Of a DNA stretch of 64,000 bases, positions 1 through 64,000 are shown piece after piece; position 1 is the first letter of the stretch, and each line of letters opens with the position of its first letter. Under the pieces are notes generated by a model. It did no database searches, was not told where the DNA came from, and saw only the letters and a list, made by a program, of their open reading frames with translations. The position numbers and the translations under genes were made by a program. Source of the DNA: Halanaerobiales bacterium (GTDB lineage: Bacteria; Bacillota; Halanaerobiia; Halanaerobiales; Halanaerobiaceae); contig JADQBT010000008.1 in NCBI GenBank assembly GCA_016278485.1, positions 1-64,000 on the forward strand, in the 5' to 3' direction.

Positions 1-9
1 CTTTAAGGA

Positions 10-81
10 ATCCTCGTTCGTGACTGTTAACGAACGGGCGGGGAGGATGTCAATTGGGGTGTGGCACTTTCCATAGTGCCA
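10..81. other. Structured inverted-repeat region at window edge
   Basis: Two compact hairpins are visible. ATCCTC (10-15) pairs with GAGGAT (43-48) around an inner stem GTTCGT (16-21) / ACGAAC (30-35), and TGGCACT (62-68) pairs with AGTGCCA (75-81). The GC-rich CCCGCCC run with subterminal hairpins recalls the ends of IS200/IS605-type elements, but no transposase is present. The rest of 1-383 is AT-rich, and I see no further gene apart from the small minus-strand reading frame listed next. Confidence 0.3.
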
Positions 82-149
82 TATGAGTCTCGTAATATTA
101 AATATTTTGTACTATTTAAACAGTCTGTAGCAATACTTTGAGTAATCAT
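27..149 (-). CDS. Possible small ORF or gene remnant (40 aa)
   Basis: A 40-codon reading frame starts with ATG six bases after a strong AGGAGGGG site on the minus strand. It ends inside the hairpin region at the window edge, and the last residues read TSSPPVR. I recognise no family. It could be the truncated end of a gene interrupted by an IS200/IS605-like element end, or a chance frame behind a purine-rich stretch. The good ribosome-binding site is the only positive evidence. Confidence 0.22.
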   Translation of the reverse strand: MITQSIATDCLNSTKYLILRDSYGTMESATPQLTSSPPVR

Positions 150-383
150 ATTTAACCCCTCCTCTAATGCTTATAGTTTAGCTTGTTTAATTTAATATAT
201 TTCAATATTGGTAGTTATTGTAACAATATATTGCATGCTTAGTGACCACTGGGTTCTGCGAAAAATGTCGAATAGTTAGAAATAATATAAATTTCAAAAA
301 GGGTTTGGTATTTTTATGTAGAATAGATATTGTTAAATCAATAAAATTATTTTTAACTAATTTTAGAGGAGGCGACCTATTTT

Positions 384-2117
384 ATGCTAAAAAAAATCAA
401 ACAAAGCATTAAGTGGAAATTAGTAATAATCGTGGTTTTAATCATTACTGCCCTTATATCATTTTTAAGTTTTATATTTTATCAAGATTTGAAAGAAAAT
501 TTATATAATGAAAAAAGGCATCGGCTGATGAATTTAACTGACTCAGCTATGGGTGTTCTTACATATTATCATAACCTTGTTGAAAATGGTGAGTTAACAA
601 GTGAACAGGCAAAGAATAAAGCTAAGAATCAAATTAAAACAATGTTATATGGAGATAATAATCAGGATTATTTTTGGATTAATGATCATCAACCTAAAAT
701 GATCATGCACCCCTTTAAACCGGGATTAATAGATGAAGATTTATCTAATATTAAAGATAAAAAAGGAGATTTTATCTTTAATAACTTTGTAGAAGTTGTA
801 GAGGAAAAAGAGCAAGGGTTTGTTGAATACTACTGGCAATATTATGATGATGTGGATAGAGTGGAACCTAAATTATCTTATGTTAGTGGTTTTGAACCAT
901 GGAATTGGATTATAGGAACAGGAATATATATAAATGATATTAATGAAACACTAGATGCACTTAGGAATAGATTAATCATTATGGCCCTTATTTCATTGTT
1001 GCTCAGTACGTCTTTAGTATATTACTTTTCCAGAAAGATTACAGTTCCGCTAGTTAGTCTACTTGAACAAGCCAAAGTAATATCAGATGGTGATTTAAGT
1101 AATAAGGTCCCAGATGAATTAACTGATAAGAGTGATGAAATAGGATCATTGGCACAAGTGTTTGAACAGATGAGGGGCAATTTAAAAAATATCATTGGAA
1201 GTATAGCTGATATTGCAAATAATCTTTCCGCATCTAGTGAAGAACTTTCGGCTTCTAGCCAGGAAATTTCGGCAGCTTCAGAGCAGGTAGGTACCGCAAT
1301 GGAAGAGGTAGCCTCAGGAGCGGAAGAGCAGACAGCTCAAGTTGAAGGAACTACAGTAAATATGGAAAATTTGGATGATCAAATAGATTATGTAGAAAAT
1401 ATGTCCAATGATATGGAAGAACAAGCTACTAAGGTAATGGAAAATATAAAAGAAGGTAATCAATCAATTGAGCATTCAATTAAACAGATACAAGATCTTA
1501 AATCCCAATCTAAAAAAATATCTATTGAAATTAATAAGCTTGGAGATCTTTCTTTGAAAATTGGAGAGATAGTCAAGTTGATAAGTAATATTTCTGAGCA
1601 AACAAATTTACTTGCACTTAATGCAGCTATTGAGGCTGCCCGTGCTGGTGAAGCTGGCAGAGGATTCAGTGTAGTTGCAGAAGAAATAAGGGAGTTAGCA
1701 GAAGATTCATCAGAAGCAACAGAAGAAATTGCAAGCTTGATAAAGCAAATACAGAATGGTGTTGAATCGACTGTATCTCAAATGGAAAATACTGAGCAAG
1801 TGGTTGAAAATAGTGTTGATTCCATTCATATTACTGAAACCAACTATAAAGAGATAAAAGAAGCTGCAAATAGTTTGGAAGATTTAATTGAAAAAGTAAC
1901 AACTAAAACGCAAGAAATGTCTGATAATGGTGATATAGTTAGGAAAGCGATGGCTGAAATAGCTTCAGTTAGTGAAGAGGCTGCTAGTAATTCTGAAGAG
2001 GTCGCAGCATCAAGTGAGGAGCAAAGTGCCTCAACTTATGAGATTGTGAAAGCTTCAGAGAGTCTTTCAGAAATGGCGCAGGAGTTATCTGAAACGATAA
2101 ATCAATTCAAACTGTAA
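384..2117 (+). CDS. Methyl-accepting chemotaxis protein, single Cache sensor
   Basis: Transmembrane chemoreceptor of 577 aa that feeds CheA/CheW. Order: short cytoplasmic N-terminus, membrane helix about residues 12-33, extracytoplasmic sCache_2 domain about 35-190 with the family motif DYFWIND (95-101) followed by MIMHP, second membrane helix about 195-215, HAMP about 215-272, then a long coiled-coil signalling domain. The hairpin tip [15 protein letters not shown] is the near-invariant kinase-control region. sCache_2 domains usually bind small organic acids; the ligand here is unknown. GGAGG lies 11 bases before the ATG. It is followed by a terminator and is the first of several c-di-GMP and chemotaxis genes. 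Function class certain, ligand unknown. Confidence 0.93.
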
Positions 2118-2157
2118 AAAACTATACTAAAAATTTAATATAATTGCATTTAATGCA

Positions 2158-2213
2158 AACTGGACAATAGATTTAATCTAACCCTTTAAGGTAATCTGTT
2201 GTCCAGTTTTTTT
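2158..2213 (+). terminator. Intrinsic terminator after chemoreceptor gene
   Basis: AACTGGACAA (2158-2167) pairs perfectly with TTGTCCAGTT (2199-2208), followed by a run of T. It ends the first chemoreceptor transcript just before the convergent gene. Confidence 0.85.
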
Positions 2214-2215
2214 AT

Positions 2216-3358
2216 TTATTTTTTTAATTGTAGGGTATTCTCTTCAAATATATTTAGACAAGCAGCAACCACTTTTTGATTGAATTTTTCATTACTATAT
2301 TTTTTAATTTTGTTTAAAGCATAGTTTAGACTAAATGCTCGTCTATGTGGTCTATCTGAAGTCATAGAAACAACTACATCTGCTACTGCTATAATTTTTG
2401 ATTCAATTAATATTTCATTTTTAATTAAACCATGTGGGTATCCAGATCCATCTATTCTTTCATGTTCCTGTAAGATTATTTTTGCTATCGGTTGTTCAAA
2501 ATTAATCTTATCTATCATATTGAAACCAAATTTAGGATGATCTTTAATTAAATTATATTCATTTTTTGTAAGTTTTCCAGGTTTATTTAAAATGTCATTT
2601 GGAACTTTTAACTCACCAATATCGTGCAGTAAACTAGCTATTTTAAGTGTTTGTAATTCTTTAATAGGTAAGCTAAGTTTTTTACCGATTTCGCAAGCTA
2701 AATTCGCAACATTCTGGGAATGGTTCTTTTTATAAGGATTATAAAATTCAGGGGTAGTTGCCAGGGCATTTATTAAAGAACTAACAGGAGTAGTACTTTT
2801 CCCGATTTTTAAATTTGTAATATCTTGTACTGAAGAAACTAAGATAATTTTATCATTAAATAATAAATTAGTTGTTGTTGTTTTTATATCTTTAATTTTA
2901 CCGTTTGCTATTTTATGTTTAAAATAAAACATCTGGTTATCCTTCTTTATTGCTTCTTTCATTATATTCAATAATTTATACTTGGGAAGTGTATTAATAT
3001 CAAAAATTGTTTTATTTAATAATTCCTTCCTGCTATAACCATAAAAAGTTAGGGCTGCAGGACTATGGTCAATTATCTTACCATTATTAGGATCAATAAA
3101 TAATAAGATATTAGGGGTGTTTTTAGAAAAGTAATCCTCGGCACTAATCCGAATATTTGACCTACCAAGCAGATAATCTAATGAAACATCAAAATAATTA
3201 GCAATTTCAATTAAAACATCTGCGGAAGGAAGTCGAGTATTTTGTTCATAATTGGAGATAGTTGATCTACAATACTTCAGTTTTTTTCCTAAGGCATATT
3301 GAGTTAAATTATTTTCTTTTCTTAGTTTTTTTAATATATTTGCGAATGAATTTATCAT
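2216..3358 (-). CDS. XRE-type DNA-binding / PAS / HD-GYP protein
   Basis: A 380-aa fusion of an N-terminal XRE helix-turn-helix (about 5-60), a PAS domain (about 80-185) and a C-terminal HD-GYP c-di-GMP phosphodiesterase-type domain (about 200-375). The start chosen is the ATG seven bases after AAGGAG; a longer frame upstream lacks this site. The HD motif reads HDIGE rather than HDIGK, and the usual HHE-DGSGYP motif reads EHERIDGSGYP, so one canonical metal-site His is Glu. HD-GYP domains normally hydrolyse c-di-GMP with a di- or tri-iron centre; these changes suggest altered or lost activity. A paralogue with the same layout lies at 25249-26376. It may be a transcription factor that reads c-di-GMP directly (inference). 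Confidence 0.88.
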   Translation of the reverse strand: MINSFANILKKLRKENNLTQYALGKKLKYCRSTISNYEQNTRLPSADVLIEIANYFDVSLDYLLGRSNIRISAEDYFSKNTPNILLFIDPNNGKIIDHSPAALTFYGYSRKELLNKTIFDINTLPKYKLLNIMKEAIKKDNQMFYFKHKIANGKIKDIKTTTTNLLFNDKIILVSSVQDITNLKIGKSTTPVSSLINALATTPEFYNPYKKNHSQNVANLACEIGKKLSLPIKELQTLKIASLLHDIGELKVPNDILNKPGKLTKNEYNLIKDHPKFGFNMIDKINFEQPIAKIILQEHERIDGSGYPHGLIKNEILIESKIIAVADVVVSMTSDRPHRRAFSLNYALNKIKKYSNEKFNQKVVAACLNIFEENTLQLKK

Positions 3359-3491
3359 ATTATGCTCCTTATCAGTTTTTATCTTATGATATATAATTTT
3401 CTGTTTTGTAGCAATGTTATATAACACGAATGGCAGGAATGCATACAAAATCAGTCATATATTTTGCATTTTGCTAATTTTAGATAAAAAA

Positions 3492-3504
3492 ACACAAATT
3501 GTGT
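3492..3504. promoter_or_regulatory. 13-bp palindrome, possible operator
   Basis: ACACAAATTGTGT is a perfect inverted repeat. It overlaps a TTGACA hexamer on the minus strand, upstream of the XRE-PAS-HD-GYP gene. A close relative, ACACGATTTGTGT, lies at 5242-5254 before the second chemoreceptor. It could be the binding site of a local regulator such as the adjacent XRE protein; this is inference only. Confidence 0.3.
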
Positions 3505-3667
3505 CAATAAAGTTTATAAAATTAATGAACCATTTTTAATACTATAGTATAGTACTACATGAAGGGTTATATTTGGAAGATTTTAAATAATTAAAACTTT
3601 TTTCGACAAATTTTGACATGAAGTAGATAATCCAGTTATTTAGACTAAATTATAGGTGGTTTTAGAT

Positions 3668-5158
3668 ATGAAACAGGTTTTAGAGAAGAATAAAAATAAT
3701 AATCTTAAACACTTAGCAAATCAAAATTTAATTCAGAAATTAAAAAAAAGCGAAAAAAAATACCGGGCTCTTTTTGAAAACACAGGGACAGCGATTTTTG
3801 TAACAGAGGAAGATACTACAATAACAATGGTAAATAGAGAAATGGAAAAACTAAGTGGCTTCAAAAAAGAAGAAGTTGAAAATAAGATGTGTTGGACTAA
3901 ATTTGTAGCTAAAGAAGAAAAGGCCAAAAAGATGTTGAGATATCATAAAGAAAGACGAAGACTACAAAATAATAATCAAATTCCTATAAAGTATGAATTT
4001 ATATTTAAAACAAAATCAGGATTAGAAAAGTTTGTTATTGCTAATATAGTTTTACTTTCAGACAGTTCACAAAGTATTGTATCACTTGTAGATATAAGTG
4101 GACAAAAAAAGTTTGAACAAAAAATTAATTATATAGCTTATCATGATAATTTAACCGGTCTTTATAATCGAGATTACTTTGAAAAAAAAATAAAAGAAAT
4201 GGATAAAGGAAAATATTTATCCTTGAGTATCATTATGGGGGATGTAAATAGTTTAAAACTTGTTAATGATGCATTTGGTCATAAAAAAGGAGATCAATTA
4301 TTAAAAACAATTGCCGATATAATTAAAAAAGCTTGTCGAAATGAGGATATAATAATTCGCTGGGGAGGAGACGAATTTTTAATTATTTTGCCTAATACTG
4401 ACTATAAAAAGGCTACTAAAATTAGAGAAAAAATAGTTGATGATTGTAGTATCGCAAAATTTGATTTAATTCAGCCAAGTATAGCGCTTGGAGTGGCTAC
4501 AAAAACAGATATTAATCAAGATATACAAAATATAATCAAAAATGCAGAAAAATGGGTTTATAAAAATAAATTAGTTGAGAGTAATAGTGTTAGAAGTTCA
4601 ATTTTAAAAACTTTAGAAGAAACTCTTTTGCTAAAAAATTATGAAACTGAAGAACATGCTCGCAGAGCAAAAGTTTTGTCAATTAAGATGGGAAAAGCCT
4701 TAAATCTTTCCAATAACGAAATAGATGAGTTAATCTTGCTTGCTGGATTACATGATATAGGTAAGATAGCTATTAGTGAAGAAATTTTATTGAAACCAGG
4801 CTCTTTAACTAAAAAAGAATGGGAGATCATTAAAAAACATTCTGAGATAGGATATCGAATAGCTAATGCATCTCCAGAGTTGGCTTCTATTTCAAAGGGG
4901 ATTTTACATCACCATGAATGGTGGAATGGATCAGGTTATCCATCAGGATTAGAAGGTGAGAAAATACCTCTTGTTTCTCGTATTATATCAATAGTAGATG
5001 CCTATGACGTTATGACACATAAAAGACCTTATAAGGAAGCTTTAACTATTAAATGCGCTATTGAAGAATTAATAAGCTGTGCAGGAATACAATTTGATCC
5101 CAACTTAGTTACAATCTTTATAAATCAAGTGGTAGAGTATAAAAATTTAAGAATGTAA
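3668..5158 (+). CDS. PAS-GGDEF-HD-GYP dual c-di-GMP enzyme
   Basis: Soluble 496-aa protein with PAS (about 25-150), diguanylate cyclase GGDEF and C-terminal HD-GYP domains. The cyclase signature is intact (RWGGDEF) with an RNED product-inhibition site just upstream, so it should convert two GTP to c-di-GMP. The HD-GYP part has HDIGK and HHEWWNGSGYP; the usual DGSGYP Asp is Asn, so hydrolase activity is less certain. Start: ATG eight bases after AGGTGG; a GTG four codons earlier overlaps that site and is less likely. No membrane segment is seen, so it is probably cytoplasmic. It is divergent from the XRE-PAS-HD-GYP gene. Confidence 0.92.
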   Translation: MKQVLEKNKNNNLKHLANQNLIQKLKKSEKKYRALFENTGTAIFVTEEDTTITMVNREMEKLSGFKKEEVENKMCWTKFVAKEEKAKKMLRYHKERRRLQNNNQIPIKYEFIFKTKSGLEKFVIANIVLLSDSSQSIVSLVDISGQKKFEQKINYIAYHDNLTGLYNRDYFEKKIKEMDKGKYLSLSIIMGDVNSLKLVNDAFGHKKGDQLLKTIADIIKKACRNEDIIIRWGGDEFLIILPNTDYKKATKIREKIVDDCSIAKFDLIQPSIALGVATKTDINQDIQNIIKNAEKWVYKNKLVESNSVRSSILKTLEETLLLKNYETEEHARRAKVLSIKMGKALNLSNNEIDELILLAGLHDIGKIAISEEILLKPGSLTKKEWEIIKKHSEIGYRIANASPELASISKGILHHHEWWNGSGYPSGLEGEKIPLVSRIISIVDAYDVMTHKRPYKEALTIKCAIEELISCAGIQFDPNLVTIFINQVVEYKNLRM

Positions 5159-5241
5159 AGTTTAATAATAAATGAGCAATAGAATGAAAAATATATTTTT
5201 AATAGTTAGTGAGGTATTGAATATTTTTTTACAAAACTAAT

Positions 5242-5254
5242 ACACGATTTGTGT
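5242..5254. promoter_or_regulatory. Second copy of ACAC-N5-GTGT palindrome
   Basis: ACACGATTTGTGT matches the element at 3492-3504 in 11 of 13 positions. It lies 38 bases before the second chemoreceptor gene. Sharing between two signalling genes hints at common control, but two copies are weak evidence. Confidence 0.25.
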
Positions 5255-5291
5255 AGTTAAGTTTTTATGTAGTTAAAGGGGGAAGTTAAAA

Positions 5292-7265
5292 ATGTTAAAT
5301 AGTCTAAAAAGTAAAATGATAATTATTATAAGTATTTTGGTACTGATATTAATGGGAGGAAGTTCGCTAATATTATATAATCAGACTTCTAATATTATGC
5401 AACAATCTACATTCGATAGTGCAACTAATAGTGCTAAACAGAATGCAAAAATTGTATCTGAATGGTTATCAGGAATCAAAATACAAATAGAAGGTTTTGC
5501 CAATATAGATAAAATTAAAAGTATGAATTGGGCAAAACAAGAAGGTTATCTAAAGCAAATAAATAATCCTAACTTAGAATCTATTTTAGTAACTGATAAA
5601 AGTGGACAAGGAAATGTACTTAGAGGAGGGACAGTAGATATATCTGACCGTGATTACTTTAACAAAGTAATACGTACAGAATCTACCGCAATATCTATAC
5701 CGACAATAAGTAAAATTAGTGGTAAAAATGTGATTATAGTTGCAAGTCCTATTTTTAATGAAAATAATAAACTGGTAGGGGTTATTGGTGGCACCGTTAA
5801 AAGTGAGTATCTTCAAGAACTTATTAAAGATATGAATATAAAAAGCTTTGGGTATGGTTGGATAATTGATGATAATATGAATACTATTGCTCATCCTGAT
5901 GAGAAATATATAGGTAATAAAAATATATTTAATGGAGCACCCCAATTAAGAAAACTAGCTGAAGAGATGGTACAGGGGAATACTGATATTGGCCAATATG
6001 AATATAATGGTGTTGATAAACAATTAGCTTATGCCCCTATTGATTTAAATGGATGGAGTATTGCTATGACTGCTAATACTAGTGATGTCTTATCGGAACT
6101 TAATACAATCAAAAATTTTAGTCTTTGGGTTGGTATTATTGGTCTATTAATTGGGATAACAATTTCATATTTTATAGCTAACAATATAGCTAAACCAATT
6201 ACAGACGCCACTGAACATGCAGAAGTTCTCGCAGAAGGAGATTTTACTAAGAATGTACCAGAAGTATTTTTAGCTAGAAAAGATGAGATAGGGAGATTAG
6301 CCAAGTCATTTCAAAAAACAACAGTGAATTTAAAAAATATGGTCGGTAAAGTCATGGAAATTTCCAATCAGGTAGCTGCTTCTAGTGAACAATTATCAGC
6401 TTCAGGTGATCAGGTGGGAGAGGCAGCACAGGAAGTAAGTAGTGCTATTCAGGATGTGGCTTCTGGTGCAGAAGAACAGTCTGCACAGATGGAAGCTACC
6501 AGCGATAATATTAGTAGCCTTATACAACAAATAAATGATGTAGGGGAAACTTCTAGTAAAATGAATAAATCGGCAGATGATGTTCTGGGTAGCATAAAAA
6601 AAGGTAATAATTCTCTTACTATTTCTATTGAAAAAGTCAATAATGTGAAGCAAGATTCAAATGAGATAGCCGAGACTATCCATACTCTTGGAAAGTTATC
6701 TGAAGAAATAGGGGATATTATAGATTTAATAAATGGCATTGCAGCTCAAACAAATTTATTAGCCTTAAATGCAGCTATAGAGGCAGCTAGAGCTGGAGAA
6801 GCTGGAAGAGGTTTCAGTGTGGTAGCAGATGAAATTAGGGAATTAGCTGAAGAATCTTCTAATTCAACAGAAAAAATCGATGGATTGATTAAAAAGATTC
6901 AAATTAGTGTAAATAGTGCAGTAGTAAAAATGGATGATAGTGCAAAAATTGTTGATCAAAGTGTTGACGCGATAGAAGAAACCGGAGAATCATTTGCTGA
7001 AATTAGCACTGCTTCAGAGAAATTATTAAATTTAATTGGCAAAATTTCAGCCATGGCTCAAGAGATGTCTGCAAATAGTCAGGAAGTTAGTGATGCAGTT
7101 CATCAGGTAGCGTCTGTTAGTCAAGAAGCGGCTAGTAATTCAGAAGAGGTGGCAGCTGCTAGTGAAGAACAAAATGCTTCAACGGAAGAGATTATATCAG
7201 CATCCAATGAATTAGCTGAAATGGCCAATCAGTTATCAGAGACTATTAATCAATTTAAAATATAA
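5292..7265 (+). CDS. Methyl-accepting chemotaxis protein, double Cache sensor
   Basis: Chemoreceptor of 657 aa. Membrane helix about 9-31, extracytoplasmic dCache_1 domain about 40-270 (the segment [10 protein letters not shown] is typical of this fold), second helix about 275-300, HAMP about 300-355 and a methyl-accepting signalling domain with the hairpin tip [15 protein letters not shown]. The last residues are nearly identical to those of the first chemoreceptor in this window, ending NQFK plus one hydrophobic residue, so the two are paralogues with different sensors. dCache_1 domains commonly bind amino acids; the ligand here is unknown. A GGGGGAAG site precedes the ATG. Confidence 0.93.
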
Positions 7266-7461
7266 ATGGTCATTACAAATCCTTAGTTTAATTCATAAAA
7301 AATAAATGTTAATTATCGATTTTTCGTGTAAAAAGTCATGAAAAACTAAATTTTCAAAAAAAAGCAGGAACCCTTTATAAATAGTAGAAGTAATTATTAT
7401 CGATAATTCTGAAATTTGTGGTTTTCTTTAGAAGTGAAATTAATGAAAAACCAATATTTAG

Positions 7462-7596
7462 TTAGAAGTTGAACGAGTAAACTTTGATGAATATATTAAA
7501 ATTACGGCATTAAAAGTAATAGTTGATGGGTATTTAGGCTTATGGAATCCAGAAGAGCCTATCGAATTATGTAACAGTAAATTAACAACGTTATAA
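7462..7596 (+). pseudogene. Possible gene remnant in 349-base intergenic stretch
   Basis: A 44-codon open stretch without a start codon reads as plausible protein (for example DGYLGLWNPEEPIELC) and stops just before the ribosome-binding site of the next gene. I recognise no family. The remainder of 7266-7614 is AT-rich, with a GCAGGAA element at 7364-7370 that may be part of a sporulation-type or alternative promoter. It could be a decayed gene or a chance frame. Confidence 0.2.
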
Positions 7597-7614
7597 AGGG
7601 GGATATCAGAGAGA

Positions 7615-9660
7615 ATGAGTGACTTAGAAGTTGATCATAAAGAAATACAATTAGACCATGTACAAAAGTGGCAAAATATTGTTGACAATCTAGCTGATAT
7701 TATGGGAGTTGCTGATGCATTAATAACAAGAGTAGATCATCCTTATCTTGAAGTCTTTAAATCGAGCAATAATCAAGATAACATTTTTCATGAAAGTTAT
7801 CGGGTTGAACTTACTGGACATTATTGTGAAGAGGTTATTAGAAATGATAAAAAGATAATTATTTCTAATGCTCTACAAGAAGTAAAATGGAAAAATTATC
7901 CTGAAGCGAAAAATGGATTAATTTCATATTTAGGTTTACCACTTAAATGGCCTGATAATTCTATTTTTGGAACCCTCTGTGTACATGATACAAAAGAAAA
8001 TAACTTTAGTCAAAAATTACAAATACTAATGGATCAATTTAAAGAACTCATTGAATCTCATTTGAAAATAATATATCAAAATGAAGAAGTAATAAAAACT
8101 AGCGATAAATATAAAACAATATTTAATAAAGCTCCGATTGGAATTTTTAAAACAACATCAAAAGGAAAAGTTTCTTCTATTAATCCAACAATGGCAAAGA
8201 TGTTAGGGTGTTCAAGTGTAGCAGAAGCATTGGAGTATTATCAAAATATTTCACAAGATCTCTATATTAATCCTGAACGAAGAGAGGAATTTATATATCG
8301 ATTAGAAAATAAGGCTGAAGTAAAGAGTTTTGAATATGAAGCAGTACAGATAAATGGAAGTCGTATTTGGATAAGTATGAATGCGAGAATTAGCAAGAGA
8401 TTTAAAGATGGATCTTACGAAATTGATGGTTTTGCATTTGATATCACGGAGAGTAAATTAGCTGAGGAAAGATTAAGAAAGCAAAGGGAAGAACTACAAA
8501 TAGCTTATGAACAATTAACAGCTTATAGTCAAGAAGTAACTGCAATGAATGAAGAACTTGACGAATCAATGCAGGAAATAAGAAATTATAACAAACGTTT
8601 TACAAATATGATAAATATTGTTTCTAATTTAGATGAAAGTTATAGAAATGATGATAAAAGTTTTCTGTCTTATTTATTAAAGAGTGCAATTTCAATAGTT
8701 CCTGAAGCAGATTATGGAATGATAGTTACTTTTGAAAATGAGAATTGTGACTTTATAGATTCAGTTGGACATGATGTATTATTATTGAGGAGATGTGAAT
8801 TAAAAAAGGAAATATTTATTAATAATAGTAATAGTGATGTTTATACTTCAGCTGAATATCCAATTAAATTTGATTATTTATCATCTAAAGAAAAAATATT
8901 TAGTAAAGCATTAAAACCAATTAGTAGATCTATTTATATTAATATAACCATTAGAAATAATGTAGTTGGTAGAATTAATCTTGATATAGCAGCAGGAAGT
9001 AATAAAGATTTTACTAAAAATACAAAACAATTGTTAATTTCATTTGCCACTTTAGCGTCTTCGTTTTTTTCATTTCAACAATATAGCAAATTACAGAAGG
9101 GCTTTAATAAAGAATTAATAACTTCAACCACTAAACTATTAGAAATTTATGATGGATACACAAGTGGACACTCAGAAAATGTAGCGAATTTAGCAATAAA
9201 GATTGCTGAAACTATGGGACTATCTAAAAAAGCGATTGAAGATACTTATTGGACAGGAATGTTACATGATGTGGGCAAATTATTAATTCCACTTGAAATT
9301 TTAAATAAAAAGGGACCTTTAACAGAAGAGGAATATGAATTAGTGAAAAATCATCCTGTATGGGGATATTTGACATTGAGCAAGTCAGATACTTTGGGAC
9401 ATATTGGCAAATATATTTTACATCACCATGAGAGATGGGACGGGACAGGATACCCTGATAATTTGTGTGGCGATGAAATACCTTTGGTCTCTCAAATTTT
9501 ATCTCTAGCTGATAGCTGGGATGCAATGACTTCTAATCGTGCTTATAGAGATGCACTGCCAAAAGAAGCTGCGCTTAAAGAGATTAGGAATAACAGAGGT
9601 AAGCAATTTATGCCCGAAGTAACTGATGTATTTCTTAAAATGATTGACAGTTGGCAATAA
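7615..9660 (+). CDS. GAF-PAS-coiled coil-GAF-like-HD-GYP phosphodiesterase
   Basis: Cytoplasmic 681-aa sensor enzyme. Order: GAF-like domain (about 15-165), PAS (about 165-285), charged coiled coil (about 280-330), a second weak GAF-like domain (about 335-495), and a C-terminal HD-GYP domain (about 500-681). The catalytic motifs are canonical: HDVGK, then HHHERWDGTGYP. It should hydrolyse c-di-GMP, and is the most likely genuine phosphodiesterase of the HD-GYP set in this window. The ATG follows a GGGGG tract by about 14 bases, with a closer GAGAG. It ends in a hairpin before the riboswitch-controlled operon. Confidence 0.9.
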   Translation: MSDLEVDHKEIQLDHVQKWQNIVDNLADIMGVADALITRVDHPYLEVFKSSNNQDNIFHESYRVELTGHYCEEVIRNDKKIIISNALQEVKWKNYPEAKNGLISYLGLPLKWPDNSIFGTLCVHDTKENNFSQKLQILMDQFKELIESHLKIIYQNEEVIKTSDKYKTIFNKAPIGIFKTTSKGKVSSINPTMAKMLGCSSVAEALEYYQNISQDLYINPERREEFIYRLENKAEVKSFEYEAVQINGSRIWISMNARISKRFKDGSYEIDGFAFDITESKLAEERLRKQREELQIAYEQLTAYSQEVTAMNEELDESMQEIRNYNKRFTNMINIVSNLDESYRNDDKSFLSYLLKSAISIVPEADYGMIVTFENENCDFIDSVGHDVLLLRRCELKKEIFINNSNSDVYTSAEYPIKFDYLSSKEKIFSKALKPISRSIYINITIRNNVVGRINLDIAAGSNKDFTKNTKQLLISFATLASSFFSFQQYSKLQKGFNKELITSTTKLLEIYDGYTSGHSENVANLAIKIAETMGLSKKAIEDTYWTGMLHDVGKLLIPLEILNKKGPLTEEEYELVKNHPVWGYLTLSKSDTLGHIGKYILHHHERWDGTGYPDNLCGDEIPLVSQILSLADSWDAMTSNRAYRDALPKEAALKEIRNNRGKQFMPEVTDVFLKMIDSWQ

Positions 9661-9662
9661 TT

Positions 9663-9696
9663 ATCTCCCGGTTAATTTTTAATCAGGAGATTTGTT
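9663..9696 (+). terminator. Probable terminator after HD-GYP gene
   Basis: ATCTCC (9663-9668) pairs with GGAGAT (9686-9691), followed by a short T-rich tail. The six-base stem with a long AT loop makes it a modest terminator. Confidence 0.5.
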
Positions 9697-9775
9697 GTGT
9701 AAATAAAGGACTTTTTTACTAATTAGCGAATAAATATATAAGAACAGAAAAATACAAAAAAGAATATTTTTCGAT

Positions 9776-9852
9776 AAGAAAAGGCAAACCTATCGTGAGG
9801 TAGGGACGCAAAGCTATGGGTCTAAAAAACTATGATTGCCAGGCTACCGATT
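9776..9852 (+). ncRNA. c-di-GMP-I (GEMM) riboswitch aptamer
   Basis: The conserved core elements of the GEMM motif occur in order: GGCAAACC, GGGACGCAAAGC, a GGGTCTAA stretch, and GATTGCCAGGCTACCG. This RNA binds c-di-GMP. It precedes a GGDEF-EAL gene, so the second messenger probably controls the synthesis of a protein that degrades it. A terminator-like hairpin follows directly. Confidence 0.93.
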
Positions 9853-9855
9853 ACT

Positions 9856-9892
9856 ATTCCCTTTGGCATTATTGGCTTTAGGGATTTTTTAT
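9856..9892 (+). terminator. Riboswitch expression-platform terminator
   Basis: An imperfect hairpin pairs CCCT with AGGG and an inner GGC-containing stem, and is followed by six T (9885-9890). Its place between aptamer and gene fits transcription attenuation by c-di-GMP. Whether the ligand turns the gene on or off cannot be read from the sequence alone. Confidence 0.6.
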
Positions 9893-9920
9893 TTTAGCAG
9901 AATAGTTGGGGGTATTTATT

Positions 9921-11597
9921 ATGGAATCTAATAATCATTATGGGCAGTTTAAATCGCTATTTGAAAATAATATAGAAGCAACATATATGATTAATGATCA
10001 TAAGAAATTTACTTTAGTTAATAAAAAAACTGAAGAATTAACTGGTTTTTCTAGAGATCAATTATTAGATATGACTTTTGATAAATTAATAATTGATGAG
10101 GATATTAGTTTTGTTATAAATGCTTATTACTCTGCCTTATCTGGCAATATAGAGGAATTTGATTGTCGATTATTAAGAAGTGATAATAAGACTATTGAAA
10201 TAAGAGTAAAAATATTTCCGGTTGATCTAAATAGGAGTGAAATGGGTATTTGGGGAATTGCTAAAGATATTAGTACAATCAAAAATATGCAAAGTAATAA
10301 GGATTTTTATAAACACTTGACTCTATTACCTGGTCGTGACTATATTTATGAATATTTTAAAAAAATATTTCCATATGAAATCGAAAAAGAAATGGGATGT
10401 TTGTTTATTGATATTGATCATTTCAGTGAAATAAATGATTATTATGGTTATGAAAAAGGCGATCAGCTATTGACATCTATTGCCAAAAATCTTCGCAACA
10501 GTGTTCGGCCAAAAGATATTGTTGTTCATGATAGCCGGGACAAATTTATTATAATTTTAAAAGGTATTGGACAGAACAAAATTGATAAAATCATAGATAG
10601 GATTAAAAATTCAATAGAAAAAAGTTATCTAATAAATAATAATAATATTTATATATCGGTAAGTATTGGTATTAGTACATATACTAATTCAAAAAATAAT
10701 GTAGATAAACTATTAAAAAATGCAAATGCAGCAATGAACTTTGTAAAAAAACTTGGTGGAAATAATTATTTGTTTTATTCAAGTGAACTGGATGATAATT
10801 TAAAAGATAAAATAAAAATGCAATCTGATATAATTAAAGGAATAAAAAATAGTGAATTTATGGTTTACTATCAACCACAAGTAGATATAAAAACAGAAAA
10901 AATAATTGGTTTGGAGGCATTAGCAAGATGGAAACATCCTGACTATGGTTTTATTTCACCTGATAAATTTATACGTTTGGCAGAAGAAAGAAATTTAATT
11001 AATTATCTGGGCAAATATCTTGCTGATTATGCATTAAAAGAGTTTAAAAAATTATTAAATTTAAATAATCCAAACCTTAAATTAGCTATAAATTTTTCTA
11101 GAAAACAACTTTATGATAGTAATTTTATTGATGAATTTATTAAATTAGTCAATAAATATAATATTCCTTATCAAAATTTAGAAATAGAAATAACCGAAAG
11201 TATGATTATGAAATTAGAATTTGCTCTACCAATTTTGCTAAGATTAAAGAAATTAGGAATTAAAATTGCTTTTGATGACTTTGGTACTGGTTATTCGTCT
11301 TTAAGTTTATTAGGAGAACTGCCTTTAGACAGTTTGAAAATTGATGCAACATTTATGAAAAATATTGGACAACAAAATAAGAAAAAAAACCTTCTTAAAA
11401 TAATTACTGATTTAGGTCATAACTTTGATCTGTTGGTTTTAGCAGAAGGGGTTGAACATAAATATGAGGTTGATTATTTAGAGAAAATTGATTGTGACCA
11501 AGTACAAGGTTATTACTACAGTAAGCCGAAGCCATTTGTGGAGATGAAAAAGATATTGAAAAATTCTAAAGCAATAGCTGGAGTTGAAAAAATATGA
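9921..11597 (+). CDS. PAS-degenerate GGDEF-EAL c-di-GMP phosphodiesterase
   Basis: Cytoplasmic 558-aa protein with PAS (about 10-125), GGDEF-type (about 135-290) and EAL (about 300-550) domains. The GGDEF signature is degenerate (DSRDKF), so cyclase activity is unlikely, but the RPKD inhibitory-site motif five residues before it is kept, which suggests a ligand-binding regulatory role. The EAL part keeps LEALARW, the DDFGTGYS metal-binding motif, AEGVE and QGYYYSKP, so it should cleave c-di-GMP to pGpG. Start: ATG eight bases after GGGGG; an upstream TTG would overlap that site. Controlled by the c-di-GMP-I riboswitch just upstream and first gene of a three-gene overlapping operon. Confidence 0.92.
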   Translation: MESNNHYGQFKSLFENNIEATYMINDHKKFTLVNKKTEELTGFSRDQLLDMTFDKLIIDEDISFVINAYYSALSGNIEEFDCRLLRSDNKTIEIRVKIFPVDLNRSEMGIWGIAKDISTIKNMQSNKDFYKHLTLLPGRDYIYEYFKKIFPYEIEKEMGCLFIDIDHFSEINDYYGYEKGDQLLTSIAKNLRNSVRPKDIVVHDSRDKFIIILKGIGQNKIDKIIDRIKNSIEKSYLINNNNIYISVSIGISTYTNSKNNVDKLLKNANAAMNFVKKLGGNNYLFYSSELDDNLKDKIKMQSDIIKGIKNSEFMVYYQPQVDIKTEKIIGLEALARWKHPDYGFISPDKFIRLAEERNLINYLGKYLADYALKEFKKLLNLNNPNLKLAINFSRKQLYDSNFIDEFIKLVNKYNIPYQNLEIEITESMIMKLEFALPILLRLKKLGIKIAFDDFGTGYSSLSLLGELPLDSLKIDATFMKNIGQQNKKKNLLKIITDLGHNFDLLVLAEGVEHKYEVDYLEKIDCDQVQGYYYSKPKPFVEMKKILKNSKAIAGVEKI

Positions 11598-12730
11598 ACA
11601 GGGAAATCTTAAATGAAAATATATTTTTAAAAGAAAGTAATTATCTATTACAGACCACGCTTAACTCTCTTACAAGTGGAATTATTGTCTTAGATAAAAA
11701 TGGTGAAATAGTCTTTAAAAATGCAGCCTTTGCTGAATTTGCTGAAAAAAACAACTATGAATCAGCTTTTGGTAATAATTATTTAAAAGCTTGTAAAGAA
11801 AATCCTGATGGAAGAAAAATTGCTGAAGCAATAGGGAAAATTATTTCTGGTAAAAAAGAAAATTATTCTTATGAATACAAATATCATATTGGACAAAAAA
11901 GACGCTGGTTTAATGTTGAGGTTATTCCGTTTAAAGGGTTGGGTTCATTTCATGTATTATTAGTACATAGTGAAATAACTGAGAAAAAACTAATTGAAGA
12001 GTCCCAAAAAAATTTACTAGATAATCTACCTTACATTATATTTAGAATTGATAATAGTTATAAAGTGCATTATATAAGCCCTGCATATGAAAGAATCTAT
12101 GGGAAGGTAAATAAAAATTTGCCTATAGATATTACGTCTTTATCATTACCAGAACCATTATTAATTAAAATTAAATATAAGGTAGAAAGTGAAGTTAATG
12201 ATAATGGGAAAAATATAATTGACTTTAATTGGGAGAGTTATCCTGATGGTGATAAATTATATAATTGCAAAATAATACCTGAATTAGATGCTGCAAATAA
12301 TGTTGAGACATTTTTATTAATTGTGAATCAATTTGGTAAAAAATCTATTAAAGAATCAAAAGATATTATCCATTATAAAAATTGGAAACAACTATTTGTA
12401 CATTTCCCAGATGGAGTAGTATTAACTAATAGTGATTTAGAAATAATTGATTTTAATCATGCTTTTACAAATATTTTTAAATACAAATTAAAAGAAGTAA
12501 AAGGTAAAAAAATAGATGATTTACTTGTACCTGAGAAATTGAAACATGAGTCTAAAGCATATAATCAAAAAATTTTAACAGAAAATTATATGCGAGAAAA
12601 AACCTGGCGATTAAAGAAAAATGGCAGTCTAGTCAAAGTTAAAGTTCAGGCATTTCCAATTATTTTTGAAAATAATCAGTTCGGATTTTATATAATATAT
12701 TCCCTAATAGGAGGCGGTAATGATGGCTAA
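11594..12730 (+). CDS. Triple-PAS protein without output domain
   Basis: A 378-aa protein that appears to consist only of three PAS domains (about 15-135, 140-255 and 265-370). No kinase, cyclase, HTH or membrane segment is visible. Its start overlaps the stop of the EAL gene (ATGA), and its end overlaps the next gene, so it is translationally coupled inside a riboswitch-controlled operon. It may act as a sensory partner of its neighbours by PAS-PAS contact (inference). The ligand is unknown. Confidence 0.8.
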   Translation: MNREILNENIFLKESNYLLQTTLNSLTSGIIVLDKNGEIVFKNAAFAEFAEKNNYESAFGNNYLKACKENPDGRKIAEAIGKIISGKKENYSYEYKYHIGQKRRWFNVEVIPFKGLGSFHVLLVHSEITEKKLIEESQKNLLDNLPYIIFRIDNSYKVHYISPAYERIYGKVNKNLPIDITSLSLPEPLLIKIKYKVESEVNDNGKNIIDFNWESYPDGDKLYNCKIIPELDAANNVETFLLIVNQFGKKSIKESKDIIHYKNWKQLFVHFPDGVVLTNSDLEIIDFNHAFTNIFKYKLKEVKGKKIDDLLVPEKLKHESKAYNQKILTENYMREKTWRLKKNGSLVKVKVQAFPIIFENNQFGFYIIYSLIGGGNDG

Positions 12731-14531
12731 TGTAGACTTAAATAGTCTCCTTGATGAAAGTAAAGAAGGTAAAGTAGGTATCAAAGATGGCAAGATTAGT
12801 GTTTTTGATCCAAAAGGTTTAGGAAATTATCCGCGGATAGAACCAGGAGAAAATGTTAAAATATATCTTGACGGAAAATTAGTTCAAAATGAAATTGTCA
12901 TCAATTCTACTAACATTAACAATATTAAAATTGAGAAGAATAGTTCTATCTCAGGAAAAGAAATGTCTTTAGAAATATCAAAGGATTTAGTTAAAGCATA
13001 TCTTAAAATCAAATTGATTCCTGATTTAGAACTTCGCTTACAAGATGTGAAACCTAGTTCATCTATCAAGATATCAGCAAAAATTATGGAAAAAATTTAT
13101 CCTAAATTAACTTATCAGGAGATAATGGATTATTTGATAGATAATAATGTTAAATATGGTTACAAGGAAGATGTTATTGAAGATATTATCAATAATCCGC
13201 AAGATAATTACTGTGAATTAGTAGCTGAAGGAAATTATCCGGTAGAGGGTAAAGATGCTAGAGTTAAAGTCTTAGATAAGCAAAGTGGAGATCCTACTAA
13301 GTATAATTTTATTGCATCATTTAGATCAGGTGATGTGATTGCTTATCTTGAGCCAGCCAAGTCAGGTATGCCAGGGATAAGTGTGTCTGGTCAAAAGATT
13401 GAGCCAAAACCTATCCGAAAATTAACTCTGGAATCTGGAAAAGGTGTTACAATATTTAATGATAAAGCAATAGCTAATCAAAAAGGACGACCGAAAGTGG
13501 AAATAAAAAAAGATAAAGCGATTGTTTCACTGGTGAAGGAATATATAATTAAAGGTGATATTGACAAAAGTACTGGCAATTTAGAATATGAAGGAGATTT
13601 AATAGTCTTAGGAAGTATACAAGATTATTTTAATGCCAGAATAGGGAATAATTTAAGGGTGCACGGTAACATAGCTCAGGCACAGGTTGAAATTGGTGGA
13701 AATATTTTTGTAAGTAAAAGTATAATAGGTAGCCAGGTTCGAGCCGGGGTTTATTTTTCTGAAGAGATATTTTCAATACTAGTTGATCTAGAAAAAGAAT
13801 TGTCTAAGTTTCTTAATGCTAGTGAACAATTGGCGTCTGAAGCTAGTCAAAAGTTAAAATTAAAACTTGGAGATATTAACCGTGACAAAATATTTAACCT
13901 CTTATTGCATAATAAGTTCACACAATTAATTCCAAAAATAAAAAAATTAAGTGAAAAAAGTAAAAATAAATATAAAATAATTGAAAATTTAACTAATGAT
14001 TTTTTTAATAATTATGCTCTTCCAAGGAAAATGACTTTACTAGACGGAAAAAACATTTTCCAAATCTTAGATGATAAAATAATGGAGATCATAGTGGTAC
14101 AAAAAAAAGATGGTAATTCATCTCACATATTTACTGATTATATACAAAATTCTTCAATAGCTGCTTCAGGTGATCTGGTAATTGGGAATAAGGGTTGTTA
14201 TAATTCAACAGTAAATGTAGGTGGTAATATTGTAGTTACTGGTAAAGATAGTTTTATTAGGGGAGGAGATTATACAACAAAAGGCATAGTATTTTCTCCG
14301 GCAATAGGTTCACACTTAGGTAGGACTAATTTTTCAATTATGGAAGGAATCTATGCTGATCTAATTAATGGAACAGTATTTATAAAAACTAAACATGATA
14401 ATTTATTATTGGATCCTGGAGAGCAAAAAATAATGCTCAGAGTAGATGAAGATGGAAAATTAGTAAAAACAAATAAAAAGCCTGAAATTAGTAAATATAT
14501 TATGAATAGAAAAAAATATTTGAGTAATTAA
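12720..14531 (+). CDS. fapA: FapA / DUF342 polymer-forming protein
   Basis: A 603-aa member of the DUF342/FapA family (flagellar assembly protein A in Vibrio annotation): an N-terminal domain about 1-170 followed by a right-handed beta-helix region with many short G-N repeats, then a helical insertion about 350-450 and further beta-helix. Two tandem ATG codons follow AGGAGG by 5 and 8 bases; either may be used. It is the last gene of the c-di-GMP-riboswitch operon, which suggests a c-di-GMP-linked surface, motility or envelope role. The molecular function of this family is poorly defined. A hairpin follows. Confidence 0.85.
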   Translation: MMANVDLNSLLDESKEGKVGIKDGKISVFDPKGLGNYPRIEPGENVKIYLDGKLVQNEIVINSTNINNIKIEKNSSISGKEMSLEISKDLVKAYLKIKLIPDLELRLQDVKPSSSIKISAKIMEKIYPKLTYQEIMDYLIDNNVKYGYKEDVIEDIINNPQDNYCELVAEGNYPVEGKDARVKVLDKQSGDPTKYNFIASFRSGDVIAYLEPAKSGMPGISVSGQKIEPKPIRKLTLESGKGVTIFNDKAIANQKGRPKVEIKKDKAIVSLVKEYIIKGDIDKSTGNLEYEGDLIVLGSIQDYFNARIGNNLRVHGNIAQAQVEIGGNIFVSKSIIGSQVRAGVYFSEEIFSILVDLEKELSKFLNASEQLASEASQKLKLKLGDINRDKIFNLLLHNKFTQLIPKIKKLSEKSKNKYKIIENLTNDFFNNYALPRKMTLLDGKNIFQILDDKIMEIIVVQKKDGNSSHIFTDYIQNSSIAASGDLVIGNKGCYNSTVNVGGNIVVTGKDSFIRGGDYTTKGIVFSPAIGSHLGRTNFSIMEGIYADLINGTVFIKTKHDNLLLDPGEQKIMLRVDEDGKLVKTNKKPEISKYIMNRKKYLSN

Positions 14532-14534
14532 TCT

Positions 14535-14566
14535 GAAAAAGGTTGTTGGTTTTTAAACCAACAACC
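14535..14566 (-). terminator. Terminator hairpin between convergent operons
   Basis: GGTTGTTGGTTT (14541-14552) and AAACCAACAACC (14555-14566) form a perfect 12-bp dyad. On the minus strand it is followed by TTTTTC, so it ends the spore-coat operon; it probably also blocks read-through from fapA. Confidence 0.85.
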
Positions 14567-14575
14567 TAAAGAATA

Positions 14576-15235
14576 TTACATTATATTTACTGGTTGATAA
14601 CTGTTAAATAAAGTTTGAGTTGTGTTGGACTGCATGGTAGGCACTTGATAATAACCTTTTTGATTCATATATTGAAATGTTTCATAGGCCATCTCGACTT
14701 TATTTTTTATACAATTTTTCATTATATTTCTAAGATTTGGATCTGTACATTCTAAAGCAGCTAAAGTTGAAAATACTGCTGCTGCTTTAGCCTGGCCTAA
14801 CATTCCAGAAGCAATATCGCGGTCGTTGAGTTGATTAATGGTCATGTTAGGATTTTCAGGAGAAGGGTTTCTGAGACCAAATTTAGGGCTAAAATTATTT
14901 TGGACCCTATATGGTTGACTCTGGTTTTTACCAGTGTTGTGTAAAAAGCTGACAATATCGTTATATCCTTGAATCATAAAATTGAGTTGAGTTTCAAGTA
15001 TTTTTGCCAATTGTTTATCCTGGACATGGGGACGATACAATTCAAATAGATTTATTCCGTTAATTGCATCTGATAAAATTTCGTGAACTTCTAAAGCCTC
15101 ATGTGCTCCATAATTTGCTACCTGTGCTTGTTGATTTGTTTGTTGACTTGACTGTTGATTAAATTGCTGCTGATTAAACTGTTGTTTAGGCTTTGGATTT
15201 GATTGATTTAAATTATTATCTAAAGTAAATCTCAT
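14576..15235 (-). CDS. CotF-family spore coat protein, Q/N-rich N-terminus
   Basis: A 219-aa protein with a CotF-like helical domain (about 40-215), including the stretch HEALEVHEILSDAINGINL and a second half with DRDIASGMLGQAKAAA. The first 35 residues are dominated by Gln and Asn, a low-complexity, aggregation-prone leader. CotF-type proteins (YraD/YraF/YraG in Bacillus) are small components of the spore coat. It is third in a minus-strand operon of three coat-like genes; GGAGTG precedes the ATG. The gene implies the organism sporulates or descends from a spore former. Confidence 0.8.
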   Translation of the reverse strand: MRFTLDNNLNQSNPKPKQQFNQQQFNQQSSQQTNQQAQVANYGAHEALEVHEILSDAINGINLFELYRPHVQDKQLAKILETQLNFMIQGYNDIVSFLHNTGKNQSQPYRVQNNFSPKFGLRNPSPENPNMTINQLNDRDIASGMLGQAKAAAVFSTLAALECTDPNLRNIMKNCIKNKVEMAYETFQYMNQKGYYQVPTMQSNTTQTLFNSYQPVNIM

Positions 15236-15250
15236 TTAAACACTCCTTTT

Positions 15251-15550
15251 TTAGTCATCATTTCTGACTGTTGACTGTGCTTTTTGAAATACGTCATTTA
15301 ACTGCTGAGTTGGACTTGAATAGGGTTTTTCCCATTCTTTTTTTACAGCTAATTCTGTTAAGGCTGCTTGTCCACCTAAAATTTGATTTAGACTTGCAGT
15401 ATAAATTGCTCTGATTTCAGGTGTTGCGCAAGTAGTTGCTGCATTAAGATATGCGTTGGCTCCTGCGGTTGCAGAGGCTATCATATTATTAGCCAGCACT
15501 TCATCATTAATATCTGTATTATCTTGGACTGTTTTCCCAAATAAATCCAT
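15251..15550 (-). CDS. CotF-family spore coat protein
   Basis: A 99-aa helical protein rich in Ala and Thr, with the pattern EVLANNMIASATAGANAYLN typical of CotF/YraF-like coat proteins. The ATG nine bases after AAAGGAG is chosen; an upstream TTG three codons earlier is less likely. With this start it lies just downstream of the first operon gene without overlap. It is about half the size of the third gene product and resembles one of its halves. Confidence 0.75.
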   Translation of the reverse strand: MDLFGKTVQDNTDINDEVLANNMIASATAGANAYLNAATTCATPEIRAIYTASLNQILGGQAALTELAVKKEWEKPYSSPTQQLNDVFQKAQSTVRNDD

Positions 15551-15551
15551 T

Positions 15552-15770
15552 TTATTCAACTCCTTTAGTATGGGCTATTTGATTTTCATTGATAAATTGT
15601 TGAATACCTTTAATTCTTCCTTCGGCTGCTAAAATACCTGCTTCTGCCTGCTTTTTAAGATCATCATCAGTAATTAAAGTTTTAGTTACTTTTGATACAG
15701 CCAAAGTATCCTTTTCCATTTTCAATAAATTGGTTAGACTTAATATTTCATTATCAGCCAGTTCTCTCAT
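15552..15770 (-). CDS. Small coat-associated protein
   Basis: A 72-aa, mostly helical, charged protein (starts MRELADNEILSLTNLL). Similar short proteins accompany CotF-like genes in spore formers, so a coat or coat-associated role is inferred from family look and operon position as the first gene of the set. GGAGGG precedes the ATG. The sporulation promoter expected upstream could not be identified with confidence. Confidence 0.65.
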   Translation of the reverse strand: MRELADNEILSLTNLLKMEKDTLAVSKVTKTLITDDDLKKQAEAGILAAEGRIKGIQQFINENQIAHTKGVE

Positions 15771-15871
15771 CTTTTTTAACCCTCCTTTTTTCTTTACTAT
15801 TTTATCTTCAATTTACTTATTTTATTAATATAATATATAGCAAAATTAACTGTTTCTTACTAGAGTAGACT

Positions 15872-15900
15872 TTGACATTACTGAATAGATATTATATGAT
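15872..15900 (+). promoter_or_regulatory. SigA-type promoter
   Basis: TTGACA (15872-15877), a 17-base spacer and TATGAT (15895-15900) lie 39 bases before the next plus-strand gene. Confidence 0.75.
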
Positions 15901-15939
15901 GATTACCAAGCAAATATGTATCTTTTATGAGGTGAGAAA

Positions 15940-16203
15940 ATGGATAAAAAAAATTTGATGGAACCTTCTGTGATTGAGGATCTTCCTCTTTCTGTTTTAG
16001 AAGGAATTTATGAAGATATGGTGGAACGAGAAAAAGAATTAGTTGAGGCAAGGATCAATATTCAGGTTGTTGTTGATGATCCGGATTATCCTTATGATAT
16101 TAGAAAAGCTAATAATATGGGTGGAAATGATTTGGAATATTATGATTATATGATGACTTATTTAGCAATTAGATATGAAATAGAAGGACGCAAAGAAAAA
16201 TAA
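15940..16203 (+). CDS. Small acidic protein of unknown function
   Basis: An 87-aa acidic protein with many Glu, Asp and Tyr (ends YYDYMMTYLAIRYEIEGRKEK). I recognise no domain. It has its own consensus promoter, a GAGGTGAG ribosome-binding site and a strong terminator, so it is a real monocistronic gene. It is divergent from the spore-coat operon. No signal peptide or membrane helix is seen. Confidence 0.7.
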   Translation: MDKKNLMEPSVIEDLPLSVLEGIYEDMVEREKELVEARINIQVVVDDPDYPYDIRKANNMGGNDLEYYDYMMTYLAIRYEIEGRKEK

Positions 16204-16217
16204 AGAAAATAACCTAA

Positions 16218-16266
16218 AATAACTCGGCGTTGATTTGTAACAAAATCAATGACGGGTTATTTTTTT
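16218..16266 (+). terminator. Intrinsic terminator
   Basis: A 19-bp stem with one mismatch (left arm 16218-16236, right arm ending about 16263) is followed by a T run. It ends the small acidic-protein gene. Confidence 0.88.
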
Positions 16267-16410
16267 ATCTTGGTATAATTGACATTATTTAAGATTATAA
16301 TATTCTGTCATTTGTAACAACTGACATATGTAGTTTTCTTTAACTTGTAATATCAACACTTAAGGAATAAAATATAATTAGTAACAAAGCTTGAACTTGG
16401 AGTAAACGAA

Positions 16411-16424
16411 TCACTTTAAAGTGA
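16411..16424. promoter_or_regulatory. Perfect 14-bp palindrome before PTS operon
   Basis: TCACTTTAAAGTGA lies 25 bases before the regulator gene of the sugar-alcohol PTS operon. It is a candidate operator for autoregulation or catabolite control. No convincing -35/-10 pair with normal spacing was found nearby. Confidence 0.35.
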
Positions 16425-16449
16425 CAGAACTAAATAGGAGTAGATTAAT

Positions 16450-18576
16450 ATGAAAATTAGTTCGAGAACTAAAAAAATCCTGAATATTCTTACGAATCAT
16501 TATGACTACATTACAGTTAAGTCTATTGCAGAAAAACTTGAGGTAAGTTCAAGGACGATTTTACGTGAACTTAATTTGGTGGAAGAATGGCTGCAAGAAA
16601 ATGATTATCAACTAGATAAAAAGAAAGGAACAGGAATAAGACTGAACTGTGATAATCAGGAAAAAGCGAATATCAAAAATCTACTTAAAATTGAAACAGT
16701 TGAGAAATACTTTACTCCGGCAGAAAGAAGAACTATTATCTTAACTGAGCTTTTAAAAAAGCAAGAACCAACAAAACTATTTAATTTTACAGTTTTAACC
16801 AATGTCTCTGAAGCAACAATCTGTCACGATCTTGATGAGATTGAGAATTGGATTAAAGCTTATAATTTAAAATTGGTCAGAAAACCTGGGTTGGGTGTTT
16901 ATCTTAAAGGGGAAGAAAAAGATATTCGCCAGGCCAGCATTAATCTGCTTTATGAAAATATTGACCAACAAGAAATATTTAGATTAATTCAAGCCAAATT
17001 TTCTGATCAGTCCAGTTTAAATAGAGAAACTATTTTTCAAAATAGATTATTAGGTTTAATTGGTGCTGATACAGTTAATATCTTGGAAAGTTTTGTTCAG
17101 GAAATTGAAGCTAATATTGATTATCAGTTGGCTGATGATTCTTATGTGGCTCTAGTTGTACATTTAGCTATTGCGTTACAGAGAATAAAAAATAATGAAA
17201 AGATAACAATTGACCCAAATCTTTTAGAACAACTCAAACAGACAAATGAATATGTGATAGCAACTGGGTTAATAAGTAGCATATCACGTGCGTTTTCTGT
17301 TGAAATTCCTGTAGCTGAGATTGGTTATGTAGCAATGCATCTTCGCGGTAGTAAAGGTCGAGGAGCATTTTATAATAGTGAGGTTTCGATGACCGAAGAT
17401 TATAAATTAGTGAACTTGAGTCGTAAAATGGTTGAGGCAGCAGAGTTGGAATTAGGAGTTTATTTAGAGGATGATGAAAAGTTTCTGGTGGGATTAGTAC
17501 GCCATTTGGAACCAACCATTAATAGAATTAAACTCGGCCTTGAAATCAGAAATCCATTACTTAATAAAATTAAGGAGTATTATGCAGATCTTTTTGCAGC
17601 TTCCCAAAAATGTGCTGCTATAATAGAAAATGATGAAAATATTACTGTGCCAGAAGCTGAAATCGCATATTTAGCAATGCATTTGGGAGCAGCCGTAGAA
17701 AGAAAACGAGGAAAACCTGTTAGTGAATATCGGGTTGTAGTTGCTTGTACTAGTGGGATTGGCGCTTCCAGATTGCTTGCTTCAAGAATTAATAAAGAAT
17801 TTGATAATTTAAAAATTATTGATCTGATTTCAACAATTGATTTTGATGAAGGATTACTCAAAACTTTAAACATTGATTTTATAGTCTCTACTGTTCCTAT
17901 TGCTACCAATGAACTTCCGATAATTGTGGTAAATCCACTTTTAACAGAGAAACACCAGCAAAAAATCAAAAACTTTCTGGCTACACATCCGGTCAGACAG
18001 AAGAAAAGAAGCAGAGAAGATAATAAAATTACACTTAAAGAGAAATTGGCGATTGTAAATAATTATAATAAAAGCATTCTTGAAATACTTGAAAATTTAA
18101 AGCTAATTAATGGCTATAATTTTAAGAATCCCAACCAGTTAATACTTGATGTTAGTAAAATTATAGTGAAAAACTCAGCAGATCAGAAAATACTTGAACA
18201 TGATTTAAAAAATAGAGAAAAAAAGGGTAGTACAGTCTTAGAACATCATCATATTATGTTACTCCATTGCCGTAGTAATGCAGTCAAAGAACTAAATTTA
18301 TTAATTTTACATCCAGAAGATTCTTTTGAAATTGTAAATAAACCAGATGATAAGAAGAAGATAAGAATAGTTGTGGTGATGGTTGCTCCATTGGCTAGTA
18401 GCCCAGAGAAATTAGAAGTTATGAGTGAAGTCAGCAAATTATTAATTGAGAATGAAAGATTTATACAGGCTATTAATTTCGGCAATGAAGAAGATGTTTA
18501 CTATGAGTTAGATAACTATTTTGATTATTTTTATCAGCAGAAAAGTAAAATGAAATTTCAAGAGGAGGATTATTAA
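16450..18576 (+). CDS. mtlR: PRD-containing PTS regulator, MtlR type
   Basis: A 708-aa transcription activator. Order: DNA-binding HTH (about 5-65), Mga-like second HTH (about 85-160), two PRD domains (about 190-400) with conserved His in VVHLAIAL, AMHLRG, VRHLEPT and AMHLGAA, a PTS EIIB-like domain with Cys in VVACTSGIGAS, and a C-terminal EIIA-like domain with LEHHHIML. In the MtlR family, HPr and the cognate EII phosphorylate these His and Cys residues to set activity. It is first in an operon with the mannitol-type permease, two bases upstream. The substrate assignment comes from that neighbour. Confidence 0.88.
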   Translation: MKISSRTKKILNILTNHYDYITVKSIAEKLEVSSRTILRELNLVEEWLQENDYQLDKKKGTGIRLNCDNQEKANIKNLLKIETVEKYFTPAERRTIILTELLKKQEPTKLFNFTVLTNVSEATICHDLDEIENWIKAYNLKLVRKPGLGVYLKGEEKDIRQASINLLYENIDQQEIFRLIQAKFSDQSSLNRETIFQNRLLGLIGADTVNILESFVQEIEANIDYQLADDSYVALVVHLAIALQRIKNNEKITIDPNLLEQLKQTNEYVIATGLISSISRAFSVEIPVAEIGYVAMHLRGSKGRGAFYNSEVSMTEDYKLVNLSRKMVEAAELELGVYLEDDEKFLVGLVRHLEPTINRIKLGLEIRNPLLNKIKEYYADLFAASQKCAAIIENDENITVPEAEIAYLAMHLGAAVERKRGKPVSEYRVVVACTSGIGASRLLASRINKEFDNLKIIDLISTIDFDEGLLKTLNIDFIVSTVPIATNELPIIVVNPLLTEKHQQKIKNFLATHPVRQKKRSREDNKITLKEKLAIVNNYNKSILEILENLKLINGYNFKNPNQLILDVSKIIVKNSADQKILEHDLKNREKKGSTVLEHHHIMLLHCRSNAVKELNLLILHPEDSFEIVNKPDDKKKIRIVVVMVAPLASSPEKLEVMSEVSKLLIENERFIQAINFGNEEDVYYELDNYFDYFYQQKSKMKFQEEDY

Positions 18577-18577
18577 A

Positions 18578-20470
18578 TTGGAAAAGAGTAATTTTCAAAA
18601 CAATGTGCAAAAGTTTGGACGGTTTTTAAGTGGTATGGTAATGCCTAACATCGGTGCTTTTATTGCCTGGGGTTTGATAACAGCATTATTCATTCCTACA
18701 GGCTGGATACCAAATGAAAATCTAGTTAATTTGGTAGATCCAATGATTCTTTATCTCTTACCACTATTAATTGGATATACTGGTGGTAAACTAGTAGCAG
18801 GTACTAGGGGAGGAGTTCTCGGAGCAATTGCTACCATGGGTGTGGTAGTTGGGGCTGATATTCCAATGTTTATTGGTGCAATGATTATGGGTCCTTTAGG
18901 TGGATATTTAATTAAAAAAGTTGATAAAATGTTTGAAGGAAAAGTGCGAGCCGGTTTCGAAATGTTAGTTAATAATTTTTCAGCTGGAATAGTAGGGGCT
19001 ATCCTTGCTATAATTGCTTATCGAGCTATTGGACCAGTGGTATTAGCTTTAAATAGTGCCTTAGAGTTAGGTGTAAAAACGATAGTTAATGCGGGATTAC
19101 TTCCGTTAGCTTCTTTATTTATAGAGCCAGGTAAAATTTTGTTTTTAAATAATGCCATAAACCATGGTGTATTAGGTCCACTTGGTATTCAGCAAGCACA
19201 GGAACTTGGCAAATCTATTTTCTTTTTATTGGAGACAAATCCTGGCCCTGGTTTAGGAATACTATTGGCTTACTGGGCTTTTTCAAAAGGGATGGTCAAA
19301 CAATCTTCACCTGGTGCAATCATTATACACTTTTTCGGTGGAATTCATGAAATCTACTTCCCTTATGTTCTGATGAATCCAATTCTGGTATTAGCTGCAA
19401 TTGCAGGTGGGGCTAGTGGAGTATTTACTTTTAATCTATTAGGTGCAGGCCTTGTTGCAACACCTTCACCAGGTAGTATTTTTGCTCTAATGGCAATGAC
19501 ACCAAAAGGAGGCTGGCTACCAGTACTGATGGGAGTAGCTGTTTCAACTATTGTATCATTTTTTGTGGCTGCATTTTTTATTAAAAGAAATGACAATGTT
19601 GAAGATGCAGATGATCTGTCTGTAGCTCGCGGTACTTTGCAAAATTTAAAAGGCAAGAAAATAAATGCATCCCATGAAAAACTAGTTAAAGATAAACAGT
19701 ATAGTGGTGATCAAATTAATAAGATAATTTTTGCTTGTGATGCAGGCATGGGGTCAAGTGCGATGGGTGCCAGTCGTCTGCGGAATAAATTGAAAAAAGC
19801 TGGTTCTGATATAGAAGTTAGTAATAAAGCGATTGAAGATATTCCTAATGATGCACAAATAGTAATTACACATGAAAATCTGACTGAAAGAGCAAGAGAT
19901 GTTGCACCTCAGGCAGAACATATTTCAATACAAGATTTTATGCAAACAGCAGCTTATGATCTTTTGGTTGAAAGAGTCTCTAAAATGCAGTCCGAGTCTG
20001 AATCAAAAGAGCAAAAAGATAATAACAAAGTGGAAGATAACTCAAACATTCAAGTACTAAGGAAAGAAAATATCAAACTTGGACTTGAAAGTGTAGATAG
20101 AGATAAAGCTATAAAAATGGCTGGTCAATTATTGGTTGACAGTGGTTATGTGGAGCCAGATTATATAGATGCTATGCTGAAAAGAGAAGAAGAGTTGACA
20201 ACTTATATTGGCCAGGGAGTCGCTATTCCGCATGGAGTAGGTGCTGCCAAGAAAAAAATTAAGAAAACAGGTATTGCAATCTTACAGTTTCCTGAGGGAG
20301 TAAGTTTTGGTGATGATATTGCTTATTTAGTTATTGGGATAGCAGGTTTAGGTGATGAACATCTCAAAATATTAGCAAATCTCTCTGGACTACTTGAAGA
20401 TAATGATACTGCAAAAAAATTGAGGAAGACTAATGATCTAGAATATATTTACGAACAATTTACATTATAA
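18578..20470 (+). CDS. mtlA: PTS EIICBA, mannitol type
   Basis: A 630-aa fused permease. The N-terminal IIC membrane domain (about 15-335) has the typical MVMPNIGAFIAWG start and FFGGIHEIYFPY. The IIB domain (about 375-465) has the phospho-Cys motif FACDAGMGSSAMGA. The IIA domain (about 490-628) has the phospho-His in GVAIPHG. It takes up and phosphorylates a hexitol, most likely mannitol giving mannitol-1-phosphate. The start is TTG, nine bases after AGAGGAGG. The usual partner mannitol-1-phosphate 5-dehydrogenase (MtlD) is absent from the operon. Confidence 0.9.
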   Translation: MEKSNFQNNVQKFGRFLSGMVMPNIGAFIAWGLITALFIPTGWIPNENLVNLVDPMILYLLPLLIGYTGGKLVAGTRGGVLGAIATMGVVVGADIPMFIGAMIMGPLGGYLIKKVDKMFEGKVRAGFEMLVNNFSAGIVGAILAIIAYRAIGPVVLALNSALELGVKTIVNAGLLPLASLFIEPGKILFLNNAINHGVLGPLGIQQAQELGKSIFFLLETNPGPGLGILLAYWAFSKGMVKQSSPGAIIIHFFGGIHEIYFPYVLMNPILVLAAIAGGASGVFTFNLLGAGLVATPSPGSIFALMAMTPKGGWLPVLMGVAVSTIVSFFVAAFFIKRNDNVEDADDLSVARGTLQNLKGKKINASHEKLVKDKQYSGDQINKIIFACDAGMGSSAMGASRLRNKLKKAGSDIEVSNKAIEDIPNDAQIVITHENLTERARDVAPQAEHISIQDFMQTAAYDLLVERVSKMQSESESKEQKDNNKVEDNSNIQVLRKENIKLGLESVDRDKAIKMAGQLLVDSGYVEPDYIDAMLKREEELTTYIGQGVAIPHGVGAAKKKIKKTGIAILQFPEGVSFGDDIAYLVIGIAGLGDEHLKILANLSGLLEDNDTAKKLRKTNDLEYIYEQFTL

Positions 20471-20494
20471 GAAAAAGTCAAGGGGATAAAAATA

Positions 20495-21424
20495 ATGATT
20501 AAAACAGTAACTTTGAACCCGGCTCTAGATAAAACCATTATCCTTAATGAATTCGAGGTGGGCCGGGTCAACCGAGTAAAAAGCATCTATAAAGATGCAG
20601 GTGGAAAAGGAATAAATGTCTCAAAGTTGATTAACAATCTGGGAGGAAAAAGCATTGCTACGGGGATTTTAGCCGGGCAAACTGGTGCTTTTATCAGAAC
20701 AGAGCTTGATCACCTGAAAATTGAACATAATTTTATTGAAGCAAATGGTGAAACCAGAACTAACATTAAATTAGTTGATTTAAGTGCTGATAATTTTACT
20801 GATATTAATGAAAGTGGTATCTTTTTAAGTCAGGATAAATTAGCTGAATTGGAGCAGACAATCTTTCAGAATCTTGTTAAGGATGATATCCTGGTGTTAG
20901 CTGGAAGTGTTCCGCGAGGAGTCAGTAAGCAAATATATGCTAAGTGGATTAAGATGGCAAAAGAAAATGAAATCAAGACAGTATTAGATGCGGATGGGCC
21001 ACTTTTTCAGAATGGAATTAAAGCAGGTCCAACTCTTATTAAGCCAAATAATCATGAGTTAGCTATGTTTTTTGATAGAGATCTAACTAAAAAGGAAGAT
21101 ATAGTCTCACATGCAAGTAAATTATTTGAATTCGAGGTAGAAATGATAATGACTTCATTGGGTGCGGATGGTGCTATTTTTCTAACAGAAGAAAAAAAGA
21201 TAATGATTGAACCACTTTCATTAGATGTAAAAAGTACTGTTGGTGCCGGTGATGCGATGGTAGGTGCACTTTCTCTGGGAGTCGCTCAGGGGTTGGGGTT
21301 AGAGGAAATGATTACTCTGGCTGCAGCAGCCAGCAGTGCAACTCTTTTAAATGAAGGAACAAAGATGGCTTCTCTGGAACAGGTGATGGCTTTAAAAGAT
21401 CAAATTAGATATTACTATCTGTAG
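20495..21424 (+). CDS. fruK: 1-phosphofructokinase-like PfkB kinase
   Basis: A 309-aa ribokinase-family kinase of the FruK/LacC type: TLNPALDKT at the start, DAGGKGINVS substrate loop and the catalytic anion hole STVGAGDAMVGA near the C-terminus. The likely reaction is fructose-1-phosphate plus ATP to fructose-1,6-bisphosphate; tagatose-6-phosphate or fructose-6-phosphate kinase activity cannot be excluded. It sits between the mannitol-type permease and a SorE-like dehydrogenase, which would make sense if the dehydrogenase yields fructose-1-phosphate. Confidence 0.8.
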   Translation: MIKTVTLNPALDKTIILNEFEVGRVNRVKSIYKDAGGKGINVSKLINNLGGKSIATGILAGQTGAFIRTELDHLKIEHNFIEANGETRTNIKLVDLSADNFTDINESGIFLSQDKLAELEQTIFQNLVKDDILVLAGSVPRGVSKQIYAKWIKMAKENEIKTVLDADGPLFQNGIKAGPTLIKPNNHELAMFFDRDLTKKEDIVSHASKLFEFEVEMIMTSLGADGAIFLTEEKKIMIEPLSLDVKSTVGAGDAMVGALSLGVAQGLGLEEMITLAAAASSATLLNEGTKMASLEQVMALKDQIRYYYL

Positions 21425-21437
21425 AAAGGTGATTATA

Positions 21438-22700
21438 ATGAAAACAAGAGCAGTTAGGTTATATGGAGAAAATGACTTGCGCCTGGAAGAATTTGAACTG
21501 CCAGAAATTAAGGAAGATGAGATTCTGGCCCGGGTTATTTCAAATAGTATTTGTATGTCAACTTATAAAGCTGTCATTCAGGGCGCTAAACATAAACGTG
21601 TGCCTGATGATGTAGCAGAAAAGCCGACTATTACTGGTCATGAATTTGCTGGTGAAATAGTAAAGGTGGGTGCTAATTTAGAAGACCAGTTTAAAGTAGG
21701 GCAAAAATTTGCTATTCAGCCGGCTCTAAACTATCAAGGAAGTCCTTATGCACCAGGTTATTCTTATCAATATTTTGGTGGGAATACGGAGTATACGATT
21801 ATTCCATCTGAAGTTATGGAACTTAGTTATTTATTAGACTATCAAGGTGAAGCTTTTTATGAAGCGTCTCTGGCAGAACCGATGTCCTGTATTATTGGTG
21901 GCTATCATGCAGTTTATCATACAGAAAACAATAATTATGTTCATCAGATGGGTATTGTAGAAGGTGGGAAAATAGCACTACTGGGGGCAGCAGGACCGAT
22001 GGGCTTAGGAGCGATAGATTATGCCTTACATGCTGAGCGTAGACCTTCATTGTTGGTAGTGACTGATATTAATCAGGCTAGACTCGATAGAGCGGCATCA
22101 CTCTTTACTAAAGAAGAGGCTGCTAAGCAGGGTGTCCAACTACATTTTGTAAATACATCAGTACTTGATGATCCAGTTGGCTCATTAAGAAAAATTACGG
22201 GTGGATCGGGTTTTGATGATGTTTTTGTTTACGCACCTGTTAAGAATCTAGTTGAACAGGGAGATCAGTTGCTTGGTAGTGATGGTTGTCTGAACTTTTT
22301 TGCTGGTCCAACAGATAAAGAGTTCTCAGCAGAGGTCAATTTTTATAATATCCATTATGCTCCGACCCATATTATGGGTTCGACTGGTGGTAATGATGAA
22401 GATATGCGTGAGTCTTTAGAAATGTCTGCACAAGGAAAATTAAATCCTGCTACTATGATTACCCATGTGGGAGGTTTAAATAGTGCTATTGAGACGATAA
22501 ATAATTTACCAAAGATTCCTGGTGGAAAAAAACTAATCTATACTGGTTTGGATATGGAATTGACTGCTATTGAAGATTTCACCAGTAAAGGTAATAAAGA
22601 TCCTTTATTTGCTGAATTAGCCAAAATTGTTAAGAAAAATAACGGGCTCTGGTCGGCTGCAGCAGAAAAATATTTATTAGACCATAAGTGTAAACAATAA
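21438..22700 (+). CDS. Zinc-type sugar-phosphate dehydrogenase, SorE-like
   Basis: A 420-aa medium-chain dehydrogenase closely resembling L-sorbose-1-phosphate reductase SorE: the start MKTRAVRLYGENDLRLEEFE, the catalytic zinc region GHEFAGE, a Rossmann GAAGPMGLGAIDY, then FDDVFVYAP, GCLNFFAGP and GGKKLIYTG are all family hallmarks as I remember them. SorE interconverts L-sorbose-1-phosphate and glucitol-6-phosphate with NAD(P)H, acting on the carbon next to the phosphate. Here no sorbose permease is present; the likely substrate is the product of the mannitol-type PTS. Start: ATG after GAAAGGTG. Confidence 0.82.
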   Translation: MKTRAVRLYGENDLRLEEFELPEIKEDEILARVISNSICMSTYKAVIQGAKHKRVPDDVAEKPTITGHEFAGEIVKVGANLEDQFKVGQKFAIQPALNYQGSPYAPGYSYQYFGGNTEYTIIPSEVMELSYLLDYQGEAFYEASLAEPMSCIIGGYHAVYHTENNNYVHQMGIVEGGKIALLGAAGPMGLGAIDYALHAERRPSLLVVTDINQARLDRAASLFTKEEAAKQGVQLHFVNTSVLDDPVGSLRKITGGSGFDDVFVYAPVKNLVEQGDQLLGSDGCLNFFAGPTDKEFSAEVNFYNIHYAPTHIMGSTGGNDEDMRESLEMSAQGKLNPATMITHVGGLNSAIETINNLPKIPGGKKLIYTGLDMELTAIEDFTSKGNKDPLFAELAKIVKKNNGLWSAAAEKYLLDHKCKQ

Positions 22701-22760
22701 TTACTATATTAGATCTATATAAGACCTAGAAAAACTGATTGCAAAGAGGAAGTGACTAAA

Positions 22761-23042
22761 ATGAAAAAAGTTGATATAATCTTGAATAATGAAGAAGGAT
22801 TACATGCAAGACCGGCCAGCATTTTTTCTAAAAAAGCGGGCAAGTTTAAATCTGATATTATTGTTTTAAAAAATGATGCTGAAGATAAAGAATATAATCC
22901 GAAAAGTATTCTCTCAATTATGAGTATGGGGGCAGCAATGGACGATAAAATAACTATTATTGCAGAAGGTGAAGATGAAGAAGATGCAGTTAAAGCATTA
23001 CAGGCATTGATTGAAAGTGGATTTTCACTAGAGGAGGAGTAA
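22761..23042 (+). CDS. ptsH: HPr phosphocarrier protein
   Basis: A 93-aa HPr. The active-site His is in EGLHARPAS, and the regulatory Ser is in NPKSILSIMSMG, so it can probably be phosphorylated by both EI and HPr kinase. The acidic tail GEDEEDAVKAL is typical. It passes phosphate from EI to EII and acts in carbon control. ATG follows GAGGAAGTG. It is coupled to ptsI, which starts two bases after its stop. Confidence 0.93.
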   Translation: MKKVDIILNNEEGLHARPASIFSKKAGKFKSDIIVLKNDAEDKEYNPKSILSIMSMGAAMDDKITIIAEGEDEEDAVKALQALIESGFSLEEE

Positions 23043-23043
23043 G

Positions 23044-24759
23044 ATGCAACATTTGCAAGGAATAGGTGTTTCTGCAGGAATAGCAAGTTCTAAGGCAGAG
23101 CTAATTAAACCCAGTCTGATTGAGGTAGAAAAGAAACAAGTTGAGGATACTGCAGCAGAATGGCAGAGAGTAGAAGCTGCAAAAAAAACTAGTATTGAAC
23201 AACTAGAAGAAATCTACCAACATACATTAAATAATATTGGTAAAAAAGAAGCAGAAATCTTTGCTGCTCATTTGATGATTATGCAGGATGAAGAATTTTT
23301 TGGACCGATTAAGCAGTTAATTGAAAATAATAAATGCAATGCGGAATGGGCTTTAAAAGAGGTTGGAGAACGGTTTATAAAGATGTTTGCCGATATGGAT
23401 AATCTCTATATGCAGGAGAGAGCAGCAGATATTAAAGATGTTGTGCAACGTCTGTTACGAATCCTTTCTGGAACTGAGAAAAGCAAGTTAGGGACTGAAA
23501 AATCTATCATTGTTGCTCATGACTTAACACCTTCCGAGACAGCCCGGTTTAATAAAAAAGATGTACTTGGTCTGATTATGGAAGTTGGGGGAAAGACATC
23601 TCATTCTGCAATTATTGCCCGTTCTTTAGGTATACCTGCTGTAGTAGGTGTAAAAGGAATTTTAGAAAAGATTAATAAAAATGATGAATTAATTATAGAT
23701 GGAAGTAAAGGTGAAATATATTTAAATCCTGATCAAGTAACGTTAGCTAAATATCAAGAACTAAAAAATGATTTTTTACAAGAACAGGAAAAATATATGA
23801 AGATAAAGGGTTCAAGCGCAATTACAAAAGATGGGCATAAATTTGAGTTAGCAGGAAATATTGGTCTGCCATCAGAAGTAGAGATGGTATTAGAAAATGA
23901 GGGAGAGGGGATTGGTCTTTTCCGGACTGAATTTTTGTATATGGAACGCAATAGTTTTCCAACTGAAGAGGAACAATTTAAAGCCTATCAGCTTGTAGCT
24001 AAAAAAATGCAGGGTAAGCCTGTAATCATTCGTACGTTAGATATAGGTGGTGACAAGGATCTTTCCTATTTTGATTTTCCCGAGGAAAGCAATCCATTTC
24101 TTGGCTTTAGAGCAATCCGACTCTCGCTAGAACGAACAGACCTTTTTAAAACTCAACTGCGAGCTATTTTAAGGGCTAGTAACTATGGGCATATTAAAAT
24201 CATGTTTCCAATGATTTCTACAGTGCAGGAACTAAGGGGTGCTAAGTCATTTGTAAACGATGCTAAAGAAGAATTGCAAACAGAGGGTATTCCATTTGCT
24301 GAAGATATAGAAATAGGAATGATGATGGAAACACCAGCAGCAGCGGTTATGTCAGATGAATTTGCAAAATTAGTTGATTTTTTCAGTATAGGTACAAATG
24401 ATCTAATTCAATATACAATTGCTGTAGATAGAATGAATGCTAGAGTAGCAAACCTTTATAGTCCATTTAATCCAGCTGTCTTGAGGCTGATCAAAGAAAT
24501 TACTGAAAATGCTCACCAAGAAGGCATCTGGGTAGGAATCTGTGGGGAAGCAGCGCGGATACCCGCTTTAATTCCTTATTATGTTGGGCTTGGAGTAGAT
24601 GAACTGAGTATGAGTGCAGGTTCAATTCTAGAAAGCAAATGGATTATTCAACAACTTGATACAAGTAAGCTTGTGAATATGATGAGAGATATTGAGAATA
24701 TGGATAATACAGCAGAAATTAAGAGTTTTCTGGAAGCATCTTTGGCTAAACTTAGCTAA
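23044..24759 (+). CDS. ptsI: PTS enzyme I
   Basis: A 571-aa phosphoenolpyruvate-protein phosphotransferase, normal length. It has the phospho-His motif GGKTSHSAIIARS, the PEP-binding IGLFRTEFLYM and FRAIRLSLE segments, and the SIGTNDLIQYTIAVDRMN signature. It transfers phosphate from PEP to HPr in the cytoplasm. It is the last gene of the hexitol operon and is followed by a hairpin, so the general PTS enzymes are encoded with one specific permease. Confidence 0.95.
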   Translation: MQHLQGIGVSAGIASSKAELIKPSLIEVEKKQVEDTAAEWQRVEAAKKTSIEQLEEIYQHTLNNIGKKEAEIFAAHLMIMQDEEFFGPIKQLIENNKCNAEWALKEVGERFIKMFADMDNLYMQERAADIKDVVQRLLRILSGTEKSKLGTEKSIIVAHDLTPSETARFNKKDVLGLIMEVGGKTSHSAIIARSLGIPAVVGVKGILEKINKNDELIIDGSKGEIYLNPDQVTLAKYQELKNDFLQEQEKYMKIKGSSAITKDGHKFELAGNIGLPSEVEMVLENEGEGIGLFRTEFLYMERNSFPTEEEQFKAYQLVAKKMQGKPVIIRTLDIGGDKDLSYFDFPEESNPFLGFRAIRLSLERTDLFKTQLRAILRASNYGHIKIMFPMISTVQELRGAKSFVNDAKEELQTEGIPFAEDIEIGMMMETPAAAVMSDEFAKLVDFFSIGTNDLIQYTIAVDRMNARVANLYSPFNPAVLRLIKEITENAHQEGIWVGICGEAARIPALIPYYVGLGVDELSMSAGSILESKWIIQQLDTSKLVNMMRDIENMDNTAEIKSFLEASLAKLS

Positions 24760-24790
24760 AGATAAATATAAGAGTTAGTAGTTTATTATT

Positions 24791-24825
24791 AAGTCTACCT
24801 AAGTTTAGTGGGTAGACTTATTTAC
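24791..24825 (+). terminator. Probable terminator of PTS operon
   Basis: AAGTCTACC (24791-24799) pairs with GGTAGACTT (24811-24819), followed by a short AT-rich tail. Confidence 0.6.
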
Positions 24826-24894
24826 TATTGATACATTAAAAAGATAATTTTGGAGAAAATAATTATAATAAATACTTTAAAAGGAGGCGATGTA

Positions 24895-25248
24895 ATGGGG
24901 AAGTTAACTGTTTTACTGGATTTTGATGGTGTAGTTCACTCTTATAAATCTGGTTGGCGTGGCGTAGATGTAATTACAGATCCACCTGTAGATAAAGTCG
25001 ATGAAGCGATTCAGCAGTTGCGCAAAGATTATAAAGTAATGATCTATTCTTCTCGTTGTCGGCATGCTGGTGGAGTAGAGGCAGTAAAAAAATGGTTAGC
25101 TGAACAAAATATTAAAGTAGATGGGGTAGCAAGAGAAAAAGTACCAGCTTTGGCAATCATTGATGATCGTGGCATTACCTTTGAGGGTAGTTGGGATCAA
25201 GAATTTATTGATAAGATTAAAAACTTCAAACCCTGGTATAAAAGATAA
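24895..25248 (+). CDS. HAD-superfamily phosphatase, short
   Basis: A 117-aa HAD-like protein: nucleophile motif LLDFDGVVHS (motif I), IYSSR (motif II) and IIDDRG (motif IV). It has no large cap domain. Proteins of this size and pattern are annotated as HAD hydrolases of unknown substrate, some phage- or polynucleotide-phosphatase-like. Start: ATG seven bases after AAGGAGG; a longer frame upstream lacks a site. It ends one base before the stop of the convergent XRE gene, with no room for a terminator. Confidence 0.78.
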   Translation: MGKLTVLLDFDGVVHSYKSGWRGVDVITDPPVDKVDEAIQQLRKDYKVMIYSSRCRHAGGVEAVKKWLAEQNIKVDGVAREKVPALAIIDDRGITFEGSWDQEFIDKIKNFKPWYKR

Positions 25249-26376
25249 TCAATCTTTTAAAAAATCAAATTTACCCTGTGCAACCAACTGTAAACATGCA
25301 TCAACTACATTTTGATCATATTTGCTCCCTCGATAGTCTATTAATTCCTGGCAGACGGCCTCCATATTGAATCTATCCCTATAGGGGCGTTTGTTATTCA
25401 TAGCTGCAAAGACATCTGCTACAGCGAGTACCCGAGCTTCAATTCTTATCTGTTCATCCTTGAGTCGGTCAGGATAACCAGATCCATCTAAACGTTCATG
25501 ATGCTGTTCAATAATCTGAGCAATATTTTCATTCAAATTATTAAACAACTCATAACCATAACCTGGGTGTTCTTTAATAATGTTGTATTCATGTTCTGTA
25601 AATGATGGTTTAGATAGTAATTCAGTTGGTAGATGTAAAAAACTGATATCATGTATTCTTGCACTTGCGGCTAGTAGATCAATTTCCTTTTTAGCTAGAT
25701 TTAAGTGGTAAGCAATAGAAGTTGCTACTTTAACTACATTATCATGGTGGTCTTTTAGAAAAGGAAATTTAGAATTAAAAATACTTAAAAAAACATGGGC
25801 AGCCTGGTTAGTATTATGTATTGAATGATCAGACTGAGTGAAGTCGAGTACCGCCGAATAAAGAACTGTTTTCTTATCAATTCTAACTGGCCCGGAAAAT
25901 ACAATAACATTTCTCACTTCCCCGCTGGCTAATTTATGAGGAAAGGAAAAAGTCATTTCTTTTTTGGCAAGAACCTGTTTCATTTTTTGACTTATAATAT
26001 ACTGGTCAAGCTGATTAATTTCCAGAATATTCTTATGAAACATTTCCTTTTGCGAATAACCATAGTAATTTAAGGCAGTATCATTAAAATCAATTATTTT
26101 GCCATTCTGGGGATCAATTATCAGAATAGGTATATTAAAATTATTTAATAAAATATCTTGAAGAGTATTTTTGATTTTTGTTCTGCCAAGCAAATAATCT
26201 AGTGAAACATCAAAGAAATTTGCAATTTCAAAAAGAGTATCAATTGGTGGGAAGCGGGCAGCCTGTTCATAATTTGCAATTGTTGTGCGGGCATAACCTA
26301 AAATATCAGCCAAGTTTTTTTGTGTAAAATTATGTTCTTTGCGTAATGTTTTGAGTCTTTTCGCGAATCTCTGCAT
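25249..26376 (-). CDS. XRE-type DNA-binding / PAS / HD-GYP protein (paralogue)
   Basis: A 375-aa paralogue of the protein at 2216-3358, with XRE HTH (about 5-60), PAS (about 75-180) and HD-GYP (about 195-370). Here the GYP motif is canonical (HHERLDGSGYP), but the HD motif reads HDISF, so the conserved Gly-Lys after the HD pair is lost. The two paralogues therefore have complementary departures from consensus. This suggests a c-di-GMP-responsive transcription factor rather than a plain phosphodiesterase (inference). AAGGGGAG precedes the ATG. It is transcribed away from the metal-ATPase operon. Confidence 0.88.
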   Translation of the reverse strand: MQRFAKRLKTLRKEHNFTQKNLADILGYARTTIANYEQAARFPPIDTLFEIANFFDVSLDYLLGRTKIKNTLQDILLNNFNIPILIIDPQNGKIIDFNDTALNYYGYSQKEMFHKNILEINQLDQYIISQKMKQVLAKKEMTFSFPHKLASGEVRNVIVFSGPVRIDKKTVLYSAVLDFTQSDHSIHNTNQAAHVFLSIFNSKFPFLKDHHDNVVKVATSIAYHLNLAKKEIDLLAASARIHDISFLHLPTELLSKPSFTEHEYNIIKEHPGYGYELFNNLNENIAQIIEQHHERLDGSGYPDRLKDEQIRIEARVLAVADVFAAMNNKRPYRDRFNMEAVCQELIDYRGSKYDQNVVDACLQLVAQGKFDFLKD

Positions 26377-26479
26377 ATTTAACTCCCCTTTAACTAAAGG
26401 TTATAAAAGTGTTTATATATTAACTTAAGGTTAATTATATAATAAATAGCAATAAAAATAAATAGATTGGCAGATATTC

Positions 26480-26547
26480 TTGACATAGTACTGTTAAGAG
26501 TAATATACTATAAGTGAACATATGAATAGTTGTTCAAGTATAGTATA
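26480..26547 (+). promoter_or_regulatory. Promoter with long ArsR-family operator dyad
   Basis: TTGACA (26480-26485), an 18-base spacer and TATACT (26504-26509) form a promoter. A dyad with 17-base arms (26504-26520 and 26531-26547; 15 of 17 matching) centred on a 10-base spacer starts at the -10 box. Its core TGAACA-N10-TGTTCA fits SmtB/CadC-type operators. The cognate repressor is most likely the ArsR protein encoded second in this operon. Confidence 0.82.
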
Positions 26548-26564
26548 TTAATGGAGGTACAAAT

Positions 26565-28682
26565 ATGTCAAAAAGCAATGATTTTATATTAAATGGTCTT
26601 AGTTGCAGTAGTTGTGCTGCTAAAATAGAAGCTGAAGTAAAAAAGATTGAGGGAATTAAGCATGCTGACCTGAATTTTGCCAGGAGTTTAATTAGTGTAA
26701 CAGGTGAAGAAGAAACGATGGCAAGGTTGGAAGTAGAGCTCCAGGAGATAGCAGACCGAATTGAGCCTGGACTTGAAGTAGAGAAAAATTCAAATAAGAA
26801 TAAGAAAAATTCACAAAAAAGTTTTTTAAGTCAATTACCACGTAAACTTATAATAGGGACAGGATTGTTTTTCATTGCTATATTAACAGCTGAGTTGCCG
26901 GTACTGCATGGTTTATTACCTAATTGGTTTATGTTAACTTTATTTTTAACAAGTTATTTTCTAATAGGTGGGAAGGTATTAAAAATTGCATTTAGAAACA
27001 TACTGCGAGGCCAGATTTTTGATGAAAACTTCTTAATGACCATTGCTACATTAGGTGCTTTTGCAATTGGTGAGTATCCTGAGGGTGTAGCTGTCATGCT
27101 TTTTTATATGATAGGAGAACTATTCCAAAATAGAGCGGTGGCTCGTTCGCGTAGTTCTATTTCTAGTCTTATGGATTTGCGACCTGATTATGCTAATCTA
27201 AAAGATGGAGAAAAAGTAAGCCAGGTTGAGCCTGAAATGGTTAAGCCAGGCGAGTTGATAGTTGTTAAGCCTGGTGAAAAGGTTCCGCTTGATGGGGAAG
27301 TGGTTGCAGGGGAAGGTATGTTTGATACTTCTGCTTTAACAGGTGAGTCAGTGCCTCGTCGTCTAGAAAAAGGTGATGAAATTCTAAGTGGAATGATAAG
27401 TCGTGATGGTTTATTGACTGTCAGGGTAGCTAAATCCTATCAAGATTCAACTGTAGCCCGTATTTTAGAATTAGTAGAAAACGCAAGTGCTAATAAAGCT
27501 CCTACAGAAAAATTCATTAGCAAATTTGCCAGGTATTATACACCTGTTGTGGTATTTGCTGCAGTTGCCATTGCTAGTTTACCACCACTTTTTATTGAGA
27601 ATGCTCTTTTTGCTGACTGGTTCTATCGGGCATTAATATTTTTGGTAATTTCTTGTCCTTGTGCACTGGTCGTTTCAATTCCACTTGGATTTTTTGGTGG
27701 TATTGGAAGGGCTTCCCGTCAGGGTATCTTAATTAAGGGGGGTAATTATCTGGAAGCATTAAATCAAGTTAATAAGATAGTTTTTGATAAGACTGGGACT
27801 CTAACTGAGGGAGTATTTGCTGTACAAGAAATAAGACCTGAAAAAGATATGGAGCAAGCAGAGTTAATTGAGTTAGCTGCTTTGGCTGAAGCTCATTCTA
27901 ATCATCCGATTGCTAAATCTATAGTTGAAGCTTATGGAGACGAAATTAGATTAGCCCGGATTGCTGATTATCAAGAGATTGCAGGGCGTGGCATTAAAGC
28001 TATTATAGATAGTAAGGAAGTTTTAGCTGGAAATTATGAATTTATGCAGGAAAAGGATATTAGCTGCCAGAAGGCTAATAATAATGGTACAGTAGTTTAT
28101 CTGGCCCAGGATGGAGAATATTTAGGGTTGATAACTATTGCTGATCAGCTTAAAAGTGATAGTCAAGAAGCTATATCCAGGTTGCGTAGTCTTGGGGTTA
28201 AAGAGTTTATTATGTTAACTGGTGATAGAGAAGAAGTTGCGATAGCTGTTGCAAAAGAAGTTGGTATAGACAAGTATTATGCTGGGCTTTTACCAGCAGA
28301 AAAAGTAAAAAAAGTGGAAGAATTATTAGTTAGTAATAAAGAAGATAAAGTTGCATTTGTAGGTGATGGTATTAATGATGCTCCTGTATTGGCTAGATCA
28401 GATATTGGTATCGCGATGGGTGGACTAGGTTCAGATGCGGCGATTGAAGCAGCTGATGTAGTGCTTATGTCAGATGAACCATCTAAATTAGCTGATGCTC
28501 TTGTGACAGCAAGATTTACAAGAAGGGTAGTCTGGCAAAATATTATCTTGGCCTTAGGTGTAAAGGGAATTGTGCTGTTACTTGGTCTTTTTGGGATGGC
28601 ATCTATGTGGTCAGCAGTTTTTGCAGATGTGGGTGTTGCCTTACTGGCAGTCCTAAACTCAATGAGAATTTTAAGGGGGTAG
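26565..28682 (+). CDS. cadA: Cd/Zn/Pb-exporting P1B-type ATPase
   Basis: A 705-aa heavy-metal P-type ATPase. The N-terminal HMA domain has the metal motif GLSCSSCAAK. The membrane CPC motif is in ISCPCALVV, characteristic of soft-metal pumps; DKTGTLTEG holds the phosphorylated Asp, and GDGINDAPVLA the hinge. It exports Zn, Cd or Pb using ATP. Absence of the Cu-specific motifs and the ArsR/CadC partner favour Zn/Cd over Cu. GGAGG precedes the ATG. It is first in an operon with the ArsR gene and probably msrB, behind an operator-bearing promoter. Confidence 0.93.
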   Translation: MSKSNDFILNGLSCSSCAAKIEAEVKKIEGIKHADLNFARSLISVTGEEETMARLEVELQEIADRIEPGLEVEKNSNKNKKNSQKSFLSQLPRKLIIGTGLFFIAILTAELPVLHGLLPNWFMLTLFLTSYFLIGGKVLKIAFRNILRGQIFDENFLMTIATLGAFAIGEYPEGVAVMLFYMIGELFQNRAVARSRSSISSLMDLRPDYANLKDGEKVSQVEPEMVKPGELIVVKPGEKVPLDGEVVAGEGMFDTSALTGESVPRRLEKGDEILSGMISRDGLLTVRVAKSYQDSTVARILELVENASANKAPTEKFISKFARYYTPVVVFAAVAIASLPPLFIENALFADWFYRALIFLVISCPCALVVSIPLGFFGGIGRASRQGILIKGGNYLEALNQVNKIVFDKTGTLTEGVFAVQEIRPEKDMEQAELIELAALAEAHSNHPIAKSIVEAYGDEIRLARIADYQEIAGRGIKAIIDSKEVLAGNYEFMQEKDISCQKANNNGTVVYLAQDGEYLGLITIADQLKSDSQEAISRLRSLGVKEFIMLTGDREEVAIAVAKEVGIDKYYAGLLPAEKVKKVEELLVSNKEDKVAFVGDGINDAPVLARSDIGIAMGGLGSDAAIEAADVVLMSDEPSKLADALVTARFTRRVVWQNIILALGVKGIVLLLGLFGMASMWSAVFADVGVALLAVLNSMRILRG

Positions 28683-28683
28683 T

Positions 28684-29055
28684 ATGATGACAGTAAAAAG
28701 TGAATTCTGTGATATGTGTGAAATTTTTAATCCAGATCAAGATATTGTTGGTATGCTGAAAGAAAATGAACTGGCTACTGATGTTGTTTATAAGTTGGCT
28801 GAAATTTTTAAAACGATAGGTGATCCTACCAGAATTAGAATTCTATATGCTCTGAAAGAAAGAGAATTATGTGTCTGTGATCTTTCTGAGTTACTTGAGA
28901 TGAGTTCTTCAGCTATTTCTCACCAATTACGTGTTTTGCGTAATCATAAATTAGTTAAATTTCGTAAAGAAGGAAGGACAGTCTATTACTCACTTGATGA
29001 TGATCATGTAATGTGTCTCTTTGGGCAAGGTTTACAGCATGTTCTTGAAGATTAA
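28684..29055 (+). CDS. ArsR/SmtB-family metal-sensing repressor
   Basis: A 123-aa winged-helix repressor of CadC type. An N-terminal CDMC pair and the ELCVCDLSELL segment supply the Cys residues of the alpha3N metal site known in CadC; SSAISHQLRVLRNHKLV is the DNA-recognition region. It should release the operator when Cd, Zn or Pb binds. The gene starts one base after the ATPase stop, at tandem ATGs after GGGGG. It is probably autoregulated through the dyad at the operon promoter. Confidence 0.9.
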   Translation: MMTVKSEFCDMCEIFNPDQDIVGMLKENELATDVVYKLAEIFKTIGDPTRIRILYALKERELCVCDLSELLEMSSSAISHQLRVLRNHKLVKFRKEGRTVYYSLDDDHVMCLFGQGLQHVLED

Positions 29056-29083
29056 ATTATAATATCTATTGGAAGGAGCGGTG

Positions 29084-29497
29084 ATGATGTCAAAAAAATA
29101 TTCTGTGGAAAAGAGTAGAGATGAATGGAAAAAGGAACTTAGTGAAGCTGCATTTAGAGTTTTAAGGAAAAAAGGGACTGAACCAGCTTTTAATAATGAT
29201 TATTTTGCTAATGATAAGCCTGGTATTTATCATTGTGCAGGTTGTGGTCAGGAACTCTTTAGTTCTGAAGATAAATATAAATCAGGTAGTGGTTGGCCTA
29301 GCTTTACCAGACCAGCTAGCAAAGAAGTTGTAGAGACTGAAATTGATAATACGATGGGTATGCAACGTATTGAAGTTCATTGTAGTCAGTGTGGTGGACA
29401 TTTAGGTCATCTATTTAAAGATGGTCCTCAGCCAACCGGTTTACGTTATTGTCTAAACTCAGCTGCTTTAGATTTTATTGCTGAGGTTAATAATTGA
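29084..29497 (+). CDS. msrB: Peptide-methionine (R)-S-oxide reductase
   Basis: A 137-aa MsrB. Two CxxC zinc pairs (CAGC and CSQC) and the catalytic RYCLNSAALDF are present, along with SGWPSF. It reduces methionine-R-sulfoxide in proteins, using thioredoxin-like donors. Start: first of two ATGs after GGAAGGAG. It lies 28 bases after the ArsR gene and may belong to the same operon, linking metal and oxidative stress. Its stop overlaps the start codon of the next, interrupted gene. Confidence 0.93.
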   Translation: MMSKKYSVEKSRDEWKKELSEAAFRVLRKKGTEPAFNNDYFANDKPGIYHCAGCGQELFSSEDKYKSGSGWPSFTRPASKEVVETEIDNTMGMQRIEVHCSQCGGHLGHLFKDGPQPTGLRYCLNSAALDFIAEVNN

Positions 29498-30579
29498 TGG
29501 ATATTTCTATTAAGGCCTATAAATTCTATAATCTTGGACATCCTTAAGAAAAAAATAAAATATATGAAAACATTAAAGATTTTTCACTAGATGAAGTAGG
29601 TAGATATGCTTATCAGACAGATGTAAATGAGCCAGAATTTATTAATTATCCTGAGCCGGTTACATTTATTGTTAATCAGACTTTTTCTTATCAAGGAAAT
29701 GATTTAAGTATAAAAGGTAAGATCTATACTTTTGGTGCCTTATCATTTGAGGTGGAGATTCCTTATAAGTTCTCAGAGTTAGCTGATTTATTAGTTCAAC
29801 TGAAAAGTAGTCATTTTGAGCAAGAATTGGAAGAAAAGTTTAATCTAATTTATAAAGAAATATCGACTCATTTTGAGGGACTTGCTGAGAAGAAGATTAG
29901 AACTAATTTTAATCATCTTTATTATGTTTATTGTTTATCAGATACAGGTTATACTGATGCAAGTGAAATGATTACAGATAAAAAACAGCAGTTGACTGCT
30001 CTACTAACTGGTATGTATGAGGCTGATAATTTCAACGATTCGTATATGGATGATGTGCTCGAACATCATACCAGTATTTATAGTGATGATTGTACAGTTA
30101 TCCACTGGTACAGTGGTTTAATCATTGATGAGCAAGGAAATTTTCAAGAAAAACTATTTATTATAGAACTCGCCAATATTCAGTTTTTTAAGTTACGAGT
30201 TTATGATGATTATATTGATAATTACTTAAATAACTATTTGCGCAAAGCAAATCAGGCATTTCATAGATTTTTAGCTAATTTTTTGCCTGGAGTTAGAAGT
30301 CAGATGAAAGAAATTACGAGTATCAGAGTTGAGTTAGAAAAAATCACTGATATTATGGATAACTTCGAAAAGTTCTATGGCAATTGGTATCAGGCAAAAA
30401 TATATTATTTGGCTAGCGATGCTTTTGCTATCCAGCGTTGGCGTAAATTGATTAGATCCAGGATGGATATCGTAAATGAGTTATACTCTCTCCTTAATGA
30501 AGAGGTTAATCGTAGTAGAATGCTTTTTCTTAACTTTTTAATGTTGTTGCTCTTTCTTCTCTGGTTTATTAATCCCTGA
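29497..30579 (+). pseudogene. RMD1/DUF155-like membrane-anchored protein, interrupted by in-frame stop
   Basis: An ATG overlapping the msrB stop opens a frame that meets TAA at codon 17 (29545-29547) and then stays open in the same frame to 30579. The codons between the stop and the first later start (GTG at 29752) read as normal protein (for example NYPEPVTFIVNQTFSYQG), so the ancestral gene was about 360 aa. The downstream part has an YTFGALSFEVEIP segment, a long helical C-terminal region and a terminal membrane helix (MLFLNFLMLLLFLLWFI), reminiscent of the RMD1/DUF155 family. Alternatives: a 275-aa protein from the GTG, a sequencing error, or a recent nonsense mutation. Confidence 0.55.
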
Positions 30580-30676
30580 GGCAGGAATTATTTAATTTTT
30601 GTCAAATATTAATAATATATATTAACTGATAATTCATTATTTTATTAATATTAATTTGTGGGGAGTGGAAGATTTG

Positions 30677-31444
30677 ATGCGGATTGATTATCACAATCAA
30701 GAGCGATATATTAAAAAGACATTGACTAAAATAATTAGAAAGATGTGTTATAACTGGTTAATTGATGATTATCCATTAACTTCCCGTTTTAGATTGAATA
30801 AGGCTGTTCATGACAGGGGTAAAGTAAAAATGGAACAAGTAAAGAGATGCGTATATGAAGAAGTTTTCTTACATGAAAATGCTTGGAAAATTCATGATAA
30901 GATTAAAGATTTTCAGGTATTAGATGATCTATTAAATTATTTAGCAGACGAAAAATATTGCAATCCTGAGCATGTTTTATTAGATATTATAAGGGCTACA
31001 AATGGTCTGCTAATTATGAATGATGAAGAGCGAGACTGTTATTATGTGAAAAAAATTTATCAGGATAATCTACCGGCATCAAAAGAAGAATTAAAAACTG
31101 ATATAAAAAAATTTATTATTTCTTATGTACGGATTGTTTTTGATATCAAAAAAACAGTACTTAGTTTAAACGACTTATATCAGGCATTGATTCAAGAAGA
31201 AATACCATATTCGGCTGCACGGGAAGGCCGGTATATAGAAGAATTATCAAGAATGAATAATTTAGCTATGAAAGAAATCATTATGTTAGCAAATGAAGGT
31301 AAATGGCTGGCTCCTTTTGCCATTTTTTCTGATATTATTACACATGATTATCATCATTTTAAAAAAGTAAAAGAAAATTATTATCTGTGTAAGGACTGGG
31401 ATGAAGAGTTGATGGAGACTATTTGTCAAGAAATTAATTGTTAG
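30677..31444 (+). CDS. Uncharacterised protein (255 aa)
   Basis: A 255-aa charged, mostly helical protein with several Cys and Tyr residues; no domain recognised and no signal peptide or membrane helix. The ATG 11 bases after GGGGAG is chosen; a TTG one codon earlier is possible. A GCAGGAATT element lies 96 bases upstream. Its neighbours are the interrupted RMD1-like gene and the riboswitch-controlled diguanylate cyclase. Function unknown. Confidence 0.7.
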   Translation: MRIDYHNQERYIKKTLTKIIRKMCYNWLIDDYPLTSRFRLNKAVHDRGKVKMEQVKRCVYEEVFLHENAWKIHDKIKDFQVLDDLLNYLADEKYCNPEHVLLDIIRATNGLLIMNDEERDCYYVKKIYQDNLPASKEELKTDIKKFIISYVRIVFDIKKTVLSLNDLYQALIQEEIPYSAAREGRYIEELSRMNNLAMKEIIMLANEGKWLAPFAIFSDIITHDYHHFKKVKENYYLCKDWDEELMETICQEINC

Positions 31445-31574
31445 AATATAATTATTTGTCATAATAAGTAAAAAAATTAATTAATAAGCAGGAATTTTTA
31501 GTTTTATGTATAATATAAGTATTAGATACTGAAAATTTATAACTTTTGTACTATTGACTTTATCTAATTGTATA

Positions 31575-31652
31575 TTTGGCAAACCCATTGAAAAATGGTG
31601 GCGCAAAGCTCTGGGTCTAAAAATCTAGTTGATTTATGACTGCCAGGCTGCT
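31575..31652 (+). ncRNA. c-di-GMP-I (GEMM) riboswitch aptamer, second copy
   Basis: The GEMM core is present: TTGGCAAACC, GGCGCAAAGC, GGGTCTAA, then GACTGCCAGGCTGCTG. It precedes a PAS-PAS-GGDEF gene, so c-di-GMP probably feeds back on its own synthesis. It differs from the first copy in its P2 and P3 stems, but the conserved joining regions are the same. Confidence 0.92.
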
Positions 31653-31662
31653 GTTAGTTTGC

Positions 31663-31692
31663 AGTCTGTAGATATATATCTACAGACTTTTA
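31663..31692 (+). terminator. Riboswitch terminator, perfect palindrome
   Basis: A 26-base perfect palindrome (31663-31688) is built from AGTCTGTAGATAT and its complement, followed by TTTTAG. A further copy of AGTCTGTA at 31701-31708 could pair with the same TACAGACT (31681-31688), giving an alternative hairpin next to the ribosome-binding site. Confidence 0.75.
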
Positions 31693-31726
31693 GTTGTATC
31701 AGTCTGTATTTCTTGAAGGGAAGATT

Positions 31727-32986
31727 ATGATGGATTTTGATGAGTTGAAGTTAGTTGAAAAAGAACGTTATGAGTTAGCAGTTAGAGGAGCTAATCTGGG
31801 TCTTTGGGACTGGAACGTCTTGACTGGGAAAGTAACTTATAACGATAATTGGGCAGAAATGCTTGGTTATACCCTAGATGAAGTTGAAGGAACATTGATG
31901 GAGTGGAAAAGGCTTGTTCATGTTAATGACCTTAAAAGGGTGGAAAAAAAACTGCAAGCTCATTTGTCTGGAGAAACGGAAGTATATAAAACAGAACACC
32001 GTTTAAGAACAAAAGATGGTTCCTATAAATGGATTCTTGATATGGGTAGAGTCATTAAACGTGATGAAAACGGACAGGCTTTACGAGTAGTTGGAATTCA
32101 TCATGACATTCATCAGAAGAAAACAGCTGAACTTAATTTAAAAAAACAAATAGCCTATTTCCAGGAGTTATTTGAAAAATCACCAGAAGCTATAATTCTG
32201 CTTGATAAAGAGGCAAAAGTTATTAAAGTTAACAAAAGTTTTGAAAACTTATTCGGTTATACGGAAGCAGAAGTAAAAGAACAGCTTATAAATAATTTTA
32301 TTATTCCATCTGAAGAAATAGAAACTGCAGAGAAAATTGATGAGATGATAAAGAATGGTAAGACTTATTTTGGAGAAGGAGTTAGAAAAGATAAAAATGG
32401 CAGAAGAATAGATGTAGCTATCCATGCCTATCCGATTAAACTTGATGAGGATCAATTAGGTATTTATGGTGTCTATAATGATATATCTGAGCGGAAAATA
32501 GAAGAGGAAAAAATTAAGTACCTTTCTTTTCATGATCAGTTAACTAGTCTATATAACCGTCGCTATTTTGAAAATGAGTTGGAAAGATTAAATAATAGTC
32601 GGCAAGTACCGATCAGTATTATAGTTGCTGATCTTGATGGTTTGAAAGAAATTAATGATAATTTTGGACATAAAGAAGGAGATATATATATTAAGATAGC
32701 AGCAAATGTAATTAAAGCTTCTGTAAGGGAGGAAGATATTGTAGCCCGAATTGGGGGCGATGAGTTTGCAGTTATTTTACCTGGTACAGAGCATGAGGCT
32801 GCTGGAGAAATTATTGCAAGGATTGAACAATACTGTCAGGAAATTAATAATCAGATGGAACGTGGTCTAAGTATTTCCTGTGGTTGTGAAACTTTAGCTG
32901 ATAGTAGTCAAGATTTAAATCAAATTTTCAAAGAAGCAGATGATATGATGTATGAAAAGAAAAAGCAGAAAAAATGTCGGAGTTAA
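31727..32986 (+). CDS. PAS-PAS-GGDEF diguanylate cyclase
   Basis: A 419-aa cytoplasmic protein with a PAS_3-type domain (about 10-130, GLWDWNVLTGKV), a second PAS (about 135-255) and a GGDEF domain (about 260-415) with intact RIGGDEF and an REED inhibitory site. It should make c-di-GMP from GTP in response to the signals sensed by the PAS domains. Start: ATG after GAAGGGAAG; an upstream TTG would extend into the riboswitch region. It is controlled by the GEMM riboswitch just upstream. Confidence 0.93.
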   Translation: MMDFDELKLVEKERYELAVRGANLGLWDWNVLTGKVTYNDNWAEMLGYTLDEVEGTLMEWKRLVHVNDLKRVEKKLQAHLSGETEVYKTEHRLRTKDGSYKWILDMGRVIKRDENGQALRVVGIHHDIHQKKTAELNLKKQIAYFQELFEKSPEAIILLDKEAKVIKVNKSFENLFGYTEAEVKEQLINNFIIPSEEIETAEKIDEMIKNGKTYFGEGVRKDKNGRRIDVAIHAYPIKLDEDQLGIYGVYNDISERKIEEEKIKYLSFHDQLTSLYNRRYFENELERLNNSRQVPISIIVADLDGLKEINDNFGHKEGDIYIKIAANVIKASVREEDIVARIGGDEFAVILPGTEHEAAGEIIARIEQYCQEINNQMERGLSISCGCETLADSSQDLNQIFKEADDMMYEKKKQKKCRS

Positions 32987-33050
32987 TTGACGCCTTAACT
33001 ATTTTATTATATACTATTAGTTGACATAGCAACTGTTGATAAATCAACTA
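32987..33050 (+). promoter_or_regulatory. Promoter and MarR-type operator
   Basis: TTGACG (32987-32992), a 17-base spacer and TATACT (33010-33015) precede a dyad region. GTTGATAAATCAAC (33035-33048) is a perfect palindrome, and TAGTTGA (33018-33024) with TCAACTA (33044-33050) forms a wider repeat. Position over the transcription start fits autorepression by the MarR protein encoded next. Confidence 0.72.
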
Positions 33051-33073
33051 GTTTTAGGATAGGAGTAGATTTG

Positions 33074-33538
33074 ATGAATAATAATAATTGTAAGAAAGAG
33101 TTTATTCCAATTGGCAAGTATTTATCTATTGCTCATCGAGAATTTAATTCATATTTAAAAGCGAAACTCAAAGACTATGATATAGACCGAGGAGAACTAC
33201 CTTTTTTAATTGCTTTATATCATAAAGAGGGTGTATCACAACAAAATCTTTGTGCATATTATCAACTAGATAAAGCAATTGCGGTTAGAATGATGAAAAA
33301 ATTAGAGGACCAGGGTTATGTTGTAAAAAAAAGAAATCCAGAAGATCTTCGCCAATATAAGATTTATTTAACAAAAAAAGGCGAAGATTTACGTCCAATA
33401 TTAATGGGGATTTTCCAAGAAATCAGTTCAACTATGACTGAAGGTATGGATGAAAGAGAACAAAAGGTTTTAGTGAAATTATTAAAAAGAACTATTAAAA
33501 ATTTAGGGCATTATGACCCTGACGATATTATACTATAA
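33074..33538 (+). CDS. MarR-family transcriptional regulator
   Basis: A 154-aa winged-helix regulator. QQNLCAYYQLDKAIAVRMMK is the recognition-helix region, and KRNPEDLRQYKIYLT the wing with the typical D-R pair. It probably represses itself and the MATE exporter immediately downstream, and responds to small toxic or phenolic ligands (family knowledge; ligand unknown). ATG lies eight bases after AGGAG. Confidence 0.9.
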   Translation: MNNNNCKKEFIPIGKYLSIAHREFNSYLKAKLKDYDIDRGELPFLIALYHKEGVSQQNLCAYYQLDKAIAVRMMKKLEDQGYVVKKRNPEDLRQYKIYLTKKGEDLRPILMGIFQEISSTMTEGMDEREQKVLVKLLKRTIKNLGHYDPDDIIL

Positions 33539-33563
33539 TTTTATAAGCAAACAAGGAGGATAC

Positions 33564-34976
33564 ATGAAATTAAGTAAAGAGAAATTAATAGAGAAAAATT
33601 ATATTACAGAAGGGCCAATTTTACGTTCAATGCTTAAATTATCTCTTCCAATTATGATTAGTCAATTTATGCAGACATTATATAATCTAGCAGATACACT
33701 TTGGGTTGGAAAGTTAGGAGCTAATGCAGTTGCCTCAATTTCAATTAGTTTTCCGCTATTGTTTTTAATGATTTCAATAGCAGCAGGGATGACAATTGCT
33801 GGAACAGCTATTATTGCCCAACATAAAGGAGCAGGGAATGAAAATGAGATTAATCAGATGCTTGGTCAGTTGGTTAGTTTTATAGGAATTTTGGCTATTC
33901 TTTTAGCCGGTATAGGTTTTATATTTGCCAGACAGATGGTAACATGGATGGGAGCAGATCCATCCATTATAAGTGATTCTGCTGGTTATTTAAGGATTAT
34001 TTTTTCTGGTATGCCATTTATGTTTGGATTTTTTATTTTTTCTTCTGTGTTAAGAGGTATTGGAGACACAGTAACTCCTGCTAAAATGATGTTTGGATCA
34101 GTATTTTTAAATATTATTCTTGATCCAGTTTTAATCTTTGGTCTAGGCCCCTTTCCTGAATTGGGAGTTCAAGGGGCGGCAGTAGCCACAATTTTTTCCC
34201 GAGCGGTCGTAACAATATATGCGATCTATTTATTAGTTTCTGGACGGAAAGGTATTCGGCTTACTTGGGCAAATATGAAGCCAGTTAAGGAAAAAATTAT
34301 GATGATAGTAAAAATTGGTCTGCCTTCTTCTGTTGAACAGTCAATGATTGCATTAGGACAACTATTTATGACAACATTAGTTACCAATTTCGGCACGATG
34401 ACTCTGGCAGCCTATGGAATAGTTAATCGAATTATTAGTGTCCCGATTATTTTGGCATTTGGAATTTCAGCTTCTGCCACAACAATGGTTGGTCAAAATA
34501 TTGGTGCGGATAAAAAGGGTCGGGCAGAAAAATCAGCAAATTTGAGCATGATTGTTGTTTTTGCATCTCTGAGTATGATTGGGATTCTAACATTTATAAA
34601 ACCAACATTGTTTATTAGCTTTTTTAATAATGCACCAGAAGTATTAACAATTGGTAGTACTTATCTTAGAATTTCTGGCTTGACTTTTGGATTTATTGGT
34701 TTAATGAATGTCATTAATGGTATCTTTAAAGGGGCGGGTAGAACTGTACCACCGATGATTATTTCTACTGCTTCACAATGGGTTTTCCGTGTTTTATTAG
34801 GATATTTATTAGCAGATCTATTAAATCTTGGCCAAACTGGTCTCTGGTGGGCAATTGCAACGGCAAATGTTGCTGGTGCATTAATTGGTTTTGTCTGGCT
34901 AAGGTTAGTAAATTGGACCACTAAAATAGTAAAAAAGAAAAAAGTTGAGTTAGAATTTGAAGTTCAGACCAACTAA
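33564..34976 (+). CDS. MATE-family multidrug/solute exporter
   Basis: A 470-aa polytopic membrane protein of the MatE superfamily (DinF/NorM-like), about 12 helices. The segment LSLPIMISQFMQTLYNLADT is typical of the first helix, and GVQGAAVATIFSR of the sixth. It exports drugs or metabolites in exchange for Na+ or H+. Start: ATG after AAGGAGG, 25 bases after the MarR stop; a longer frame overlapping the MarR gene is rejected. A strong terminator follows. Confidence 0.9.
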   Translation: MKLSKEKLIEKNYITEGPILRSMLKLSLPIMISQFMQTLYNLADTLWVGKLGANAVASISISFPLLFLMISIAAGMTIAGTAIIAQHKGAGNENEINQMLGQLVSFIGILAILLAGIGFIFARQMVTWMGADPSIISDSAGYLRIIFSGMPFMFGFFIFSSVLRGIGDTVTPAKMMFGSVFLNIILDPVLIFGLGPFPELGVQGAAVATIFSRAVVTIYAIYLLVSGRKGIRLTWANMKPVKEKIMMIVKIGLPSSVEQSMIALGQLFMTTLVTNFGTMTLAAYGIVNRIISVPIILAFGISASATTMVGQNIGADKKGRAEKSANLSMIVVFASLSMIGILTFIKPTLFISFFNNAPEVLTIGSTYLRISGLTFGFIGLMNVINGIFKGAGRTVPPMIISTASQWVFRVLLGYLLADLLNLGQTGLWWAIATANVAGALIGFVWLRLVNWTTKIVKKKKVELEFEVQTN

Positions 34977-34991
34977 TTAAAAACTATCTGT

Positions 34992-35031
34992 AAAGTTGAC
35001 TGTCCATTTTATGGATTAGTCAACTTTTTTT
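34992..35031 (+). terminator. Intrinsic terminator of MarR-MATE operon
   Basis: AAAGTTGACT (34992-35001) pairs with AGTCAACTTT (35018-35027), with an inner GTCCAT/ATGGAT stem, followed by seven T. It overlaps the last codons of the convergent permease gene. Confidence 0.88.
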
Positions 35032-36096
35032 AATAATCCCATAGGTTAATCCGGCTAGCATTAATAGTCCGGCATAGCCAACAGCCGGATACAGGTAGCG
35101 GACTAGATTGGAAAATCCGAATTGGCTTGCTCCTAAGGCTAGTAAAGTTGTGATAATCACAATGGGTCGATAATTTTTGCTGGAATTTTTAACTAGTCGG
35201 GCACCAAATCCGTAGAGATTGCCAACAGCGGTAGTGTAAATTTCTGCTATTAAAATTATACTATATATAAATTGTAATTCAGAACGAAAACGTCCGGCAA
35301 CATAAATCATAGGTATTTCATAGTTAGCTGCTTGTGGCATATTAAGCATTATACTGATCAGAATGGCAGTTGCACCAATACCAAGTCCAATTCCACCCCA
35401 GATAGCACCTTTTTTTAATCGATCTTTATTTTTTACTTTTGCACCTAATGGAGCTAAAACAGCAACAGCTATGACCAGATTATATGATGTATAATTAAAT
35501 GCAGCTAAAAACCAGTTGGGAAGAGGAGCAGCAGCGGTAGGTGTAGAAATCTCTGCTAAATTAAAAGGTAAACTATTAAATATTGTTAAGATACCAAGTG
35601 ATAATACTCCAGTTAATAATAACGGGACGACAAAACTAATGGCAGAAATTACCCCTTCAATTCCCATTAATACAGTTAGTAATGACGCTAAGGCCATTAT
35701 AATGTTTCCCCAGACAGAACTAATACCTAACTGTTCGGTAAAAATAGCACCTGAACCAGCAATCATAGCAGTTAAAGCTCCAAATAGGAAAAATGTAATA
35801 ACGAGATCGATGAATAGGCCTAACCATTTTCCAGCGGCATGTCGAATAACCTCCAAATGGGATTGGGCTGCAAACTGTTGGCCCAATTTTAAAATAATAT
35901 ATCCATAAACAACAAAAAGAAAAGTAGTTAAGAGTAAACCAAGAAAACCGTTTAAACCATAATAACCGAAAAATTGTAAAACTTCTTGACCTGAGGCAAA
36001 TCCTGCACCCACAATTGTACCAATGTAAGTAGCTGCTATTTTAAAGGTTGATATATCTTTTTTAGTTGTTGTATGTTCATTTTTTGTTTTTATCAT
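35020..36096 (-). CDS. YkvI-like LeuT-fold membrane protein
   Basis: A 358-aa membrane protein of about ten helices. The first helix carries the family-typical YIGTIVGAGFASGQEVLQFF, recalling YkvI and other amino-acid permease-like proteins of spore formers. Substrate unknown. The N-terminus is charged and Thr-rich. The ribosome-binding site is weak. Its 3' end overlaps the terminator of the convergent MATE gene. It is divergent from the betaine transporter operon. Confidence 0.8.
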   Translation of the reverse strand: MIKTKNEHTTTKKDISTFKIAATYIGTIVGAGFASGQEVLQFFGYYGLNGFLGLLLTTFLFVVYGYIILKLGQQFAAQSHLEVIRHAAGKWLGLFIDLVITFFLFGALTAMIAGSGAIFTEQLGISSVWGNIIMALASLLTVLMGIEGVISAISFVVPLLLTGVLSLGILTIFNSLPFNLAEISTPTAAAPLPNWFLAAFNYTSYNLVIAVAVLAPLGAKVKNKDRLKKGAIWGGIGLGIGATAILISIMLNMPQAANYEIPMIYVAGRFRSELQFIYSIILIAEIYTTAVGNLYGFGARLVKNSSKNYRPIVIITTLLALGASQFGFSNLVRYLYPAVGYAGLLMLAGLTYGIIKKS

Positions 36097-36177
36097 TTTT
36101 AATCACCATTGATATTCTTATACAACTTTCATAATAATATACCTAATTTATAGATAATAGATAATTTGTTATTTCGT

Positions 36178-36206
36178 TTGACAGACCGGATTATCTTTGT
36201 TATTAT
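36178..36206 (+). promoter_or_regulatory. SigA-type promoter of betaine operon
   Basis: TTGACA (36178-36183), a 17-base spacer and TATTAT (36201-36206) are near consensus. Transcription should start about 36213, leaving a leader of about 130 bases. Confidence 0.82.
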
Positions 36207-36212
36207 ACATGT

Positions 36213-36298
36213 TGGTGATATCACTCACACTTTAAGAGTGATAAAAAGTAAATGGTTTGGAAAGTGTGTGCAAGAACATACCTTCTGAGCCATTTTTT
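36213..36298 (+). promoter_or_regulatory. Structured leader with attenuator
   Basis: Hairpin 1 pairs TATCACTC (36219-36226) with GAGTGATA (36236-36243). A long terminator hairpin runs from AAATGG (36250-36255) to CCATTT (36290-36295), about 20 bp with wobbles and one mismatch, then six T. CACACTTT (36226-36233), in the loop of hairpin 1, is exactly complementary to AAAGTGTG (36261-36268) in the terminator stem, which suggests a switchable attenuator. No known riboswitch class was recognised. Confidence 0.65.
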
Positions 36299-36341
36299 CG
36301 TGCTATATAATATTTAATAAATTGGAGGTGAATATAATATA

Positions 36342-37529
36342 ATGATTGAGGTCAAGAACCTCTATAAAGTGTTTGGCAAAAAAACAGAGAGAGTGTTTCC
36401 TCTATTAGCGGAAGGTCTTAATAAAGAAGAAATCCTTGATAAAACAGGCAATACAGTTGGTGTTAATGATGCTAACTTTAAAGTTGAGGATGGAGAAATA
36501 TTTGTTATTATGGGTCTTTCCGGAAGTGGGAAATCTACTTTACTCAGATGTTTAAATAGATTAATTGAACCTACCCAGGGAGAAATTCTTTATGATAATG
36601 TAAATTTGACTGATCTTAATAAAAAAGAACTTAGAGAGTTTAGAAAAGATAAATTTGGTATGGTTTTTCAACATTTTGCGCTTTTTCCTTATCGAACGGT
36701 ACAAGAAAATGCTGAGTTTGGATTGGAGATGCAAAATATTCCAGCTGAAGAACGTCAGCAACGAGCAAAAAAAGCTTTAGAAAGAGTAGGATTAAGTGGT
36801 TATGAAGATCAAATGCCAGATCAATTAAGTGGTGGCATGCAACAAAGAGTAGGGCTGGCCAGAGCATTGGCAGTTGAAACTGATGTCTTGCTTATGGATG
36901 AACCCTTTAGTGCTCTTGATCCACTGATCAAAAAAGAGATGCAGGATAAGTTACTTGAGCTATATGAAGAATTGGATAAGACAATTATTTTCATTACTCA
37001 TGATCTTGATGAAGCCTTAAAATTAGGTGATAGGATAGCTATCATGAAAGATGGAAAAATTATTCAGATTGGTAATCATGAAGAGATATTAAAAAATGCC
37101 GAAAATGATTATGTACGTGATTTTGTACAGGATGTTAATCGGTCCCGGGTATTAACTGCAGAGGATATTATGATTAGGCCCTTGGCTCAACTCTACCCAC
37201 AGGATGGTTTTCGTACTGCTATTCATAAGATGAAGAAGGCAGGTATTAGTTCTATTTTTGCTGTAGAAAGAAATCGTACTCTGCGTGGTATTGTGTATCT
37301 GGAAGATGTAGTTGAGGTTTTGAAGGAAGATCTAGAAGATGATACTAAAATTGAAGATTTAGTCAAGGAAGTACCAACAGCTGATCCAGCTGAAAATTTG
37401 GATGAACTTTTAGCGGATATTGCGAATCTCGATATTCCACTTCCGGTAGTTGATGAGAATAATAAATTACTTGGGGTAATTGTTAAGACAAATGTACTTG
37501 CAAATCTTGCTGGTGAAGACGTTATATAG
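36342..37529 (+). CDS. proV: Glycine betaine/proline ABC transporter ATPase
   Basis: A 395-aa ATP-binding subunit of the ProV/OpuAA type. The N-terminal extension FGKKTERVFPLLAEGLNKEE is characteristic, followed by Walker A GLSGSGKST, signature LSGGMQQR, Walker B LLMDEPF and two C-terminal CBS domains (about 280-395), which sense ionic strength in OpuA. It powers uptake of compatible solutes. First gene of a three-gene operon, preceded by a structured leader. Confidence 0.93.
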   Translation: MIEVKNLYKVFGKKTERVFPLLAEGLNKEEILDKTGNTVGVNDANFKVEDGEIFVIMGLSGSGKSTLLRCLNRLIEPTQGEILYDNVNLTDLNKKELREFRKDKFGMVFQHFALFPYRTVQENAEFGLEMQNIPAEERQQRAKKALERVGLSGYEDQMPDQLSGGMQQRVGLARALAVETDVLLMDEPFSALDPLIKKEMQDKLLELYEELDKTIIFITHDLDEALKLGDRIAIMKDGKIIQIGNHEEILKNAENDYVRDFVQDVNRSRVLTAEDIMIRPLAQLYPQDGFRTAIHKMKKAGISSIFAVERNRTLRGIVYLEDVVEVLKEDLEDDTKIEDLVKEVPTADPAENLDELLADIANLDIPLPVVDENNKLLGVIVKTNVLANLAGEDVI

Positions 37530-37542
37530 GAGGTATAAATAT

Positions 37543-38481
37543 ATGAACAATTTAGTTAAAACTTTTGTTATATTGTTGGTTGTATCTACAATGCTTGCAG
37601 GTGGTTTTAGTGGATTACAAGCAGCTGATCAAAAAGAAATAAAATTTGGTTATGTGCAATGGCCAGGTGTAACAATTAAGACACATGTTGCCAAAAAAGT
37701 AGCCGAGTATCTAGGTTATGAAACAACTATGACAAGTGGTTCACAGGCTATTGTATTTAAAGGTATGGAGACTGGTGATATTGATGTCTTTTTGGGTAAT
37801 TGGATGCCAACTATGAAGATGCACTTTGATAAATATGAAGAAACTGGTGCAATTGAAAATGTAAGGGTTAATCTTTTAGATGTTGTCTATAAGACTGCTG
37901 TACCCAAATATGTATGGGATGCAGGTGTTCATTCCCTGGCAGATTTAAACGAACATGCAGACAAATTTAATAGTAAAATATATGGTATTGAACCTGGCAA
38001 TGAAGGTAATTTAATTATTAAAAATGCGATTGATAATAACACATATAATTTAGGTGAATGGTCATTACAGTCAAGTAGTACAGCTGGAATGATGACAGCT
38101 GTAAAGAGAGCCGTCCAAAGTGAAGAGTGGATTGCATTTAACGGCTGGAAACCACATTATATGAATGTGTTATTTGATATTAAATATTTAGAAGATCCAG
38201 AAAATATCTGGGGTGAAGGTGAAAGAGTACTCACCGTTGCTAGAACTGAATTTAAAAATGAAAATCCAAACTACTATAAGTTCTTGCAACAGTTCAAAGT
38301 AACTGCTCCTATGCAAAATCAATGGATTTATAATTATAAGCAGGAAGGTCAGGATCCAGAAGTAGCAGCAGAAGAGTGGATTGCTGAAAATCTTGGTATA
38401 GTAAACCAGTGGGTTTATGGTGTAGAATCTGTTGATGGCCGTATGGCTCGTAAAGTAATTAAAGAGAAAGTTGGCAAGTAA
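37543..38481 (+). CDS. proX: Glycine betaine-binding protein
   Basis: A 312-aa secreted substrate-binding protein of the ProX/OpuAC family. A signal peptide ends about GFSGLQA; no lipobox Cys is seen, which is unusual for a Gram-positive-type cell and fits a periplasm or another anchoring. The sequence FGYVQWPGVTIKTHVA and many Trp residues fit the aromatic box that binds quaternary amines. Start: ATG after AGGAGG; a frame extending upstream into proV is rejected. Confidence 0.9.
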   Translation: MNNLVKTFVILLVVSTMLAGGFSGLQAADQKEIKFGYVQWPGVTIKTHVAKKVAEYLGYETTMTSGSQAIVFKGMETGDIDVFLGNWMPTMKMHFDKYEETGAIENVRVNLLDVVYKTAVPKYVWDAGVHSLADLNEHADKFNSKIYGIEPGNEGNLIIKNAIDNNTYNLGEWSLQSSSTAGMMTAVKRAVQSEEWIAFNGWKPHYMNVLFDIKYLEDPENIWGEGERVLTVARTEFKNENPNYYKFLQQFKVTAPMQNQWIYNYKQEGQDPEVAAEEWIAENLGIVNQWVYGVESVDGRMARKVIKEKVGK

Positions 38482-38483
38482 AA

Positions 38484-39329
38484 ATGGCTTTTGTTGAGAA
38501 TATATTGGGTATCCTTGCTACAAGGATACCCATTGGTAACTGGATTCAGTCTCTAGTAGATTTTTTGGTAATTAATTTTAGTGGTTTATTTAACGGCTTT
38601 GCCGAAATTATCGATAATCTAATCAGTAGTTTTCAGGCAGTTTTATCATATGGCCATCCATTTTTGTTAATTGTGATCTTAGGTTTAATTGCCTGGAAGT
38701 TGAAAGGTAAGGGTCTAGCGCTTTTTGTTGTGCTAGGTCTCTATTTGGTCTGGAATATTGAAATGTGGGATCCATTAGTAGTCACTCTTGCTTCAATTAT
38801 CACTTCAGTGGTAGTGGCCTTAGTAATAGGTATTCCCACAGGGATTTTAAAAGCTCATAACAGGGCCGTTCATATTATTACCAGGCCGATTTTAGACTTT
38901 ATGCAGACAATTCCACCATTTGTTTATCTAATTCCAGCCTTGATGTTTTTTGGTCTGGGAAATGTTCCAGGAGTTATTGCAACAGTTATCTTTGCAATTG
39001 CTCCACCAATTAGGTTAACCTATCTTGGTATCAAACAGGTACCAGAAGAGTTAAAAGAAGCAGGTATAGCCTTTGGTAGTAACTGGTGGGAGATGTTATA
39101 TAAGATTGAACTACCTGGTGCCATGCCGTCTATTATGATGGGTATTAATCAGTGTATCATGCTCTCTCTTTCTATGGTTGTAATTTCAGCTATGATTGGA
39201 GCAGGTGGACTTGGTAAACCGGTTTTACGTTCACTTTCAGTGGTTGATATTGGGCTAGGTTTTGAAGCAGGACTTGGTGTTGTAATTATTGCCATGATTC
39301 TTGATAGAATGTTCGGCAGTAAGAATTAA
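38484..39329 (+). CDS. proW: Glycine betaine ABC transporter permease
   Basis: A 281-aa membrane subunit of the ProW/OpuAB type. It has an N-terminal helix region, then about six helices; the EAA loop reads EELKEAGIAFGSNWWEM and contacts ProV. It begins three bases after the proX stop and has no obvious ribosome-binding site, so translation is probably coupled. The 3' end overlaps the convergent phosphatase gene by four bases. Confidence 0.92.
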   Translation: MAFVENILGILATRIPIGNWIQSLVDFLVINFSGLFNGFAEIIDNLISSFQAVLSYGHPFLLIVILGLIAWKLKGKGLALFVVLGLYLVWNIEMWDPLVVTLASIITSVVVALVIGIPTGILKAHNRAVHIITRPILDFMQTIPPFVYLIPALMFFGLGNVPGVIATVIFAIAPPIRLTYLGIKQVPEELKEAGIAFGSNWWEMLYKIELPGAMPSIMMGINQCIMLSLSMVVISAMIGAGGLGKPVLRSLSVVDIGLGFEAGLGVVIIAMILDRMFGSKN

Positions 39330-40144
39330 TTCAAATTATCCAGCGAATGAAAGGTTGGTTTCATTTTATCAAAAGTAGTTAGGTATTGAAAACCAATCTC
39401 TTTTAAGAGTTGTACAGTTTCTTGAAAGCGAAAAGCAATTTGTTGAGTATAATGACTGTCAGAGCCAAGTGTAATAATTTCCCCACCCAGTTCGTGATAT
39501 AATTTTAATATTTTCCTTGAAGGGAGCGGGTCAGCACCATTACCGATGTAATAACCGGAGGTGTTGACTTCGAGCCCTTTTTCTTTTTTGATAAGAATTT
39601 TCAAAATTTCTTCAATTATTGTCCGAGCTTCTGGGTCATCTACTAAATCAGGGGCTGTACCGTAATCACCATAGCGCCGGACCACATCTAGATGTCCAAT
39701 TACACTAAAATTATTATAGGAATCGATAATTTGATACATCTCAATTAGATATTTTTGATAAGCTTCCCATTGCTGATAGCCTATAAAAAAATCTCCTTGA
39801 TAAAGATCTTTTCTCTCTGCTGTATGAATAGAAGCAATTACATAATCAAAATCATTGCCAATGAAAGCTGTGCATCTTTTACATAAATGAGGTTGCATAC
39901 CTAACTCAATACCACGCTTAATAGTGAGTAAATTACTATATTCTTTCTGTAAATTATCTATTTCCCTTAAATAATTATTTTTATTAAAAAGAAATTCAAT
40001 CTGATCATCTTGATAGTCAAGATCATAATGGTCTGTAATGGCAATTTCGGTTAGCCCTTTATTAATAGCTGTAGTGCAAATTTCATCCAGACTCATTTCA
40101 GAGTCAGAAGAGAAATGAGAATGTAAGTGATAGTCAAAAAACAT
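39326..40144 (-). CDS. hisK: PHP-family histidinol-phosphatase
   Basis: A 272-aa PHP-domain phosphatase of the HisJ/HisK type. Metal-binding motifs are visible: DYHLHSHFSSDSEMS at the N-terminus, ITDHYDLDY, KRGIELGMQP, VIASIHTAE, VIGHLDVVRRYGD and TLGSDSHYT near the C-terminus. It removes phosphate from histidinol-phosphate. The histidine operon in this window has no phosphatase of its own, so this monocistronic gene probably supplies the missing step. AGGAGG precedes the ATG. Confidence 0.85.
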   Translation of the reverse strand: MFFDYHLHSHFSSDSEMSLDEICTTAINKGLTEIAITDHYDLDYQDDQIEFLFNKNNYLREIDNLQKEYSNLLTIKRGIELGMQPHLCKRCTAFIGNDFDYVIASIHTAERKDLYQGDFFIGYQQWEAYQKYLIEMYQIIDSYNNFSVIGHLDVVRRYGDYGTAPDLVDDPEARTIIEEILKILIKKEKGLEVNTSGYYIGNGADPLPSRKILKLYHELGGEIITLGSDSHYTQQIAFRFQETVQLLKEIGFQYLTTFDKMKPTFHSLDNLN

Positions 40145-40264
40145 TATTTATCTGCCTCCTTTATTCTAGATGTATATATCATAGCATATTTTTGCAAAAA
40201 ATTCAGGTTGCGTTCAGCCTTGATAATGGAATATAATTAAATATAAGAAGGGTGGTATCTGGCT

Positions 40265-42865
40265 ATGAAATTAATTGAAACAAAAAATGACCACTGTCAT
40301 GAATGCTTTGCTTGTGTACGAAATTGTCCAGTTAAAGCTGTTTTAGTAAAAGATGGACAAGCTGAGGTTGTTGCCGATAGGTGTATACATTGTGCAAGTT
40401 GTGTGCTTGTTTGTTCTCAAGGCGCAAAGCAGATTAATGACCAAACAGAAAAAGCAAAAAAACTATTACAGCAAAATAGAAGAGTGATAGTGGGGCTAGC
40501 ACCAAGTTTTCCATCCTTTATACCTGGAATGAGTCTGTTTGATTGGCAACAATATCTTAGCCAGATTGGTTTTGCCCAGCTTTATGAGGTTGCATTTGGC
40601 GCTGAATTAATGCTTGCTGAGTATGAAAAAATACTGGCTGAAAATGATGACAAACTTCTGATTAGTTCAGCCTGCCCTGCTATAGTTAATTATGTAGAAA
40701 AATATTTTCCCCAGTTTATAGAAAATTTAGTACCAGTAGTTTCTCCCATGCAGGCTTTAAGTAGATATTTAGAAAAAGTTGAAAGTAGTGCAGAATTGGT
40801 AATGGTTGGCCCATGTCATGCTAAAAAGTCAGAATTATGTGAAGAAAGTGGAGTGACCGCAGTTCTTACCTTCCAAGAATTAGTAAAACTAGGAAAAGAA
40901 CTAGTGGGAATTGTGCCAGAAAATGATAATTTTAAATCTAATAAATTAGCAAAGCAAGGATTCCCTTTAGGAATAAAACCTACTCAGCTTGGCCGACAGA
41001 TTCCACTTGCAGGTGGGATAATAAATGCTTTACATGCTGGTGAAAGAAAAGATTATATTAGTGTTGAGGGAAAAGATAAGGTATTAGCTTTATTTAAATC
41101 ATTAGATGAAGGCGAAATTAAGGTAAACTTTATTGATATATTATTTTGTGAAGGTTGTATAAGTGGTATTGATTTAAGCAATATTGAATATTTCAGAAAA
41201 AGAGAAGCTGTCAAAAACTTTGCAAATCTACCTCTCTCAACTAAAAAATATAATCAGAATGTGGAGTTAGATTTAAGGAAAAAGTTTGATAATGATTATC
41301 AATATTTACCCATGCCAAGTGATGCTCAAATTTGGCAAGTGTTAAAACAGACTGGAAAAGAAAAAGAAGATGATTTATTAAATTGCAGTGCTTGTGGTTA
41401 TCAAAGCTGCCGCGAGAAAGCGGTTGCAGTATGTCAGGGACTGGCAGAAGTAGAGATGTGCCTTCCCTATTTGTTAAGTCAAAAAAGGCACGAATTAAAT
41501 GAAGTACAACGCCTTCATCAAGAACTGGATGCTATTATAAATGCCTCATATGATGGATTACTTGTAATTGATAATAATGGAATGATAATTAAAATTAATC
41601 AAGCATATCTAAAAATGCTCGGTTTTAGTAGAGAAGAAATAGTTGGAAAAAATATAATTGATTTAGAAAAAGAGAAAATATTGTATCCTGCAGTATCATT
41701 ATTAACCTTACATGAAAGACGGAATATTTCTCTTGTACAAAATACTCAGAGTGGGAAGAGATTATTGGTGACAGGAAGGCCTTTGCTTGATAGTCAAGAT
41801 AATCTAGTTAGAGTGATTGTTAACGCCAGAGATTTAAAAGAATTAAATCAGTTTATGGATCAAAATAATTATATTAGTGATTCTGAGGAATTCCAATTAG
41901 AGTTTACTGGAGCAGAGTTCGACCAAATGATAGCTGTTTCAGATGCAATGAAAAAAATTATTAGGCTTGCTGATAGAGTAGCACCAACCGATTCAACAAT
42001 TCTCATTACTGGTGAATCAGGTGTTGGAAAAGAAGTAGTTGCTCATTATATTGATCAAAAAAGCAAGCGAAAGGGTAAGTTCGTCAAAATTAACTGTGCA
42101 GCTATTCCTGAAACTTTGCTTGAATCAGAGCTATTTGGATATGAGACGGGAGCATTTAGTGGAGCCCAGCGGAATGGAAAAGTTGGCCTTATTGAAACTG
42201 CTAAAAATGGAACACTTTTTCTTGATGAGATTGGTGAGATGTCAGTTCAGATGCAGGCTAAATTACTGCAGGTCTTACAAGATCATCAGTTGACTAGAAT
42301 TGGCGGTACAGAACCTTTAAAAGTAGATTTCAGATTAATTGCTGCGACTAATCGTGATTTACTAGAAATGGTTAGAGAAAAAGAATTTAGAGAAGATCTT
42401 TATTATAGAATAAATGTTGTTCCAATCTATATTCCACCATTGCGAGAAAGGCGTACTGATATCATACCTTTATTTAATTATTTTAAATCAGTACTTGAAG
42501 ATAAATATAATAAAAATATTATTTTAGAAGAAGTTGATTATCAACTATTGAAAAATTATTATTGGCCTGGTAATGTGAGACAAATAACAAACATGTTGGA
42601 AAGATTGATTGTAACTTCTAATACTGAAAAGGTTGAGCATAGCTATTTAAAAGAATTATTAAACGCTGAGACGCACGTACCTTTAGTAAGAGAAGATTAC
42701 TTTCTTATCAAGGAAATTATCCCTTTAAGTGAAGCAATTGCGGAACTTGAAAAATGTCTTTTAAGATTAGCAGAAAAGGAATGTAATAGCACTTATCAGA
42801 TGGCTGAGAAACTTGGCGTAAACCAGTCAACTGTTGTGCGCAAGTTCAAAAAATACTTTAATTAA
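40265..42865 (+). CDS. Hydrogenase-like H-cluster sensor fused to PAS and sigma-54 activator
   Basis: An 866-aa fusion. Order: two [4Fe-4S] ferredoxin motifs (10-54), an [FeFe]-hydrogenase H-cluster-like domain (about 65-345), a Cys-rich Fe-S domain (C374, C377, C382, C399), PAS (about 420-530), sigma-54 AAA+ domain (about 555-790; Walker A GESGVGKE, GAFSGA loop, Walker B LFLDEIGE) and a Fis-type HTH (about 830-866). Cubane ligands appear kept (C137, C184, C295, C298), but the proton-relay Cys is Ala136, and the third motif reads FCEGCISGID instead of the GGGQP form. This matches sensory rather than catalytic hydrogenases. It probably senses H2 or redox state and activates the adjacent hydrogenase operon. 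AAGGGTGG precedes the ATG. Confidence 0.88.
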   Translation: MKLIETKNDHCHECFACVRNCPVKAVLVKDGQAEVVADRCIHCASCVLVCSQGAKQINDQTEKAKKLLQQNRRVIVGLAPSFPSFIPGMSLFDWQQYLSQIGFAQLYEVAFGAELMLAEYEKILAENDDKLLISSACPAIVNYVEKYFPQFIENLVPVVSPMQALSRYLEKVESSAELVMVGPCHAKKSELCEESGVTAVLTFQELVKLGKELVGIVPENDNFKSNKLAKQGFPLGIKPTQLGRQIPLAGGIINALHAGERKDYISVEGKDKVLALFKSLDEGEIKVNFIDILFCEGCISGIDLSNIEYFRKREAVKNFANLPLSTKKYNQNVELDLRKKFDNDYQYLPMPSDAQIWQVLKQTGKEKEDDLLNCSACGYQSCREKAVAVCQGLAEVEMCLPYLLSQKRHELNEVQRLHQELDAIINASYDGLLVIDNNGMIIKINQAYLKMLGFSREEIVGKNIIDLEKEKILYPAVSLLTLHERRNISLVQNTQSGKRLLVTGRPLLDSQDNLVRVIVNARDLKELNQFMDQNNYISDSEEFQLEFTGAEFDQMIAVSDAMKKIIRLADRVAPTDSTILITGESGVGKEVVAHYIDQKSKRKGKFVKINCAAIPETLLESELFGYETGAFSGAQRNGKVGLIETAKNGTLFLDEIGEMSVQMQAKLLQVLQDHQLTRIGGTEPLKVDFRLIAATNRDLLEMVREKEFREDLYYRINVVPIYIPPLRERRTDIIPLFNYFKSVLEDKYNKNIILEEVDYQLLKNYYWPGNVRQITNMLERLIVTSNTEKVEHSYLKELLNAETHVPLVREDYFLIKEIIPLSEAIAELEKCLLRLAEKECNSTYQMAEKLGVNQSTVVRKFKKYFN

Positions 42866-42901
42866 TGCAGTGATACATTATAATAATGCACTGGCGCATT
42901 A
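42863..42901. promoter_or_regulatory. Two tandem 18-bp dyads, likely enhancer sites
   Basis: TAATGCAGTGATACATTA (42863-42880) and TAATGCACTGGCGCATTA (42884-42901) share 14 of 18 bases, are each imperfect palindromes (TAATG...CATTA), and lie 21 bases apart, two helical turns. They sit about 120-155 bases before a -24/-12 promoter, the usual range for sigma-54 activator sites. The first overlaps the activator's stop codon. Confidence 0.7.
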
Positions 42902-42934
42902 AAAGAACCTATAATCATTAGGTTCTTTTTTTTC
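42901..42934 (+). terminator. Intrinsic terminator of activator gene
   Basis: AAAAGAACCT (42901-42910) pairs with AGGTTCTTTT (42920-42929), followed by a T run. It separates the activator from the hydrogenase operon. Confidence 0.88.
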
Positions 42935-43017
42935 TTGTAATAAAATAATAAAAATTTTTAATTAATTAATGTTGATAGAATAGGAAATTAAAATATAATA
43001 ATGCAAATATAAATAAC

Positions 43018-43034
43018 TGGCATGATTTATGCTT
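43018..43034 (+). promoter_or_regulatory. Sigma-54 (-24/-12) promoter
   Basis: TGGCATGATTTATGCTT has GG (43019-43020) and GC (43031-43032) separated by exactly ten bases, matching the TGGCA-N-TGCT consensus. It lies about 105 bases before the hydrogenase operon and downstream of a sigma-54 activator gene and its two putative enhancer sites. Confidence 0.78.
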
Positions 43035-43137
43035 CTAATTATATTGAAATTGTTAAAACTTTGTGAAATAGTTCCCTAATTTTATTATCATTTATGTCTA
43101 ATTAGAAGAATATAATATTCTAAAAAGGAGGGTTATC

Positions 43138-43632
43138 ATGGCAATAGTGAAGGAAAAAGTACAACAAGAAACAATCGAACAAATCGAAAAAGTATTGACT
43201 AAACATAAGGGTGATTCTGAGGCACTAATTGAAGTTTTACATCAGATTCAGCAACTTGTTGGCTATCTCCCACATGATCTGCAGAAAAAAATTGCAGACC
43301 AACTGGAAGTTGCTCCTGGTGAAGTAGCTAGTGTTATCTCATTTTATGCTCATTTTTCTGATCAGCCTCGTGGTAAATTTCAGGTTGCTCTTTGTAAGGG
43401 GACAGCCTGTTATGTAAAAGGTTCTGTTGATATAATCAATAAAATTGAGCAGAAATATGATATTAAAGCAGGGGAAACAACTGAAGATGGTCTTCTTTCA
43501 TTAGATGTTGTTAGGTGTTTGGGTGCATGTGGACTTTCGCCAGTTATGACAGTTAATGGTAAAGCACATGGTATGATTAATCCAGAAAAAGCGATTAATA
43601 TTATTGAAAAATACTTAAGAAATGAAATGTGA
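43138..43632 (+). CDS. hydC: [FeFe]-hydrogenase subunit HydC (NuoE-like)
   Basis: A 164-aa thioredoxin-like [2Fe-2S] protein. The four ligand Cys are in CKGTACYVKG and RCLGACG. In trimeric electron-bifurcating hydrogenases, HydC passes electrons between HydB and HydA. AAAAGGAGGG precedes the ATG. First gene of the sigma-54-type operon; the next gene begins 13 bases after its stop. Confidence 0.93.
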   Translation: MAIVKEKVQQETIEQIEKVLTKHKGDSEALIEVLHQIQQLVGYLPHDLQKKIADQLEVAPGEVASVISFYAHFSDQPRGKFQVALCKGTACYVKGSVDIINKIEQKYDIKAGETTEDGLLSLDVVRCLGACGLSPVMTVNGKAHGMINPEKAINIIEKYLRNEM

Positions 43633-43645
43633 GGAGGGGAAGAAC

Positions 43646-46600
43646 GTGATTTCATATAAGAAATTAAAACAGATGCAAGAAGAGTATTTGACAGATAAGT
43701 TAAATACTAATCAACGTCAAATAGTAATTGGAATGGGTACCTGTGGTCTGGCTGCTGGAGCAGAAAGTGTAAAAGATGCGGTAATAGATGAAATAGAAAA
43801 AATTGGTCTTAATGATATAAAAATTATACAGACAGGCTGTTTGGGGATTTGTGCAAAGGAACCTTTAATGGAAATTAGGGAAGCTGATAAACGGACTGTT
43901 TATGGTAATCTTAATCCTGAAAAGGTGAGAGAAATTATTAATCATCACTTGGTTTCTGACCATATTATTACTCGTTGGACAGTTGATCTAGCTGCTGATT
44001 TTTTTGCAAGACAGGAAAGAATAGTTCTTAAAAACTGTGGTCTAATAGATCCTGAAGATATTGAAGAAGCTATTTCTGTAGGTGCATATCAAGGCTTGGG
44101 TAAAGCTTTAGCTAATAATACTCCGGAAGAGGTAATTTCTGAACTTATAGAATCTCAGCTTAGAGGACGTGGTGGTGCTGGTTTTCCTACTGGTCTTAAA
44201 TGGAAATTTGCTGCTGAAGCTGAGGGAGATTATAAATACATTATCTGCAATGCGGATGAGGGTGACCCAGGTGCATTTATGGATCGTAGTGTTTTAGAAG
44301 GGGATCCGCATCGTTTATTAGAAGGCATGATCATTGCTGGTTATGCGATAGGTGCACAAAAAGGGTATATCTATTGTCGAGCTGAATATCCACTGGCAAT
44401 TAAACGACTCAGAAAAGCAATTAATGGAGCACGTCAGCTGGGTCTGTTGGGAGAAAATATTCTTAATAGTGGATTTGATTTTGAACTTGAAATCAGACTT
44501 GGGGCAGGTGCCTTTGTTTGTGGTGAAGAAACGGCTTTAATAGCTTCCATTGAAGGAAAAAGAGGAGAACCACGGTCAAAGCCACCATTTCCAGCTGCTT
44601 CAGGATTAAAAGATTGTCCTACTGTTATTAATAATGTGGAAACTTTTTCGAATATAGCTGATATAATTGCTAAAGGAAGTAATTGGTTCAAAAAAATAGG
44701 TACAGAAGCTAGTCCAGGTACAAAAGTTTTTGCATTAGCCGGAAAAATAAAAAATAATGGTCTGGTTGAAGTGCCAATGGGTACACGATTAGGTGAGGTT
44801 ATTTTTGATATTGGGGGAGGACTTGAAAATAATGGTCAGTTTAAGGCTGCTCAAACAGGCGGTCCTTCCGGTGGATGTATACCAGTTGAACATCTTAATG
44901 TTCCTATTGATTATGATTCATTAAAAGAATTAGGTACTATCATGGGTTCAGGTGGATTAATAATCATGGATGAACAGACTTGTATGGTAGATTTGGCCAA
45001 ATACTTCATAGATTTTTGTAAAGATGAATCGTGTGGTCAATGTACTCCTTGTCGGATTGGTACCACACGTATGTTAGAAATTTTAGAAAAAATAACTGAG
45101 GGAAAGGCCAAGATGGCTGATCTTGAATTATTGCAAGAAATGGGTGAACAGATTAAGGATTCATCTTTTTGTGGCTTAGGTCAGACTGCACCTAATCCTG
45201 TAATTAGTACAATTAAATATTTTGCTAAAGAGTATGAAGATCATATCAATAATCAATATTGTAGTTCATCTGTCTGTGCAGCACTTTTCAACTCACCTTG
45301 TCAGAATGCTTGTCCAGCTAATGTTGATGTCCCTCGTTATATTGATCTGATAAGACAGGGTAAATATCGAGAAGCCTATCAGGTGGTTCAGGAGGAAAAC
45401 CCTCTTGTGTTGACATGTGGTCGTGTTTGCTATAATCTCTGTGAAAATTCTTGTAATCGGGGAGCTATGGATGAAGCTCTAGCTGTTAGAGAATTAAAAA
45501 GATTTGTCAGTGATTATCTGTTGAAAAATGGAGACGGTTTTCCAGTGCCCCAAATAGCTAAAGAGAAAGATAAAAAGGTGGCCATTGTAGGTTCAGGACC
45601 ATCTGGTCTAACGGCAGCTTTTTATCTACGCAAGTTAGGTTATCAAGTAACTATCTTTGAAAAAGAATCTGTTGTTGGTGGAATGTTGGCCCTAGGTATA
45701 CCTGAATACCGACTTCCTCATGATTTACTAAATGAAGAGATTGGTGTCTTAACTGCAATGGGGGTAGAGATTGTAGTAGATACTGAACTTGGTAAAGATA
45801 TTACACTTGCTGATTTAAAGAATGAAGGATTCTGGGCTGTTTATTTAGCAATTGGTGCGCAATTAGATAAACCACTTAGACTTGAGGGAAGAGAGTTAGA
45901 AGGAGTCCATTCTGCCCTTAAATTATTGCAAGAGATTAATCAGGGTTGTGCTAGTGATTCATTTGAGGAAAATTGTTCATTAGACATAAAAAATAAGAAA
46001 GCTGCTGTTATCGGTGGAGGTAATGCAGCGATAGATGTAGCTCGAAATTTAGTGCGCCTCGGTGCCAAAGAAGTCAATATTGTTTACAGAAGGACAAAAG
46101 AAGATATGCCTGCTCACCGTGAGGAGATTCAAGAAGCAGAATATGAACAGGTGAAAATGTACTGTCAAGTAAATCCTGTAAAAATTCATGGTGAGAATGG
46201 CAAGGTAAATAAATTAGAGTGTGTCCGCATTAAAGGTGGCGCTTTTGATAACTCTGGTCGTAGAAAACCAGTACCAGAAGAAAACACGAATTTTGAACTG
46301 GAAGTTGATTTAGTTATTTCAGCTGTTGGACAGGAGGTTGACCGAGGTTTTAATCACGGAGATTTTCAAATAAATATGACTGTTGATCAATTCATTGCAG
46401 TAGATGATCTGGCAACAACAACTCTGCCTTGGGTTTTTGCTGGTGGTGACTGTGTTAATGGTCCTGCTACTGTCGTTGAAGCTATCAAAAGTGGCAAGGA
46501 ATCAGCCAGATCAATTGATAAGTATCTAGGTGGAGATGGAGTAATTATACCGGATAAAGAGATAAAACGAGAAATTTCTGGACCAATACTTGAAGAAGAG

Positions 46601-46738
46601 ATGCCTCGGGTTAAGATGCCGACTATCTTACTTTCAGAAAGAAAAAAAGGTTTTAAAGAAGTCGAAAAAGGTTACTCAATAGAACAGGCAGTTGAAGAAG
46701 CAGAACGTTGTCTTCGCTGTGATGTAAAAGTAAAATAG
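43646..46738 (+). CDS. hydB: HydB (NuoF-like) fused to GltD-like NADPH oxidoreductase
   Basis: A 1030-aa fusion. Residues about 20-110 are a thioredoxin-like [2Fe-2S] domain; about 140-555 is a NuoF-type flavin and NADH module with GRGGAGFPTGLKW and the [4Fe-4S] motif SCGQCTPCRIGT. Instead of the two C-terminal ferredoxin clusters usual in HydB, residues about 555-1030 form a glutamate-synthase-small-subunit-like module with Fe-S Cys (CQNACPANVD, CGRVCYNLCENSC), FAD motif VAIVGSGPSGL and a second Rossmann GGGNAAIDVARN followed by YRRTKEDMPA, which suggests NADPH. It may couple NADH, NADPH and ferredoxin at one hydrogenase. Start: GTG after GAGGAGGGG. Confidence 0.9.
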   Translation: MISYKKLKQMQEEYLTDKLNTNQRQIVIGMGTCGLAAGAESVKDAVIDEIEKIGLNDIKIIQTGCLGICAKEPLMEIREADKRTVYGNLNPEKVREIINHHLVSDHIITRWTVDLAADFFARQERIVLKNCGLIDPEDIEEAISVGAYQGLGKALANNTPEEVISELIESQLRGRGGAGFPTGLKWKFAAEAEGDYKYIICNADEGDPGAFMDRSVLEGDPHRLLEGMIIAGYAIGAQKGYIYCRAEYPLAIKRLRKAINGARQLGLLGENILNSGFDFELEIRLGAGAFVCGEETALIASIEGKRGEPRSKPPFPAASGLKDCPTVINNVETFSNIADIIAKGSNWFKKIGTEASPGTKVFALAGKIKNNGLVEVPMGTRLGEVIFDIGGGLENNGQFKAAQTGGPSGGCIPVEHLNVPIDYDSLKELGTIMGSGGLIIMDEQTCMVDLAKYFIDFCKDESCGQCTPCRIGTTRMLEILEKITEGKAKMADLELLQEMGEQIKDSSFCGLGQTAPNPVISTIKYFAKEYEDHINNQYCSSSVCAALFNSPCQNACPANVDVPRYIDLIRQGKYREAYQVVQEENPLVLTCGRVCYNLCENSCNRGAMDEALAVRELKRFVSDYLLKNGDGFPVPQIAKEKDKKVAIVGSGPSGLTAAFYLRKLGYQVTIFEKESVVGGMLALGIPEYRLPHDLLNEEIGVLTAMGVEIVVDTELGKDITLADLKNEGFWAVYLAIGAQLDKPLRLEGRELEGVHSALKLLQEINQGCASDSFEENCSLDIKNKKAAVIGGGNAAIDVARNLVRLGAKEVNIVYRRTKEDMPAHREEIQEAEYEQVKMYCQVNPVKIHGENGKVNKLECVRIKGGAFDNSGRRKPVPEENTNFELEVDLVISAVGQEVDRGFNHGDFQINMTVDQFIAVDDLATTTLPWVFAGGDCVNGPATVVEAIKSGKESARSIDKYLGGDGVIIPDKEIKREISGPILEEEMPRVKMPTILLSERKKGFKEVEKGYSIEQAVEEAERCLRCDVKVK

Positions 46739-46749
46739 GGGGAGTGAAA

Positions 46750-48462
46750 ATGAACAAGCAAATTATGAAGATTTGGATTGATAATCAGCCAGTTGAATCT
46801 GCTGCAGGAATGACTATTCTAGAAGCAGCACAGCAGTTAGGCAAAGATATACCAACTCTCTGCTATTTAGAAGATAAAAATCTAGTAGGTGCCTGCAGAG
46901 TCTGTCTGGTAGAAATAGAAAATAGCGGTAAACTTGCTGCAGCTTGTAATACACCTGTAGCAGATGGAATGAAGATAAATACTAATAGCGAAAGAGTCCG
47001 CAAAACAAGGAAACTAAATCTTGAACTATTACTTTCTAATCATGAAATAGATTGTCCAACTTGTTTGAAAAACGGTAATTGTGAGTTGCGCCAACTTGCT
47101 GAGAAGATGGGCATTAGAGAAAATAGATTTGCGGGAAAGAAAAGTAAGTTTAGCAGAGATGAATCTACACCTTCACTATTTAGAAATCCTGAAAAGTGTA
47201 TACTCTGCCGTCGTTGTGTAAGTGTATGTAGTGATATTCAATCTGTGAAGGCAGTAGTACCTGAAGGTAGAGGGTTTGATACAGTCGTCAATGCTTCATA
47301 TTATGGTAATTTAGCTGATAGTCCCTGTGTACTCTGTGGACAATGTGCAGCAGTCTGTCCTACGGGGGCAATAACTGAAAAAGAATATATTGAAGATGTC
47401 TGGCAGGCACTAGCTGATCCACAAAAACATGTAGTTGTACAGACAGCTCCAGCTGTTAGAGTTGCTATTTCGGAGCTCTTTGGAGCTAGTTCAGGGACAA
47501 TTGCAACAGGTCAATTAGTGGCAGCTTTAAGAAGATTAGGTTTTAATAAAGTTTTTGACACAAACTTCACGGCTGATCTTACCATTATGGAAGAGGGAAC
47601 TGAATTAATTGGCCGTATAAAAGAAGGTGGAACATTACCGTTGTTTACTTCCTGTAGTCCAGGCTGGATTAATTTTATTGAAGAATATTATCCAGAATTT
47701 CTAGAAAATGTGTCTAGCTGTAAATCACCACAGCAAATGTTTGGGGCAGTAGCCAAATCGTATTATGCAGAACAAAATGATTTGGAAAAAGAAGAGATAG
47801 TAGTTGTTTCAGTAATGCCGTGTACTGCCAAAAAATATGAGGCCCAGCGGGAAGAGATGGCAGGAGATGTTGATTATGTATTGACAACGAGAGAGTTGGG
47901 TCGCATGATTAAAGAAGCAGGCTTAGAAATAATGGATTTATCTGAGGAAGAGTATGATAATTTATTAGGAGTTTCTTCAGGAGCAGCAGATATCTTTGCT
48001 TCAACAGGTGGCGTTATGGAAGCTGCTTTAAGAACGGCTTATGAGTTAATTACAGGTGAAGAACTACCTGATTTAGATCTAACGGCAGTAAGAAACAGTA
48101 CTGGTATCAAAAATGCTGAAGTTTCTGTTGGTGATTTAGATCTTAAAGTAGCAGTTGTAAATGGACTTGGTAATGCCAGACAGTTACTTGAAGAAATAAA
48201 AAATGGAGCAGAATACCATTTTATTGAGTTTATGGCTTGTCCAGGAGGATGTCTTGGTGGAGGTGGTCAGCCAATTCCTACCAATAAAGAAGTATTAAAG
48301 CAAAGGAGAGAAGCTATTTACAAAATAGATCAAGGTAAAAAACTACGCAAATCCCATGAAAATCCTATGATTAAAAAGATCTATGCAGATTATTTAACTG
48401 AACCAGGTAGTCATCTTTCCCATGAATTGTTGCATACCACTTATAAAGAAAGAAAAATATAG
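46750..48462 (+). CDS. hydA: [FeFe]-hydrogenase catalytic subunit HydA
   Basis: A 570-aa catalytic subunit that makes or oxidises H2. Order: plant-type [2Fe-2S] domain (GACRVCLVEIE), His-Cys [4Fe-4S] motif (HEIDCPTCLKNGNCELR), two [4Fe-4S] motifs (CILCRRCVSVC, CVLCGQCAAVC), then the H-cluster domain with FTSCSPGW, MPCTAKKYE and FMACPGGCLGGGGQP, and the small-subunit tail. The first motif has Ser at the second Cys of the textbook TSCCP; I recall this form from other NAD(P)-linked hydrogenases. ATG follows GGGGGAG. A terminator follows. Confidence 0.94.
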   Translation: MNKQIMKIWIDNQPVESAAGMTILEAAQQLGKDIPTLCYLEDKNLVGACRVCLVEIENSGKLAAACNTPVADGMKINTNSERVRKTRKLNLELLLSNHEIDCPTCLKNGNCELRQLAEKMGIRENRFAGKKSKFSRDESTPSLFRNPEKCILCRRCVSVCSDIQSVKAVVPEGRGFDTVVNASYYGNLADSPCVLCGQCAAVCPTGAITEKEYIEDVWQALADPQKHVVVQTAPAVRVAISELFGASSGTIATGQLVAALRRLGFNKVFDTNFTADLTIMEEGTELIGRIKEGGTLPLFTSCSPGWINFIEEYYPEFLENVSSCKSPQQMFGAVAKSYYAEQNDLEKEEIVVVSVMPCTAKKYEAQREEMAGDVDYVLTTRELGRMIKEAGLEIMDLSEEEYDNLLGVSSGAADIFASTGGVMEAALRTAYELITGEELPDLDLTAVRNSTGIKNAEVSVGDLDLKVAVVNGLGNARQLLEEIKNGAEYHFIEFMACPGGCLGGGGQPIPTNKEVLKQRREAIYKIDQGKKLRKSHENPMIKKIYADYLTEPGSHLSHELLHTTYKERKI

Positions 48463-48470
48463 ATAGATAA

Positions 48471-48498
48471 GGCTGGGATTAATTTCCCAGTCTTTTTT
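48471..48498 (+). terminator. Intrinsic terminator of hydrogenase operon
   Basis: GGCTGGGA (48471-48478) pairs with TCCCAGTC (48485-48492), followed by six T. Confidence 0.88.
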
Positions 48499-48539
48499 CA
48501 AATAATAAATACCTTTGTTAAAAAAAATTAGAAATTTTC

Positions 48540-48569
48540 TTGACAGATGTCAGTTGCTTACTATATAAT
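48540..48569 (+). promoter_or_regulatory. SigA-type promoter of T-box transcript
   Basis: TTGACA (48540-48545), an 18-base spacer and TATAAT (48564-48569). The T-box leader starts shortly after. Confidence 0.82.
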
Positions 48570-48584
48570 CTATTTAACAATTTA

Positions 48585-48847
48585 ACTTAATAAAGTAATT
48601 AAAGACTTTGAGAGGGAGAAGTAAGCCTTTAAGTAATTTGCAGAGAGTCAGGGGTGCTGGAACCTGGCAATTAACACTGGCTGAAATACACCCTGGAGTT
48701 TCAGGCTGAAAAAATTGTAGGCCTTGACGTATTCCAACGTTAAATGGTGAGAGAGTGTTTGCTCTCAAAAGAGTGGATCTGTTTATAACAGATTAATTCA
48801 GGTGGTACCGCGCATTAGTCGTCCTGTATATCAGGAGGACTTTTTTT
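48585..48847 (+). ncRNA. T-box riboswitch, tyrosine-type specifier
   Basis: A full T-box leader: Stem I with GCAGAGAGTCAGGGGTGC and GGAACCTGGCA, the specifier region GCTGAAATACACCCTGGAG, the T-box AGGTGGTACCGCG (48800-48812) and a terminator AGTCGTCCTG (48817-48826) / CAGGAGGACT (48832-48841) with seven T. Read as GAAA-TAC-ACC, the specifier is TAC (Tyr). TGGT in the T-box pairs with an ACCA tRNA end, discriminator A, which fits tRNA-Tyr and argues against Trp (G) or His (C). Uncharged tRNA-Tyr should therefore switch the downstream gene on. Confidence 0.9.
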
Positions 48848-48900
48848 ATGTTTAGAGGAATTTTAAAGGCAATATTCTAAATAGTGGGAGGTGAGGATTA

Positions 48901-48921
48901 ATGGAAGATTATTTAGCCTAA
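48901..48921 (+). CDS. Possible six-residue leader peptide MEDYLA
   Basis: ATG preceded by GGGAGGTGAGG opens a seven-codon frame (Met-Glu-Asp-Tyr-Leu-Ala-stop) between the T-box terminator and the lyase gene. The ribosome-binding site is stronger than needed by chance, and the peptide contains Tyr. It could be a regulatory upstream frame, recalling tnaC of tryptophanase operons, or a remnant of a lost start. Evidence is limited to the site and spacing. Confidence 0.3.
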   Translation: MEDYLA

Positions 48922-48972
48922 AACTGCCTTATAAATGGAAAATGAGTGTCAAATAAAAAAGGAGTGTGTAGC

Positions 48973-50439
48973 ATGGTAGAAAATAGTAGGTCAAGACAAA
49001 TTAAATTTCATTTTGGTGATAGTGTTCCCCTTGAGATGCACAAGGTAAGAATTGTGCAGAAGTTAAGTCTTCCCCCTGTTGAAGATCGTTTTAAGGCAAT
49101 TTCAGAAGCAGGTAATAATACATTTCTGCTTAATAATCGTGATGTATTTTTAGATATGTTGACAGACAGTGGTGTTAATGCTATGAGTGACAGGCAATTA
49201 GCTGCGATGATGGTTGCTGATGATAGTTATGCTGGGTCAGAAACTTTTTGTAGATTAGAGAAAAAAACAAGGGAAATATTCAATAAAAAACTTTTCTTGC
49301 CCACCCATCAAGGGAGAGCCTGTGAGAATATTCTGGCCCGGACTCTAGTTAATGCTGGTTCAGTAGTTCCAATGAATTATCATTTTACAACAACTAAAGC
49401 TCATATTGTAGAAAATGGTGGCACGGTAGAAGAGGTCTATATTGATGAGGCATTAGAGGTAGATAGTAATCATCCTTTTAAAGGCAATATGGATTTGGAA
49501 AAATTAAAAAATATTATAAAAATAAACGGTGCTGAAAAGATTCCTTTTATCCGTATCGAGGCAGGTACTAATTTGATTGGTGGTCAACCAGTTTCTCTTG
49601 CAAATATGCGGGGAGTTCGCAAGCTATGTGACCAATATGGGATTATGATTGTTTTTGATGCTAGTCTATTGGCAGATAATTTATATTTTATTAAGACCAG
49701 AGAAAAAGAATGTCAGGAGATGAGTATTCGAGAAATCACACAAGAAATCTCAAACTTAACTGATATAATATATTTTTCTGCTCGAAAATTGGGCAATGCC
49801 AGAGGTGGTGGTATTTGTACTAATAATGAGCAAGTATATTTGCAGATGCGTGAATTGTTGCCGCTTTATGAGGGTTTCCTTACTTATGGTGGGATGTCTG
49901 TGCGTGAGATGGAGGCAATTGCAGTTGGACTTGATGAGACAATGGATGAGGATATGATTAACCAAGGACCACAGTTTATAGCCTTTATGGTGGAAGAGCT
50001 TCAGAAAAAAGGTGTTCCAGTTGTAACACCAGCTGGTGGCTTAGGTTGTCATATTGATGCTATGCGTTTTCTTGATCACCTTGCGCAAACAGAATATCCT
50101 GCTGGTTCACTTGCTGCTGCCCTTTATCTTGTCAGTGGAATTAGAGGTATGGAGAGGGGAACTTTATCTGAACAGAGGGATGAAGCTGGTAATGAGACAT
50201 TATCAAATATGGAGCTATTACGTTTAGCTATGCCGAGGCGAGTTTTTACTCTTTCACAAGTTAAGTATGCTATTGATCGGATTGGTTGGTTATATGAAAA
50301 CCGTCAATTAATTGGAGGATTATCTTTTACGGAAGAGCCTAGAGTATTAAGGTTTTTCTTTGGGAAACTGCAGACCAGATCAGATTGGCAACTGAAACTA
50401 ATAGATAAGTTTAAAAATGATTTTGGAGATAGCCTTTAA
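48973..50439 (+). CDS. tpl: Tyrosine phenol-lyase-like PLP enzyme
   Basis: A 488-aa beta-eliminating lyase of the TPL/tryptophanase family. At the three positions that separate TPL from tryptophanase in my recall it has the TPL residues: FTTT (Thr124), GMERG (Arg381) and LRFFF (Phe448). The PLP Lys lies in SARKL. Unusual changes: the residue equal to Arg217 is Leu (DASLL), and the KKD around the Schiff-base Lys is RKL. The expected reaction is tyrosine to phenol, pyruvate and ammonia, reversible. Start: ATG nine bases after AGGAG. Regulated by the tyrosine T-box upstream. The exact substrate is uncertain. Confidence 0.8.
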   Translation: MVENSRSRQIKFHFGDSVPLEMHKVRIVQKLSLPPVEDRFKAISEAGNNTFLLNNRDVFLDMLTDSGVNAMSDRQLAAMMVADDSYAGSETFCRLEKKTREIFNKKLFLPTHQGRACENILARTLVNAGSVVPMNYHFTTTKAHIVENGGTVEEVYIDEALEVDSNHPFKGNMDLEKLKNIIKINGAEKIPFIRIEAGTNLIGGQPVSLANMRGVRKLCDQYGIMIVFDASLLADNLYFIKTREKECQEMSIREITQEISNLTDIIYFSARKLGNARGGGICTNNEQVYLQMRELLPLYEGFLTYGGMSVREMEAIAVGLDETMDEDMINQGPQFIAFMVEELQKKGVPVVTPAGGLGCHIDAMRFLDHLAQTEYPAGSLAAALYLVSGIRGMERGTLSEQRDEAGNETLSNMELLRLAMPRRVFTLSQVKYAIDRIGWLYENRQLIGGLSFTEEPRVLRFFFGKLQTRSDWQLKLIDKFKNDFGDSL

Positions 50440-50447
50440 ATAGAAAG

Positions 50448-50471
50448 AGGGAAGTAATAATTTACTTCCCT
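50448..50471. terminator. Hairpin between lyase gene and convergent yjcZ-like gene
   Basis: AGGGAAGTAA (50448-50457) pairs with TTACTTCCCT (50462-50471), ten bp with a four-base loop. A clear T run is lacking on the plus strand; on the minus strand the tail is CTTTCTATTT. It may end both convergent transcripts. Confidence 0.5.
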
Positions 50472-50502
50472 AAATGTAATCCATCTAACTAATTAATATT
50501 TA

Positions 50503-50610
50503 TTATTTACTATAACCACCGTGGCCGCCTAATAACAATAAAATTAAGACTAAGAAAATTATTGTTATACCGCCACCACCATGGCTTTCTGTTGATAGAA
50601 AATCACCCAT
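50503..50610 (-). CDS. YjcZ-family small sporulation protein
   Basis: A 35-residue peptide: MGDFLSTESHGGGG, a hydrophobic helix (ITIIFLVLILLLL) and a Gly-rich end (GGHGGYSK). Gly-rich flanks around one membrane helix are typical of the YjcZ family of small spore-former proteins. AAAGGGGG lies seven bases before the ATG chosen; an in-frame ATG six codons upstream overlaps this site and is less likely. It is monocistronic and convergent with the lyase gene. It supports a spore-forming lineage, together with the CotF-like operon. Confidence 0.72.
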   Translation of the reverse strand: MGDFLSTESHGGGGITIIFLVLILLLLGGHGGYSK

Positions 50611-50766
50611 GTTAAATCCCCCTTTCATATTTTCATTGGTATATATTATGTAACAGGCTAGGAGTTTGTTATATATTTGGTGAATTTTCCAATTTACAAT
50701 AATTAATCTAAATGTTATAATTATTGAAATTATATTTTAAAAATTAAGTAGTAGAGGAGGAGAAAG

Positions 50767-51291
50767 ATGTTACAAAGGATCTTATACTTGTTTTTGTCAT
50801 TTTCTAAAGTAGGAGTTCTGGGTTATGGTGGTGGTCCTTCGATGATACCACTTGTCCAAGCTGATGTTGTAGAAGGTTACAAATGGATGTCAATGACTGA
50901 ATTTACTGATGCATTGGCCATGGGGTATGCTTTACCTGGTCCAATTGCAACAAAGATGTCTGTAGTGGTAGGTTATAAAGTCGCAGGACCTTTAGGTGCT
51001 CTATCAGCTTTGCTAGGAATGATACTACCATCAGCTATCCTGGTACTAGCTTTATACATATTTTTCTTTTCATTTAAAGATAATCCAGCTATTGAATCAT
51101 TATTAAGAGGAATTAGACCAGTAGTACTTGCTTTACTTGCAGTAGTAGTCATTGATATGGCTCCAAATGCAGCTATAAATTTACCAACAATAATTTTGGC
51201 AGTTGTGACGCTTGCTGTTTTTATATTAACTAATTTGCATCCAGCCTTTGCAATTATTGCTGGCGGTCTGATAGGAGTATTATTTTTTTAG
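50767..51291 (+). CDS. Chromate transporter, single CHR domain
   Basis: A 174-aa membrane protein with the CHR signature FSKVGVLGYGGGPSMIPL and ALPGPIATKMSVVVGYKVAG. Short CHR proteins normally come as adjacent pairs that together match the two halves of ChrA. Here no second half is adjacent: the next gene encodes a NIF3-like protein. It may work as a homodimer or with a partner encoded elsewhere. Substrate by family: chromate, but natural substrates of short CHR proteins are unclear. GAGGAGGAG precedes the ATG. Confidence 0.85.
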   Translation: MLQRILYLFLSFSKVGVLGYGGGPSMIPLVQADVVEGYKWMSMTEFTDALAMGYALPGPIATKMSVVVGYKVAGPLGALSALLGMILPSAILVLALYIFFFSFKDNPAIESLLRGIRPVVLALLAVVVIDMAPNAAINLPTIILAVVTLAVFILTNLHPAFAIIAGGLIGVLFF

Positions 51292-51336
51292 GCTACAATA
51301 TCTAAGCTTGAATTGTGTAATGAGAAGGGAGTAATT

Positions 51337-52143
51337 ATGTACACAACTGAAGAAATCATGAAGTTTGCCCTGGAAATGGTTGATATTGAAAAAATACCTG
51401 CTGATAGCGGAATTTATCATAAAGGAAAAAATATTAAAAAAGTATTAATGGGTATTGATATGGGTGCAGCAGAGCTAAAAATTGCTAAAGATATGGGTTA
51501 TGATGCTGTGATAGCCCATCACCCTCAGGCAGCATTAAGAACATATTATAATATTTTAGATGAGCATGTTACACAAATGGTTGCAGCTGGAGTCCCAGAA
51601 GTTGAAGCAAAAGAGGCTGTTAAAGAGCTAAAACTAAAGAATGAATTGATGGGACATAGTCTAAACTATGATCATGCGCGCTCGATAGCAAAATTGCTTG
51701 ATATGCCTTTTATGAATATTCATTATCCTCTAGATCAACTCGGTAGGATTAGAATGCAGCAAAAAATTGCTGAAGAAACTGATGAGAATAGTAGTGTGGC
51801 TGATGTGATTGCAGCCCTTAATTCTTTAGATGAAGTTGCTTCTGCCGAGACAGATGTAGAGTTAAGGTTAGGAAAATTAGAAAATAAAGCAGGTAAAGTA
51901 GTAGTTTCACATGGGGCTGGCACAAATGGTGGTTATGATCTGGCTAAGACATATTTTAAAAATGGTATTAGTACTTTAGTATATATTCATGTTAAGTATC
52001 CTGATCTCAAGAAAATGCAAACAGAACAAAATGGTAATTTAATTGTCACAGGACATTTGACCGGAGATCTACTGGGAATTAATCCCTTTATTGAGAAGCT
52101 TGAGAAATCGGGCATGATAGTAGATCGAGTTAGCGGACTTTAA
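51337..52143 (+). CDS. NIF3-like dinuclear metal-centre protein
   Basis: A 268-aa NIF3/YqfO-type protein. Metal ligands are suggested by VIAHHPQAAL near the N-terminus and by VVSHGAGTNGG and VTGHLTGD near the C-terminus. Family members form toroidal hexamers; the biochemical role (a GTP cyclohydrolase-like or metal chaperone activity has been proposed) is unsettled. Start: ATG six bases after GAAGGGAG; an upstream TTG is rejected. It may be co-transcribed with the chromate transporter half. Confidence 0.85.
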   Translation: MYTTEEIMKFALEMVDIEKIPADSGIYHKGKNIKKVLMGIDMGAAELKIAKDMGYDAVIAHHPQAALRTYYNILDEHVTQMVAAGVPEVEAKEAVKELKLKNELMGHSLNYDHARSIAKLLDMPFMNIHYPLDQLGRIRMQQKIAEETDENSSVADVIAALNSLDEVASAETDVELRLGKLENKAGKVVVSHGAGTNGGYDLAKTYFKNGISTLVYIHVKYPDLKKMQTEQNGNLIVTGHLTGDLLGINPFIEKLEKSGMIVDRVSGL

Positions 52144-52189
52144 AATTTTATAATCTAAGATTTCATTCACAATTTCATTCATTTACCTC

Positions 52190-52218
52190 TTTACAAAAGA
52201 AAAATGAAGTGTTATGAT
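52190..52218 (+). promoter_or_regulatory. SigA-type promoter of peptide transporter
   Basis: TTTACA (52190-52195), a 17-base spacer and TATGAT (52213-52218), about 45 bases before the binding-protein gene. Confidence 0.7.
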
Positions 52219-52263
52219 ATTTAACAATTAGAGTAGTTAAGATTTGAGAGGAGAGAGTAGTAT

Positions 52264-53778
52264 ATGAAAAAATTAGTACTGATGTTGGTTTTGTTGTTGA
52301 CTTTTAGTTTAGCTGTAGGTGCAGTAGCACCACAAACTGGTGGAGAGCTATCTGTTGGATTGGATGCAGATCCACCTATGTTAGATCCTCATATGTCCAC
52401 TGCTAGAGTAGATCGACAGGTTTTTATGAGTCTTTATGATACTCTAGTCGAACTGGATTCGAATTTGAACATTGTACCAGGCTTGGTTAAAAACTGGCAA
52501 GTGAAAAATGATGGTGAAGAGTATGTATTTGAGTTACGAGAAGATGTGCTTTTTCATGATGGCACAAAGTTCAATGCAGAAGCAGTTAAATTTAACTTTG
52601 AAAGAATGCTTGATCCAGAATTTGCTTCACCCAGAAAAAGTGATTTAGATTTAATTAAAGAAATTGAAGTTTTAGATGAGTATTGGATAAGAATCATTCT
52701 ATCAGAACCATATGTACCCTTTCTAGCCACTTTAGCTGATAGAGCAGGAATGATGGTTTCACCTACTGCTGTAGAAAAATATGGTGCAGACTTTGCTAAT
52801 CAGCCTGTTGGAACTGGTCCATTTAAGTTTGTAGAAAGAGAGATTCAGGACCATATCACGCTGAAAAAAAATGAAAACTACTGGCAAGAGGGACTACCTT
52901 ATCTTGATAAAGTCGTTTATAGACCATTTCCAGATGGTAATGTTCGCGTCATAAATTTTGCTTCAGGTGATTTAGACTTTATAGATGAATTACCACCTAA
53001 AGATGTAGAAAAAATTAAAAATCAAGCTGATCTTAATCTTAATATGGCAAGTGGACTTGGCTACCAGGGAATCTGGATTAATAAAGCAAAAGCACCATTT
53101 GCAAATGACAAGTTAACACAAGCTTTAAATCTAGCTTTAAACAGAGAGGCAATCGTCAATGTTGTTTTTGGAGAAACAGCTTATGTGGCTAATAGTCCAT
53201 TTCCTCCTGGAACAGTAATGCATGATGAAAACCGTGAATCAGTTAAAGCTGATCCAGCCAAAGCTAAAGAATTACTTAAATCAGCTGGCCAAGCTTCTGG
53301 TTATGAATTTAATTTGATGGTAGCACCTGACCCAACAGCCAAACAAACAGCACAGTTAATACAGTCAATGGCCTCACAAGTTGGTATTAAAATAAATATC
53401 GAATTACTTGAGTTTGGTACTTTAGTTGACCGTTTGATGAGTAAAAATTATCAAGCTGCACTTCTCGGTTGGAGTGGAAGAGTAGATGCAGATGGTAATA
53501 CATTTAGATTCTTTCATTCAGAAGGTAGTATGAATCAGAGTAGCTATACTAATCCAGAAGTTGACCAAATACTTGAACAGACCAGAAAAGTTGCCGATAC
53601 TGCAGAGAGAAAAGCATTATATAAACAAATGATGACTCATCTTGATCAGGAGTTACCTTATATTTTCGTTTACCATCCGAAAGAGATAAAGGCATATAAA
53701 GATCATGTACATGACTTTGTGGCTTATCCGGATGGATTAATCAGACTTGAAAAGGTCTGGGTTACTGATTCGGAATAG
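52264..53778 (+). CDS. dppA: Peptide/nickel-type ABC substrate-binding protein
   Basis: A 504-aa extracytoplasmic binding protein of the DppA/OppA family. The signal peptide is MKKLVLMLVLLLTFSLAVGA with no lipobox Cys; processing by signal peptidase I is likely. LSVGLDADPPMLDPHMSTAR and VGTGPFKFVE are family hallmarks. It captures peptides or related solutes for the two permeases that follow. Exact ligand unknown. First gene of a three-gene operon. Confidence 0.9.
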   Translation: MKKLVLMLVLLLTFSLAVGAVAPQTGGELSVGLDADPPMLDPHMSTARVDRQVFMSLYDTLVELDSNLNIVPGLVKNWQVKNDGEEYVFELREDVLFHDGTKFNAEAVKFNFERMLDPEFASPRKSDLDLIKEIEVLDEYWIRIILSEPYVPFLATLADRAGMMVSPTAVEKYGADFANQPVGTGPFKFVEREIQDHITLKKNENYWQEGLPYLDKVVYRPFPDGNVRVINFASGDLDFIDELPPKDVEKIKNQADLNLNMASGLGYQGIWINKAKAPFANDKLTQALNLALNREAIVNVVFGETAYVANSPFPPGTVMHDENRESVKADPAKAKELLKSAGQASGYEFNLMVAPDPTAKQTAQLIQSMASQVGIKINIELLEFGTLVDRLMSKNYQAALLGWSGRVDADGNTFRFFHSEGSMNQSSYTNPEVDQILEQTRKVADTAERKALYKQMMTHLDQELPYIFVYHPKEIKAYKDHVHDFVAYPDGLIRLEKVWVTDSE

Positions 53779-53789
53779 GTGAATAAGAT

Positions 53790-54746
53790 ATGAGCAAATA
53801 TATATTCCAGCGTATTTTGATGATGATTCCTGTACTTTTCTTTGTAACAATCCTGATCTTTTCATTAATACATTTAACACCAGGAGATCCTGCCCAAATG
53901 ATTCTTGGGCAGGAGGCTTCTCCTGAAGCTCTGCATAATTTGCGACATAAACTTGGTCTTGATAAACCTTTGTCTGTTCAATATTTTGATTGGATTAATG
54001 ATGTTATCCGAGGTGATCTGGGTAATTCAGTTAGGGATAATAGAAGTGTAGCCCAGACAATTTTTAAGAAAATACCTATTACTTTAGAACTTGCTTTTTT
54101 AGGTATCATAATATCAATTATTATAGCAATACCGGCAGGTATAATAGCAGCGGTAAAAAAAGGAACCTGGTTTGATTATTCTGGGACATTGATTGCTCTA
54201 GGTGGGGTTTCGATGCCCAGCTTTTGGGTAGGAATTATGTTAGTTTACTTATTTGCAGTAAAATTAGATATCTTACCACCATCTGGTTATGTATCACCAG
54301 GGGAGGATTTAAGTGAAAATCTGAAGCTGATGATTATGCCTTCTTTATCACTCGGTATTAGAATGGCAGCTGTGACGATGCGTATGATGCGTTCAAGTCT
54401 GTTAGAAGTATTACAGAAAGATTATATACGTACTGCAGAAGCTAAAGGTTTACCTCGGCTCACCCTGATTATAAAACATGCTGTAAGAAATTCACTTATT
54501 TCAGTAGTAACTGTGGTTGGTCTTCAGATCACTGCCTTTTTGGGAGGAGCAGTCATTACAGAAACAATTTTTGCTATTCCTGGTTTTGGTAGACTCATTG
54601 TGCAGTCAATTTTCAATAGAGATTTCCCCATGTTACAAGGTTCGATATTAATTATGTCTGCTATGGTAATTTTTGTAAATATATTAGTCGACCTTTCTTA
54701 TTCATATCTTGATCCTCGGATTAAAATCGGGGGTGGGAATGTATGA
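53790..54746 (+). CDS. dppB: Peptide ABC transporter permease, DppB type
   Basis: A 318-aa membrane subunit with about six helices. Typical features are LIHLTPGDPAQMILGQEAS near the N-terminus and YIRTAEAKGLPRLTLIIKHA, the EAA loop that contacts the ATPases. It pairs with the DppC-type protein whose start overlaps its stop by four bases (ATGA). It lies 11 bases after the binding-protein gene. Confidence 0.92.
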   Translation: MSKYIFQRILMMIPVLFFVTILIFSLIHLTPGDPAQMILGQEASPEALHNLRHKLGLDKPLSVQYFDWINDVIRGDLGNSVRDNRSVAQTIFKKIPITLELAFLGIIISIIIAIPAGIIAAVKKGTWFDYSGTLIALGGVSMPSFWVGIMLVYLFAVKLDILPPSGYVSPGEDLSENLKLMIMPSLSLGIRMAAVTMRMMRSSLLEVLQKDYIRTAEAKGLPRLTLIIKHAVRNSLISVVTVVGLQITAFLGGAVITETIFAIPGFGRLIVQSIFNRDFPMLQGSILIMSAMVIFVNILVDLSYSYLDPRIKIGGGNV

Positions 54747-55588
54747 CAAAGGCTGAAATATTACGGTTTTGGAAAAAATTTAGAAAAAATAAATTAGCTG
54801 TGATTGGGGCAGCTATTATCTTAATAGAGGTTGTTTTAGCTTTATTTGCTCCTTTTTTAGTTCCTTTTGATCCTTTTCAACCAGACTATGTTGATTACTT
54901 GAAAGGTCCAGGAAATAAACATTTACTGGGTACAGATAGTCTGGGACGAGATGTTTTTAGTCGATTGATTTATGGTACCAGAGTTTCATTGTCAGCTGGA
55001 CTAATTTCAGTTATAATAGCCTTAGTTATTGGAGTGCCGATTGGACTTATTACTGGATATTATCAAGGATTTTTAGATGAATTTATAATAATGCGGATTA
55101 CGGATGCAATGATGTCTCTGCCATCTCTAGTTTTGGCTTTAGCAATGAGTGCATTACTGGGCGCAGGTTTAAAAAATGCTATGATTGCGATTGGTATTAT
55201 ATTTACACCAAGATATATTCGCCTTGTTCGAGGTGAAGTGATGAAGATCAAGGAAGTACAGTTTATAGAAGCTGCTAGTTCCCTTGGTATGTCAGATTTG
55301 CGTATTTTATTTAAACATATTCTGCCAAATATTCTAAGTCCGATTATGGTACAGGCAACATTGAGTATAGCAACCGGCATTATTGTTGAAGCTAGTTTGA
55401 GTTATTTGGGGATGGGTACTCAGCCACCAACACCAAGTTGGGGTACGATGCTTAGTTCTGGACAGGGATATTTAGAACAAGCTCCTTGGATAGCACTAGG
55501 AGCAGGTACGGCAATATTTATTTCTGTACTAGCTTTTAATATATTTGGTGATGGTTTACGTGATGTATTAGATCCTAAATTAAAGTAA
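54743..55588 (+). CDS. dppC: Peptide ABC transporter permease, DppC type
   Basis: A 281-aa membrane subunit. It has the N-terminal helix after a basic stretch, the family motif HLLGTDSLGRDVFSRLIYG, the EAA loop FIEAASSLGMSDLRI and the terminal FNIFGDGLRDVLDPKLK. Translation is coupled to the preceding permease. No DppD or DppF ATPase gene follows; a terminator ends the operon, so ATPases must come from elsewhere. Confidence 0.93.
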   Translation: MTKAEILRFWKKFRKNKLAVIGAAIILIEVVLALFAPFLVPFDPFQPDYVDYLKGPGNKHLLGTDSLGRDVFSRLIYGTRVSLSAGLISVIIALVIGVPIGLITGYYQGFLDEFIIMRITDAMMSLPSLVLALAMSALLGAGLKNAMIAIGIIFTPRYIRLVRGEVMKIKEVQFIEAASSLGMSDLRILFKHILPNILSPIMVQATLSIATGIIVEASLSYLGMGTQPPTPSWGTMLSSGQGYLEQAPWIALGAGTAIFISVLAFNIFGDGLRDVLDPKLK

Positions 55589-55611
55589 ATATTAAAATAA
55601 ATAGCTAAATC

Positions 55612-55646
55612 AAAAAGCCAGCAATCTCTGTATTGCTGGTTTTTTC
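55612..55646 (+). terminator. Intrinsic terminator of peptide transporter operon
   Basis: CCAGCAAT (55618-55625) pairs with ATTGCTGG (55632-55639), flanked by an A run and six T that can extend the stem. Confidence 0.9.
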
Positions 55647-55724
55647 TATAAATATTCTATTTGTTATTGTGGTCAAGCTATTAATTATTTGGCTTTTCAA
55701 GGTTAGAGTAAATAGAAAAATCAC

Positions 55725-55753
55725 TTGACATCTCAAATAGACTAGCTTATAAT
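55725..55753 (+). promoter_or_regulatory. Consensus promoter of histidine operon
   Basis: TTGACA (55725-55730), exactly 17 bases, TATAAT (55748-55753): a perfect SigA consensus. The short leader to hisZ shows no T-box or attenuator, so control may act at initiation or by feedback on the enzyme. Confidence 0.9.
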
Positions 55754-55816
55754 TAAAATAATTTAATACTTTAATATAATAAAGCGATAAAGAATATGGG
55801 AGAAGGAGGGACTAAA

Positions 55817-56980
55817 ATGAGTGCTTTTGTTAAAGGGGTGCGGGATATATTACCCGCGGAGTTAGAACAACGCAAATCACTTTATCAGATAATTAGAGAG
55901 GTTTTTTCTCAGGAAGGTTATCAAGAAGTAATTACACCGACCCTGGAATCAATCGAATTATATTCAAATATGAGTGGTCTTCTCGCCACAGATGAAATGT
56001 TTAAAGTAGTGGATGAGGAAGGACAAATTTTGGTTTTGCGGCCTGATGTGACAATGCCTATTACCAGAATGGTAGCAACAAGATTAACAGATTTACCTGC
56101 TCCTTATAAATTTTATTATATTACTACTGCATATCAGTCAGGCCGAAATCAGAGTCTTGATCTCAGAGAAAAGACACAGGCAGGTGTAGAATTGATTGGT
56201 AGATCTGACTTTACTGCTGATTTGGAGATAATTGCTCTTTTATTAAAAACAATGCAGGCAGCAGGTATCAAAGAGCCATTAATTGATATTGGCCAATCAG
56301 CATTAGTAGAAGAAATTATTAAGATGCTGGTTTTAACAGAAGATAAAAGAGAAGATGTAGTAGAATATTTAACAGATAAAAATTCGGTTGCTTTAAAAGA
56401 GTTTATAGAAAAAGAAAAAGTTACGGGCCAAAGAAAAAAGTTGCTGGAAAGATTACCTAACCTTTTTGGTCAACCAGATGAAGTAATTTTAGAATTGAGA
56501 GATTTACTTTTTACCAATCAATCGTTGCAATTAATTGATCAACTAGAAAGGCTATTTAAAAATTTAAGGGAATTAGGTTTAGCAGAATATATAACTTTTG
56601 ATCCAATGCTAATGACAGGTCAAGGATATTATACAGGAGTTATTTTTCAGGGTTATGCAAGAGGATCTAATTATCTTTTGGCCAGTGGTGGTAGATATGA
56701 TAACTTAGCAGAAAAGTTTGGCGAAAGTGAACCAGCCGTTGGCTTTGCAGTTGAAATAGATAATATTATATCCTATCTTTATGATATTGATCTGTCATTG
56801 ATAGAAGCTGAAACAAAGATTTTGATTACCTACCAAAATCAAGCTGAATATATACAGGCATATCAAAAAGCCGAATCAATGCGTCAGGAAGGTTTAGTTG
56901 TGGAGATATTAGCAGTTGGAGAATATGAAGCTTATCAAAGTTATCGTAAATTTGATCAAATAGTAAGAGGTGGGCAATAA
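55817..56980 (+). CDS. hisZ: ATP phosphoribosyltransferase regulatory subunit
   Basis: A 387-aa HisZ, a histidyl-tRNA-synthetase paralogue. FVKGVRDILPAELEQRKSLY is typical, and YTGVIFQGYARG with ASGGRYDNLAEKFG corresponds to synthetase motifs that no longer charge tRNA. It is needed as the partner of the short form of HisG and mediates feedback by histidine. Start: ATG after GAAGGAGGG; an upstream in-frame ATG lacks a good site. First gene of the his operon; hisG follows directly. Confidence 0.93.
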   Translation: MSAFVKGVRDILPAELEQRKSLYQIIREVFSQEGYQEVITPTLESIELYSNMSGLLATDEMFKVVDEEGQILVLRPDVTMPITRMVATRLTDLPAPYKFYYITTAYQSGRNQSLDLREKTQAGVELIGRSDFTADLEIIALLLKTMQAAGIKEPLIDIGQSALVEEIIKMLVLTEDKREDVVEYLTDKNSVALKEFIEKEKVTGQRKKLLERLPNLFGQPDEVILELRDLLFTNQSLQLIDQLERLFKNLRELGLAEYITFDPMLMTGQGYYTGVIFQGYARGSNYLLASGGRYDNLAEKFGESEPAVGFAVEIDNIISYLYDIDLSLIEAETKILITYQNQAEYIQAYQKAESMRQEGLVVEILAVGEYEAYQSYRKFDQIVRGGQ

Positions 56981-57607
56981 ATGGCTAAACTAAGAGTAGC
57001 AATGGCAAAAGGCCGTCTTGCAGAAGAGGCAACTCAATTATTTCAAAAAGCAGGAATTATAATACCAGAAGACATTTTTTCTTCCAGAAAATTAATATTT
57101 AAACTACCAGAAGCTGATATTGAAATTTTCCTCGTTAAACCAGCCGATGTACCAATTTATGTAGAATACGGAACAGCAGATTTAGGGATTGTTGGTAAAG
57201 ACACTTTATTAGAGGAAAATCGTTCACTCTATGAATTGCTTGATCTTAAATTCGGCGCCTGTAAATTTGCTCTAGCTGGTCTACCAGATAAAAAAAAGAA
57301 ACTTCAGCAAAGAAAGGTAGCTACTAAATATCCTGCTTTTACTAGAAGATATTTCCGCAGTAAAGGTGAACCAGTGGAGATAATTAAATTGAATGGTTCA
57401 ATAGAACTTGCTCCTCTAACTGGGCTAGCAGATACTATTCTAGATATTGTTGAAACAGGTCGGACACTCAAAGAAAATGGTCTTATTATCTTTGAAGAGA
57501 TTATAGATTTAAGTGCCAGATTAGTTGCAAATCGAATTAGTATGAAGACAAATAAAGAACAGATAGATAGGTTATTAAATAGTATTAGCAGGGCAATGGG
57601 GGATTAA
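56981..57607 (+). CDS. hisG: ATP phosphoribosyltransferase, short form
   Basis: A 208-aa catalytic subunit for the first step, PRPP plus ATP to phosphoribosyl-ATP. It is the short form, lacking the C-terminal regulatory domain, consistent with hisZ just upstream. RVAMAKGRLAEEA, YGTADLGIVGKDT and the PRPP loop LADTILDIVETGRTL are visible. The start ATG follows the hisZ stop with no gap. Confidence 0.95.
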   Translation: MAKLRVAMAKGRLAEEATQLFQKAGIIIPEDIFSSRKLIFKLPEADIEIFLVKPADVPIYVEYGTADLGIVGKDTLLEENRSLYELLDLKFGACKFALAGLPDKKKKLQQRKVATKYPAFTRRYFRSKGEPVEIIKLNGSIELAPLTGLADTILDIVETGRTLKENGLIIFEEIIDLSARLVANRISMKTNKEQIDRLLNSISRAMGD

Positions 57608-57609
57608 TA

Positions 57610-58926
57610 ATGTTGAAAACAATATTACTAGCAGAAAATGGGCTGGATAAGTTAATAAAAATAATGCATGATCGCAATCAGCTTGATTTAGTTAGATATA
57701 AAAAGCAAGTGAGAGAAATAGTCGAAACAGTTCAAGCAAAGGGAGATAAGGCCCTGCTTGCTTATACCCATAAATTTGATAAGATAAAATTTAAAATTGA
57801 ACAATTGCCAGTTAGTCAGTTAGAAATAACAGAAGCTCTTCAATTTGTAGATCAAAAATATTTAGAAGCACTAAAAGAAGCTGCAGATAATATAAAAAAA
57901 TTTCATTCTAAGCAGAAAATTAACTCTTGGCAGCAGGGTGATCGACCAGGTGTTATTGTTGGTCAGAAGCACTTAGCTCTTGAAAAGGTAGGTATTTATG
58001 TTCCTGGTGGTAGAGCAGCTTATCCATCCTCAGTCTTAATGACTGCTCTGCCAGCAAAAGTAGCAGGAGTAGAAGAAATTATAATGGTGACACCACCTGG
58101 TTTAGATGGTAAGATCGATCCAACTATTTTGGCAGCTGCGCATCTAGCAGGAGTAGATAGAATATTTAAAATTGGAGGAGCGCAGGCGGTGGCAGCTCTA
58201 GCTTATGGCACTAATACGATAGCTAAAGTAGATAAAATTGTGGGGCCAGGCAATATCTATGTTTCACTTGCCAAACAAATGGTTTTTGGACAGGTAGATA
58301 TTGATATGATTGCTGGACCAAGTGAGATTCTTGTTATAGCTGATCAAAATGCAGACCCTAAATATGTAGCTGCAGACTTACTCAGTCAAGCAGAGCACGA
58401 TCCTCTAGCAGCTTCAGTTCTGATTACTCCTTCTGTTAAACTGGCTAAAGCAGTTGAATTGCAGATAGAAAAACAAATTTCGACACTTTCAAGAAAAGAT
58501 ATTATCGAAGAGTCTCTTACGAAGCAGGGTTTAATTATTATCTCACAAGATCTCAAAGAAGCGGTTTCTACGGCCAATTTAATTGCTCCAGAACATTTGG
58601 TATTGACTGTAGCAGAACCGTTTAACTGGTTAAGTGAAATTAAACATGCAGGATCGATTTTTCTAGGAGCTTATTCACCAGAACCATTAGGTGATTATTT
58701 GGCAGGTCCAAATCATGTATTACCTACTAATGGTTCAGCCCGATATTTTTCTCCACTTGGCTTACAGGATTTCATGAAGACAAGTAGTTTTATCTATTAT
58801 AATAAAGCTGCTTTAGCTAAAGTAAAGGATCAGGTTGTTACACTGGCAGAAAGAGAAGGACTAACAGCACATGCTAATGCTATTGCGGTTAGATTTGCTG
58901 ATCAAGCAGGTGAGCAAAATGATTGA
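57610..58926 (+). CDS. hisD: Histidinol dehydrogenase
   Basis: A 438-aa zinc enzyme oxidising histidinol to histidine with two NAD+. GIYVPGGRAAYPSSVLM, KIVGPGNIYVSLAK, the zinc region DLLSQAEHDPLA and the catalytic APEHLVL are conserved. A GGGGG site precedes the ATG, two bases after hisG. Its 3' end overlaps hisC by eight bases. Confidence 0.96.
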   Translation: MLKTILLAENGLDKLIKIMHDRNQLDLVRYKKQVREIVETVQAKGDKALLAYTHKFDKIKFKIEQLPVSQLEITEALQFVDQKYLEALKEAADNIKKFHSKQKINSWQQGDRPGVIVGQKHLALEKVGIYVPGGRAAYPSSVLMTALPAKVAGVEEIIMVTPPGLDGKIDPTILAAAHLAGVDRIFKIGGAQAVAALAYGTNTIAKVDKIVGPGNIYVSLAKQMVFGQVDIDMIAGPSEILVIADQNADPKYVAADLLSQAEHDPLAASVLITPSVKLAKAVELQIEKQISTLSRKDIIEESLTKQGLIIISQDLKEAVSTANLIAPEHLVLTVAEPFNWLSEIKHAGSIFLGAYSPEPLGDYLAGPNHVLPTNGSARYFSPLGLQDFMKTSSFIYYNKAALAKVKDQVVTLAEREGLTAHANAIAVRFADQAGEQND

Positions 58927-59989
58927 AGAATTGGTGAGAGATGAAGTTAAAAGAATTACTGCTTATCAAAGTAGTGAGAAAGCAGATTATTTAATCAATC
59001 TTTCAGGCAATGAAAACCCATATCCCTTACCAGCTAAAATAAAAAAGAATTTTAAAAAGACAATATTAGAGACAGAACTTAACCGTTATCCTGAAATCTG
59101 GTCAACTACTCTTAAGCAGAAAATAGCTGATCATTTAAATTTAACAGAGAAGAATATATTAGCAGCAAATGGATCAGATGAAGTTCTTCAATTAATAATG
59201 GAGACTTTTTTAAAACCGGGGGAATTAGTCTTAAGCATTAAACCGACATTTGCTATGTATCAATATTTTACTGAGTTAGTTGGTGGTGAATACAAGTCTG
59301 TAAGATTAAACAAAGACGGAAAAATTGATAAGGAACTTTTCTTGCGGGAAGTTGAAAAAAACAAGCCCAAGTTAATTATACTCTGTTCACCAAATAACCC
59401 TACAGGGGGATTGTTGGCAGATGATTTGCATGAATTTCTCCAGGAGATAATGAAACGATTTTCCGGATTGGTGATAATTGATGAAGCATATGCCGAATTT
59501 TCAGGTGAAACAATGATTAAATATCTAAGGGAAGACTCGCGTTTTTTGATTACGCGTACCTTTTCTAAAGCAATGGGACTGGCTGGCATTAGACTCGGTT
59601 ATCTTGTAGCAGCTAGTGATGTGATAAAACTGGTGCAAAAGGTTGTTCGCCCTTATAATATAAATAAAATTACCTCTTTATTAGGTCAGCTTGTATTAGA
59701 TAATTATGAGCTAGTTGATGCCCGGATCAAGGAAATAAGAAAAAATCGTTGTAGGCTTTACCAGATGTTGATTAAAATTAAAGGGATTAAAGTATATGAA
59801 TCTGAAGCAAACTACATTTACTTTTCAGGTAAAAAAATATTAGAGATGAAGAAATTGTTTGTTGATGCTAAAATAAAGATTAGATACTACAAAAGTGATT
59901 TAACTGCGGCCAGAATTACAGTCGGTTCAGCAGACGAAATTGAGGCAGTAGAAAAGGTCTTAGCCAATTTTTATGATATGGAATGCTAA
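58919..59989 (+). CDS. hisC: Histidinol-phosphate aminotransferase
   Basis: A 356-aa class I/II PLP aminotransferase converting imidazole-acetol phosphate and glutamate to histidinol-phosphate. The N-terminal LSGNENPYPLPAKI, SPNNPTGGLL and the PLP Lys motif TRTFSKAMGLAGIRLGY are present. Start: ATG overlapping the hisD stop, after AGGTGAG inside hisD; longer upstream frames are rejected by length and site. Confidence 0.94.
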   Translation: MIEELVRDEVKRITAYQSSEKADYLINLSGNENPYPLPAKIKKNFKKTILETELNRYPEIWSTTLKQKIADHLNLTEKNILAANGSDEVLQLIMETFLKPGELVLSIKPTFAMYQYFTELVGGEYKSVRLNKDGKIDKELFLREVEKNKPKLIILCSPNNPTGGLLADDLHEFLQEIMKRFSGLVIIDEAYAEFSGETMIKYLREDSRFLITRTFSKAMGLAGIRLGYLVAASDVIKLVQKVVRPYNINKITSLLGQLVLDNYELVDARIKEIRKNRCRLYQMLIKIKGIKVYESEANYIYFSGKKILEMKKLFVDAKIKIRYYKSDLTAARITVGSADEIEAVEKVLANFYDMEC

Positions 59990-60002
59990 AGGAGGTTAAA
60001 GC

Positions 60003-60587
60003 ATGTCAGCGAGAATTGTTAAAAAAAGCAGAGAAACAGCAGAAACTAAAATTGAAGTTGAGATAAATATTGACGGGTCAGGTAGGGCAGAAGTTGAGAC
60101 TGGAGTACCATTTTTTGATCATATGTTAGAACAATTGATCAGACATAGTGGATTTGATATCGTGCTAAAAGCTGATGGTGACCTGGAGATAGATGAACAT
60201 CATACGGTAGAAGATACAGCAATTTTATTGGGACAGGCATGCAAAGTAGCCCTGGGAGATAAAAAAGGGATTGCTCGGTTTGGAGATGCACTGGTACCAA
60301 TGGATGAATCATTAGTAAGAACTGCAGTTGACTGGAGTGGAAGAGGTTATCTTTATGCAGATTTACCTTTCAGTAGAGCTAGTCTAGGCGGGTTTTCCCT
60401 GGAAATGGTCGAAGAATTTTTGCAAAAATTTTCTTTAAACGCTGGCTTAACTCTTCATGTTGAACTTTTACATGGAAAGAATAGTCATCATCAAGTTGAA
60501 GCAGTTTTTAAATCAATTGCTATAGCTTTGGCCAAATCTGTCCAAATTGTCTCTGAACAAATTCCTTCAACCAAAGGAGTGCTCTAA
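60003..60587 (+). CDS. hisB: Imidazoleglycerol-phosphate dehydratase
   Basis: A 194-aa monofunctional HisB with the metal motifs FFDHMLEQLIRHSG, DEHHTVEDTAI and GKNSHHQVEA. It dehydrates imidazoleglycerol-phosphate. The N-terminal phosphatase domain found in enterobacterial HisB is absent, so a separate histidinol-phosphatase is needed. AAAGGAGG precedes the ATG. Confidence 0.96.
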   Translation: MSARIVKKSRETAETKIEVEINIDGSGRAEVETGVPFFDHMLEQLIRHSGFDIVLKADGDLEIDEHHTVEDTAILLGQACKVALGDKKGIARFGDALVPMDESLVRTAVDWSGRGYLYADLPFSRASLGGFSLEMVEEFLQKFSLNAGLTLHVELLHGKNSHHQVEAVFKSIAIALAKSVQIVSEQIPSTKGVL

Positions 60588-61205
60588 ATGATAGGTATTA
60601 TTGATTATGGAGCAGGAAATCTTTATAGCATTAGTAAAGCTATGCAGTATTTAGGATACCAGAATGAAATTATTAGTGGAAACTCGGTAGAAAAATTATC
60701 TAAATTTAAAGGATTGATTTTACCAGGTGTAGGTGCTTTCCCAGAAGCTGTCAAAAATCTTAAAAATGCTGGTTTTTTTAAGGAGATAATTGATTATGCT
60801 GCATCAGATAGGCCTTTACTTGGTATTTGCCTAGGTATGCAGCTGCTTTTTTCGCTAAGTCAAGAAACAACTTCCACAGCTGGACTTGATCTCTTATCAG
60901 GAAAAATTATTCGGCTGGAAAATGTACCGAAAATACCACATATGGGATGGAACAAACTACGAATTTTAAAAAAGAGTCAACTACTAACAGAAGATTTAAC
61001 TACTCAGTCAACGGATTATTATTATTTTGTCCACTCATTTTACCTAGAAGAAATAACAGAAGATGTAACAGCAATTGCAAAATATGGTCAGCAGTCGATT
61101 CCAGCAATAGTTGAAAAGGAAAATATTTTAGGTCTTCAATTTCATCCGGAAAAAAGTGGTGAAGCAGGTCTGAATATGCTGAAAAAATTTGGGGAGATGT
61201 TATAA
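60588..61205 (+). CDS. hisH: Imidazole glycerol phosphate synthase, glutaminase subunit
   Basis: A 205-aa class I glutaminase. The nucleophile Cys is in LGICLGMQLLF; the His-Glu pair is in LQFHPEKSGEAG. It supplies ammonia to HisF. It starts directly after hisB, and its stop overlaps the hisA start by one base. Confidence 0.95.
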   Translation: MIGIIDYGAGNLYSISKAMQYLGYQNEIISGNSVEKLSKFKGLILPGVGAFPEAVKNLKNAGFFKEIIDYAASDRPLLGICLGMQLLFSLSQETTSTAGLDLLSGKIIRLENVPKIPHMGWNKLRILKKSQLLTEDLTTQSTDYYYFVHSFYLEEITEDVTAIAKYGQQSIPAIVEKENILGLQFHPEKSGEAGLNMLKKFGEML

Positions 61206-61954
61206 TGGTTATTTATCCAGCTATTGATCTCAAAGAGGGTAAAGTAGTACGCTTAAAACAAGGTGATTTTCAACAAAAAACAGTCTATAGTGATGATCCA
61301 CTTGCAGTAGCTGCAGACTATGCTGGCTCAGGGGCAGAATGGTTACATATAGTTGATTTAGATGGTGCTAAAAGTGGTGAAAGAAAGAATATAAAGCTAG
61401 CAAAAAAGATTAGAAAAAAAACAGGTTTAAAAATACAACTAGGTGGCGGCATACGTAGCCTGAAAGAGATAAATGAACTACTAGAAGTAGGATTTGAAAG
61501 ATTAGTTTTAGGTACACTAGCAGTTAAAGATAAGGATGCAGTAGCAGAGGCAGTAAATTCTCATGGTCCAGAGAGAATAGTAGTTGGTTTGGATGCAAAA
61601 AATGGACTAATTACAAGTGGAGGTTGGCAGGAAGTAAGTCAATATTCACTCTTGGAATTTAGTGAGCTAATGCTTGAAGTAGGTGTGAAATATTTTCTCT
61701 ATACAGATATTGCCCGTGATGGAATGTTGACCGGGCCAGATTTACAAGGGTTGGCAAAACTAGCAGAGCTTAAATGTACAGAAATTATTGCTTCAGGGGG
61801 AGTAAGTTCATTGGCAAATCTAAAAAAATTAAATGAGTATCCACTCAATGGGGTAATTATTGGTCAGGCTTTGTATCAACAACGCTTTACTCTCTCAGAG
61901 GCACTTGCCTTACAATCTAAAAAGCAAGAAAAGGGTGATTTAGATGTTATCTAA
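61205..61954 (+). CDS. hisA: ProFAR isomerase
   Basis: A 249-aa (beta-alpha)8 barrel. YPAIDLKEGKVVRLKQGDF carries the first catalytic Asp, LGGGIRSLKEI a phosphate loop, and YTDIARDGMLTGP the second Asp. It isomerises the aminoaldose ProFAR to the aminoketose PRFAR. It overlaps hisF by 11 bases. Confidence 0.95.
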   Translation: MVIYPAIDLKEGKVVRLKQGDFQQKTVYSDDPLAVAADYAGSGAEWLHIVDLDGAKSGERKNIKLAKKIRKKTGLKIQLGGGIRSLKEINELLEVGFERLVLGTLAVKDKDAVAEAVNSHGPERIVVGLDAKNGLITSGGWQEVSQYSLLEFSELMLEVGVKYFLYTDIARDGMLTGPDLQGLAKLAELKCTEIIASGGVSSLANLKKLNEYPLNGVIIGQALYQQRFTLSEALALQSKKQEKGDLDVI

Positions 61955-62705
61955 ACGTATTATTCCCTGTCTTGATATTAAAAATGGACGTGTTGTTAAG
62001 GGAGTGAATTTTGTTGATCTCATTGATGCAGGTGATCCTGTTGAAACAGCTCGAACATATTATGAGATGGGTGCAGATGAATTAGTTTTTCTTGATATTA
62101 CAGCCACCAATGAAAAAAGAAAGACGATTGCAGAGTTGGTGCAAAAGGTAGCAGCAGAAATATTTATTCCACTTACCGTTGGTGGAGGAATTAGGACAAT
62201 AGATGATATGCGCAAAATCCTGCGGGCTGGTGCTGATAAAGTTGCTGTTAATACTGCAGCTGTAAAAAACCCTGAACTTGTTACAAACGGGGCAGGAATA
62301 TTTGGTAGTCAATGTATTGTTGGAGCAGTTGATGCTGCCAAAAAAGAGAGTGGGACTGGCTGGGAAGTATATATTCATGCCGGGACTGAGGCAACTGGGC
62401 TTGATCTATTAGATTGGGTCAAAGGATTGGCAAGTCTTGGTGCTGGTGAAATATTACTAACTAGCATTAATACAGATGGAACTAAAGATGGTTTTGATAT
62501 AGAGATGCTAAAAGCAGTAGCTAGCACTGTGCAAATACCTGTTATTGCATCAGGTGGAGCAGGTTCTAGTCAGCACTTTTTTGATGTTTTTCAGCAGACC
62601 GAGGTCAGTGCAGCTTTGGCAGCTTCTATATTTCATTTTGGTGAGATTCCTATCCCAGATTTAAAGGCAGAACTAAATAAACAGCAGATACCAGTAAGAG
62701 TTTAA
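61944..62705 (+). CDS. hisF: Imidazole glycerol phosphate synthase, cyclase subunit
   Basis: A 253-aa barrel partner of HisH. IIPCLDIKNGRVVKGVNF and LTSINTDGTKDGFDIEM carry the catalytic Asp residues; LTVGGGIRTIDDM is a phosphate site. It forms imidazoleglycerol-phosphate and AICAR. AAGGGTGA inside hisA precedes the ATG. Confidence 0.96.
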   Translation: MLSKRIIPCLDIKNGRVVKGVNFVDLIDAGDPVETARTYYEMGADELVFLDITATNEKRKTIAELVQKVAAEIFIPLTVGGGIRTIDDMRKILRAGADKVAVNTAAVKNPELVTNGAGIFGSQCIVGAVDAAKKESGTGWEVYIHAGTEATGLDLLDWVKGLASLGAGEILLTSINTDGTKDGFDIEMLKAVASTVQIPVIASGGAGSSQHFFDVFQQTEVSAALAASIFHFGEIPIPDLKAELNKQQIPVRV

Positions 62706-62733
62706 GATGAAATGAAAAAAGGAGTAGATATAG

Positions 62734-63423
62734 ATGATAAATTTGCGTCTTGATAAACTTAAATATAATGAAAAAGGTCTGATTCCTGCAGTAGTACAGG
62801 ATTTAAATACTGAACAAATATTAATGCTTGCCTATATGAATAAAGAATCTCTAAAAAAGTCTATTGAATCAGGTGAAACTTGGTTTTACAGCCGTAGCCG
62901 TCAAAAATTATGGCATAAAGGAGCTACTTCTGGTAATAGACAAAAGATTGATGAGATTTATTATGATTGTGATGCAGATGCTTTGTTAGTTAGAGTAAGG
63001 CCGGTCGGCCCTGCCTGTCATACTGGTGAACAAAGTTGTTTTTATCGTAAACTTATAGCTAATAATAAAACTAATAATAAAATTAAAAATAAGACTAAAA
63101 ATACAAATGAAAAGTTTAATGAAGAATCTTTATTAATAAATAGTTTACATAATATAATTTTGGCAAGAAAAAAGGAAATGCCAGAAGGATCATATACAAC
63201 TTATCTTTTTGAAAAAGGAATAGATAAGATACTCAAAAAAGTTGGGGAAGAAGCCACAGAAGTTATTATTGCCGCTAAAAATGAGGCAAAAGCAGAATTA
63301 ATTTATGAAACAGCTGATTTAATCTATCATCTTTTAGTATTAATGGTAGAAAAAGAAACAACACCTCGTGAAATTGCGATTGAGTTGGCAGGTCGTCTTC
63401 CAAATGATCTACCTAAAAATTAG
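62734..63423 (+). CDS. hisIE: Bifunctional phosphoribosyl-AMP cyclohydrolase / phosphoribosyl-ATP pyrophosphatase
   Basis: A 229-aa fusion performing steps two and three. HisI part (1-105): [20 protein letters not shown] and [14 protein letters not shown] with zinc Cys. HisE part (about 135-229): [20 protein letters not shown]. They are joined by a low-complexity Asn/Lys/Thr linker (about 110-130). AAAAGGAG precedes the ATG. Last gene of the his operon; no clear terminator is seen before the convergent SulP gene. Confidence 0.94.
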
Positions 63424-63480
63424 CAGCCGCCAGCTATTGAAAAAAAGACAGAAGCAGATTATTTGCAGATTAAGTAGTAG

Positions 63481-64000
63481 TCAATCTATATTTTTAATCG
63501 CCTTTTTGGTTGCTTCAAAAAATCCTTTTTCTGGTTGGTATAAATTATCGTCGCCAATCTTTTCAGCTAAGCCATAATTAATAAACATTTGATAGATACG
63601 ATTATTGAGACCAGTGAATTTAATGCTACCGCCAGAATTAATAACCGTGTCGGTAAACTCAGAAAAGACTTTTAAAATAGTTATATCTATTCGCTTAACC
63701 TTCCTAATTCTAATGATATAGGAAGAATTAGGTGTATATAGATCATTTAGTTTATCAGTTAGGTTTTGGGCAGCACTAAAGTGAATATCACCTGAAATAT
63801 CTATTACCTTGCAGGAAGTCAGGTCAGCTTGACCTGGCTTTATTTCATGCAAGTAATAATCATCATTTTTTCTTTGGTAGTGCAATAATTCTACTTGTGG
63901 TTCTTTTGAAATTTTGATTACAACAAATAAAGAGATGAGTACTCCTAGATAGACTGCTTGATCTAAATTGGGTAAGATAATTGTAGCCAGGAAAGTTGTC
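63481..64000 (-). CDS. SulP-family anion transporter with STAS domain, partial
   Basis: C-terminal 172 codons of a larger gene that runs off the window. The first visible part is hydrophobic (ATIILPNLDQAVYLGVLISL), the last helices of a SulP permease, followed by a cytoplasmic STAS domain with KVIDISGDIHFSAAQNL. SulP proteins carry sulfate, bicarbonate or other anions; the substrate cannot be told from this fragment. The frame is open to the window edge, so a start inside the fragment would be wrong. Confidence 0.85.
   Translation of the reverse strand, partial: TTFLATIILPNLDQAVYLGVLISLFVVIKISKEPQVELLHYQRKNDDYYLHEIKPGQADLTSCKVIDISGDIHFSAAQNLTDKLNDLYTPNSSYIIRIRKVKRIDITILKVFSEFTDTVINSGGSIKFTGLNNRIYQMFINYGLAEKIGDDNLYQPEKGFFEATKKAIKNID

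Follow-up and report, generated by a model that had tools for sequence, protein, structure and literature searches.

What sets the expression of a betaine- or choline-type importer in anaerobes that balance salt with cytoplasmic ions and hold little organic solute (PMC3817357)? Many members of this group still keep such an importer behind the same stop signal for transcription, and the question is raised by one such leader in the window, that is, the whole stretch of 64,000 nucleotides of Halanaerobiales DNA analyzed here. An earlier note on this DNA had described the leader as a switchable attenuator, in which a first hairpin and a terminator compete with an antiterminator pairing, and had proposed that osmoprotectant uptake is thereby controlled through a ligand, a protein, or the effect of ionic strength on RNA folding.

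Leader and operon in the window

The features of the locus are collected in Table 1. The promoter matches the consensus at 11 of 12 positions in addition to its extended -10 element, and the start of the leader was placed, by inference, 7 nt past the -10. The whole leader folds at -30.6 (z -4.46), with two hairpins of unequal weight. Hairpin 1, at -9.0 kcal/mol (z -2.45), is moderately more stable than expected by chance, 5 of 200 shuffled sequences being equally good, whereas the terminator, at -21.2 kcal/mol (z -5.3), far exceeds chance expectation, as none of 200 shuffles reached its stability. In the latter, positions 36250-36262 pair with 36283-36295, with one A.C mismatch, and 36264-36269 pair with 36276-36281, while the U-run corresponds to the six T at 36293-36298. 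A simple terminator scan of the leader returned nothing, probably because of the internal mismatch. Thus, the near-consensus promoter, the first hairpin, and the terminator of about 20 bp with six T are all present where the earlier note had placed them. We also noticed an imperfect inverted repeat around the -35 element (36172-36190), with equivalents in Halanaerobium (CGGTTTGACAGACCG in L042 and CAGTTTGACAGACTG in L046), which may be an operator.

Table 1. Features of the proV leader and operon in the window
Feature	Position	Strand	Description
Promoter	36178-36206	+	TTGACA (36178-36183), 17-nt spacer, TG (36198-36199), TATTAT (36201-36206); extended -10
Attenuated leader	36213-36298	+	Predicted terminated transcript of ~85 nt
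Hairpin 1	36219-36243	+	36219-36226 with 36236-36243; 8 bp, 9-nt loop
Proposed antiterminator strand	36226-36233	+	CACACTTT; window only
Intrinsic terminator (predicted), conserved core element	36250-36298	+	19 bp, one mismatch, U6
Conserved 5'-arm sequence	36254-36262	+	GGTTTGGAA; class motif TTTRGR, from motif comparison across leaders
Shine-Dalgarno sequence	36324-36328	+	GGAGG, 3' of the terminator
proV, ABC ATPase with two CBS domains	36342-37529	+	TIGR01186, 438 bits; PF00571 x2
proX/choX-like substrate-binding protein (betaine or choline)	37540-38481	+	PF04069; nearest structure 2reg; start codon of the listed ORF ambiguous
proW permease	38484-39329	+	

The leader is followed by the genes in the order proV-proX-proW, which, as judged from the domain matches of their products, encode an OpuA/ChoX-type ABC importer. 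Since the closest solved relative of the binding protein is a choline-binding protein, the designation of betaine transporter holds as regards an osmolyte ABC importer, but its substrate has to be read as betaine or choline. There is no regulator gene within the operon. In the window's genome, no match to a BCCT-type transporter was obtained, so the proV-proX-proW system may be one of its few routes for solutes of this kind. The gene located 5' of the leader (35020-36096, minus strand) is divergent, and it follows that the terminator cannot belong to it.

Conservation of the promoter and terminator

Orthologous proV loci were gathered from the window's order and from the rest of the class, and their upstream regions were read. 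In 34 of 35 orthologous operons, taken from the window's order, whose named members include Halanaerobium, Orenia, and Natroniella, and from a second order of the class, a leader terminator comes after a promoter. In the window's order, with the distant paralogue L062 left out of the count, the intrinsic terminator lies between promoter and start codon in 22 of 23 leaders, the exception being L056. The second order contributes 12 of 12, two of which were counted by eye: the L103 terminator falls under the energy cut of the detector, and in L104 the detector scored another, weaker hairpin, although a terminator of the L103 type is visible. Every leader scored as promoter plus terminator presents a perfect TTGACA with 16- to 17-nt spacing, the promoter being among the most conserved blocks of the leaders, and the terminator lies 40 to 130 nt past it. 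Furthermore, in two genomes of the second order with X-W-V gene order (L114 and L115), the promoter and terminator precede proX, indicating that the element is tied to the front of the operon and not to proV.

Outside this set the arrangement is rare. Of 19 Bacillota homologues that are more distant, about one carries a terminator behind a recognised promoter. Promoter plus terminator was scored in 2 of 26 controls, all of them genes lying next to a divergent neighbour; this is a small set taken from individual fetched loci only, scored with a home-made detector, and one proV and one proX had been removed from it. Fisher tests gave P values of about 1e-13 and 4e-12, which are only indicative because the genomes are related. 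None of 28 BCCT transporter genes of the same order has a promoter plus terminator; several of them (L141 to L146 and L151) carry a terminator-like hairpin 3 to 100 nt before the start, with no recognised promoter upstream of the hairpin. At the level of sequence, the leader terminator is thus conserved across a class of salt-loving anaerobes.

The proposed antiterminator pairing

The central element of the switch proposed earlier was the pairing of CACACTTT, in the loop region of hairpin 1, with AAAGTGTG (36261-36268) inside the terminator. The complementarity is real, exact, and rare, with one match in 64 kb and none expected in shuffled sequences; within the leader, its chance probability is about 0.005, a value to be read with the post hoc choice of the pairing in mind. 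Of the eight bases of CACACTTT, seven sit in the hairpin 1 loop, so a pseudoknot could form without the opening of hairpin 1. It follows that only the upper portion of the terminator would be in competition with the pairing, and not, as had been suggested, hairpin 1 plus terminator.

The energetics can be read on both sides. While positions 36268-36280 are being transcribed, the alternative fold transiently has the lowest energy (-11.5 versus about -9), but it loses once the 3' arm of the terminator emerges, and the forced pairing lies 16.6 kcal/mol above the terminator fold. Moreover, an outer stem of 11 bp still pairs next to the U-run when the inner 5' arm is occupied, so that termination need not be prevented by the pairing. 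No counterpart was detected, by exact complement and duplex energy, in any of the 16 other tested leaders with an upstream segment, where the longest exact complement spans 4 to 7 nt, at chance level except for L055 (7 nt, P 0.03). In L048, L050, L051, and L052, the -10 element is so near that the terminator hairpin should be the first part of the transcript; as these four orthologues have no room upstream of the terminator, the core function cannot depend on an upstream antiterminator. An RNA switch between these two folds is therefore very improbable as the conserved mechanism, and the switchable antiterminator does not hold for the group, even though the pairing might still provide a refinement specific to the window's genome.

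Conserved elements of the terminator

In the aligned terminator stems, 85.8% of cells are paired, and seven pairs are changed on both sides; the covariation score is 0.303, compared with 0.206 for shuffled alignments and at most 0.185 when the stem is slid. The alignment of leaders that the earlier note had recommended thus gave a divided answer, with covariation in the terminator stem and no conservation of the antiterminator pairing, while the description of an attenuator-type leader is borne out by these compensatory changes together with the recurrence of the promoter and terminator. The upper stem, the loops, and the internal loops vary freely in length and sequence across families, and the remainder of the leader is not alignable between them. 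The 5' arm is also conserved in sequence, with TTTRGR present in 20 of the 32 leaders compared, whereas the 219 other terminators of this material all lack it; this conservation could partly reflect common ancestry.

Hairpin 1 lies outside the conserved core. A hairpin placed like it (TTATCAG..CTGATAA) is found in Halanaerobium leaders, without covariation, and the four leaders beginning at the terminator have no counterpart. In six Halanaerobium leaders (L042, L044, L045, L046, L047, and L059), two further hairpins, GCGGG..CCCGC and TTATTATCAG..CTGATAATAA, lie 5' of the terminator and are conserved in the genus.

A covariance model of the terminator, run against 38 genomes of the order, returned at E < 1e-3 essentially these leaders alone and hence essentially no other regulon members in the order. 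The exceptions were these hairpins read in antisense and a single hairpin in genome G036. In the wider phylum the matches were weak, and the best one checked (L093) was rejected as an ordinary terminator between convergent genes. The G036 hairpin (L084, positions 1501-1553, contig C48) is a copy of the leader hairpin located behind an fmdB-type gene, with no adjacent proV operon; the genome is 62% complete, and the copy is possibly a deletion relic or an assembly effect.

This copy bears on the possibility that the hairpin precedes proV by coincidence, being either an independent small RNA gene or a terminator of the upstream gene. In family f7, the upstream gene shares the strand of the operon and encodes an FmdB-type zinc-ribbon protein. 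Nevertheless, the window, L116, and L120 have a divergent upstream gene, the promoter sits between upstream gene and terminator, most leaders have no alternative promoter between the terminator and the start codon, and the f7 transcripts would consist of the hairpin alone. We regard a coincidental element as highly improbable.

Candidate signals and known classes

An effect of ionic strength on terminator stability was evaluated with the ViennaRNA salt correction from 0.1 to 2 M in 21 leader terminators. Direct salt sensing would suit members of an order that hold high cytoplasmic salt (PMC3817357), and the stems are imperfect; but higher salt stabilises all 21 terminators in this model, which covers folding only and leaves effects on the polymerase outside. 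Since import would then fall as salt rises, the sign is the wrong one, and we give little credence to this form of control, which the earlier note had listed.

As for a ligand, the search against Rfam, at both gathering and relaxed thresholds, gave no match in the window leader or in the scanned orthologue loci, the best subthreshold matches being to unrelated families, in agreement with the earlier statement that no known riboswitch core is recognised. Single-hairpin riboswitches exist (thiS/HMP-PP, as cited in PMC8632094), and a position ahead of an importer would suit a terminator hairpin acting as a small riboswitch for betaine, choline, or c-di-AMP. Its loops and internal loops vary, though, and no conserved unpaired nucleotides occur across the leaders, of the kind that a protein, too, would typically read; control through a ligand is therefore disfavoured, and such a riboswitch seems quite unlikely. 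Rfam families were recognised elsewhere in the window, namely a c-di-GMP-I-GGC riboswitch (9774-9852, plus strand) and a c-di-GMP-I riboswitch (31568-31655, plus strand), located just 5' of proteins that by sequence inspection are of PAS-GGDEF-EAL (9906-11597) and PAS-GGDEF (31694-32986) type, respectively, and a T-box leader (48599-48829, plus strand, 142.7 bits) before a protein resembling, by inspection, a tryptophanase or beta-eliminating lyase (48946-50439).

Other established arrangements were compared with the leader. A 21-codon open reading frame, MVWKVCARTYLLSHFFVLYNI, starts with the ATG at 36252 and crosses the terminator (36252-36317, plus strand), but a leader-peptide attenuator was rejected, as the frame is not conserved in relatives, the aligned Halanaerobium leaders (e.g., L042) reading ATG GTT TAG at its start, and family f7 has no leader before the hairpin. 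A two-hairpin antiterminator of the ANTAR type needs hexaloops with A1 and G4; the loop of hairpin 1 has 9 nt, and the terminator loop, GCAAGA, has G1 and A4. No conserved layout of the RAT/BglG-LicT kind, in which a RAT hairpin overlaps the 5' arm of the terminator, was seen by eye. A trans-acting small RNA complementary to the 5' arm was not found in four Halanaerobium genomes besides the leader itself, and in the window's genome such complements were at chance level. Finally, the terminator was discarded as a DNA operator, since its arms are separated by anything between 4 and about 40 nt, a spread unsuited to a dimer site.

A proposed transcription attenuator without an RNA-encoded antiterminator

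We consider it slightly more probable than not that the leader is a class-wide transcription attenuator for the osmolyte-import operon, without an RNA-encoded antiterminator, whose read-through is controlled. The strong promoter would start transcription, and the terminator would stop some or most transcripts ahead of the first gene, so that expression of proV-proX-proW would depend on read-through. At the level of sequence, the architecture, its restriction to the clade, and the constraints on stem and 5' arm show the terminator itself to be the conserved unit. Efficient termination in the cell and regulation of read-through by osmotic conditions are what we infer from this conservation, and the regulator would presumably be external to the RNA: a trans factor acting on the nascent 5' arm or hairpin, such as an RNA-binding antiterminator, or the state of RNA polymerase, rather than an RNA switch.

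The main alternative is a fixed attenuator, in which the terminator would merely lower or buffer a strong promoter, and osmotic control would come from a DNA-binding regulator that acts at the promoter or from the CBS domains of the transporter. OpuA CBS domains gate transport by ionic strength, and ProV has two such domains; the marked conservation of the promoter and the lack of a conserved sensor structure or alternative fold also agree with this explanation. On the other hand, to retain a terminator behind a strong promoter over such a time, in 34 of 35 operons, would be a costly means of setting a constant level, and the stem sequence is kept beyond pairing. A fixed attenuator is thus a possible explanation, to which we assign a distinctly minor share of probability.

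A bolder form of regulated read-through can be put forward tentatively. It is possible to hypothesize a minimal osmotic attenuator, invented in salt-in bacteria of one class and consisting of a lone hairpin, in some species at the first transcribed nucleotide, whose read-through would be set directly by ionic or osmotic conditions in the cytoplasm, via RNA polymerase or a dedicated RNA-binding factor; we hold this to be rather doubtful. If read-through of the conserved terminator is osmotically set, the leader would report the decision of a salt-in cell to use organic solutes, and it would show an attenuator working without an RNA antiterminator.

Comparison with known systems

Literature searches returned no description of this leader, which is an attenuator type absent from Rfam. 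Its succession of promoter, short leader, intrinsic terminator, and genes is shared with the trp, pyr, and RAT/LicT attenuators and with riboswitch expression platforms. These systems, however, possess a conserved competing antiterminator, a leader peptide, or a protein site, whereas no such conserved element occurs in the present leaders, and in four orthologues the terminator has no RNA before it. The c-di-AMP (ydaO-yuaA) riboswitch, which is linked to potassium and osmolyte genes, resembles the leader in the control of osmotic genes at a leader terminator, but differs in its large multi-helix aptamer, to which nothing corresponds in the Rfam results for the leader or the scanned orthologue loci.

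The nearest published item that we found is the proX motif (SRC-29-1) of Spiribacter, a riboswitch candidate in which the P2 stem hides the ribosome-binding site (PMC8632094). Both are structured leaders of salt-water bacteria and stand before a betaine transporter gene, but the phyla are different, no shared structure was found, and the translational P2 of the motif contrasts with the intrinsic terminator and exposed Shine-Dalgarno sequence described here. Membership in this motif was rejected, as a U-run comes after the conserved helix and before GGAGG, with no sequestration of the ribosome-binding site by P2. In Escherichia coli, the mRNA of the choline transporter BetT is controlled by RNase III under osmotic stress (PMC4067347); the two systems share control of an osmoprotectant transporter at the RNA level after initiation, which is exerted by mRNA cleavage in betT and, as predicted for the leader, by termination here.
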